Assembly: GCA_012517255.1 (NCBI GenBank)
Contig: JAAYVH010000007.1
Location: forward strand, 1-38,258
DNA: 38,258 nt
Direction: 5' to 3'
Source: Chthonomonadales bacterium
GTDB lineage: Bacteria; Armatimonadota; Chthonomonadetes; Chthonomonadales; CAJBBX01
Position 1 is the stretch's first letter. The number at the start of each line of letters is the position of its first letter. Shown piece after piece: positions 1 to 38,258 of the stretch. The translations under genes and the position numbers were made by a program. The notes beneath the pieces were generated by a model. It was given only the letters and a program-made list of their open reading frames with translations, was not told the DNA's origin and did no database searches.

Positions 1-144
1 GCGCACGCAGCCCGCCTTGATTTCGACACGGCGCTTCGCGCCGGCTCAATCACCGGCGGGCGATGTTCGTCCGGATGGCGGTCGTTCGGCCCGCAGGGCC
101 GGGATTGTTCTGTTCAGCCCGCAGGGCCTACGATCGCGCGCCGC
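1..144. repeat. Long direct repeat, copy A
   Basis: This stretch recurs 270 bases downstream at 271-414 with only about five mismatches across the 134 bases from 11 onward. The copy may continue off the left edge of the window. It is packed with small dyads: CGGCGC-ttc-GCGCCG, CGCCGG (39-44) with CCGGCG (53-58), and two GGCCC/AGCCC-gca-GGGCC units about 30 bases apart. It holds no convincing gene; the ORFs that cross it are low-complexity Arg/Ala/Gly/Pro readings. It looks like a structured intergenic repeat of REP or small non-autonomous-element type. No transposase is present. Confidence 0.75.
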
Positions 145-158
145 ACAATGCCCGTAGG

Positions 159-222
159 GGCGAATCAACCGCCGAGCGGAACCAACATGAAGAGGATCGC
201 GGCAGCGCGCGGTTGGTTCGCC
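159..222. repeat. Imperfect inverted repeat between the direct repeats
   Basis: GGCGAATCAACCGC at 159-172 pairs with GCGGTTGGTTCGCC at 209-222 with one mismatch, leaving a 36-base interior. It lies between the two direct repeat copies. A folded RNA or a palindromic repeat element is plausible; no coding role is seen. Confidence 0.6.
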
Positions 223-270
223 CTTGTTACGCGTGAGGCTGGCCGTCCGGCTGATACGCCGCTACAGGGC

Positions 271-414
271 ACGCGCGGAGCCCGCCTTGATTTCGACACG
301 GCGCTTCGCGCCGGCTCAATCACCGGCGGGCGATGTTCGTCCGGAGGGCGGTCGTTCAGCCTGAAGGGCCGGGATTGTTCTGTTCGGCCCGCAGGGCCTA
401 CGATCGCGCGCCGC
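271..414. repeat. Long direct repeat, copy B
   Basis: This is the second copy of the unit at 1-144, in the same orientation, with the same internal dyads (CGCCGG at 309-314 with CCGGCG at 323-328). Similarity ends sharply after the shared CGATCGCGCGCCGC at 401-414. From there copy A continues into one hairpin-containing sequence and copy B into a different one. That pattern suggests a modular mosaic of repeats rather than a simple recent tandem duplication. Confidence 0.75.
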
Positions 415-425
415 GGCGCCGGCAT

Positions 426-445
426 GGGCACGCCGAAACGTGCCC
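426..445. repeat. Short perfect hairpin downstream of repeat copy B
   Basis: GGGCACG (426-432) and CGTGCCC (439-445) form a 7-bp stem with a 6-base loop. No T-run follows, so it is not a classic terminator. The remainder of 446-646 shows nothing I can name except the ribosome binding site (GAAGGAG at 634-640) of the next gene. Confidence 0.5.
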
Positions 446-646
446 CTACCCATTGCCGCCAGCTCACAAAGGTCACTCTCGCACAGGCGTGACTCCATCG
501 ACGACTTGTCGGTCCCCGTCAACGACACGCGGAGGAGGATAGAAGACGGACCCACGCGGAGATGATGAATGACGGGCGCGGGGTGCAGGACACGCGCCCT
601 GCGCCGACGAAGTGAACCTCGATCGCTGGGGAAGAAGGAGACCGCC

Positions 647-2068
647 ATGACGCCGTTCGTGATCGTGGGAACGTTGATGGCAGGCGCAGCCATTGCAGGG
701 CTGGCCCCTGCCCGATTGAGCGCCAACAGGATGCTCGTCGTGGATGGCGAGCCGACGTTCCTCATAGGACTCTATGAGCACCCGACGAGCGATGCCCGCC
801 TCCAGGAGGCCATCGCTGCCGGCTTCAACCTCATCCATTGTCCGCCGGACCCTGCCGCGCTGGATCGCGTCCATCGGCTCAAGGCCAGAGCCTGGGTCAA
901 CACCGGTTATGCGCTCGACCTAAGCGAGGACACTGCGAGCCGCAAGGCAGCCCTGACCGAAATGGTGCGCAAGCTGGGCTCCCATCCTGCGCTTCTGGTC
1001 TGGGAAGGTCCCGATGAGGCGCTATGGAACTGCTGGTACGGCACGATGGAGGCGCTCGCCCCGGAGCTTCAGGCCATGCGCGACGAGGCTGCCGCCAATC
1101 CTCGGCTCCGCGGCACGCTGGAGCTAGCGCTGGATCTGTACGACCGCGCTCTGTGGGATCGCTGGGAGACGGTTCGGACCCAGTTCTGGGCCGAGGCCGG
1201 CAAGCGCACTCCGGTGCCGGCAGCGCGCATGGATACGGCCGCCCAACGCGCTACGACAATGGGCAAGGGCTTCGCCGAAGGCTGTCGGTTCCTCCGCAGT
1301 CTCGACCCCAGCCATTTCATCTGGCTGAACCATGCGCCGCGCAACAGCGTGCGCGCGATGCGCGAGCACAATCGCGAAGTGGATATGGCGGGATGCGATA
1401 TCTATCCGATCCCCGGCAACCTGCGCAATGGGCACAGCGACCTGCACAACACCCTGCCTAGCTCGGTTGGCGACTACACCGACCGCATGCAGGCCGCGGC
1501 GCCGGGGAAGGCCTGCGCGATGGTGCTGCAGGGCTTCGGGTGGCGGGACCTGCAGCAGAAGGTGACCGAGGCCGAGATCGAGCTAGGGATAGGCCGCCGA
1601 CCGACGCTCAGAGAACAGCGCTTCATGGCATGGAACGCCATCACGCACGGCGCCAACGCGATCCTCTACTGGGGTACGGCCTACCTCAAGGAGCCTGAGT
1701 CCGACGAGTCGCGCGCCTTCTGGCAGGATCTGCTCACGGTTGTCCGCGAGATGCACGGCCTCAAGCGTTTCATCGCCGCGCCCGACGTGACTCCCCGACC
1801 GCGCGTGAAGGTGAAGGACCACTACGCATCAAACGACGGAACCGGCGTCACGGCCATGCTCAAGAAGGTCGGCGATGAGTATCGGCTGTTCGTGGTGAAC
1901 GAGAATCCCTACGGTGTGGAGTTCACGATCAGCGGCCTGCCAGCCGACATCGGCACGATGAAGATCGAGCGCGTCGGCAACGGCGCCGTCCGCCTCGGAG
2001 GCGGGCGATCCATCTCCGATGGCATCAAGGGCTACGACGTGCACATCTACCAGATCGGACCGCCATAG
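647..2068 (+). CDS. Secreted glycoside-hydrolase-like TIM-barrel protein
   Basis: This is a 473-residue protein starting at the ATG at 647, which follows GAAGGAG with good spacing. The longer reading from 569 adds an Arg-rich stretch and is unlikely. Residues 1-26 form a signal-peptide-like hydrophobic segment. The body opens with VDGEPTFLIGLYEHP, a pattern common at the start of GH2/GH42-like barrels. It carries WEGPDE at 119-124, where GH families place a catalytic acid, then DIYPIPGN, LQGFGW and FMAWNAITHGANAILYWG, the last being the usual beta7-8 region of such barrels. The C-terminal 100 residues look like a beta-sandwich. The substrate is unknown. Its 3' end lies 25 bases from the stop of the convergent PQQ-propeller gene. 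The family-level call is inference from motifs. Confidence 0.7.
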   Translation: MTPFVIVGTLMAGAAIAGLAPARLSANRMLVVDGEPTFLIGLYEHPTSDARLQEAIAAGFNLIHCPPDPAALDRVHRLKARAWVNTGYALDLSEDTASRKAALTEMVRKLGSHPALLVWEGPDEALWNCWYGTMEALAPELQAMRDEAAANPRLRGTLELALDLYDRALWDRWETVRTQFWAEAGKRTPVPAARMDTAAQRATTMGKGFAEGCRFLRSLDPSHFIWLNHAPRNSVRAMREHNREVDMAGCDIYPIPGNLRNGHSDLHNTLPSSVGDYTDRMQAAAPGKACAMVLQGFGWRDLQQKVTEAEIELGIGRRPTLREQRFMAWNAITHGANAILYWGTAYLKEPESDESRAFWQDLLTVVREMHGLKRFIAAPDVTPRPRVKVKDHYASNDGTGVTAMLKKVGDEYRLFVVNENPYGVEFTISGLPADIGTMKIERVGNGAVRLGGGRSISDGIKGYDVHIYQIGPP

Positions 2069-2093
2069 CGCCGATGGCCACAACTCGGGCAGG

Positions 2094-3437
2094 CTATCTC
2101 TTGCCGATCCGATAGAGGTTGCCGAGCGTGCGAATGAGCAGGGATCCATCCGCAATCGCCGGCGTTGCCAGCGTGTCCTCGCCGATGTCGTTGCGGGCAA
2201 GCACCTTGAACTCAGGGCCTGCCTCTACCACCACCATATTGCCCTTCTCGCCAAGGCAATAGAGCTTGCCGTCGCCCGCAACGGGCGACGCTGTGATGGG
2301 GGTCGGACCGTGGGCGATCCACTGACGATAGCCCGGCTTTCCGGTTGCGGCGTCGAAGCTCGACAGAATGCCGGAGTCGCCGAGCGAGTAGATCCGATCT
2401 CCGTAGCCTATCGGAGTCGGCACATAGGGCCCTGCCTGGCTGTCTCGCCAGGCGATCCACTCGTTGCTCGTGGCGCCGCCGGCAATCGAAATGTCGCCCG
2501 ACGCGCCGGGTTTGATGGCATAGATGGGTCGGATGGGTCCGCTGGCATGCCCCGACGCGATGTATAGCATGCCGCGGTGGACAAATGGCGACGGGATGGT
2601 AACGTAGGACATGCCCTTGAGTTGCCACAGCAGCTTGCCGTCGAGATCGTACGACCGGACCACCCGTGAGCCAGCCGTCACCACCTCGGTTCGCAGCGCG
2701 TTGCGCCAGATGACAGGGTTGCAGAAGTTGCTGCCCTCGTCACGTTCGACCTGCCATAGCTCCTTGCCGGTCTGGGCCTCGAGGCAGAGCAGCCAGGACT
2801 TCTCTTCGTTGTCGTTGACCACGAACACGCGTCCATCAACCACAGCGGGGCCGACGGCAGTGCCCCAGTTGAAGATCATCTTGGCGGGACCCCACCGGCG
2901 TGACCAGAGGGGCTTGCCGTCCACCGTGTAGCAGAAGATACCCACGTTGCCGAAAAGGGCATAGACGCGTTCTCCGTCGGTTACCGGCGTCTCCGAAGCA
3001 TGGCTCCCCTTGGGATGCGTGAGCCAGTTGGGCACGGCCCTCGCTGCCTCACGCTGCCACAGCTTCTTGCCCGTTCTGAAGTCGAGGCATAGCACGGTCC
3101 AGCGCTGCTCGACAGTCGTGGGATAGCCCTTGCCGTTGTCTTCCATCGTCTCCGGCACCCACGGAGCCTCCACGGCGCCATCGGGAATGGCCGTGGTCAG
3201 AAACACCCGGTTGCCCCATACGATGGGCGAGGACCAGCCCTTGCCCGGGATCGCCGTCTTCCAGAGGACATTCTCGGTCTTCGACCAGGCGGTCGGCAAG
3301 GGCTTGCCGTCTTCCACGCCTGAGCCCTCGAGACCGCGAAAGCGCGGCCAGCAGGCAGGCGGTCTGCTGTCGGCAGATGTCGCCCATGCTGTCGCGGCTA
3401 GCGCCGCGAGGACCGACCAAAAGCCCCATTGTTTCAT
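2094..3437 (-). CDS. PQQ-like beta-propeller repeat protein, exported
   Basis: The protein has 447 residues from the ATG at 3437. This start gives a clean signal peptide (MKQWGFWSVLAALAATAWA) and has AAAGG upstream; the start at 3479 adds a charged leader. The mature part begins WPRFRG, then ENVLWKTAIPGKGWSSPIVWGNRVFLTTA, the classic first blade of PQQ-like propellers. Repeats of the form G+xLW (GKKLWQ, GKPLWS, GKELWQ, GKLLWQ) alternate with AxPVxDGxRVY strands through to the end. It is related to the BamB fold, but with no lipobox Cys and no dehydrogenase heme or PQQ-ligand evidence it is probably a scaffold or binding protein. It follows the beta-helix gene on the same strand, 53 bases downstream, and may be co-transcribed with it. 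Confidence 0.85.
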   Translation of the reverse strand: MKQWGFWSVLAALAATAWATSADSRPPACWPRFRGLEGSGVEDGKPLPTAWSKTENVLWKTAIPGKGWSSPIVWGNRVFLTTAIPDGAVEAPWVPETMEDNGKGYPTTVEQRWTVLCLDFRTGKKLWQREAARAVPNWLTHPKGSHASETPVTDGERVYALFGNVGIFCYTVDGKPLWSRRWGPAKMIFNWGTAVGPAVVDGRVFVVNDNEEKSWLLCLEAQTGKELWQVERDEGSNFCNPVIWRNALRTEVVTAGSRVVRSYDLDGKLLWQLKGMSYVTIPSPFVHRGMLYIASGHASGPIRPIYAIKPGASGDISIAGGATSNEWIAWRDSQAGPYVPTPIGYGDRIYSLGDSGILSSFDAATGKPGYRQWIAHGPTPITASPVAGDGKLYCLGEKGNMVVVEAGPEFKVLARNDIGEDTLATPAIADGSLLIRTLGNLYRIGKR

Positions 3438-3490
3438 GAGTTCCCAGCGCCTTTCATTCGAGCGCGTCTGTCTCGCCATGTCGGTCCGAA

Positions 3491-4540
3491 TCAGGAACCG
3501 CCCTCGTCGCCGAGGTTATCCTTGATGATGTGCCCCGAGTCTGCTTCATGCACGATTGCGCCCATTGCATTGTGACGGAAGACGTTGTTCGTCACGATCC
3601 AGTTTCGGCAACCTTTGCCGAGCGCCAGACTGTGGCGGTGCTTCACCGTTCCGCTGTCCCAACTGAACACCTGGTTGGAGGTGAACGTGATGTCGCTGGC
3701 GCCAAACGCCTCGATGGCGGACCACTGGCCGGAACGTTCCTCGGAGTTCGTGTGGAAGGTGTTGCCCGTGATGATGTTCAGGTAACAGCCGGGGGCGTCT
3801 GGCGCGCCGACAATCACCCCCGTCTCGCGGCTCTGCTCGAATCGGTTGTTCTCGAACCGGTTGAAGTGGCTGCCAGGTCCGATCCGGAGCGCCACTCTGT
3901 TGCCCCAGTGGTAGTTCATCGTGTAGGTTCCGGCGGACGAGGGCCACAGCGCCGAGCCGGAACGTGGCGCACGGGCTCCTGAGCGACTGTGAGCGCCAAA
4001 CTGGTTATGGGTGATGAAGAAGTCGTTGTTGCTGACGCTCCTGAGCTGATCGCCGCCATTGTCGATGAAGTGGCATCGGCTGACCGTATTGCTCGATTGA
4101 GGGCGTTTGGCGTCGCCGTCGAACAGCACGCCGGACTCCGCGAAGTTGCTGATCCGGCAGAAGTCCACGGTGCACGAGCTGCTCTGGCCCCGGAACACAA
4201 TGCCGTTGCCCTGCGCGGCGCTGCCGTCGCCGTTGATCAGCAGGTCGCGGATTGTGCAGAACCCGGCGTCCTCGAAGATAAGCGCATCGCCTGAGCCGAT
4301 CCGCTGGATCACGGTGTTCCAGCCGCTGCCCTGCAGGTTCACGTGCGAGCGCGCCACTCTCAGAGGCGCGGTGATCCGATAGACGCCGGGCCGCAGCAGG
4401 ATCGTGGCTCCCGCAGGACCGACGCTGTTCAGCGCCCTGACCAGCGCCGGCGCATTGGTAGCGACGATGTACTTCGGACCGGGTGTCTGCCCGGCGAGCG
4501 CGTGGGACAGCGTGCCCACAGCAAGCATGCAGGCGATCAT
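3491..4540 (-). CDS. Secreted right-handed parallel beta-helix protein
   Basis: The protein has 349 residues. The ATG at 4540 is chosen because GGAGG sits 5 bases upstream (4546-4550) and the protein then opens with a signal peptide (MIACMLAVGTLSHALA). An extended reading to 4726 has no support. After ATILLRPGVYRI, typical of pectate-lyase-3/NosD-type proteins, the sequence is a succession of short coils rich in N, G, S and H (NLQGSGWNTVIQ, FCTIRDLLINGDG, CRISNFAESGVLFDG, NRFENNRFEQS, NIITGNTFHTN, DITFTSNQVFSWDSG). This is the PbH1 repeat pattern. It may bind or cleave a polysaccharide. No catalytic triad could be assigned by eye. Confidence 0.85.
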   Translation of the reverse strand: MIACMLAVGTLSHALAGQTPGPKYIVATNAPALVRALNSVGPAGATILLRPGVYRITAPLRVARSHVNLQGSGWNTVIQRIGSGDALIFEDAGFCTIRDLLINGDGSAAQGNGIVFRGQSSSCTVDFCRISNFAESGVLFDGDAKRPQSSNTVSRCHFIDNGGDQLRSVSNNDFFITHNQFGAHSRSGARAPRSGSALWPSSAGTYTMNYHWGNRVALRIGPGSHFNRFENNRFEQSRETGVIVGAPDAPGCYLNIITGNTFHTNSEERSGQWSAIEAFGASDITFTSNQVFSWDSGTVKHRHSLALGKGCRNWIVTNNVFRHNAMGAIVHEADSGHIIKDNLGDEGGS

Positions 4541-4729
4541 GATGACCTCCCAGACTGGATCGCGGCGACAGGAGCCGGAACCGGGTTCCTCCAACGTCGC
4601 GGCGTGCAGAAGCGCGGCCTGTCGCGCCGTACAGGTGTCATGCGGACGATCGAACCCTACCGCCGCCCCACAGGATGGCGTGCGCCAGTCGGCGGACGTG
4701 CGCGTTGGGCGCCGCTTCCGGCGCATGCA

Positions 4730-5221
4730 TCACTTCCGCTGCGCCGGTTTGTCGTCGTACAGGGGCCTCGAGCTCGTGGGCACCATGATCCGATCGCCCG
4801 GCTTCGCTTTGCGCACTTCGGTCACGATGGGGTTCTCTGATGGGAGGCTGAGGGAGAACTCCTGCCCGTTCTCCTCGAAGTGGACGTCGGCCATTCCGTT
4901 GGTTTCGGTCATGCCGACGAAACGAACGGAGGTCATCTGAGCGGGGCCGGTACTCGTCACGCGCTCGCTGCGCGGCGCATTGATGACGAACCAGGCGCCG
5001 ACGGACACGAGGATGAGCGCCAGCGTGATTCCGCCGCCGATCAGGATGCGATCATCGCTTCCCCTGTTGCCCGGCACGCTTAGGTAGAGCTGGGTGAGGC
5101 GCGGAGTGTGAGCCTCGCCCTTGCGCCGCCGAGGCGCTGCGGCGGGAACAGCGGCGGCGGCATGGCGCGTGCGGTGCCGACGCTTACGCGAGCGAGTGAA
5201 CAGACGCAGGAGCCTCATCAT
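4730..5221 (-). CDS. Single-pass membrane protein of unknown function
   Basis: The protein has 163 residues from the first of two tandem ATGs (5221), with GGGAG just upstream. Starting at 5242 would add seven residues. The N-terminal third is very basic (RLFTRSRKRRHRTRH, then APRRRKGE). A hydrophobic segment follows (ILIGGGITLALILVSVGAWFVI), then a roughly 90-residue C-terminal domain with alternating beta-like strands (MTSVRFVGM, MADVHFEENGQEFSLSLP, GDRIMVP). The likely topology is N-in with the C-terminal domain outside the membrane. It is the first gene of the minus-strand group running to 2094, although the next gene starts 189 bases later. No family is recognised. Confidence 0.6.
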   Translation of the reverse strand: MMRLLRLFTRSRKRRHRTRHAAAAVPAAAPRRRKGEAHTPRLTQLYLSVPGNRGSDDRILIGGGITLALILVSVGAWFVINAPRSERVTSTGPAQMTSVRFVGMTETNGMADVHFEENGQEFSLSLPSENPIVTEVRKAKPGDRIMVPTSSRPLYDDKPAQRK

Positions 5222-5424
5222 CTTCTCCCGTCTGATCTCCATCGTCTGTGCGCCGTGGTGCGTCCGCGCATTCCCAAGCCTACCTCTCAGCCGCCATAGA
5301 ACAGGCCTTACCAGTGGTTGAGACTACCCTGAAGTAATACGACGCCGTCGCGGGGGTCTCCTTCTGTCAGGTGCAAGCCCGCGACACGATGCGGGAGCCT
5401 ACATGCCCTCGTGCATTGAGAGCC

Positions 5425-7794
5425 CTACTCGCGGGTGCGTATGGCGTCGGCGAGGTCCAGTCGCCGGATGCGGCGCAAGCCGGGCCACTGCGCAGCCAGC
5501 ACGGCAACCAGCGTGCTGGCTACCGACAGAGCATAGGTCGTCGGCGAGGTCACCATCAGCATGGTGAAGCCCTCAGTGTTGGCGGCTTCGAGCATGAATC
5601 GCGCCAGAAGATACGCGGGATACATGGCCAGAGCCGACCCCAGCAGGCCCATCATGATGTTCTCGATGGTGACGAGACGGAGCACGCTTCCCATGCCGTA
5701 GCCGAGCGTCCGCAGCGTCGCCAGCTCGCGTGTGCGCTCCCAGAGCACGATGTCCGTGACCGTGTAGACGATCGCGAATGCCATGGCGCTGCCCAGAAGG
5801 TACATGAAGGCAATGAACGTGTTGGCGAAGGCCGTCACTTCGTCAATCTGGCGGGTGACGTCCGCCCGAGAAAGCGCCAGACCCACGCCATCGGTCCGAT
5901 GAAGCCGGCTCGTCACGATGCGCTCATACCCGGGCTCCACGGCTATCACCGCGCCCGTCACCGCGTCAGGAGGCATCTGGAGTTTGCGGGCGAACCGACG
6001 CCGAAGGTCCTCCATCTCCATGTAGATCGGCAGAGCGACCATCAGGCGCAGGCGGGGGCCGACCTTCATGACGGCCGAAGCGCTGCGCCCGCGGATGTTC
6101 TGGCTGTAATCGAGCCGAACGGTGTCGCCCGGCTCGGTCAGGATGCGTTTGGCGAGGACGTTGCTGTAGAGCGCCTGACCCGGCTCAGGAACGATGGATG
6201 CCCCGGACATGTCGCGCAGAACGCGCAGCTTCGTGCCGCGCGCGAAGCCCATGGCGACGGTGTCCTTTTCCCTGCCGTTATGCTTCGCTCGGACCGGAAT
6301 GTCCAGCGTGCCCTCGGCAAGGCGGACGCCGGGCCAGGCATTCATCGCCGTCACGATGTTGGCGCTCCGTTCGGGCACGAACGCCACGGTGATGTCGTAG
6401 CGCTGGAAGTCATCCATCGCTTCGCTGATGGCCTGCATCATGCTGTCCCGGAATGTGCCGGCGATGATCATCAGGCTCACGGCGGAAGCCACGCCGGAAG
6501 CGGTGCCGAGGGTGCGCATGGGCCGCCGGAGCATGTTGCGGACGGCAATCGCAAGGAACAGGGGCAGACGGATGCGTGCCAGCGCTCGAGGCTGGGAAGC
6601 CGCCATGCCGCGCATGGCCTCCGCCGGCACGATGCGCGCTGCCGAGCGGGCCGGCAGCCAGCCGCCCAGCAGGCATGCGACCATGGCCAGAGCGAACGCG
6701 GTGACGGCAAGGTCGGGGCGATTCTGAGGAGCGGCGAACGGAGTGCGAATGACCCGCTCGTAGGCTGCGGCGAACCACATGCCGATCAGGTGCCCCATGC
6801 CGATGCCCGCAATGCCGCCCGCCACGCCGATCGCAGCGCCGGCTCCCAGATAGTGGAACAGAATGGCGCGCGCCGGGAAGCCCGAGGCGCGGAGGAATCC
6901 GACGATGCCCCGCTGCGCCTGTACCCATCGGGCGAGCATGAGCGCCACGGACAGCGCCGCCGAACCGAGGAAGAGCGCGGGCATGATCACCAGGAAGGGC
7001 TTGTTGCCCTCGAGATCCGACTGGAGGAGCTTGTTGCTCGCCTGTTCGGCACGGAGTATGGGCTCCTCGGCGCCGTAGGGTTTCAAGCGACGCTTGACTG
7101 CTGCGGCCACGCTGGCTTCGCTGCCGGGCCGCGTTCGCAGACAAACCTCGGTGATCTGGCCCGACAGACCGATGAGCGGGCCGAGCACCTGCTCATCGGC
7201 GAACATGGCCCCGAAGAGCTCGGGCATGGGCAGCGAGAAGACATTGCCCATCACCGGATAGATGAACTCGGCGCTCGATACGATGCCGGCAACGCGGAAC
7301 CTCACCCGCCGACCAGCAAACCGCGGATAGATTCGATCGCCGGGCCGGTAGTTATTCGCTCGGGCGAAGGCCTGTTCGAGCAGGAGTTCCCGCCGCGACC
7401 GACTGCCCAGCGGACTGCCCTCGATAATGCGCAGACGGTTCACGGCGGGCTCTCGGCCCGACGGCAGCGAGATGATGCGTCCGATCACACGCGGGCGGCG
7501 CGGCTTCTCCTGCTCGATCTCGACGATCTCCGACGTCCGTCCCTCCACAGCGACAACGTTCGGCATTCGTTCGATCTGCCGAACCACGGCTCTCGGGGCG
7601 CGGCGTACCGGAATCCAGGCATCGCCGAATGCGAGCCGTTCGTAGCTCAGCTCGTACGAGGCTCGCTGGGTCTCGTAGGAGACCATGGAGCCGTGGTACA
7701 TGGCCACGCCCAGGGCGGTGACGAACGTGATGGCAAGGAACTGCCAGCGCGCATGGGCAAGATCGCGGAGGAGCTTGAGGTTCAGCCGCGACAC
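5425..7794 (-). CDS. ABC transporter permease, FtsX/MacB type, two FtsX cores
   Basis: The protein is 789 residues from a GTG at 7794 that has AGAGGT upstream. It then opens LNLKLLRDLAHARWQFLAITFVTALGVAMY, the usual first segment of these permeases. A longer reading to 7905 would overlap the ATPase gene by 23 bases. Layout: one N-terminal membrane segment (about 17-35), a large extracytoplasmic domain, a first three-helix FtsX core (about 267-410), a connector with another N-terminal-like helix (LPLFLAIAVRNMLRRPMRT), a second extracytoplasmic domain, and a second core ending in WPGLRRIRRLDLADAIRTRE. It would pair with the ATPase encoded immediately upstream and the adaptor before that to export lipid, peptide or macrolide-like substrates. 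The substrate is unknown. Confidence 0.9.
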   Translation of the reverse strand: MSRLNLKLLRDLAHARWQFLAITFVTALGVAMYHGSMVSYETQRASYELSYERLAFGDAWIPVRRAPRAVVRQIERMPNVVAVEGRTSEIVEIEQEKPRRPRVIGRIISLPSGREPAVNRLRIIEGSPLGSRSRRELLLEQAFARANNYRPGDRIYPRFAGRRVRFRVAGIVSSAEFIYPVMGNVFSLPMPELFGAMFADEQVLGPLIGLSGQITEVCLRTRPGSEASVAAAVKRRLKPYGAEEPILRAEQASNKLLQSDLEGNKPFLVIMPALFLGSAALSVALMLARWVQAQRGIVGFLRASGFPARAILFHYLGAGAAIGVAGGIAGIGMGHLIGMWFAAAYERVIRTPFAAPQNRPDLAVTAFALAMVACLLGGWLPARSAARIVPAEAMRGMAASQPRALARIRLPLFLAIAVRNMLRRPMRTLGTASGVASAVSLMIIAGTFRDSMMQAISEAMDDFQRYDITVAFVPERSANIVTAMNAWPGVRLAEGTLDIPVRAKHNGREKDTVAMGFARGTKLRVLRDMSGASIVPEPGQALYSNVLAKRILTEPGDTVRLDYSQNIRGRSASAVMKVGPRLRLMVALPIYMEMEDLRRRFARKLQMPPDAVTGAVIAVEPGYERIVTSRLHRTDGVGLALSRADVTRQIDEVTAFANTFIAFMYLLGSAMAFAIVYTVTDIVLWERTRELATLRTLGYGMGSVLRLVTIENIMMGLLGSALAMYPAYLLARFMLEAANTEGFTMLMVTSPTTYALSVASTLVAVLAAQWPGLRRIRRLDLADAIRTRE

Positions 7795-7882
7795 GGACGC
7801 ACCTCTGTTCCCGCTTCCGGCCCAGCACGCCGCAGAGCGCATGGGTACGCAGAAGAGGGATAAGGTGAGAGCGCCATGCGCT

Positions 7883-8593
7883 TCACCACCGAAGCTCCTC
7901 GGCACGTGCAGGCGACGGGTTCACTTCCACTTCGGCGACGCGGCCGCTTCGCAGATGGATGACGCGGTCGGCCATGCGCGTGATCTCGCTGTTGTGCGTC
8001 ACGAGCAGCACGCTGTGGCCCATCTCGCGGGTAACGTCGCGCATCACCGAAAGCACGCGAATGCCGGTCTCATAGTCGAGACTGCCGGTGGGTTCATCTG
8101 CCAGGACCAGCGCAGGCCGCTTGACGAGAGCGCGCGCCAGAGCCACGCGCTGCTGCTCGCCTCCGCTGAGCGCCGACGGGAAGCGATGCATGTGCTCGCC
8201 GAGCCCCACGGTTTCGAGCGTCTTGCGAGCGTCGAGCGGATCGGGCACGAGGTCGGCGACGAGCTCGACGTTCTCAAGCGCTGTGAGGGTCGGAACGAGG
8301 TTGAAGAACTGGAACACGAAGCCGACCTTGTCGCGCCGATACCGGGTCAGGCCGTTCTCGTTGAGGCTGCCCAGATCGGTCCCGGCGACAATCGTCGTGC
8401 CCGAGGTGGGCTGATCGAGCCCGCCGATCACGTTCAGGAGGGTCGTCTTGCCTGAGCCGCTGGGTCCCACGAACACCACGAACTCCCCGCGTGGCACGTC
8501 GAGGCAGATGTCGTTGAGCGCATGCACGGCGACCTCGCCCGTGCCGTAGACCTTGCTCACGTGATCGAGCACGATGAGCGGGCTATCAGACAT
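7883..8593 (-). CDS. ABC transporter ATP-binding protein, LolD/MacB family
   Basis: The protein has 236 residues from the ATG at 8593; an in-frame GTG at 8629 is possible, and neither has a strong ribosome site. All nucleotide-binding motifs are present: Walker A GPSGSGKT (43-50), Q-loop Gln95 in FVFQFFNL, signature LSGGEQQR (142-149), Walker [14 protein letters not shown] (161-173) and the switch His200 in LVTHN. The [10 protein letters not shown] and [12 protein letters not shown] patterns are specific to the MacB/LolD/FtsE branch, which drives mechanotransmission to FtsX-type permeases rather than ordinary import. The permease gene follows 88 bases later and the adaptor gene precedes it. 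Confidence 0.95.
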
Positions 8594-8720
8594 GGATGAG
8601 GAATCGTGCGCGATCGCTGCCGCACGCACAGACCGTTACTGCTCGTCGTGACATGTCACCGTCCCCCGGAGAGTTGAAAAAGTGTTGTAGGCGCGCACGT
8701 CACGCCCCTGCGCTCCCCGC

Positions 8721-10343
8721 TCAGTCCGCCCGGACCCGCGCTCCGTCCCGGAGGTTCTCCTTGCCCGACAGCACGACGCGCTGGCCGGCGGTCAGTCCCG
8801 AACGGATCTCCGTCTGCCGAACACCGGTGTACCCGACTACGACGACCTTGCGGCGTGCACGGTCGCCCTCGATCACCCAGACAACAGAATCCCCGTCGGC
8901 GGCTGCCACGGCATCGCTCGGCGCGATCAGCGCGTCGACAACGACGATCGTCTTGCCGCTGACGTGCACCTCCATGCCAGGCTTCAGCATGGCGCGCTCA
9001 GCCGAGGGCAGTCCATCCAACGAGACGCGCACACGCACAATGCGTGCGCCGGTCCGCACTTCCGTCTGAGGAACCGCCTCTCCGCCGATGCGCTCGATGC
9101 GACACCGAAACTCGCGGGCGGCGTAGGCAGGAGCGGTGACCGTCACCTCCTGGCCGACGCGCACCGGCGCAAGGTCCTGCTCGTCCACCTCCGCCATGAC
9201 CCAGGTGCGGCGGTCTTCGACGATCGAAAAGAGCGGCGCGCTGGGGTTGGCCATGTCGCCGGGATCGGCAAAGCGTCGGCCGACGATTCCGGCAAACGGC
9301 GCAACGATGCGGCGATCTGTCAGCGCTGCAATCGCCTGGCGAGCCGCCGATCTGCTCTGTGCGGCCCTGCTTTCGGCGGCGCGAGCCTCATCACGGGTGG
9401 CGGCGACCCGCATACGCGCAGCCATGGCTTCGGCGTAGGCTGCCTCAGCGGCCTTGCGCGCATTCGTCGCCTCGGCGGCTTGCTGTTCCTCTATGCCGAT
9501 CGCCTTCAGGTCGGCCTCTGCGGCCCGAAGCTGCGCTCGGGCGGCAGCCACGCGCGCGCGAGCAGCCTGAACCTGGTCCGACCTGGCGCCTTGCCGTAGA
9601 AGGCCGGCTGCCTGCTCGGAGGACTTCAGAGCTGCGACGGCACGACTGTGGGCCTCGCGGGCCGCGTCGGCATCGCGCTTCGATGCCGCGCCCGAGGCCT
9701 CGAGATCTTCGTAGCGGTTCAGCTCGGCGGTCGCGCGTCGCAGGGCGGCCCGGGCTGCCTCAACCTCGGCATCCGCCCTCGCGATCTCCTCAGGACGCGC
9801 GGGTTTGAGCAGGTCCTGCAAGCCGGCTTCGGAGGCCTCGAGATCAGCCCGCGCCGCCTCGACGGCTGCCGATCGGGACTCGCGAGCGCGCGTAACGGCG
9901 GCTCTGGCCTGCGTCTCGCGAGCCTTCGCGGCGGCAAGTTCGGCTCTGGCGCGGCCTTCACGGGCATCCTGCGCTGCACGGGCCTCCTCCAGAAGCGCGG
10001 AGCTTGCCGCCTGCTGGGCTTCAGCCATGCGGACGCCCGCGCGCGCCGCATCGGCGGCGGCTGCCTCGGAAGTCTGGCGCAGGACGGCGAGCGTCTGGCC
10101 TGAGGCGACTCGGTCGCCTTCCCGAACCAGCACATCGGTCACGACGCCGACGCTCGGAGCGGAGACCGACGCAGTGCGGGCCTCCACGTAACCAACCGCC
10201 GACCACTCGATTTCCAGAGGGCCGCGCCGGACCTCGGCTACCTTCACCGAGACGGGGGCATTGCCAGCGGCGATGCGCCAGGCGGCCACGCCGATCACTG
10301 CGGCGACGATGATGAGAGGCGCCGTGAGGCGACGGAGCTTCAT
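8721..10343 (-). CDS. HlyD/MacA-type periplasmic adaptor with long coiled coil
   Basis: The protein has 540 residues. Residues 1-27 are a membrane anchor (LTAPLIIVAAVIGVAAW). The first lipoyl half is at about 58-90 (SAPSVGVVTDVLVREGDRV) and the second at about 344-375 (RRIVAPFAGIVGRRFADPGDMA), separated by about 250 mostly Ala/Arg/Glu residues forming a long hairpin coiled coil (92-343). Two ARPEEIARADAEVEAARAAL-like modules lie inside. Beta-barrel and membrane-proximal domains follow (WVMAEVDEQDLAPVRVGQEV; MLKPGMEVHVSGK; VWVIEGDRARRKVVVVGYTG). The start overlaps the previous stop in an ATGA (10340-10343), so translation is probably coupled to the upstream 1070-residue protein. It works with the ATPase and permease genes downstream as a tripartite-like exporter. 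Confidence 0.93.
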   Translation of the reverse strand: MKLRRLTAPLIIVAAVIGVAAWRIAAGNAPVSVKVAEVRRGPLEIEWSAVGYVEARTASVSAPSVGVVTDVLVREGDRVASGQTLAVLRQTSEAAAADAARAGVRMAEAQQAASSALLEEARAAQDAREGRARAELAAAKARETQARAAVTRARESRSAAVEAARADLEASEAGLQDLLKPARPEEIARADAEVEAARAALRRATAELNRYEDLEASGAASKRDADAAREAHSRAVAALKSSEQAAGLLRQGARSDQVQAARARVAAARAQLRAAEADLKAIGIEEQQAAEATNARKAAEAAYAEAMAARMRVAATRDEARAAESRAAQSRSAARQAIAALTDRRIVAPFAGIVGRRFADPGDMANPSAPLFSIVEDRRTWVMAEVDEQDLAPVRVGQEVTVTAPAYAAREFRCRIERIGGEAVPQTEVRTGARIVRVRVSLDGLPSAERAMLKPGMEVHVSGKTIVVVDALIAPSDAVAAADGDSVVWVIEGDRARRKVVVVGYTGVRQTEIRSGLTAGQRVVLSGKENLRDGARVRAD

Positions 10344-13300
10344 CCGTCTGCGGCCCCATCCCTCGGCGAGGACGCGACGGGTCTGTGCTCACCCGATGGA
10401 GCGCCCGATCTGGACTTCAGCGGTTGCCGGTTTGGCACGGGAGCGATGCGTACGGAGGCGGCCTGCGACGCCTTGACGGTCAGTTTGCCCTCGGGAGCCG
10501 GTTGGACCCGGCTCTTGCCATCTACCGTCACGGTGTAGTCGGCTCCGGGCCTGAGGCCGGAGATCGTCATGGTCGCGCCGCGGGAACAGCGGAGAGCGAT
10601 GCCGGCAACGTCCCACCGCTCGACGACCACATCCACGCCTTCGTGCTCCGGTTCGACCGTCAGCGGAACCTGGCGCACGGTCGTGCCGGCGCCGGTGAAC
10701 CCTATAGCGGGATCTCCGCGCCGAACCGTGTTGCGCCCCGGGGCGAACGCGGCCGGAGCCTTCAAGCGCCATGTGCCGGAGGCGGCTGCATCCATCACCA
10801 GAAAGCCGTTCACATCGCGCAACGACCGGATGTCGCCGCTGCATTCGGCTCGCGTCACCATCAGTTCGGGCTGCTGTCCGTCTCGATGCGGGACGGTGAA
10901 GATGAACCGGTAGCCCCCGTGCTCGTCTGGCTGAACCTGATAGCCGTCGCCGCCGTGCACCTGATGGTCCTGCCAGACGCCGTTCATCCAGAGGAGCGGG
11001 ACCTTCCATCCCTGGAAGCCGTCAACGATCATCGGCAGATCGCCGTGGCCGCCCTCAAGCCTGAATGCGGCGACATCCTCGCGGGCGCGCACATGGGGCG
11101 GGTAGTCGGACACCTTCTGGCCCCGTGTCACCGTGGTGGTGACCGGCTTCAGGCCAAACCGGACGCGTTCGCGCTCGGCTTTGAAACCCGGAGGCGTGGG
11201 CTCGCCGTGCGGCATGAGCATGATCTCGGCCTCGAGCCAGTCGCCGGGCTGCAGCTCGAGCCGTTCGGCATTCACGGTAAGCCACGACGAGGCGTCCTGC
11301 GCATCGAAGGCCGCAGAGAACGCCGGCCGATCGTACTCCTTGCCGCCGAGCCGCGCCTTGAAGCTCCGCACAAGGGCGAGCACGTTGTACTTCTCGCCGG
11401 GGCCTTCGCAAGCCATGAAGGGCGCCTCGGACGACATGGGCTCGCCGAGGATCACGAAATCGCCAGATGGCGGCACCTCGCGCTGAATCGTCTCACCGTC
11501 GGGACCAGTCCAGAGCAGCATTTCATTGCGCCATCGAAAGTGGTTGATGTTGAGCCATCGGAAGTTGCGGCGCGCATCGCCTTCGATGGCGCACGGCTGA
11601 TCCCAGTCATACCGCAGACGCACCATGGTGCGCGCCTCATCGCGCTGCGGAGCTTCCCATGCCTCGACGGTCGCTCGGGCGGTTCTGTCCGATGTATGGA
11701 AGTGCATGGTGAAGCGCGCGAGGTTGGGTGCGATGCTGTCGAAGACGGTGCGCTCGTAGCACAGGCGCCCTTTGGCCCCGTTATACTGCAGCCAGCCCGG
11801 CCAGTGCTGACAGTCGTGCTGCGGCTGTCCCGGCCAGAACGGGCCCGACATGGGCCGGAAGTCGGGGATATGGAAGATGGCGCCCTTGGCCGCCATCCAG
11901 TCCATAGACCAGCACGTCGTCTCCGACGCGCCGGTCGAGCAGTGCCAGTAGATCAGGAAGAACCGAATGGAGGAGACCTGCTTCAGCGGCCATATGCCCC
12001 ATCCGTGTGTGAGGGGATGGACGGTGAAACGCCTGCGCTCGTTGGCGTTGAGGCGAAGAGCGAAGTATACGTCGCCGTAAGCCGTGTCGTCGGGCTCTTC
12101 CATCTCGCCCGCGAAGTTCTTGCACACGAATCCCGGCACGGGCAGCGGGAACCCGTGGGGATCGGTAAGGACCCCGGCCTCGAGGTTGCCCGTACTGGTG
12201 GCCAGTCTCATCAGGACGTCGCGCGGCAGCGTGTCGTTGGTCACGTCGAACGCGGCAGCCATGCGCCGCGTCGGATTGTGGAACGATGGATCGAACGCGA
12301 AGGCCGGACCGTTGTGGGCCAGGGTCGCGGTATAGATGCCGGCCGCAGGGTCGTAGCCGGCCCAGTGTCCGCCCTGGATTCTGACAGAGCCCTCGGCAAG
12401 CGGCTGCAGCTCCGACTGCATCTGCTGTTCGGGTGAGCGCCCGTCCGAAGGCTTCACGACGATCCACGCCGAACTCGCAGGCAGCGCTATCTCGCCTTCC
12501 GTGATGACGGCGCCCGGCGCGGCCAAGCCGGCAACGGACGTCCGGCCTTTGCCCAGCGCAAACAGGGCGCGACCGTTCGCGGTCGCCCTGGTCGGGGCGG
12601 CATCCGGATCGAGGATCACGCGCTCCGGGGCAGCTCTTGCTTCCGGCGCCGCAAGTTTCACCTCGATGCCCAGACGCTCCGGCTGAGCATGCAGCACGAT
12701 CTCGCCCCGAATCGGTTCAGGGCGAGACTCCCGGGGTCCGAAGACACGCACGGACGCCACGTCTGCCGTGCCGCTCTCGCCCGGAGGATCGAACCGGAGC
12801 GCGGTGATCCGCTCTCGCGACTCGATGGCAATGTCGTAGTCATGCCATGCGCTGTCGGCGATCACCGGGAACGTCGCCACGTTCGTGCCTGCGATGGCTC
12901 CGCCGTCGGTCGCCCAGTAGATCGCGCCTCCCCCTGAAGTTCCAGTTCGCAAGCGGAGCCTGACCGTGATCGGGCCGCGAACGTCGAGCCCGGGCAGGCT
13001 CATGTGCGGATCGGCTCCCGTCATGGCTATCCGCATCGCACCGTCCGGCGCACGACCCAGCGTGATGTTGTTGATGGCTAGACACTCGCCGTTGTCGTCG
13101 GCAAAGTCCCACGCCTTCAGGGGCGGCGTCTCAGGCTCCGCATAGGCGTGCAGGTCCTCGTCCGACAGCATGGGTATGTCCAGGATGTGGGCGTCATAGT
13201 AGTGCGGCCCCGCGTTCCAGACGTTCATACGCGCCCGGGCGCTCGTGGCAGGTTGCCAGCGCTGGCCTCGCCACACCTTCCAGACAGGCGTGATCCCAGG

Positions 13301-13552
13301 AGGGGCTGGGCGGAACGTCGCCCCTTTCGGATCCCTGGCGGAGATGCTCATCCCGTCAGGCCCAAGCAGTTCGCTATCGTCTACGCTCAGCGAGAGAATG
13401 CGAGCGGGCAAGGTGCCCACCCGGCATCGGTAGCGCGCTCCTTCAACCACCACGACATCGCGCTGTTCGGGATCCTCCCAGCGTACCGTCACGGCGGGTA
13501 TCTGGGATGGCGCCGGGCCGGTCCACGCGGCTGGGGCCAATGGCAGCAACAT
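10340..13552 (-). CDS. Large multi-domain, probably secreted protein of unknown function
   Basis: The protein has 1070 residues from the ATG at 13552, preceded by GGAGG 8 bases upstream; a GTG at 13612, one base after the previous stop, is the alternative. The ATG start gives a weak signal-like start (MLLPLAPAAWTGPAPS). Composition is beta-rich and tryptophan-rich. A region around residues 180-270 (ITVRLRLRTGTSGGGAIYWATDGG, then SAWHDYDIAI) resembles carbohydrate-binding beta-sandwiches. The middle (WSMDWMAAKGAIFHIPDF, WPGWLQYNGAKGRLCYERTVFDSIAPNLARF) looks like an enzyme-like or galactose-mutarotase-like core. The C-terminus has a fibronectin-like strand set (GLRPGADYTVTVDGKS). I do not recognise the family. 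It is translationally coupled by ATGA to the efflux adaptor gene, so it may be substrate or partner of that exporter, which is inference only. Confidence 0.7.
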   Translation of the reverse strand: MLLPLAPAAWTGPAPSQIPAVTVRWEDPEQRDVVVVEGARYRCRVGTLPARILSLSVDDSELLGPDGMSISARDPKGATFRPAPPGITPVWKVWRGQRWQPATSARARMNVWNAGPHYYDAHILDIPMLSDEDLHAYAEPETPPLKAWDFADDNGECLAINNITLGRAPDGAMRIAMTGADPHMSLPGLDVRGPITVRLRLRTGTSGGGAIYWATDGGAIAGTNVATFPVIADSAWHDYDIAIESRERITALRFDPPGESGTADVASVRVFGPRESRPEPIRGEIVLHAQPERLGIEVKLAAPEARAAPERVILDPDAAPTRATANGRALFALGKGRTSVAGLAAPGAVITEGEIALPASSAWIVVKPSDGRSPEQQMQSELQPLAEGSVRIQGGHWAGYDPAAGIYTATLAHNGPAFAFDPSFHNPTRRMAAAFDVTNDTLPRDVLMRLATSTGNLEAGVLTDPHGFPLPVPGFVCKNFAGEMEEPDDTAYGDVYFALRLNANERRRFTVHPLTHGWGIWPLKQVSSIRFFLIYWHCSTGASETTCWSMDWMAAKGAIFHIPDFRPMSGPFWPGQPQHDCQHWPGWLQYNGAKGRLCYERTVFDSIAPNLARFTMHFHTSDRTARATVEAWEAPQRDEARTMVRLRYDWDQPCAIEGDARRNFRWLNINHFRWRNEMLLWTGPDGETIQREVPPSGDFVILGEPMSSEAPFMACEGPGEKYNVLALVRSFKARLGGKEYDRPAFSAAFDAQDASSWLTVNAERLELQPGDWLEAEIMLMPHGEPTPPGFKAERERVRFGLKPVTTTVTRGQKVSDYPPHVRAREDVAAFRLEGGHGDLPMIVDGFQGWKVPLLWMNGVWQDHQVHGGDGYQVQPDEHGGYRFIFTVPHRDGQQPELMVTRAECSGDIRSLRDVNGFLVMDAAASGTWRLKAPAAFAPGRNTVRRGDPAIGFTGAGTTVRQVPLTVEPEHEGVDVVVERWDVAGIALRCSRGATMTISGLRPGADYTVTVDGKSRVQPAPEGKLTVKASQAASVRIAPVPNRQPLKSRSGAPSGEHRPVASSPRDGAADG

Positions 13553-13613
13553 GTTCGGTTCCTCCGGGTCTCCGTTCGCCCACAGGACGAGCCTATCCTG
13601 CCCGGGCGCCACG

Positions 13614-14489
13614 TCATCCGGAGGCGCCGACTACATTCGGAGTTTCGGCAGCGGCCTCGGCGCTCGGCTGATCCGGAGCCTCGTCGGCATCCACGGGCCT
13701 GACGAGCATCTCGACCGGGCCCGATGGACCGGATTCCACTGGACGGAGCAGAATGTCGGCGTCGGCAACTTCCACGGGACGCAACAGAGTCTGTGCCGCT
13801 CGCACGGCCTCTGCGCGCACCCGCATGGCAGGAAGAACCTCGGCGGCGCGGGCGATCACCTCGGGGGCGGCGCCTTTGACATGACCATCGGCGATGCGCT
13901 CGACCACGACGACCGAGTCGGGGTCGCCGATCTGCTCATAGGCGCCGAGAATCGCGAGGGCGAGATCGGCCTTCCGCCGCTTCAGCAGCGCGCGATCGAG
14001 ACAGCGCCGCTGGTCGGGCGTGAGCAGGGCATGGTCCGTCGCCAGCAGTCTGGGCAGCAGGCGCACCAGCGCATCCTCAACCTCCCTCTGAACGACCTTG
14101 TCCTGATACTCGAGGGCCTCGGCAAGGCGCCCCACGCCGCGCTTGTCGTCGTATCGTGCCAGCACCCGCGCGGCATCTTTCTGGATCTGCGTCGCGGCGA
14201 AGAGCGCCACCCACGCACCGGTCATGCCGGTGAAGGACGACACTTTCTCACCGTTCCCTGATGCCGCCAGGAGGATCATCAGCAATATGTAGCAACAGAC
14301 AACGGCAATGCCTATCTTCTTGCGCTTGGCGCGATTGACCGACTCCTTCTCGAGCATCTCGAGGAGAGCGTTCACCGCTTCCGGTCCCATGGCCGCGAGC
14401 TCGCGCTCCGCCGCCTCTCTGACGGCCGGCTTCTTGCTCCTCAATCGTTGAAGGAGTTTCGGGTCGATCGGGTATGCGTTCCTGTTCAT
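13614..14489 (-). CDS. HEAT-like membrane protein with C-terminal LLRPVE motif repeats
   Basis: The protein has 291 residues from the ATG at 14489; the longer reading to 15347 overlaps two plus-strand genes and is spurious. Residues 10-48 (LLQRLRSKKPAVREAAERELAAMG) look like a HEAT helix pair. Two hydrophobic segments follow (about 58-77 and 86-100), then more HEAT-like helices (102-225). The tail carries three similar motifs, TLLRPVE (234-240), ILLRPVE (246-252) and MLVRPVD (261-267), in an acidic, proline-rich, probably unstructured context. No enzyme motif is seen. It is the first gene of the minus-strand run that leads into the exporter; the next start lies within about 60 bases. It is divergent from the CoA-binding gene. 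Confidence 0.75.
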   Translation of the reverse strand: MNRNAYPIDPKLLQRLRSKKPAVREAAERELAAMGPEAVNALLEMLEKESVNRAKRKKIGIAVVCCYILLMILLAASGNGEKVSSFTGMTGAWVALFAATQIQKDAARVLARYDDKRGVGRLAEALEYQDKVVQREVEDALVRLLPRLLATDHALLTPDQRRCLDRALLKRRKADLALAILGAYEQIGDPDSVVVVERIADGHVKGAAPEVIARAAEVLPAMRVRAEAVRAAQTLLRPVEVADADILLRPVESGPSGPVEMLVRPVDADEAPDQPSAEAAAETPNVVGASG

Positions 14490-14558
14490 GGACGGGGTCC
14501 CCGAGTACAGACGGGCGCCCTGTTGTCGCGGTTTCACGATCGACAAACGCGCGGCCCC

Positions 14559-14587
14559 TTGACACAGGGCTGACGCTGGCTTAATAT
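14559..14587 (+). promoter_or_regulatory. Near-consensus sigma70-type promoter for CoA-binding protein gene
   Basis: TTGACA (14559-14564), a 17-base spacer and TAATAT (14582-14587) match the housekeeping consensus at 11 of 12 positions. Transcription would start near 14594 and give a leader of about 90 bases before the ATG at 14685. In this GC-rich sequence such a match is unlikely by chance. It lies in the intergenic region divergent from the HEAT-like gene. Confidence 0.75.
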
Positions 14588-14684
14588 GTGCCGGATCCCC
14601 CCGGCTCATCGCGCGTCGGCGACGCCGACGGTGCATGGGCGAGGCTCGGAAGTTCGTTCTATTCTGCGGGTGCGAGGCGCTCCT

Positions 14685-15101
14685 ATGTCCTATACGCCGT
14701 TCCAATCGGTCATCAGCGAGATTCTGCAGTGCCGCTCTTTCGCGGTCGTCGGAGTGTCGCGAGACCCGGCCAAGTACGGCCACATGGTCTATGCCACGCT
14801 CAAGGATCTCGGCTACACGGTGTTTCCGATCAACCCATCCACGGACACTATCGGCGACGACATCGTGTATCCCCGGCTGGAGACGCTGCCGGAGACTCCC
14901 GATTGCGTGGTGACGGTTGTCCCGCCCGCCGCCACCGAGCACGTTGCGCGGACTGCGGGGCGCATGGGCATACGCTACATGTGGATGCAACCCGGGTCGG
15001 AGTCCGAGGCGGCCGTGAATGCTGCCCATGCGGCAGGGCTCCGGGTCGTGTACGGCGGCCCATGCATCATGGTGGCGGCCAAGACGCGCAAGAAGCCGTA
15101 A
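14685..15101 (+). CDS. CoA-binding domain protein (YccU-type)
   Basis: The protein has 138 residues. The ATG at 14685 follows GCGAGG; the in-frame ATG at 14586 lies inside the promoter -10 element and cannot be the start. It is a complete single-domain Rossmann protein: FAVVGVSRDPAKYGH (19-33), then YTVFPINPSTDTIGDDIVYPRLETLPETPDCVVTVVPP, RMGIRYMWMQPGSESEAA and a final GLRVVYGGPCIMV. This matches the CoA_binding_2 family, which resembles the N-terminal domain of succinyl-CoA synthetase alpha. These proteins bind CoA, and their cellular role is generally unsettled. Genes on either side give no pathway clue. Confidence 0.93.
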   Translation: MSYTPFQSVISEILQCRSFAVVGVSRDPAKYGHMVYATLKDLGYTVFPINPSTDTIGDDIVYPRLETLPETPDCVVTVVPPAATEHVARTAGRMGIRYMWMQPGSESEAAVNAAHAAGLRVVYGGPCIMVAAKTRKKP

Positions 15102-15102
15102 T

Positions 15103-15123
15103 CCGCTCGCGCTGTGCGAGCGG
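15103..15123 (+). terminator. Hairpin immediately after the CoA-binding gene, possible weak terminator
   Basis: CCGCTCGC (15103-15110) and GCGAGCGG (15116-15123) form a perfect 8-bp stem with a 5-base loop, starting one base after the stop codon. No T-run follows, so intrinsic termination would be weak. It may instead protect the 3' end or separate expression of the next gene. Confidence 0.45.
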
Positions 15124-15137
15124 CCATTCAACCTGAG

Positions 15138-15157
15138 CGCACGCTGATCAGCGTGCG
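15138..15157. promoter_or_regulatory. Perfect 20-bp palindrome just before a ribosome binding site
   Basis: CGCACGCTGATCAGCGTGCG is a complete palindrome with no loop. It runs directly into the GAGGAG ribosome site (15157-15162) of the barrel protein at 15169. As DNA it has the form of an operator for a homodimeric repressor. As RNA it would fold next to the ribosome site and could modulate translation. No promoter is evident between this point and the previous gene. Confidence 0.55.
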
Positions 15158-15168
15158 AGGAGTGTGCC

Positions 15169-16056
15169 ATGCGAGCCCTATGCCTTGCGCTGTGCGCCGT
15201 TGCAATGGTCCATGTCGCTCCTGCCCTTGCCGAGGATGAGCCCGAGAGCAAACGGCCCGGCCTGCGCGCCGGCGCCGACATCTTCTTCGGCCTGTCGAAC
15301 ATCGCCGGTCCCACGCGACGCATCACGGACCGCCAGTGGGCGGCCATCGAAACCTTTGAGCCGTCGGTCGTCTACCTCGACTGGGTCGGTCATGGAGACA
15401 ACGAGGCGCGCCTCTCCATCGGGATCGGCGACGTCTATACAGGCAGCGATCGAAGCACGCGACAGCCGGTGGAGTGTCTCTGGCGGACGCCTGCAAGCTC
15501 CGGATCCCTGACGCTGGGCAAGCACTATGTGCCCTTCGGGCAGCAGGAGTGGGAGTACGAGACGCGGTGGGGCGGCATGCTTGAAGCCGATCTCGCCGGC
15601 GCTGAACTCGCGCTGTCGTTGACCCACAACCCCGACACGCAGGCCGTCAACGCAATGGTCCGCCTGAGCCGCCAGTTCGGAGGCGGCGTGGAGGCGGGGC
15701 TTTCGGCGGCTGCCGGTCGAGGATGGAGCTACTCGACCAGTCACGCTGTGGGCTACTGTCTCGATGTCGTCGCCGAAATGGGGAGCGTCACTCTGACGGG
15801 TGAAGGGCTGATCGCCGATGGCGCTCAGGGGCGGTACAGCTTCGGGTTCATCAAGGCCATGAGCGAGGTGAAGGCCGGCTGGCGGCCCTATGTCGGCGCC
15901 TACTACGGTCACGACGAGGCCGACGAGATGGGCGAACTGCGCAGCGGTGTAGCCGGCGTCGAGATCGACGTCACGCCGAACCTGATGATCGAGCCCGGTC
16001 TGGGGCGCGCATCGGGCCGCAATGTCTGGTGGCTGACCGCCCGCGCCAGGTTCTGA
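15169..16056 (+). CDS. Outer-membrane beta-barrel-like protein
   Basis: The protein has 295 residues with a GAGGAG ribosome site six bases before the ATG. Residues 1-21 (MRALCLALCAVAMVHVAPALA) form a clear signal peptide. The mature chain is made of alternating strands with glycine and aromatic girdles (RLSIGIGDVYTG, GSLTLGKHYVPFGQQEWEYET, LAGAELALSLTHN, AVNAMVRLSRQFGGGVEAGLSAAAG, GWRPYVGAYYGHDE). It ends in WWLTARARF, a terminal Phe after alternating residues, as required for Bam-dependent barrels. This indicates a diderm cell envelope. The KHYVPFGQQ part resembles porin-type proteins; substrate unknown. It is preceded by the 20-bp palindrome. Confidence 0.75.
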   Translation: MRALCLALCAVAMVHVAPALAEDEPESKRPGLRAGADIFFGLSNIAGPTRRITDRQWAAIETFEPSVVYLDWVGHGDNEARLSIGIGDVYTGSDRSTRQPVECLWRTPASSGSLTLGKHYVPFGQQEWEYETRWGGMLEADLAGAELALSLTHNPDTQAVNAMVRLSRQFGGGVEAGLSAAAGRGWSYSTSHAVGYCLDVVAEMGSVTLTGEGLIADGAQGRYSFGFIKAMSEVKAGWRPYVGAYYGHDEADEMGELRSGVAGVEIDVTPNLMIEPGLGRASGRNVWWLTARARF

Positions 16057-16087
16057 CCGCAGCCTCAGGCAACCGCCCAGGCGTCGC

Positions 16088-16117
16088 TTGACCCTGCGCC
16101 GAACGGTCGGTTACAAT
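16088..16117 (+). promoter_or_regulatory. Probable sigma70-type promoter of argC
   Basis: TTGACC (16088-16093), an 18-base spacer and TACAAT (16112-16117) lie 31 bases before the argC ATG. The leader would be about 25 bases and contains AAGGG upstream of the start. This gives the arginine pair its own transcription start, separate from the barrel gene that ends at 16056. Confidence 0.65.
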
Positions 16118-16148
16118 CGGGCCGGCATATGGCGAAGGGAAACGATAC

Positions 16149-17198
16149 ATGAACGTGGCGATACTGGGCGCATCGGGGTACGGCGGCGGCGAACTGCTGC
16201 GCCTGCTTGGCGGGCACCCTGAGACAAAGATAGCGGTTGCCACGTCCCGCACGCATGCCGGTCAGCGCGTCGAGGCGGCGTTCCCCGGAATGGCCAAGCG
16301 TCTCGATGTGACCTTCCGGGAGAGCGCCGCGCCAGAAGAACTCGCGGAATGCGCGGTGGTCTTTCTCGCGCGCGACAACGGCGTAGCCATGCGCGAAGTG
16401 CCTGGTCTGCTCGATCTCGGCTGCAAGGTGATCGACCTGAGCGCCGACTTTCGGCTCCGCGACACCGCCGTATACGACGCCTTCTACACAGGGCCGCATG
16501 CCGCGCCGGACCTGTTGCGCGAGGCGGTCTACGGCATGCCTGAGCTGCACCGCGACGCCATTCGGAACGCCCGAATCGTCGGCAATCCCGGCTGCTACAC
16601 CACCGCCGCCATCCTGGGCCTTGCGCCGCTGCTGGCGCTCGATCGGAACGAGCCCACGGTGGACCGGTCGTCGCTCATCGTGGACGCGAAGTCGGGCATC
16701 TCCGGCTCTGGTCGGAGCAGGTTCGGGCTGGCAACGCACTTCTCGGAGGCCAACGAGAACGCGCGCGCCTACAACATCGCCGGCGCCCACCGGCATACGC
16801 CGGAGATCGAGCAGGAACTGTCGCTTGTGGCAGGCGAACCGATCGCCATCACCTTCACGCCCCATGTAGTGCCCATGACCCGCGGAATCATCGCTACCTG
16901 CTATGCGACGTTGCGACGGCCAGTCTCGACAGACGATCTGCTGGCATCCTACAGGGATTTCTATGCCGACGAGCCGTTCGCGCACGTGACCGACGCACTC
17001 CCCGAGACCAAGCATACGCTCGGCAGCAACATGCTGCACATCGGCCTCAGGGTAGATCAGCGCGTTCGACGCGTCACGGTGGTCTCGTGTCTCGACAACC
17101 TCGGCAAGGGTATGGCAGGGCAGGCGGTGCAGAACATGAACATCATGTGCGGGTTCGACGAGACGACCGGTCTGAACGCTCCCGGCCTCTGGCCTTAG
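16149..17198 (+). CDS. argC: N-acetyl-gamma-glutamyl-phosphate reductase
   Basis: The protein has 349 residues, the usual length. It catalyses NADPH-dependent reduction of N-acetylglutamyl phosphate to the semialdehyde, the third step of arginine biosynthesis, in the cytoplasm. The N-terminal Rossmann motif is ILGASGYGGGELLRLL (5-20). The catalytic cysteine is Cys149 in IVGNPGCYTT. The dimer and substrate region AKSGISGSGR and the later histidine in FTPHVVPMTRGI are intact, as is the C-terminal NLGKGMAGQAVQNMNIMCG. The start has AAGGG upstream. The stop is 10 bases before argJ, so both are one transcript. Confidence 0.98.
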   Translation: MNVAILGASGYGGGELLRLLGGHPETKIAVATSRTHAGQRVEAAFPGMAKRLDVTFRESAAPEELAECAVVFLARDNGVAMREVPGLLDLGCKVIDLSADFRLRDTAVYDAFYTGPHAAPDLLREAVYGMPELHRDAIRNARIVGNPGCYTTAAILGLAPLLALDRNEPTVDRSSLIVDAKSGISGSGRSRFGLATHFSEANENARAYNIAGAHRHTPEIEQELSLVAGEPIAITFTPHVVPMTRGIIATCYATLRRPVSTDDLLASYRDFYADEPFAHVTDALPETKHTLGSNMLHIGLRVDQRVRRVTVVSCLDNLGKGMAGQAVQNMNIMCGFDETTGLNAPGLWP

Positions 17199-17208
17199 GC
17201 GCGATGGC

Positions 17209-18432
17209 ATGATCACCCGCTGGAAGCAGACCCACGACGCAGGCATCACCTACCCCGAAGGCTTCGTTGCATCGGGGGTGCGCTGCGGCCTCAAGACCGA
17301 GGGACCGGACCTCGCGCTCATCGTAGCGGATGGCCCGGCAAGCGTCGCCGGCGTCTTCACGACCAACGTGGTGCAGGCAGCCTGCGTGCGCTATTCGAAG
17401 CATGTGGTGGAGCGTGGCGTCGCACGGGCCATTCTGTGCAATGCCGGCAATGCCAACGCGTGCAACGGCGACCGCGGAGATCGGGACACCATCAGCATGG
17501 CCGAGATGACGGCGCGAGCGCTGGGGGTAGAGCCGACCACCGTGCTGATCGCGTCCACCGGCGTCATCGGCCATCCCATGCCGATGGAGAAGCTGGAGCG
17601 AGGCATTCCGCTCGCGGCCGATGCGCTCGACCGCGAAGGCGACACCGACATGCGCGTGGCGCGGGCGATCATGACCACCGACCTGCGCCCCAAGGTGATC
17701 GGCGTCCGGTGCGCGTCCGACGAGTGGGACGGCGAGATCGTCTTTGGCGGCGTCTGCAAGGGTTCGGGGATGATCGCGCCCAACATGGCCACCATGCTCT
17801 GCTTCCTTACTGCCGACGTCAGAGCCCCCCACCCATTGCTGCAGGACGCGTTGCGCGAGGCCGTACGGTGCAGCTTCAACCGGATCACGGTGGACGGCGA
17901 CACGAGCACCAACGATATGGCGCTGTTGATGGCCAACGGCGCCGGCCCCTGCAGCATCGCTCAGCCGGGGCCAGCGATGGATGACTTCGTTGAGGCGCTG
18001 TCGAGGGTCTGCCTCTATCTGGCCCGCGAAGTGGCCCGCGACGGCGAGGGCGCGACCAAACTGGTGGAGGTTCGCGTAACCGGAGCGCCCAACGAAGGCG
18101 ATGCCGAGCTCGTGGCGCGCACCATCGCGGAGTCGCCGCTCGTCAAGACGGCGCTCTTCGGTTGCGACCCGAACTGGGGCCGCATACTGGCAGCGGCGGG
18201 CCGATCCGGCATCGTGTTCGACCCGCGAAGCGCCACCGTGCTCATCGGCGATCAGGTCGTCTACGAGACTGGATCCTCAGCCCCCTTCGACCGCGATGCC
18301 GCCCATGACTATCTGACCGAGCCCGAGGTCATTCTCACCCTCGACCTTGCCTCGGGCCCGGCGTCCGCCTCCGTCTGGACCTGCGACTTCAGCTACGACT
18401 ACGTCAAGATCAACGCGGAGTATCACACGTAG
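17209..18432 (+). CDS. argJ: Bifunctional ornithine acetyltransferase / N-acetylglutamate synthase
   Basis: The protein has 407 residues, full length for ArgJ. It transfers acetyl from N-acetylornithine to glutamate, recycling the acetyl group in the cyclic arginine pathway; some members also use acetyl-CoA. The self-cleavage site is seen in KGSGMIAPNMATML, between Ala194 and Thr195, Thr195 becoming the nucleophile of the beta chain. The oxyanion-hole STGVIG (116-121) and C-terminal DPNWGRI are present. It follows argC with a 10-base gap; argB and argD are not in the window. Its last 10 bases overlap, tail to tail, the end of the M41 peptidase gene on the other strand. Confidence 0.98.
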   Translation: MITRWKQTHDAGITYPEGFVASGVRCGLKTEGPDLALIVADGPASVAGVFTTNVVQAACVRYSKHVVERGVARAILCNAGNANACNGDRGDRDTISMAEMTARALGVEPTTVLIASTGVIGHPMPMEKLERGIPLAADALDREGDTDMRVARAIMTTDLRPKVIGVRCASDEWDGEIVFGGVCKGSGMIAPNMATMLCFLTADVRAPHPLLQDALREAVRCSFNRITVDGDTSTNDMALLMANGAGPCSIAQPGPAMDDFVEALSRVCLYLAREVARDGEGATKLVEVRVTGAPNEGDAELVARTIAESPLVKTALFGCDPNWGRILAAAGRSGIVFDPRSATVLIGDQVVYETGSSAPFDRDAAHDYLTEPEVILTLDLASGPASASVWTCDFSYDYVKINAEYHT

Positions 18433-19409
18433 GCAGTCTTAGCGGCCCCCGTATCCGGCGTGTCGGGCGTGGGTCGCAGCCAGTCCGGCCCGAGAATGCC
18501 CACGAGGTCGGCACGATACAGGAGCGAGCGCTTCAACAGAGCCTCCGTGATGCGGTCGAGCGTGTCCCTGTGGGTCGTGATGATGCGTGTGGCTTCCTTT
18601 TGCGCCCAATCCACCCAGGCCTGAACACGGTCCCGTTTCCGACGCCGGCGAGGGCCGTTGAGGTCTGACATGTCGTCGGCGGGCGGATCGACGTTCCAGA
18701 CCGTAACAATCAAGCGCCCGACACGGCGCGCCATTGTCACATCCGCCTCGCACCCTGTGGTGAACTCGCCAAGCACCACAAGCTCGGCAGCCCTCCCTGC
18801 CATGCACTCACACGCCATCTGACGTGCGCGCTTGAGCGACACGAACTTCAGGTCGGGGTCTTTGGTGGCGATGGTTGCGTTGGCCAGCAACGAAGGACTG
18901 GCCCCTATTCGGACCTCTGAAGGCATCGCGCCCCCATACGCCATCACTAATGTGTGTCCGGCCTCATGAACGGCGGCGTTGTGCATCGCCGGATCGGGAC
19001 GCATCCAGGCTTCGATCTGCTCTCCGACCCGCCGGGCCGCAGCCGAGTAGTCGGTGGAGATCCCATCCGTCGTCTCCTCCTCCGCTATCTGGAGAGCCGC
19101 GTAGGCGATATGGCCCGGCAACACATCGGAACAGGCCAATGCGGACGCGGACAGGTCACGGGCTCGTTCGCGCACTTTGCGAACAATCTCGGACTCGGCC
19201 ATCGGAATGGCGCGACACCACGGGCGCGGCAGGGAGCTCGAGCCGGAGTAGAGCCTTTCATACCAACCCGCCTCGATAACGATGTCCAAGGCAATGGGAT
19301 GATGGAGGATGGCGGCCAACAGGTGCCTGAGCTCGATCTTGTCGGCCCCATCGGCGAAGGCAAAGTCCTCCGCCATACGCATGAGGCGGTCGGTATCGGT
19401 AGCTTTCAT
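18423..19409 (-). CDS. Stand-alone M41 (FtsH-type) zinc peptidase with Clp-N-like N-terminal domain
   Basis: The protein has 328 residues from the ATG at 19409, with AAAGGA upstream. Residues about 1-115 look like two Clp-N-type repeats (LMRMAEDFAFADGADKIELRHLLAAILHHP; later ARDLSASALACSDVLPGHIAYAALQ). Residues 140-235 are an M41 peptidase core: zinc motif HEAGH at 148-152, then CECMAGRAAELVVLGEFTTGCEADVTMA, whose Asp223 matches the third zinc ligand of FtsH. The basic segment RRRRKRDR and a helical tail follow. FtsH proteins normally carry membrane helices and an AAA+ domain before M41; both are absent, so substrate delivery must come from elsewhere. The start overlaps the stop of the previous gene in ATGA. 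The N-domain call is by eye. Confidence 0.85.
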   Translation of the reverse strand: MKATDTDRLMRMAEDFAFADGADKIELRHLLAAILHHPIALDIVIEAGWYERLYSGSSSLPRPWCRAIPMAESEIVRKVRERARDLSASALACSDVLPGHIAYAALQIAEEETTDGISTDYSAAARRVGEQIEAWMRPDPAMHNAAVHEAGHTLVMAYGGAMPSEVRIGASPSLLANATIATKDPDLKFVSLKRARQMACECMAGRAAELVVLGEFTTGCEADVTMARRVGRLIVTVWNVDPPADDMSDLNGPRRRRKRDRVQAWVDWAQKEATRIITTHRDTLDRITEALLKRSLLYRADLVGILGPDWLRPTPDTPDTGAAKTAYV

Positions 19410-19771
19410 CGATCGGGTCCTTTCTGTGTGATCAGTGCCTTGACGCATCGGGCAACACAGTGCCAGGTCTCCACGATCCTGGGACGCGTGCGCTGAGCGG
19501 TGTGCGGAGATCGGCCGCTGATTCCCGCCAAGGCCGTTGCCTGCAACACCCGAACCATCGCACGGCGACGCCGCGCGGCGTGCATCAGGATGCAGTCCCA
19601 CACGCGTAGTGAATCTTGTGGATCCAGCCGGTGGTAGCCGATCCGCTCAAGCAACCGGCAAGCGCGACCGGACCCGGCGCATCTAAGCTCGACACGCCCA
19701 TCCGGGTATCTGGAAATGCGCTGCCCCAATCGCTTCGGCGCTCCAGCAAGTCCCTGGCACGGTCTCCCCAA
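19406..19771 (-). CDS. Small basic protein of unknown function, TTG start
   Basis: The protein has 121 residues. The TTG at 19771 is chosen because GGAGGG (19777-19782) sits 5 bases upstream, directly after the stop of the VirD4-like gene, and because the gene ends with a 4-base ATGA overlap with the M41 peptidase start. It is basic and Cys-containing, with a plausible helical core (RACRLLERIGYHRLDPQDSLRVWDCILMHAARRRRAMVRVLQATALAG). No family is recognised. Its tight fit between two genes of the operon argues that it is real. It could be an adaptor or DNA-binding subunit, which is speculation. Confidence 0.6.
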   Translation of the reverse strand: MGRPCQGLAGAPKRLGQRISRYPDGRVELRCAGSGRACRLLERIGYHRLDPQDSLRVWDCILMHAARRRRAMVRVLQATALAGISGRSPHTAQRTRPRIVETWHCVARCVKALITQKGPDR

Positions 19772-19786
19772 AAACGCCCTCCGTTT

Positions 19787-21283
19787 CTATGGGTCCGGTT
19801 CGTCGACGGTCCCGTCGCCATAGATCGCACGCATGAACTCCTTCCATTCGGGCCAAAGATACAGGGGCTTCAAGTACGCATAGAACGGTGGCGTGCCGGG
19901 CGTGAACCACACTGTGGGCTGCCCGCGTTCCGGGTGGGTCGGTGCCGTCATCAGGTCCCCCGGCGACAGCAGAGGCCGCTCTTCCTCTCGGATGATGCGC
20001 TCACCACCCATCTGACTGGCTGTTACCTGCACCATGAGCCCGGATTCACGCGACAGAATCTCCGCGTCGTCGATGGTCAGTGGTGGGACAGCAATGCGAG
20101 TGCCGAAGCCGGCGAGCAAGGTGTGATGCATGCCGCGGTAGCGCTCTACGATCTGCCCAATGGTTTGCACGGCTGCAACGACGCGAATGTTGCGCGACCG
20201 CAGCGTGTTGATCCGAGACGCAAGGTCCAGACGTCCGAGAGCGCTGGCAAACTCATCCAGCACCAACGTACACTCAACGGGAAGTCGGCCAGATGGGGAT
20301 GAGCTGGCCTTGCGATAGAGCGAGTTGATCAGCGACGCTATAAGGATGGTAGTGAACGGCATGAGCCGTTCCGACTCGTGTTCAGGGATGTGCACGAGGA
20401 GCACTGCCGGCGAGTCTCCCAGCTCACTCAGCCGGATGTCTGCTGCCGAAACGCATCTCCGGACGTCTTTCGCCGCAAAACCGCGGGTGTAGCCGAGCAT
20501 AGTCGACAGTGTCGTTCGGTGGTTGGAGCTGCCCGCAGCAGCCGAGGCGAACTCCAAGACGTCGTTAAGGGAGAGGTCTTTAGCTAGCTTCTGCAGCTCC
20601 AACGCGGTGCGGCAGCCGTCGGAGATCTCGCCGAGGCCACATCGGCTCGGACCCCTACGACACGCGTTGATGATCGGCGTCAGCAGGGCGATGGCTTCAG
20701 CCCTGAAATACTCGGTCTCGTTCTCTCCTTGCCGAACCACGTCAGCGAGCATCGTGGCAAGCGCCTCAGCGTCGCCAGCGTCGCGGAGTTCAGCGATCGG
20801 GTTCCACTTTAGCGTGACATCAGGCTCGGTCGGTGAGATATAGAAAAGCTTCGCTCCGGCGCGCCGACACGCCTCGCGAACAGGACGGGTCAGGTCGCCC
20901 TTCGCGGACAAACACACGATGAGGCCATCGTTACGTTTGATGCTCTGGACCAGCCACGGCAGGATCAAACTGGTGGTCTTGCCCGAGCCGGACTTGCCCA
21001 TGATGATCACGTGGCGCGCGCGCAGATGCTCCGGAAGAGTGAGGTCCGCGACAGTGTGAGTGAGGTCGGTGGGAAGCTGCGCGCCCGTTGCTTTGGTTCC
21101 GCGCTCGACAAGCACCCAAGCGTTGGGCAGCGCGATACTCTCACTCGAATGGTCCGCTCCCCGATTGACCAGCATTCCGTAACGTTCGAGATCGTGTCTG
21201 TGCGCCAGCCGGCCAGCCACGCCGTTGCTGTCGTTGCTACGCCGGGCGGGCCGCTCCGGCACCGGGATGGCATTGATCTTCAT
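19787..21283 (-). CDS. Soluble VirD4/TraG-like coupling ATPase
   Basis: The protein has 498 residues, with AGGAAGAAGG before the ATG. Motifs: Walker A GKSGSGKTT (96-104) in HVIIMGKSGSGKTTSLILPWL; the family-typical LIVCLSAKGDLTRPVREACRRAGAKLFYISPTEPDVTLKWNPIA (about 121-164); Walker B TLVLDEFASALG (339-350); sensor-like RVVAAVQTIGQI; and the C-terminal ERPLLSPGDLM seen in TraG/TraD proteins. VirD4 proteins normally have N-terminal membrane helices. Here residues 1-90 are hydrophilic, so it is cytosolic or recruited by a partner. In conjugation such hexamers pump relaxase-DNA; no relaxase or secretion channel gene is visible nearby. It starts 10 bases after the ClpX-like gene ends. Confidence 0.88.
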   Translation of the reverse strand: MKINAIPVPERPARRSNDSNGVAGRLAHRHDLERYGMLVNRGADHSSESIALPNAWVLVERGTKATGAQLPTDLTHTVADLTLPEHLRARHVIIMGKSGSGKTTSLILPWLVQSIKRNDGLIVCLSAKGDLTRPVREACRRAGAKLFYISPTEPDVTLKWNPIAELRDAGDAEALATMLADVVRQGENETEYFRAEAIALLTPIINACRRGPSRCGLGEISDGCRTALELQKLAKDLSLNDVLEFASAAAGSSNHRTTLSTMLGYTRGFAAKDVRRCVSAADIRLSELGDSPAVLLVHIPEHESERLMPFTTILIASLINSLYRKASSSPSGRLPVECTLVLDEFASALGRLDLASRINTLRSRNIRVVAAVQTIGQIVERYRGMHHTLLAGFGTRIAVPPLTIDDAEILSRESGLMVQVTASQMGGERIIREEERPLLSPGDLMTAPTHPERGQPTVWFTPGTPPFYAYLKPLYLWPEWKEFMRAIYGDGTVDEPDP

Positions 21284-21293
21284 AGCCTTCTTC

Positions 21294-22082
21294 CTATCTT
21301 CGGCGCTGGAGAACGTCTGTCAGGAGCTCATCCGGTACTGCAGGCATCAGCCCAACGAGGGCCTCATCGCTCTCCAGTGCGAGACGAAGCTCGTCCGTTG
21401 GCACGCGTGGGATCGGGAGGATTGCCGTCCAGACGCCAGCGTCATGGAGCGTGCCGAACCACGGGTGGAGAGCTGCGAACCGATAGCCCTCGGCCGGATG
21501 ATATGGGAGGTGCCCGACAGTCGCAATCACCATGGTCCATCCGCGGGTCTGGAGGTCGAACGGCCGGCGCAGGCTATCGGCAAGTTCAAGCACCGACCTG
21601 CACGTCAGAAATGCAGCCACCTGCCCGACCACCGATCCGCCTCGGGAGTCGCCGCGCTGAGCGGCGAGCAGCCCGTCGACCCCCTCAACCACAACCACGG
21701 CTTTAGTGAGGCTCTCGCGAGCTTCGCGAGACGCGGCCGTCTCCACACACGCTGCGCCGACTAACTGGTTGCAGGAGCGGCCCTGCGTGATCGCCGCGGT
21801 CACATCCACGCGAATCATCGGCAGCCGGCGGCTTTGTGCCGCCAGCCGGACCGCGAGAATGTTTGTTGCGCGCTCGGCACCGAGAAGCAGAATGTTGCGC
21901 GGAGCCACGGACTCCCAAAGCATTGAGGCAGTATGTTGGCCGAGGCGCCCGACAACATCGGCAAGCTTAAGCTCATGATCAAGAATGCGCTGCGCCAGCG
22001 TCCATGTGCCCCGATGTGCTTGGCGTCTAGCTGTTGAGTTGGTCTGTTTGGTGGACACGTGGTCGAGTAGGTTGGTCGCCAT
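21294..22082 (-). CDS. ClpX-like AAA+ protein with degenerate nucleotide-binding motifs
   Basis: The protein has 262 residues from the ATG at 22082, 10 bases after GGAGG; an upstream reading to 22136 is less likely. The order of elements follows ClpX: DVVGRLGQ (42-49) like the VGQ box; NILLLGAERATNIL (63-76) in the P-loop position, lacking the GxxxxGK[ST] lysine; VTAAITQG...LVGAACVETA like the TxLTEAGYVGEDVE region; AVVVVEGVDGL (128-138) in the Walker B place, with EG instead of DE; VVGQVAAFLTC like GVQQALLKIL; and WFGTLHDAGVWTAILPIPRVPTDELRLAL like the PEFIGRLP segment. It is probably a pseudo-ATPase scaffold or a heteromer partner. The assignment rests on motif alignment by eye. It heads the operon. 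Confidence 0.65.
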   Translation of the reverse strand: MATNLLDHVSTKQTNSTARRQAHRGTWTLAQRILDHELKLADVVGRLGQHTASMLWESVAPRNILLLGAERATNILAVRLAAQSRRLPMIRVDVTAAITQGRSCNQLVGAACVETAASREARESLTKAVVVVEGVDGLLAAQRGDSRGGSVVGQVAAFLTCRSVLELADSLRRPFDLQTRGWTMVIATVGHLPYHPAEGYRFAALHPWFGTLHDAGVWTAILPIPRVPTDELRLALESDEALVGLMPAVPDELLTDVLQRRR

Positions 22083-22168
22083 GGCATTGGTTCCTCCGCA
22101 GGCCACAAAGTGACAGGTGAGAGTCTGCGACGACACCGCGCACTAAGTCCACGAATCGCCAAATCGGC

Positions 22169-23059
22169 ATGAATCTTTGGGAGGATTTGCGCGACCGGCA
22201 GGCGAACTTGGACGCCATAGTTGTCAACGACGGACACAAGGACCTGGCGATGCCGGACGTGAAGCCAACGATTCGCCCAGCGACGCTGGCAGACGTGATG
22301 TTGCCAGCATTGATCTCTCCTCAGACGGGCCTCTTCTGGAACGCTCAGCCTGAGACGTTGGATCGCGTCGTGAGCAAGTCCTGGGTCCTGCACGTCCTAC
22401 CCTCAGCGCTTCTGTTCTCTCAGGGGCAGAGCACCGATAGCCTGCCGCTCTTTGTGGTCCTCACGGGCGCGTTTGAGGTGAGGCACCGCCTGGATTCCGG
22501 AACCCTCATAGTCGCCAGGGACGGCCCAGGCGTGGTCATCGGTGAGGTCGAGATGTTCGTTCGCGACATCGGACCCGATATCACGGCGCGCGGCGATATG
22601 AACACCGCCATGGCAGACATAGTCGCCGTTGAGGCAAGCGACGTGCTGGCGATCAACCCGCCATCCACGATTTTCGAAACACGCGACTTTCAGGTGGCAC
22701 TGAACATGTCGAAGCTGCTCTCGATCAAGCTGCTGCGCCGAAACGCGTGGCTCGACACGTCGCTGGTGCGCAAGCCGATCATTGAGATCTATCGCTACCT
22801 GCGAGAACTTGCATCAAGAACCAACGGCGTTCGGCCGCTGGGGAGAGACCACGTTGAACTCGTCGCAAGTCAGACGCAGTCGCAAGTGGCCAACCGCCTC
22901 AACATCAAGCGCCAGACCCTCAACTCGGCTGTCAGGCACAAGATGGCTGCTCAGGGCCTAACATGGGAATCAGGCAATATCAAGATGACCAGGCGGTTCT
23001 ACGAGAGGCTTCTCGAGGACCCTGTTAGTCTCGCCCGCGAAGGCCGGATCACGCGCTAG
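22169..23059 (+). CDS. CRP/FNR-like transcription regulator
   Basis: The protein has up to 296 residues. The ATG at 22169 has no clear ribosome site and the ATG at 22250 (MPDVKPT) is an alternative. Residues about 72-165 show a cyclic-nucleotide-binding fold (VLPSALLFSQGQSTDSLPLFVVLTGAFEVRH, GPGVVIGEVEMF, ADIVAVEASDVLAI). A connecting helix follows, then a DNA-binding domain with an HTH at about 231-262 (ELVASQTQSQVANRLNIKRQTLNSAVRHKM). The usual RxS cAMP-binding signature is not evident, so the ligand is unknown. It is divergent from the AAA/VirD4/M41 operon across about 86 bases, the standard place for that operon's regulator. Confidence 0.8.
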   Translation: MNLWEDLRDRQANLDAIVVNDGHKDLAMPDVKPTIRPATLADVMLPALISPQTGLFWNAQPETLDRVVSKSWVLHVLPSALLFSQGQSTDSLPLFVVLTGAFEVRHRLDSGTLIVARDGPGVVIGEVEMFVRDIGPDITARGDMNTAMADIVAVEASDVLAINPPSTIFETRDFQVALNMSKLLSIKLLRRNAWLDTSLVRKPIIEIYRYLRELASRTNGVRPLGRDHVELVASQTQSQVANRLNIKRQTLNSAVRHKMAAQGLTWESGNIKMTRRFYERLLEDPVSLAREGRITR

Positions 23060-23068
23060 AATCCGGCC
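23042..23068. terminator. Terminator-like hairpin between convergent genes
   Basis: GGCCGGAT (23042-23049) pairs perfectly with ATCCGGCC (23061-23068) across an 11-base loop that contains the stop codon of the CRP-like gene. Downstream is pyrimidine-rich but has no true T-run. The convergent peroxidase gene ends at 23089, so a bidirectional transcription end is plausible. Confidence 0.45.
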
Positions 23069-23088
23069 CCGCTTCTCGTATCACATTT

Positions 23089-23673
23089 CTACCGCGTCTT
23101 CAGCGCGCGTTCGATGGCCTCGATGACCGATGGGTCGGTGGGCTGAGTTTTGGCAGAGAAGCGTCCGATGGGCCTGCCGTCGCGCCCAATGAGGAACTTG
23201 GCGAAGTTCCACTCGATATCGCCGCCAAATGACGGGTTCGTGTCTTTCGAGGTGAGATAGCGGTATAGAGGCGCCTGACCGTCGCCCTTGACCACAATCT
23301 TGGAAAACATGGGGAAGGTGACCTTGTAGTTAGCCGTGCAGAACTGCTTGATCTCAGCCTCGGTGCCCGGTTCCTGCGCCCCGAAGTCGTTGGCGGGGAA
23401 GCCGAGGACCACCAGTCCCTGCTTGCCGTACTTCTCGTAGAGGCCTTGCAGGCCCGCATACTGGGGGGTGTTGCCGCAGCGGGAGGCGACGTTGACGATC
23501 AGCAATACCTTACCCTTGTAGCGGTTTAGCTTGACCGAGCGTCCGTCAATGTCTTTGACGGTGAAGTCGTGGACGGTCTGAGGCGCCTTTGCTTTCGACT
23601 GGGACAGAACTCCTGCGGGCATCATGCCAAGAACGGCCGCGCCGGCCACGGCTATGACATATCGCGTTTTCAT
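23089..23673 (-). CDS. Exported glutathione-peroxidase family protein
   Basis: The protein has 194 residues from the ATG at 23673, with AGGAG upstream. It reduces peroxides using thiols; bacterial non-seleno members often use thioredoxin. The catalytic tetrad is complete: Cys66 in [12 protein letters not shown] (Cys, not selenocysteine), Gln100 in [13 protein letters not shown], and Trp155 and Asn156 in [11 protein letters not shown]. Residues 1-25 form a signal peptide ([24 protein letters not shown]), unusual since most bacterial members are cytoplasmic, so this one likely protects the envelope. It is divergent from the prepilin gene. Confidence 0.95.
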
Positions 23674-23727
23674 GATGGTTCTCCTGGGAATGCTGGGACA
23701 CACGCGAGAGTCTACGCGTTCAAGGAC

Positions 23728-23756
23728 TTGCAGTTCCCGCCGCGGACTGGTACAAT
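23728..23756 (+). promoter_or_regulatory. Sigma70-type promoter of the prepilin gene
   Basis: TTGCAG (23728-23733), a 17-base spacer and TACAAT (23751-23756) lie in the divergent gap between the peroxidase and prepilin genes. Transcription would start near 23763 and give a leader of about 76 bases before the ATG at 23839. Confidence 0.6.
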
Positions 23757-23760
23757 GTCG

Positions 23761-23785
23761 TCATACGAATACGCGAATCGTATGA
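23761..23785. promoter_or_regulatory. Dyad operator overlapping the prepilin transcription start
   Basis: TCATACGA (23761-23768) and TCGTATGA (23778-23785) are perfect inverted 8-mers around a 9-base centre. The dyad begins 4 bases after the -10 element, so a dimer bound here would block open-complex formation or clearance. Centre-to-centre spacing of the half-sites is 17 bases. Confidence 0.6.
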
Positions 23786-23838
23786 ACCATCAGCGGCGCA
23801 GTCCGGATCTAGCGGACCGCGTCAGGGGAGGATCCTGC

Positions 23839-24564
23839 ATGAAGCGGCAAGGGCCCGGACAGCGGACCGGCTTCACTCTCATCGAACTGCTCGTCGTGAT
23901 CGCGATCATCGCGATACTGGCGGCGATTCTGTTCCCGGTGTTTGCTCAGGCGCGCGAAGCTGCGCGCAAGACGCAGTGCATTTCCAACATGCGTCAGATG
24001 GGCCTTGGGATCATGATGTACACGCAGGACTACGACGAGTTCTATCCCATCGTCAAGGCCATTCCGCTCGACCCCGATGGCAGCGATCTGACCCCGGTCA
24101 TTGTGACGGGATCGCCCGCGGGCTCATGGCCTGAGCGGCTTGTCAGCCTGACCACGGTGACCATGCCATATATCAAGAACGGCGGCATCTTCATCTGCCC
24201 GTCGGCCGTGGCGGGGTGCCCCGGACGCACGCTGACCGTGCCGACGCAGCCCGGCAGCAGAGCTACCTGGAAGCTGACCTACTGGTGCTTCGGGTACAAC
24301 TTCCCGGGCAATACGCCGTTCAGTTTCCCGCCCGGATCGGCGGGCTATCGGAACAACTGCATCCTCGACGGACGGAGCATCGGCTCGCTGGGAGAGCCCG
24401 GAGGAGCAGCATTCCCGCCTGCTGAGCAGCCGATCATCATTGACCAGCGGATCGAGCTGTCGTCGTCGCCAGAGCGGGCGCGGTTCGCCCATCGCGGCGG
24501 CGCCGCGCACGTGTTTGCGGACGGCCACGTTAAGTGGAGGAAGCGCGCCGAAGCCGACGAATAG
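23839..24564 (+). CDS. Type IV prepilin-like protein, DUF1559-like / H-x-DG type
   Basis: The protein has 241 residues. The ATG at 23839 follows GGGGAGG; the reading from 23569 is an artefact crossing the promoter. A class III signal is cut between Gly11 and Phe12 in [27 protein letters not shown], with the conserved Glu at +5. The lineage-typical [36 protein letters not shown] follows, and the C-terminus has [11 protein letters not shown]. The globular domain carries several Cys residues ([12 protein letters not shown]). Such proteins are numerous in Armatimonadota and Planctomycetes; they are pseudopilin-like, and most have no known function. Confidence 0.95.
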
Positions 24565-24595
24565 CAGCACGGGTCCCATAGATTGCGGGAGACCG

Positions 24596-25030
24596 ATGGG
24601 ACCGATGGAGGAGAAGGCGTTGGACTGGGAGAGCATTCGGGGCTTTCATGGCCATCTGGGGCCGTGGCTGGTGATCGGTATGAAGATCGGGTGGGCCGCG
24701 CTTGAGGAGCTGAAGGCGCGGCCCCACTTCGGCATCGAGGTGACAGCCTGGTGCCCCGACGCTCCGCCGCCTTCCTGCATGGTGGATGGTCTGCAGTGGA
24801 GCACCGGCGCGACCTACGGCAAGCGCAACATCGTGCTCAAGCCTTCGGACGCCTTCCGTGTCCAGGTGCGCAACAAGGACACAGGCGAGACGATCGTTGC
24901 GACGCTGCATCCCCAGACACCGGCCAATGTGAAGCAGTGGTTCGACACCCTGGGGGATGAAGCAAGCTCCCAAAAGGTGTGGAACACTCCCAACGACGAG
25001 CTCTTCACGCTCGCGCCGTCGGTCCCGTAG
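24596..25030 (+). CDS. FmdE-family domain protein
   Basis: The protein has 144 residues from the ATG at 24596, with GGGAG just upstream; the next ATG at 24605 is possible. It contains GFHGHLGPWLVIGMKIG (about 15-31), the His-rich opening of the FmdE domain (named from formylmethanofuran dehydrogenase subunit E), then PPPSCMVDGLQWSTGATYGKRNI with the conserved Cys and QxxTGxTxGKxN pattern. No zinc-ribbon tail is present. Outside methanogens these proteins are of unclear function, often near molybdate or other metal-cofactor genes. The ECF S-component gene starts 14 bases after its stop. Confidence 0.9.
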   Translation: MGPMEEKALDWESIRGFHGHLGPWLVIGMKIGWAALEELKARPHFGIEVTAWCPDAPPPSCMVDGLQWSTGATYGKRNIVLKPSDAFRVQVRNKDTGETIVATLHPQTPANVKQWFDTLGDEASSQKVWNTPNDELFTLAPSVP

Positions 25031-25044
25031 GTCTCACTGCGCCC

Positions 25045-25581
25045 ATGACGCCGTCCACCGAAGACCCCATGCTGGCTCGCGCCCGCGAGCTCGCGCTGGC
25101 CGCGCTGTTCTGCGCCCTCGGGATCACCGTGCCCATGCTGTTCAATGTGGTGGGTCTCGGACGCACGTTTCTGCCGATGCATCTGCCGGTGCTCCTGGCC
25201 GCCATCGTGCTCCGCCCGCCCATGGCTGCCCTGGTGGGCATGCTGACGCCGTGGGCCTCGATGCTGCTCACCGGCATGCCGCCGTTGCCCATCGCCGTGG
25301 TGATGTGCGTCGAGCTGTCGGTTCTCGGCGGCGTGGTGTCGGGGGTACGGCTTACTGGCGCGCCGGTCTGGCTGGCCGTCGTAGCCGGAGTCGCGGCACG
25401 GATCGGCGTGACGTGGGTCATCACAACGGCGCTCGCAGGCTATCTGAAGCTGCCTCCTGCCGCTGTCGGGTTCGCGTCCGTTCTCGCCGGTACGCCCGGG
25501 ATCGTTCTGCAACTGGTCGTCGGCCCGGCTGCGGCCCTTGCCCTCCTGCGACGCCAACCTCAGAGCGCCCCGCCTGGCTGA
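25045..25581 (+). CDS. ECF transporter substrate-binding (S) component
   Basis: The protein has about 178 residues from the ATG at 25045 (MTPSTEDP); the ATG at 25069 would also serve. Neither has a strong ribosome site, and coupling to the FmdE gene 14 bases upstream is likely. Five or six hydrophobic helices are visible: ELALAALFCALGITVPMLFNVVG, FLPMHLPVLLAAIVL, MAALVGMLTPWASMLLTGM, LPIAVVMCVELSVLGGVVSG, VWLAVVAGVAARIGVTWVIT and GIVLQLVVGPAAALALL. The FLPMHLPVLL...LTGMPP pattern marks the family. It would need a shared EcfT/EcfA module encoded elsewhere. The ligand is not predictable; pairing with FmdE hints at a cofactor or metal-linked compound. Confidence 0.85.
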   Translation: MTPSTEDPMLARARELALAALFCALGITVPMLFNVVGLGRTFLPMHLPVLLAAIVLRPPMAALVGMLTPWASMLLTGMPPLPIAVVMCVELSVLGGVVSGVRLTGAPVWLAVVAGVAARIGVTWVITTALAGYLKLPPAAVGFASVLAGTPGIVLQLVVGPAAALALLRRQPQSAPPG

Positions 25582-25645
25582 TGCGGTAGACTCACGCCGC
25601 GGGAGGTTCCCGTCCCGCTAACCTCTGGATGTACGGAGACGTGGC

Positions 25646-26290
25646 GTGGCATCGGCTGTGGGCGTTCGGCAACTCGTCCGTTACTGGGTGCGTGAAGTCC
25701 TCGGGGGCGCGGCGCACCGGCGGCGACTGCGGAGGCTGGGCATTGACGTGGATTCGGTGCCGCTGTCGCGTCTCGGTCTCGACCCTCGGCGCGCCCATAA
25801 CCACGCCTACTCGGGAGGCCCGGATCTCGAGCGCGTCCTGCGCGATCTGCCGATCGGCCCCGACGATGCCGTGCTCGATGTCGGATGCGGGAAAGGGGGC
25901 GCGCTCCTCACGCTCGCGCGCTTTCCTTTCGGGGTGCTGGCGGGCTTCGATCTCTCGCAGGAGATGCTGGACGTCGCCAGACGCAATCTCGACCTCGCCG
26001 GGTTCGCCAGGGTCGAGCTCTTTGCGGCCGACGCGGCGGTCTTCGACGACTACGATCGCTTCACGTACCTCTACATGTACAACCCGTTCCCCCGCGATGT
26101 GATGCGCCAGGCAGTGGAAGCCATGGAGGAGTCGGTGAGGCGCGTACCTCGCTGCCTGACCGTGATCTACAAGAATCCGCTCTTCCACGACGAGATCGTC
26201 CGGAACGGCCTGTTCGTTGAGCTGCGTCGTTACGAGCATAGCGGGCATCCGATCGTCGTCTACAGGTCGGCAAGCCCGGCGGCTGAATGA
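25646..26290 (+). CDS. Class I SAM-dependent methyltransferase
   Basis: The protein has 214 residues from a GTG at 25646, with GGAGA 6 bases upstream. It has a basic N-terminal helix region, then AYSGGPDLERVLRDLPIGPDDAVLDVGCGKGGALLTLARF, which contains SAM motif I (VLDVGCGKGG), GFDLSQEMLDVARRNLDLAG (motif II acidic residue) and a motif IV-like YLYMYNPFPRDVM. The NPF after motif IV resembles the NPPY/NPF pattern of some N-methyltransferases, but the substrate is unknown. It lies 64 bases after the ECF gene; a separate promoter was not clear. Confidence 0.85.
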   Translation: MASAVGVRQLVRYWVREVLGGAAHRRRLRRLGIDVDSVPLSRLGLDPRRAHNHAYSGGPDLERVLRDLPIGPDDAVLDVGCGKGGALLTLARFPFGVLAGFDLSQEMLDVARRNLDLAGFARVELFAADAAVFDDYDRFTYLYMYNPFPRDVMRQAVEAMEESVRRVPRCLTVIYKNPLFHDEIVRNGLFVELRRYEHSGHPIVVYRSASPAAE

Positions 26291-26547
26291 TCGCGCCGAC
26301 GCTTCTGGAGCAAGCCGCGTTCCCTGCACGATGCCTCTTCGCGCGGCGTTACCGACGTCGGCCGGGCGTCACATAGTCAGACGCAACCGAGGGGCATTTC
26401 GCCGCCGGATCCACCATTCACGAAACCGTCCGCCAGCGGCGAGCGTTCATATCACAGAGGCGCCGCCTTCGGCGGTTGCCGCGAGCATGGCAACGCTGCA
26501 GGCGGCTCCGGCCTTCTTCGGCGTTTCCGATCCGGGAGGACGCCAGC

Positions 26548-26745
26548 ATGCGAAGTCGCAAGCCGAAGCAGGGCCAGGTCGGGCACTGCGTGGTTCCCCA
26601 CAATAGGGAGAGGTCTGCCCACGCTGGGCTGGCCGATCCGTCCGTACGGCGCGCCATTGCGGCGGAAGTTCGCAAGGCAGGCGCCGCCGAAGCGAAGGCC
26701 GTGACGCACCTCGAGCGTGCCATTGCGGCAATGGAGAGACGATAG
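26548..26745 (+). CDS. Small basic protein of unknown function
   Basis: The protein has 65 residues, supported by GGGAGG 8 bases before the ATG. The N-terminus is basic (MRSRKPKQGQ) and the C-terminus is an Ala/Glu/Arg-rich helix (VRRAIAAEVRKAGAAEAKAVTHLERAIAAMERR) that could form a coiled coil. No family is recognised. The flanks (26291-26547 and 26746-26834) hold nothing else I can name. Confidence 0.45.
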   Translation: MRSRKPKQGQVGHCVVPHNRERSAHAGLADPSVRRAIAAEVRKAGAAEAKAVTHLERAIAAMERR

Positions 26746-26834
26746 CGCTCTGTGGTTCTTGTGATCGGACGGCGTCGCCTCCTGCTGCAACCGAGACATC
26801 CACGCTAGACAAAGCGAGGTATACCCATCTGAGC

Positions 26835-28940
26835 ATGAGCTCTATCGAGACCGCACGAGACCTACCGCAGATTCTCCCGTACGCGACGTATCCTTTCGGC
26901 AAACGGCATCTGCGTCGCGTGGCCCGCGTGGCGCGCCGCTTGGCGGGCATCATGGCTGCGACCTGTACAGTGGCCGCGGTTCGCGCTCAATCGCCGGCGC
27001 AGAAGTCCTCAGCCGACGGCACGCACAGCCGAACGATCGCGGCCGTTCGCGCCCCGTCGGCGCCCGCCATTGATGGCGACCTCAGCGACGCGGCATGGGC
27101 CCAGGCGTCGCGCGCCACGGGATTCACCGACACCATGGGACGTCGCCCTGCCGACGATCAGACCGAGGCGCTAATCTGCTACGACGACGAGGCCATCTAT
27201 GTGGCCTTCCGGTGCTTCGACTCCGCCCCTTCGGCGATCGTGGCGAGAGAGACGGTGGGCGACAGCCAGCTATCGAGCGACGGCGGCGGCTCCGGCGAGG
27301 ACGTCGTGGATTTCATGATTGACCCATTCCTCAGCCACAAGTGGGATGACGTGAGCCGCTTTCGCGTCAATCCGATCGGAACCCGATCCGCCCGAATCGG
27401 CGGAGGGCGCGGCGCCAAGGCAGAGTGGTCCGGCGACTGGGCTGCCGCCGCGAAGAGGACTGCCGAGGGCTGGACCGCTGAGATACGCATCCCGTGGCCG
27501 CTTCTCAGCTATCCCCAGTCGCGCGAGCCCGTGACCATGGGGGTGAACTTCCTGCGCGTTCAGTACCGAACGCATATCGCTTCGCAATGGTCTGACCTCG
27601 GTCCCCTCGACTATCTTGAGCGGCAGGGCCGATGGACCGATGTGCGTCCGCCGGTTCGCTTCAAGCCGTCGCTGTCCGTGCTGCAGTATGGCATCGCGGG
27701 CGGCGGCGACGGGAGCACGACCCTGAGGACAGGGCTCGACGCCCGCGGCGCTCTCACGCCCGAGCTCACCGCCGTGGCTTCCATAAACCCGGACTTCGCG
27801 ACCGTCGAAGGCGCCGTCGAGAGCATCACCTTCACACGCGGCGAACGGTTTGTCGAGGAGCGAAGGCCGTTCTTCCTCGAGGGCAATCGCTACGTGACGA
27901 TGAACACCCTGAGCGCCATCGGCATGCCTTTCCATTCCATGCGCATCCCCGCCTTCGATCTCGGAGCCAAGCTCTACGGCAAGATCGGCAAGTCCGACAC
28001 GGTAGGCGCCCTGGCAGCCGTATCGTTCGGCGAGCGCTCCGACTTCGTAGGGCGGGTGCGGCATGATCTCTCGCCAGTGTCCAACGTGAGCGCAATGGTC
28101 CAGGCCCGGACCATCGACGGGGCGGACAACACTGCCGCGCTTGTGATGGGTGAGCAGCGCAGCGGAAACTGGATGCTGAACCTGCAGGGCGGCTTCTCCG
28201 GCGGTCCCAACAGCGGAGGCAGAATGGTGCAGGCAGCGGCGCTCTACCTTGCGCGAACGTCCGTGCTGGGCCTGGTTGGCTTCAGTCTCGACGACCGCTA
28301 CCTGCTGCCCCACGGCTTCATTCCGTTCACCGGCATCAAGGGTGGGGTCGCGATCCTGCAACACTGGGCCGAGTGGCGGAAGGGGGCATGGCGCAACTTC
28401 TCGCTCGAAGGCGAGGGCGGCTATCAAGTCCATTCGGACGGACGGCCATTCCAGCGGGGTTTCGGCCTGCGCGGCAACCTTGTTTCACGTTCCGACTATG
28501 CCTTGAACCTGAACGTGAGCCGATGGAAGTTCGAGAACGAATGGGACAGCACGGTCAGTCTCGGATTCGGCGTCCGCGTCTCAGACAGGTTCAACCGCGC
28601 CGGGTGTATGATCAGCACAGGCACTCTCGGAGGCAATCGGCAGACGCTCATCGGACCCAGCGTCAACGTGAGGATCCTTCGGAAGCTGGACATCGGGTTC
28701 TCGGGCGCCTACCAGCGTCTCGGCAGCACGAGCCAGCAGTATGTGACGACGATGAGCTACGAGTTCTCGCCGACTCGGTCAGTCGGCGGCCGTATCGTGG
28801 TCACCAATGGCCAGACGAATGGCTATCTCTCGTATCGCAACAGCGGCGGCAAGGGGCTGGAGACCTACATGATCCTGGGGGACCCAAACGCCACCACGTT
28901 CCGATCGCAGGCGCTCCTGAAACTGGTGCAGCCCTGGTAG
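26835..28940 (+). CDS. Outer-membrane protein with CBM9-like N-domain (DUF5916 type)
   Basis: The protein has 701 residues from 26835. The long hydrophilic leader before the hydrophobic RLAGIMAATCTVAAVRAQS suggests the true start may be slightly downstream (around residue 30-40). Residues about 65-220 form a CBM9-like beta-sandwich (APAIDGDLSDAAWAQASRATGF, then AIYVAFRCFDSAPSAIVA, DVVDFMIDPFLSHKWDDVSRFRVNPIGT, GWTAEIRIPWPLLSY). The region SINPDFATVEGA...FVEERRPFFLEG is the hallmark of DUF5916. The rest is alternating beta strands of a barrel. Such proteins occur in many diderms next to peptidase or carbohydrate genes and their function is unknown. Confidence 0.85.
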   Translation: MSSIETARDLPQILPYATYPFGKRHLRRVARVARRLAGIMAATCTVAAVRAQSPAQKSSADGTHSRTIAAVRAPSAPAIDGDLSDAAWAQASRATGFTDTMGRRPADDQTEALICYDDEAIYVAFRCFDSAPSAIVARETVGDSQLSSDGGGSGEDVVDFMIDPFLSHKWDDVSRFRVNPIGTRSARIGGGRGAKAEWSGDWAAAAKRTAEGWTAEIRIPWPLLSYPQSREPVTMGVNFLRVQYRTHIASQWSDLGPLDYLERQGRWTDVRPPVRFKPSLSVLQYGIAGGGDGSTTLRTGLDARGALTPELTAVASINPDFATVEGAVESITFTRGERFVEERRPFFLEGNRYVTMNTLSAIGMPFHSMRIPAFDLGAKLYGKIGKSDTVGALAAVSFGERSDFVGRVRHDLSPVSNVSAMVQARTIDGADNTAALVMGEQRSGNWMLNLQGGFSGGPNSGGRMVQAAALYLARTSVLGLVGFSLDDRYLLPHGFIPFTGIKGGVAILQHWAEWRKGAWRNFSLEGEGGYQVHSDGRPFQRGFGLRGNLVSRSDYALNLNVSRWKFENEWDSTVSLGFGVRVSDRFNRAGCMISTGTLGGNRQTLIGPSVNVRILRKLDIGFSGAYQRLGSTSQQYVTTMSYEFSPTRSVGGRIVVTNGQTNGYLSYRNSGGKGLETYMILGDPNATTFRSQALLKLVQPW

Positions 28941-28967
28941 GCACAGCAGAGACCGATCGGCGCATTC

Positions 28968-28983
28968 TGCTATGATGGGTCTA
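28968..28983 (+). promoter_or_regulatory. Extended -10 promoter giving an apparently leaderless transcript
   Basis: TGCTATGAT (28968-28976) is an extended -10 element (TGn then TATGAT). The ATG of the next gene begins 7 bases after it, at 28983, which is where transcription itself should start. No ribosome binding site is present between the two. A weak or absent -35 is expected with an extended -10. Confidence 0.55.
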
Positions 28984-29987
28984 TGAGCATCGCACTGCGA
29001 CATGCGGCAGCGAAGCCGTTCATGATGCCGGCGTTGCTGGCCGGTCTGAGCTTGGCAGCGACGACGCAGCCCCTCAAGGGTCCCGGCGCTCTCCCGGAAG
29101 GTCCTGGCCTGGCCAGACGGTATCCCGGCGACGCAGGAATCGAGCGCCATCGCGCCGTGCTGTTCGCCGATGGTTTCGAGGGTGTCGAAGGCGCAGTGTT
29201 CACCGACGGCGTCCGGACAGACGGCGCCCGATGGAATCACCGATGGGATCAGGCCTGGGGCTCATGCGGCGTGGAGAGCGGTCGCGAGGTTGTCCATACG
29301 GGCGGCCGGAGCGTGCGCATGGCTCTCAATGGGGCGGGCAGCGTGGGTCTGACCCGGCTGCTTCCCGGTCAGGATCGGCTGTTTCTGCGCTACTACATAC
29401 GCTACGATCCGGACTTCCCCGGCGCCCATCATGTGGGCGGCGCCATCGAAGCTCGAGCGCCCGGAGTGCCGCACGCGAACCCGGGTGTCAGGGCCGACGG
29501 CACGAACAAGATTACGGCGCTTCTCGATCACTGGTCTTTCGAGCCGGGAATGGAGCCGCCGGGGCCCATGGTAGCCTATGTCTACCACATGGACCAGCAG
29601 CATCAGTGGGGCGAGCAGTTCTACCCAAGCGGCAAGATCCAACCTCAGGAGAACGAGCGGCGCAGGCTGTTCGGTCCGTCGTTCGAACCCCGGCCCGACC
29701 TGACGCCGGATCGAGGCCGATGGCTGTGTTGCGAGCTCATGGTGGATGCGGGCGAGCCCGGCGCGCGCACGGGCCGCGTAGCGTTCTGGGTGGACGGCAG
29801 GTTGCGAGGCGATTTCCCGAACCTGCGGTTTCGCACGACTGCGGCGCTGCGCCTGAACCGAGTGGACCTGAGCCTCTACGAATCGCGATCAACTGGGTCG
29901 CGTCGGGTTTGGTTCGACGATGTTGTCGTGGCCACCGAGTATGTCGGCCCGATGCAGCCGCCCGGGAAGGAGCGCACGAGTCGTTGA
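28983..29987 (+). CDS. Secreted polysaccharide-lyase-like protein
   Basis: The protein has 334 residues from the ATG at 28983. An N-terminal hydrophobic stretch (FMMPALLAGLSLAATTQP) suggests export. The body resembles a concanavalin-like jelly roll: LFADGFEGVEGAVFTDG, WNHRWDQAWGSCGVESGREVVHTGGRSVRMAL, RLFLRYYIRYDPDFPGAHHVGGAI, WLCCELMVDAGEPGARTGRVAFWVDGRLRGDFPNLRFR, LNRVDLSLYESRSTGSRRVWFDDVVVATEYVGP. The last two segments match the strand pattern of alginate-lyase and LamG-like folds. Catalytic residues cannot be assigned by eye. The nitrilase-family gene follows in 25 bases. Confidence 0.7.
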   Translation: MSIALRHAAAKPFMMPALLAGLSLAATTQPLKGPGALPEGPGLARRYPGDAGIERHRAVLFADGFEGVEGAVFTDGVRTDGARWNHRWDQAWGSCGVESGREVVHTGGRSVRMALNGAGSVGLTRLLPGQDRLFLRYYIRYDPDFPGAHHVGGAIEARAPGVPHANPGVRADGTNKITALLDHWSFEPGMEPPGPMVAYVYHMDQQHQWGEQFYPSGKIQPQENERRRLFGPSFEPRPDLTPDRGRWLCCELMVDAGEPGARTGRVAFWVDGRLRGDFPNLRFRTTAALRLNRVDLSLYESRSTGSRRVWFDDVVVATEYVGPMQPPGKERTSR

Positions 29988-30012
29988 CGCAAGGGGGAGC
30001 CTCCAACGGCAC

Positions 30013-30852
30013 ATGACCCGACCGATCACACTCAGCGTCTATCAGGGAATGTGTCGAGAAGGTGACTTCGCCGCCAATGCCGCGACGTGCCGCGGCGTCA
30101 TTGCCGAGGCTCTCGACCGCGCGAGCGACTTCGTCTGCTTCCCAGAGTGCTTCCTTTCGGGTTACGATAGTCCCGAGGCCATCGAGGCCGGAGCGCGCAG
30201 GCTCGACAGCGCCGAGGTGCAGGCGTTCATCGCCGAAACTGCCGCGCACGGCATGGTGACGCTCGTGGGCATGGCGCGATTCGCAGACGATGGGCTCTAC
30301 AACAGTCAGCTCGTCATCCATCGGGGCGAGCTGCTCGGGGTGTATGACAAGGTGTGTCTGACGGGCCCGGATGCCGATCGGTTGGGCTTCCTCCCGGGAC
30401 GATCGGTGCCGGTTTTCGAGGCGCATGGCGTCCGCTTCGCCGTGCAGATATGCCACGACAGCTCGTTTCCGTTCGTCGCTATGGCCGCGCGGCGCATGGG
30501 AGCCGAAGTGCTCTTCTCGCCGCATAACAACGAGATCGGCGCCCAGTATGCCCATGACCATCGCGTTTGGGTCCGCAACTGCCATGTCGGACTCGCATGC
30601 CAGATGAAGATGGTGGTCGCGCGGTCGAACATTGTAAAGTTCGACCGGCCTGGCATGATCGGCTACGGAGACAGCTTCATCCTCAGCCCGCAGGGCGTGC
30701 CCCTGGCCGAGGCAGGTCTGCACCGCACCAAGCTGATCACCGCGACCGTCCATCCCGAGATGTTCGGCCCTCCCTGCGTCTGGGCAGACCTCAATGAAGC
30801 GCCGGCATGGATCCGAGATGGATGGGCGGCGGCTCGCGAGACGGGCGTCTGA
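30013..30852 (+). CDS. Carbon-nitrogen hydrolase (nitrilase superfamily)
   Basis: The protein has 279 residues from the ATG at 30013, with GGGGGAG further upstream. The Glu-Lys-Cys triad is complete: Glu45 in VCFPECFLSGYD, Lys113 in GVYDKVCLTGPD, and Cys147 in VQICHDSSFP. Strands between them fit the family (MVTLVGMARFADDGLYNSQLVI, GAEVLFSPHNNEIG, GDSFILSPQGVPLAEAG). It hydrolyses an amide or similar C-N bond in the cytoplasm. The substrate could be an aliphatic amide, beta-ureido acid or N-carbamoyl compound; nothing here decides. A short gap to the lyase-like gene suggests a shared transcript. Confidence 0.93.
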   Translation: MTRPITLSVYQGMCREGDFAANAATCRGVIAEALDRASDFVCFPECFLSGYDSPEAIEAGARRLDSAEVQAFIAETAAHGMVTLVGMARFADDGLYNSQLVIHRGELLGVYDKVCLTGPDADRLGFLPGRSVPVFEAHGVRFAVQICHDSSFPFVAMAARRMGAEVLFSPHNNEIGAQYAHDHRVWVRNCHVGLACQMKMVVARSNIVKFDRPGMIGYGDSFILSPQGVPLAEAGLHRTKLITATVHPEMFGPPCVWADLNEAPAWIRDGWAAARETGV

Positions 30853-30910
30853 CCCTGCCCTACGCAGCGGAGGCCGCCGCGATGTGCGGCATCTCGAAGG
30901 AGGTGGCGAC

Positions 30911-31513
30911 ATGGCCGTTTTGCCGGAGATGGTAGTGTCGTATGAGGCCGACGCCTATGACGACGCCGAGATCGGTCTGCTGGCGGCGCGCCTTGCGCCG
31001 CTGGCCAAGCTGAACCTCGATCCTGTGCGCCTGCCTCACTCTGCCGGAACATGCGAGATGTGGGCCACGCTCACGTTCCCCGGACCCGCCGTTGTGCGAG
31101 GAGCGCTCTCCGCAGACGTGCTCGATCCGCTGTCGGTCCTGTGCGCGGAGTTCGGCGACTGGTGGCGCGAATGTGCCCGGGTGCGTGTGGAGGAGCCCGA
31201 GATCGTGGCCGTCTATCTGGAGTTTGCCGACGTGCGCCTCGCCTTCGACAGCGAGGGGGCGCAGGGCTCCTATCTCGGCCGCGCGGAGTTACGGGCGATC
31301 CCCAGTCTGCTTCGGGACGTGGCGGGTCGTCTCGCCCCGTTGGTCTCGCACGATGCGCCCCCGAGCATTCGCGCAGGCATACGCAAGGATGTGACCGCAG
31401 CAGGCGTTGCGCAGTGCTTCGCCGGACGGTACTGGCAGATCGGTCCTGCCGATGGCGATCCTGACACGATCTACGACTCGTGGCGCGAGTGGTTCTACCG
31501 ACGCGGCCGATAG
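30911..31513 (+). CDS. Unknown 200-residue cytoplasmic protein
   Basis: The ATG at 30911 is preceded by AAGGAGGTGGC, the best ribosome site in the window; an upstream in-frame reading is rejected. There is no signal peptide or membrane helix. The protein alternates helices and strands (YDDAEIGLLAARLAPLAKLNLDP, VRLPHSAGTCEMWATLTFPGPAVV, LCAEFGDWWRECARVRVEEPEIVAVYLEFADVRLAFD) and ends WREWFYRRGR. No catalytic motif is recognised. It follows the nitrilase gene by 58 bases. Confidence 0.75.
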   Translation: MAVLPEMVVSYEADAYDDAEIGLLAARLAPLAKLNLDPVRLPHSAGTCEMWATLTFPGPAVVRGALSADVLDPLSVLCAEFGDWWRECARVRVEEPEIVAVYLEFADVRLAFDSEGAQGSYLGRAELRAIPSLLRDVAGRLAPLVSHDAPPSIRAGIRKDVTAAGVAQCFAGRYWQIGPADGDPDTIYDSWREWFYRRGR

Positions 31514-31523
31514 GCAGATCGGG

Positions 31524-32609
31524 CTAACGCTGGTGGTTGCACACCTCGCCCAGCCGCCGCATGTAGTAGACGTAGTTGGGCCATGAGATGTCGGGCGGGC
31601 ATGAGTGGTCAGCCATGGGAATGTAGCCTCCCTCTTCGATGAGGTGGCTCACGCGGGCCAGCTCGGCTTCGATGGCGTCCCGTCCCTCGGCGATGGCCCG
31701 CTTGTCCACGCCGCCCCACATCCGCAGATCGCGGCCGTACTCGCGCCGGACCTTGTTCACGTCCATGCCGGCCTGGACTTCGAAGGGATAGAGAAAGTTC
31801 AGTCCCGCATCGAGCCACACGGGGATGAGGCTGTCAATGCGCCCGTCGCTGTCCAGACCGATCCATTGCACGCCCCGGGCGCGCAGGAACTCTGTCACCC
31901 TCTTGTAGCGCGGGAGCATGTACTTCCGGGCCAGCTTCGGGGTTAGCAGCGGACCGGTCTTGTAGGCCATGTCCTCCCAGAAGGCGAACGCGTCAATGGG
32001 ACCTGCGTCGAGAACCTGGTCCATCATGGCGATGATGAAGTCAGCGTCGGCGTCCATCATCTCTTCGATGAACGCGGGGTCGTCGTAGAACAGCGTGCAC
32101 AGCGCCTCCACACCGACAAGGTTGCGCAGCGGGCCGAAGAAGCCTCCCCAACGGTCGGAGATGAGGACGATCGGAATCTCGGACGCCCTGAGCGCGGCCA
32201 GATGTTCCCTCCAGTCCGGACCGATCCGCTCCTCCGGTCGGGGCTGCATCCGTTCCTTCCAGAACGCCCGGAACTCCTCACGCGTCGTGACTGGGAACTT
32301 GACGAACTGGGGCATGGAGCTGTAGGGATTGTTCTTCATCTCCCGCATCAGGATCCCCTCGTGATTGACGTAGAGCACGTGCTCCTCGTCCTCCTCGATC
32401 ACCTGATGCTCGAAGGGTGGATGCGGGAAGAACCAATGGCCGACCCAGTGGACCGCGCTTGCGCCTTGCCGCACGTCATCGCGCCCCGGCACGTAACCTT
32501 CCGTCTTCCATCGCTCCAGGGTCTCGGGCCATCCGCCCCAGGTCCAGTGCGGGGTGATGTCCACCGTCTCGTAGTTCATGCAGGCGTGGAAGCGCTCGCG
32601 TTCGGTCAT
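31524..32609 (-). CDS. Uroporphyrinogen-decarboxylase-like (URO-D superfamily) protein
   Basis: The protein has 361 residues from the ATG at 32609 (MTERERFHACMNYETVD), with GAGGA upstream. The RERFHACMNYETVD opening, IPIVLISDRWGGFFGPLRNLVG, LFYDDPAFIEEMMDADADFI, AFWEDMAYKTGPLLTPKLARKYMLPRYKRV, DSDGRIDSLIPVWLDAGLNFLYPFEVQAGMDVNKVRREYGRDLRMWGGVDKR and GGYIPMADHSCPPD are the signature of the non-heme URO-D/methyltransferase-like paralogues common in Armatimonadota and Planctomycetes. It is not HemE. Related enzymes are methyltransferases (MtaA/MtbA) or of unknown function. Confidence 0.92.
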   Translation of the reverse strand: MTERERFHACMNYETVDITPHWTWGGWPETLERWKTEGYVPGRDDVRQGASAVHWVGHWFFPHPPFEHQVIEEDEEHVLYVNHEGILMREMKNNPYSSMPQFVKFPVTTREEFRAFWKERMQPRPEERIGPDWREHLAALRASEIPIVLISDRWGGFFGPLRNLVGVEALCTLFYDDPAFIEEMMDADADFIIAMMDQVLDAGPIDAFAFWEDMAYKTGPLLTPKLARKYMLPRYKRVTEFLRARGVQWIGLDSDGRIDSLIPVWLDAGLNFLYPFEVQAGMDVNKVRREYGRDLRMWGGVDKRAIAEGRDAIEAELARVSHLIEEGGYIPMADHSCPPDISWPNYVYYMRRLGEVCNHQR

Positions 32610-32802
32610 GGTCAGGTTCCTCGCTCGGTCAGTTTGGTCGTCGCCGTACCATCGGTGTTCCCCGCGCATCGTGCGCATTCCTCCGTCCGTTGGGGGCCGT
32701 GCACCTTCGTGTCGAGAGGCATCAGCAGTCTGGCGCTATGCGCCCTGAAGAGACGCGGGTCTTGAGGTCGATGGACACCGGCGCCAGGGGCGATCGGCTT
32801 CC

Positions 32803-35800
32803 CTACTTCCAGCTCACGCGGACGGCGACACCCTCGGGGTTGTTGTCATAGCGCAGCAGCACGGTGCCCCGTTCCTGGCGAGCCGAGACCGCCACCGCCT
32901 CCCCGCGAAGGGTACAGGCCTTCGCGCCGACGAAGGTCCGACGGCCTGCGGCGAGTCGCGCGGCTCCGACGGTAGAGGCCGGGGCCTGCACCACGAAAGC
33001 GGTAGCCGTGGCGGTCTCCATCCGTGCGGTGGTTCGACCGGACACCGCCAGAACGCTCGGCGTCGATCCTCCCGATCCTCCCGCGCTGCGCAGGAAAGCC
33101 GCCTGACCGGCCGAAACCTGCGGGCTCTCTACGACAGGCAGGTTCGCGGCAAGCAGGTCCACGTACGAACCGTCCAGGCTGATGTCGCCGGCTAGCGCCC
33201 TCGCGGCGACGTAGGGTCCACGACGCGACACGAACCCCGTCGCGAATGTGAGCGTGTCGCCGTTTGTCTCGAACGCCCTGCGCGTGAGCTCGCGTATCCA
33301 GCGGTCGGTCTGGGACGTGGCGGTGAAGAACGCGGGCGCCACGCCGGCATAGATCAGACTGCCGTTGCCCACCTTGGCGTGCCAAACGATCGGAACGCCA
33401 TCCCCCGCCCGGCGGTAGAGGACCTGTGCATCGGCGGGCGGAGCGTAGGCGGTGAGCGTGTAGCCGTCCAGAACGCGAATGCGCTGCAGCATCCGATCAG
33501 GCGTGTAAGCAGGCAGCGCACCGGGACCCGAGGCGACGGCTTCGAGCAGGCGGTTCGCGGGCGGCGCGGGATAGGCGCTCACCAGGAAGCCGTTGCCTAT
33601 GTCGAGCGTGAGCTTGACGGAGGCTTCCCTGGGCAGGCCATCGAAGCGATAGACCCAGTAGGCGTCGCCGTCGGCGAATCGGGCATCGGCGTTGCACACG
33701 CTGTTGCGATCTTCTGCCAGGAACCGCGTCTCGAGTTCGGAACCGGCCTGGAAGGAAGCCGCCAGCACGTCGTTGATGCGCAGCTCCGCCGACGCCAGGT
33801 ACGGCCCCCAACCATCGGCTCGCGACACGTCCTCGAAGCGCACGCTGACGCTGCCCGTCTCCCGCACAAAGGGGCTGAGGTCCACCGTGTAGCGGCGGCG
33901 GTTCTTCAGGCTCCGCTCTTCAGGATCTCCGCGGAGCAGCTCAGTCGGAGACACTACGTTGCGGACGCCGGGTTCCTCGAGCACGCGTCTGGGCTCGATA
34001 CCCAATCGGAGGAATAGATCCTCCATGGGTGAGTTCAGGCCCGCCTTGCGCCACCAGCTATCGGCGAGGCCGTTGTAGGGGTCGGTTCCTCCCACCATGA
34101 TGAGCGAACCGCCCTTGCGAACCCAATCGGCCAGACCGATGTTGCACTCAGGCGCATCGGGCTTCATGAAATCGTAGGATGTCAGCAACGTCCGGACGCC
34201 GCTGAGGTAACCCTGCTCGGAGCAACGATCGAGGCTCAGCACCTGGAGGGGCAGGCCGTGCATAACCATCGGCATGGCAAGACCGTAGAAGCCGTCGAAG
34301 TCGCTGGGATGGGGGTCGCCGCGCTGATACGACATGCTGTCCGCGATGAGGACGCCGACCCCCTCGGAGCCGGCCTCGATCTTGCGGATAGGGTACCGCC
34401 ACATCTCGGTGAGCGCGCCGACAACGGTATTGATGACCGTCGCGTAGTCGGCAGGAACGCGCCCATAGATGCGGCTGGGCCACGGCATCACTTCGAACCG
34501 ATCAAGCCCGGGAAACATGAGCGAAGCCGCCAGGGTCTCGCGGTAGTTGCGGATGTAGTCATCCATGGGCAGATCGGGGTTGTCCTCCACCGGATCCATG
34601 AGCGCCCAGAGCGGCTTGCTCGTGCCGCGGAGCAGATGAACCAGCGAGGAGTACTCGACATACGCCAGCGGGAAGGTGCGCTCGGCGCGAACGCCGGCCA
34701 CGCGCGTGGGAGTGCGCGCCGTGCCGGTCCATACCTGACCGATCACTTCCTGAACGGCGGGCAGGCGGAAGAGCGCATAGTGAGGCACGGTGATGCCCCA
34801 GTGCGGATAGGTGACCGGACTATGAACGGCCAGCATGCGCCGGACCCCGGGATGCGTGCTGGCTAGCGGGCCCAGCACGGCCTGGATCTGACGCAGGCAG
34901 AGCTGCATCTTCAGCCGCTCCGCCTTGACGCGCGCCTCCATGCTGGAGTGAGGCGGTTCCCACGGAGCGCCGTACAGGGCCTGCCATTCCTGTTTGAACG
35001 CTTCCGAGTAACCGGCACGCGCGAAGATCTCCGGTTCCTCCGGGCAGACGGCGTAGACACCGTTAGCGGCGGCTTCGGCGTAGTAGGCGCGTTGCTTTTC
35101 GTTCAGCCCAGTCGTGGGGATCATGTAGTAGCTGTTGCCGCCGATGACGATCATGGAGCCGTTGCGGTCGGTCTGAACCTCGTGGGGATTGGCCTTGACG
35201 TAGGGCTCGTACTGCCGAAAGCCCCCCATGGTCTTCACTACATAGCCGGCTTCGCGCCATCCCTGGAGCACATCTCGGTCTGCGGAGAAGACGAGCGCCG
35301 CATCGGTTGGCGGCGCTATGGCGGGATTGTACGGCTGACCCGTCTGGAAGGCGGTGAAAGGACGCGTGGGCAATGGCACGGCAGCCACACCGGCGCCGGC
35401 GGGAGCGCCTCCGCGCAGGAATGCATCCACGGCATCGGGGACACCGTTGCGGTTGGCGTCTGCCATGATGACCGTCACCACGGCCTCCCGCAACAGCCCC
35501 TGACCTCCGGTCGCCTTGAAATGGAAACGCACCCCTGATCCGAGGCTCGCTGCCGCAGGCACACGCACAGCGAGGGAAGCGCCCGAGCGCGAGACCGGCG
35601 GGAGCGGTTTGCCGTCGTCGCCCGACGGGCTCACGATCAGCGCGCCTTCGCTGCGCACCTCCAGCCGTACCAGAGAGCCCCCGGGCGCTGCGATGCGGTA
35701 GGTCCAACCGCCTCCGGCTGACGCGGCCCGCGCGCCCTCCGTCAGTTGCGACGTGTTGTTGGTGCCGAGCAGCGCCGCGCTCTCCACTGCCGAGCCGGGG

Positions 35801-35889
35801 CGTATGCGCAGCACGCGTCGCACCTCCTGTGCGCCGCTGGACGTGGCAAGGGCGAGCATGACGGCCGCGACGAGCAGCGGGCTCTTCAT
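32803..35889 (-). CDS. Large secreted glycosidase-like protein
   Basis: The protein has 1028 residues from the ATG at 35889, with AAGGGG upstream. The signal peptide is MKSPLLVAAVMLALATSSGA. An N-terminal beta-sandwich follows (VRRVLRIRPGS...), then a calcium-loop-like DANRNGVPDAVDAFL near residue 160. The central part is a TIM-barrel-like region (WREAGYVVKTMGGFRQY, VYAVCPEEPEIFARAGYSEAFKQEWQALYG). A GATase-like module (GVGVLIADSMSY, LQVLSLDRCSEQGYLSGVRTLLTSYDFM, ADWVRKGGSLIMVGG), as in GH42-type beta-galactosidases, comes next. The C-terminal third is another sandwich (VDLSPFVRETGSVSVRFEDVSRADGWGPYLASAELRIND). The architecture suggests a glycan-acting enzyme, but the barrel's catalytic pair was not identified. 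It lies between the UroD-like and PmoA-like genes on one strand. Confidence 0.75.
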   Translation of the reverse strand: MKSPLLVAAVMLALATSSGAQEVRRVLRIRPGSAVESAALLGTNNTSQLTEGARAASAGGGWTYRIAAPGGSLVRLEVRSEGALIVSPSGDDGKPLPPVSRSGASLAVRVPAAASLGSGVRFHFKATGGQGLLREAVVTVIMADANRNGVPDAVDAFLRGGAPAGAGVAAVPLPTRPFTAFQTGQPYNPAIAPPTDAALVFSADRDVLQGWREAGYVVKTMGGFRQYEPYVKANPHEVQTDRNGSMIVIGGNSYYMIPTTGLNEKQRAYYAEAAANGVYAVCPEEPEIFARAGYSEAFKQEWQALYGAPWEPPHSSMEARVKAERLKMQLCLRQIQAVLGPLASTHPGVRRMLAVHSPVTYPHWGITVPHYALFRLPAVQEVIGQVWTGTARTPTRVAGVRAERTFPLAYVEYSSLVHLLRGTSKPLWALMDPVEDNPDLPMDDYIRNYRETLAASLMFPGLDRFEVMPWPSRIYGRVPADYATVINTVVGALTEMWRYPIRKIEAGSEGVGVLIADSMSYQRGDPHPSDFDGFYGLAMPMVMHGLPLQVLSLDRCSEQGYLSGVRTLLTSYDFMKPDAPECNIGLADWVRKGGSLIMVGGTDPYNGLADSWWRKAGLNSPMEDLFLRLGIEPRRVLEEPGVRNVVSPTELLRGDPEERSLKNRRRYTVDLSPFVRETGSVSVRFEDVSRADGWGPYLASAELRINDVLAASFQAGSELETRFLAEDRNSVCNADARFADGDAYWVYRFDGLPREASVKLTLDIGNGFLVSAYPAPPANRLLEAVASGPGALPAYTPDRMLQRIRVLDGYTLTAYAPPADAQVLYRRAGDGVPIVWHAKVGNGSLIYAGVAPAFFTATSQTDRWIRELTRRAFETNGDTLTFATGFVSRRGPYVAARALAGDISLDGSYVDLLAANLPVVESPQVSAGQAAFLRSAGGSGGSTPSVLAVSGRTTARMETATATAFVVQAPASTVGAARLAAGRRTFVGAKACTLRGEAVAVSARQERGTVLLRYDNNPEGVAVRVSWK

Positions 35890-35946
35890 GGCAGTACCCC
35901 TTGCCCCGTGCTCTCTGGCTGCTCGGTGTATCCGGTGATCCATGCG

Positions 35947-37059
35947 CTACTCAGCCCACGTGGCAACGGGCGGGACGATGAAATCGAGGTACCGGTCGCG
36001 GATGCCCGCTTGCGACGCGTCGCCGCGATGGATGGCCACCCGATAGATGAAGCGCATCTCGTCGCCTTGCGAGAGCGTGTAGCTGCCGTCCTTGAGGCCC
36101 CCTGTGTAGGCCTTCAGCGCGAAAGGATTGGCGGCCATGAGCCCGTAGTCGCGCACGTGCCAGTAGGTCGGGTAACGGAAGCTGTGGGGATGGTCCATGA
36201 CGGCTATACCGACGTGCGCGCCGTCCACGATCCCGGAATAGTCGCACCAGTGCGCCGCATGTCCCCAGTTTTCCGGCTCATTGATGCCACCGAACGCGTT
36301 CTCGATCTTCCCTCCGCGGGGTACGTCCATGGGCGTCGCAACGCGGATGGAGATCAAGCCGCCTTCCTTGGTGTCGCCGAAGTGGACGTCGCCTTCGGTC
36401 GCCTTCAGAGCGACGACAATGTCCACGAACCTGGGGGCATCGCCGCTTGCGGCCCAGAACGTGGCTGTGAGCGACTGCGTCAGGAGCTTCCTGCCGCTGG
36501 CATCGGTCCAGTCGCTCGTCGTGCGAAACCTCCCGAAAACGGGTCCGCTGACCATCTCATCGAGCGAGCGATGCACTGTATAGCCATGGCCCGGCTCTTC
36601 GCTCCAGTTGTCGGCGCCGTTGACCTCACCAAAGGCCACCCACATGGAGCGGTGGTGCTTGTGGTCGCGCGTTTCGTCATCCCGAGGCCGCTCGCGCATG
36701 GGCCAGCCACGCGTCACCTCGATGTCGCCGGGGGCGAGCAACGGCCAGAAGTAGGGCCGCGCGGGAACGTTCGCGTAGTGATAGGCGGTGAACGGCCGGT
36801 TGTCCAGATGCACCGTGATGGTCTTGCCGTCGTCTTCGAGCATGACGCCCCCCACGGTCACGACACCCTCCGGCGTCCACGTCTGCTCTGTTCCGGCTTC
36901 CATGGCTGGCAGGATCAAAGCCGCGCGATCACCGTCCCGTTGCACGGGGATGACACGCCCCGAGCTCGTCAGCCCTGATGGAACCGAACCGGCGGGGCAG
37001 TTGAGCGTAATAGGACAGTGATGCCGGGCGCGCGTGCCCGCGCGAACGATGAGCTTCAT
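35947..37059 (-). CDS. PmoA-like / DUF6807 family protein
   Basis: The protein has 370 residues with GGAGG 5 bases before the ATG. The family signature is clear: TVHLDNRPFTAYHYANVPARPYFWPLLAPGDIEVTRGWPM, followed by DHKHHRSMWVAFGEVNGADNW, and later GHAAHWCDYSGIVDGAHVGIAVMDHPHSFRYPTYWHVRDYGLMAANPFA. The name PmoA is historical; there is no particulate methane monooxygenase here and no membrane helix. The family occurs in secreted-sugar loci of Planctomycetes and Armatimonadota. The adjacent large glycosidase-like gene starts 57 bases downstream, supporting a joint role in glycan or polyol use, which is inference. Confidence 0.9.
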   Translation of the reverse strand: MKLIVRAGTRARHHCPITLNCPAGSVPSGLTSSGRVIPVQRDGDRAALILPAMEAGTEQTWTPEGVVTVGGVMLEDDGKTITVHLDNRPFTAYHYANVPARPYFWPLLAPGDIEVTRGWPMRERPRDDETRDHKHHRSMWVAFGEVNGADNWSEEPGHGYTVHRSLDEMVSGPVFGRFRTTSDWTDASGRKLLTQSLTATFWAASGDAPRFVDIVVALKATEGDVHFGDTKEGGLISIRVATPMDVPRGGKIENAFGGINEPENWGHAAHWCDYSGIVDGAHVGIAVMDHPHSFRYPTYWHVRDYGLMAANPFALKAYTGGLKDGSYTLSQGDEMRFIYRVAIHRGDASQAGIRDRYLDFIVPPVATWAE

Positions 37060-37228
37060 GGTTGCCTCCAGAATGGGTGATCCCGCGGCTAGATTCCCCG
37101 GCAGCGCGCGAGTCTCCTGCCCGCAGCCTCCCGGGGCTCTTGCGCCTCTGCGGTATCATGGGGACCGGCAGCGGATGGCGATGAGGCCAGGAGCCATCCC
37201 GCCATCTCACGAAGGAGTGTGGTCGGCA

Positions 37229-38258
37229 ATGAAGTCCGCAGCAAAGGTGGACGCGCCTCCAACGCGTGTCTGGTCATGGTTCACCCCCGAGGAGTTCTCC
37301 CGCAGGCGCGCGCACGTATTCGAGCAGATCGGCGATGCTGCAGCCGTGCTGCAGGGAGCCGGTCCCCTGCGCGGCTTCGAGCTGTTCCGGCAGACCAACG
37401 AGGTCCTCTATCTCACGGGCCTCGAGGCCCCGCAAGCCTACGTGCTTCTCGATGGTCAGGCTCAGACGGCATCGGCCTATCTGCCGTGCCGACCGGAGCG
37501 CACCCCCGAAGATGAGACACTCGCCTTCGCGGAGGATGCCGACCGCATCTGCGCCCTGACCGGTCTGGATGCCGTCTACCCGTGGTCGGAGTTGGAGAAG
37601 CATCTGGCGCGGCGCGCAGTGATCTTCACGCCGTTCCAGCCCGGCGAAGGCCGCATGTCCTCGCGCGACGTGCTGGTGCACGCCGCTCACATGGAAGCAT
37701 CCGATCCGTGGGACGGAGGCGGCACGCGGCAAGACCGGTTCATAGCCCGTTTGCAGGAGCGCTTCCCTGATGCCGAATGCCGCGACCTGTCGCCCATCCT
37801 CGATGCCATGCGGCTCATCAAGAGCCCGCAGGAGATCACCGTAATGCGCCGGGCAGGCGAGCTGTCGGCACGCGCGGTCATGGAGGCCATGGCGATCACG
37901 CGTCCCGGGCTGCGGGAATACGACCTGCATGCCGTCATGCATCGCGTCTTCATCGAGAGCGGCGCGCGGGGCGAAGGCTACCGCGCCATCATCCCCGCCG
38001 GGCGCGAGAACGCATGGGACGGCCACTACTGCCGTAACGACGGCCTGCTGCGCGACGGCGACCTCATTCTCATGGACTGCGCGCCCGACGTGTGCAACTA
38101 CACCAGCGATATCGGCCGCATGTGGCCCGTCAATGGCTGCTACACGGCCGAGCAGCGCGCTCTCTACGGTTACATTGTGCGCTTCCATCAGGCGCTCATG
38201 CGGCGCGTGCGGCCCGGCGTGCTACCCCGCGACGCCATGCAGGAGACGGCAGACGAGC
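37229..38258 (+). CDS. M24 Xaa-Pro aminopeptidase-like protein, truncated by window end
   Basis: The ATG at 37229 follows GAAGGAG (37211-37217), and 343 codons are seen before the window ends with no stop. Residues about 17-165 match an aminopeptidase-P N-domain (WFTPEEFSRRRAHVFEQIG, GFELFRQTNEVLYLTGLEAPQAYVLL). A DAMRLIKSPQEITVMRRAGELSARAVMEAM linker precedes the pita-bread domain, with YRAIIPAGRENAWDGHYCRND and the first two metal ligands Asp283 and Asp294 in LILMDCAPDVCNYTSDIGRMWPV. The remaining His and two Glu ligands would lie past the edge. It removes N-terminal residues before proline or acts on related dipeptides. It is divergent from the PmoA-like gene. Confidence 0.9.
   Translation, partial: MKSAAKVDAPPTRVWSWFTPEEFSRRRAHVFEQIGDAAAVLQGAGPLRGFELFRQTNEVLYLTGLEAPQAYVLLDGQAQTASAYLPCRPERTPEDETLAFAEDADRICALTGLDAVYPWSELEKHLARRAVIFTPFQPGEGRMSSRDVLVHAAHMEASDPWDGGGTRQDRFIARLQERFPDAECRDLSPILDAMRLIKSPQEITVMRRAGELSARAVMEAMAITRPGLREYDLHAVMHRVFIESGARGEGYRAIIPAGRENAWDGHYCRNDGLLRDGDLILMDCAPDVCNYTSDIGRMWPVNGCYTAEQRALYGYIVRFHQALMRRVRPGVLPRDAMQETADE

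Follow-up and report, generated by a model that had tools for sequence, protein, structure and literature searches.

What does a peptidase do when it carries the head of one ATP-driven machine and the catalytic domain of another, with no motor of its own? Clp-N heads and M41 peptidases are each normally part of an ATP-driven machine. P0001, encoded at positions 18423..19409 (minus strand) of the 38,258-nucleotide stretch of Chthonomonadales DNA analysed here (the window), is a 328-aa protein that unites a Clp_N-like region with an M41 metallopeptidase domain, the AAA+ domain being absent.

The P0001 frame starts at an ATG at 19409 and stops at 18423. An RBS-like AAAGGA, read directly at 19418..19423 on the minus strand, lies 8 nt upstream of the ATG, and the codon-position G+C counted from this start (0.64/0.50/0.76) is gene-like. 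Extending the frame further upstream, as far as a GTG at 19601, adds sequence whose codon positions are not gene-like. A 121-aa ORF at 19406-19771 was rejected, as it shows neither a codon-position signal nor a Pfam match. A Pfam scan of P0001 returned Peptidase_M41 (PF01434) over residues 144-302 with 51.3 bits (E 1.7e-13; gathering cut-off 29.9 bits), a single sub-threshold chance match, and no match to an AAA+ domain. No membrane helix was found, the best 19-residue Kyte-Doolittle mean being only 1.5. An ordinary FtsH is encoded separately in the same genome (656-aa frame). P0001 has no match in PADLOC.

The M41 domain spans residues 142-307 (18489..18986, minus strand). Its HEAGH zinc-binding motif (residues 148-152, with H148, E149, and H152) is located at 18954..18968, and the predicted third zinc ligand, Asp223, at 18741..18743 (both minus strand). 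The latter lies within TTGCEAD, which aligns with the TTGAxxD motif of FtsH. In an alignment of 34 sequences, both HEAGH and Asp223 coincide with the FtsH metal ligands, so their retention, asserted in the preliminary description, is borne out. About two dozen residues of FtsH, the segment PFLGRDxxEDRxYSEE, are missing after residue 257, and the oligomerization and activity of P0001 may therefore differ.

The structure model of P0001 was built from an input alignment that covers the M41 part only. This part is modelled confidently, with pLDDT mostly 85-97; in Foldseek it matches FtsH structures (best E 1.4e-7), the isolated protease domain 2di4 giving a target-normalized TM of 0.71-0.73. The TIGR01241 (FtsH) score of the whole protein is 47.2 bits vs a cut-off of 600. 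The original observation on this ORF is confirmed: P0001 is a predicted FtsH-type peptidase with neither an AAA+ module of its own nor membrane helices. In the M41 tree, which has long branches, P0001 clusters with P0009, a large protein of the same phylum, and with soluble AAA-M41 proteins (82/91), apart from the home-genome FtsH. Of the M41 sequences found, the nearest belongs to a soluble AAA-M41 protein of a Rhodobacter plasmid (L041; 33.5%, two-sequence search E 2e-12); that of the viral contig L158, also a soluble AAA-M41 protein, stands at 29%.

The N-terminal helical region comprises residues 1-137 (18999..19409, minus strand) and aligns collinearly with the P0009 double Clp-N. The preliminary description had read residues 1-115 as two Clp-N repeats. 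The first (residues 1-60; 19230..19409, minus strand) stands. With a Clp_N model built in this analysis from Clp proteins of related genomes, the score of residues 1-66 was reached by 0 of 5000 shuffles, and P0001 was the top non-Clp frame against a background of ~2,700 scored frames. The repeat scores 16-20 bits once the P0009 domain serves as, or is included in, the Clp_N model, and it matches the P0009 Clp-N with a BLASTP E of 1e-5. Homology of the first repeat to Clp-N is supported by these comparisons. The second repeat (about residues 70-137) is not established: it is collinear with P0009, with 55 of 2000 shuffles scoring as high, and residues 65-146 alone give no score with the built model. 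Pfam Clp_N (PF02861) does not match P0001 at E up to 1 for the whole protein or up to 10 for N-terminal pieces. This profile may be insensitive here; P0010, a protein with Clp-N repeats encoded beside P0009, also scores under its cut-off.

Structure prediction of the N-terminus, proposed earlier as a comparison with Clp-N, yielded six helices at low confidence (3-20, 24-36, 38-54, 74-91, 98-114, and 121-136; pLDDT about 33-60 across residues 1-100), the Clp-N fold having eight. No Clp-N is present among the 50 listed Foldseek matches of the model, whose N-terminal part is of low confidence. A single-sequence AlphaFold model was discarded (mean pLDDT 41, Foldseek matches meaningless).

The pairing of the two domains recurs in P0009. 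When residues 1-136 of P0001 were searched against 291 genomes of the phylum, the best outside match was a 1445-aa open frame containing the 1437-aa P0009 (E 7e-4 per genome, with about 0.2 such matches expected over 291 genomes). The same frame had already been flagged by the M41 search. P0009 consists of a double Clp_N (12-150; 26.4 bits with the model built here), a Clp-type AAA_2 (206-341), two FtsH-type AAA+ domains, and M41 (1249-1427). Residues 5-135 of P0001 are collinear with it at a score above all 3000 shuffles, mainly owing to the first repeat, and the alignment ends at a shared IEAW/LEAW boundary; the M41 parts match with a BLASTP E of 2e-7. Because the comparison matches in both domains, the occurrence of Clp-N and M41 in one chain is accepted as a real pairing, although the exact extent of the head is not settled. 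As judged by sequence, P0001 is the motor-less version of the pairing seen in P0009. The Clp_N-M41 architecture that was to be sought elsewhere is thus found, there with AAA+ modules. The P0009 locus (L191:6897-15009, G254:C108) also encodes P0010 (406 aa) and a gene resembling a Ser/Thr kinase by eye, and P0009 itself has a receiver-like stretch by eye.

The N-terminus can also be read as one Clp-N-like repeat followed by a residual lid and linker from the AAA+ domain of FtsH (~100-145), which would make P0001 a degraded soluble FtsH and not a protein with a two-repeat head. The FtsH model aligns from residue 103 into HEAGH with few gaps, 498 of 500 shuffled versions of residues 101-144 score lower with it, and tblastn matches to FtsH often begin near residues 99-104. 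This reading is nevertheless doubtful: a lid-only model gives 0.4 bits for P0001, and collinearity with P0009 extends to residue 135, up to the same IEAW/LEAW boundary. The whole of residues 60-146 was also tried as an FtsH lid and rejected (0.4-0.5 bits).

Neither the 291 genomes nor the other collections searched yielded an orthologue of P0001, and viral and genome contigs gave no relatives. Conservation evidence for its architecture is therefore absent. One seemingly AAA-less frame, L004, proved to be an FtsH cut at the contig start. Among the plasmid matches from tblastn, those with annotation (two from Streptomyces and one from Rhodobacter) bear the names FtsH or AAA family ATPase; four matched records are unannotated (Nocardia farcinica, phage MT836215.1, and Listeria phages LM 4-14-1 and LM 4-11-1). 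The viral M41 matches that were checked are long frames of 597-699 aa, together with one contig-edge frame of 427 aa that has AAA+. Small AAA-less M41 proteins occur in the same phylum (L072:2322-3008, L074:6813-7316, and L075:2554-3072), one of them adjoining a recombinase-like gene, and an M41 copy with in-frame stops lies near 4549-5160 of L073. Also encoded in the home genome is a 156-aa protein that consists of a double Clp_N alone (L079:3360-3830, G000:C307).

P0001 belongs to an island of ~4.7 kb (18433..23170) that lacks any DNA match in G001, a genome of the same genus to which both flanks match at 69-77%. The G+C of the island is 0.622 vs 0.659 for the remainder of the window. Only imperfect 16-22 nt repeat pairs flank it, and no tRNA was found within the window. 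Outside the island, a pilin-like N-terminal motif is encoded at 23569-24564 (plus strand), and its DNA matches ~35 further places in G001.

Three further genes occupy the island. P0005 (19787..21283, minus strand; 498 aa) is a soluble VirD4/TraG-like ATPase (Pfam T4SS-DNA_transf, E 8.9e-29) with an intact Walker A (GKSGSGKTT) and no membrane helix. Upstream of it, P0004 (21294..22136, minus strand; 280 aa, with a later ATG at 22082) is probably a degenerate Clp/HslU-type AAA+ that lost its Walker A, the motif being replaced by GAERATN. It has no Pfam match. Its similarity to the AAA+ protein P0002 is weak (BLASTP E 0.05; 3 of 2000 shuffles), and like P0002 it is placed beside a VirD4-like gene. 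A relationship of P0004 to P0009 was rejected, as there is no similarity. A CRP-like gene (22169..23059, plus strand; Pfam cNMP_binding E 1.1e-5, just below the cut-off) diverges from the minus-strand genes.

A conjugative role is unlikely, since the home genome yielded neither a VirB4 above cut-off nor a member of PF03432, the relaxase family searched; P0005, for its part, does not have the membrane helix of the anchored coupling protein found in a conjugative T4SS. VirD4-like relatives on plasmids lie mostly on records typed conjugative; P0002 has no plasmid match. The closest VirD4-like relative, a soluble ATPase, is from a distant genome of the phylum (30% over 453 aa). In its cluster (L102:7080-17501, G175:C1), the gene overlaps an AAA+ gene, accompanied by a ThiF-like (E1) gene, a STAND/beta-propeller giant, and a metallophosphatase-like gene; genes resembling integrase and resolvase by eye are found nearby. 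A second VirD4-like protein of the home genome (L103:1409-4415, G000:C83) is encoded near a PP2C phosphatase-like gene, identified by eye.

We infer the activity, recruitment role, partner, and purpose of P0001 from its domains, motifs, relative, and gene context. With a probability slightly above one half (about 0.55), P0001 would be a cytosolic, ATP-independent or trans-fed M41 zinc peptidase whose Clp-type head selects the substrate or docks it to a partner. It may have lost its own unfoldase or never had one. The head would most likely recognize a substrate or adaptor, or tether the peptidase to a partner; cleavage of accessible, unfolded, or presented segments would fall to the M41 domain. 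By itself, P0001 would be capable of limited ATP-independent cleavage, and processive degradation would presumably need an ATPase in trans. Candidates are the island VirD4-like P0005 or the host Clp or FtsH. A specific form of this arrangement, in which P0001, P0005, and P0004 would act together as a single split protease within a conflict-type island, the VirD4/FtsK-type motor standing in for an AAA+ unfoldase while the Clp-N head couples motor to peptidase, is improbable.

Proteins consisting of Clp-N only are exemplified by mycobacterial ClpC2 and plant ClpT. P0001 could, in their manner, be a pseudo-peptidase or decoy, its head binding Clp-type targets and its M41 domain being structural. 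The shortness of its M41 relative to that of FtsH, the 156-aa Clp-N-only protein of the home genome, and the Clp-N-bearing P0010 beside P0009 are consistent with this role; it is unlikely, as P0001, unlike typical pseudo-proteases, keeps HEAGH and Asp223. That P0001 is an inert mobile-element leftover heading for loss is very unlikely, for although it is a singleton, P0004 looks degenerate, and the genome lacks both a PF03432 relaxase and a VirB4 above cut-off, its frame is intact (328 codons) with gene-like codon positions, an RBS-like sequence, and intact catalytic residues.

As a motor-less peptidase with a Clp-type head, P0001 resembles several known systems in part. It shares with FtsH, the M41 AAA+ protease of TIGR01241, the M41 domain, HEXXH with an Asp third ligand, and the predicted fold. 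In contrast to FtsH, it has no membrane helices, no AAA+, and no segment after residue 257. The soluble AAA-M41 proteins L041 and L158 provide the nearest M41 sequences found, yet they have AAA+, and Clp_N was not detected in them with the model built here. The small M41 proteins of L072, L074, and L075 have no AAA+, as is the case for P0001, but are 167-228 aa long and have no Clp-N head. P0009 has both a Clp-N head and M41 in a single chain, with detectable similarity in both; it differs in keeping three AAA+ domains and in adjoining another Clp_N-bearing protein. Together, the motor-less P0001 and its motor-bearing relative form a test pair for whether the head selects substrates, docks a partner, or frees the peptidase from ATP control.

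The island is also alike in theme to the FtsH ternary conflict systems, whose components include an FtsH-type AAA+ (first domain inactive), Ubl-conjugation genes, and, occasionally, ClpN repeats (Kaur et al. 2020, PMC7159879). The same paper links CRP-like genes to some standalone systems that are related. MoxR AAA+ and vWA genes accompany the ternary systems, but no MoxR or vWA was found by Pfam among the island genes scanned. P0001 also suggests that mobile or conflict-type gene clusters make renewed use of M41 modules. In the ternary systems, ClpN is fused to vWA and not to M41, whereas P0001 joins Clp-N to M41.
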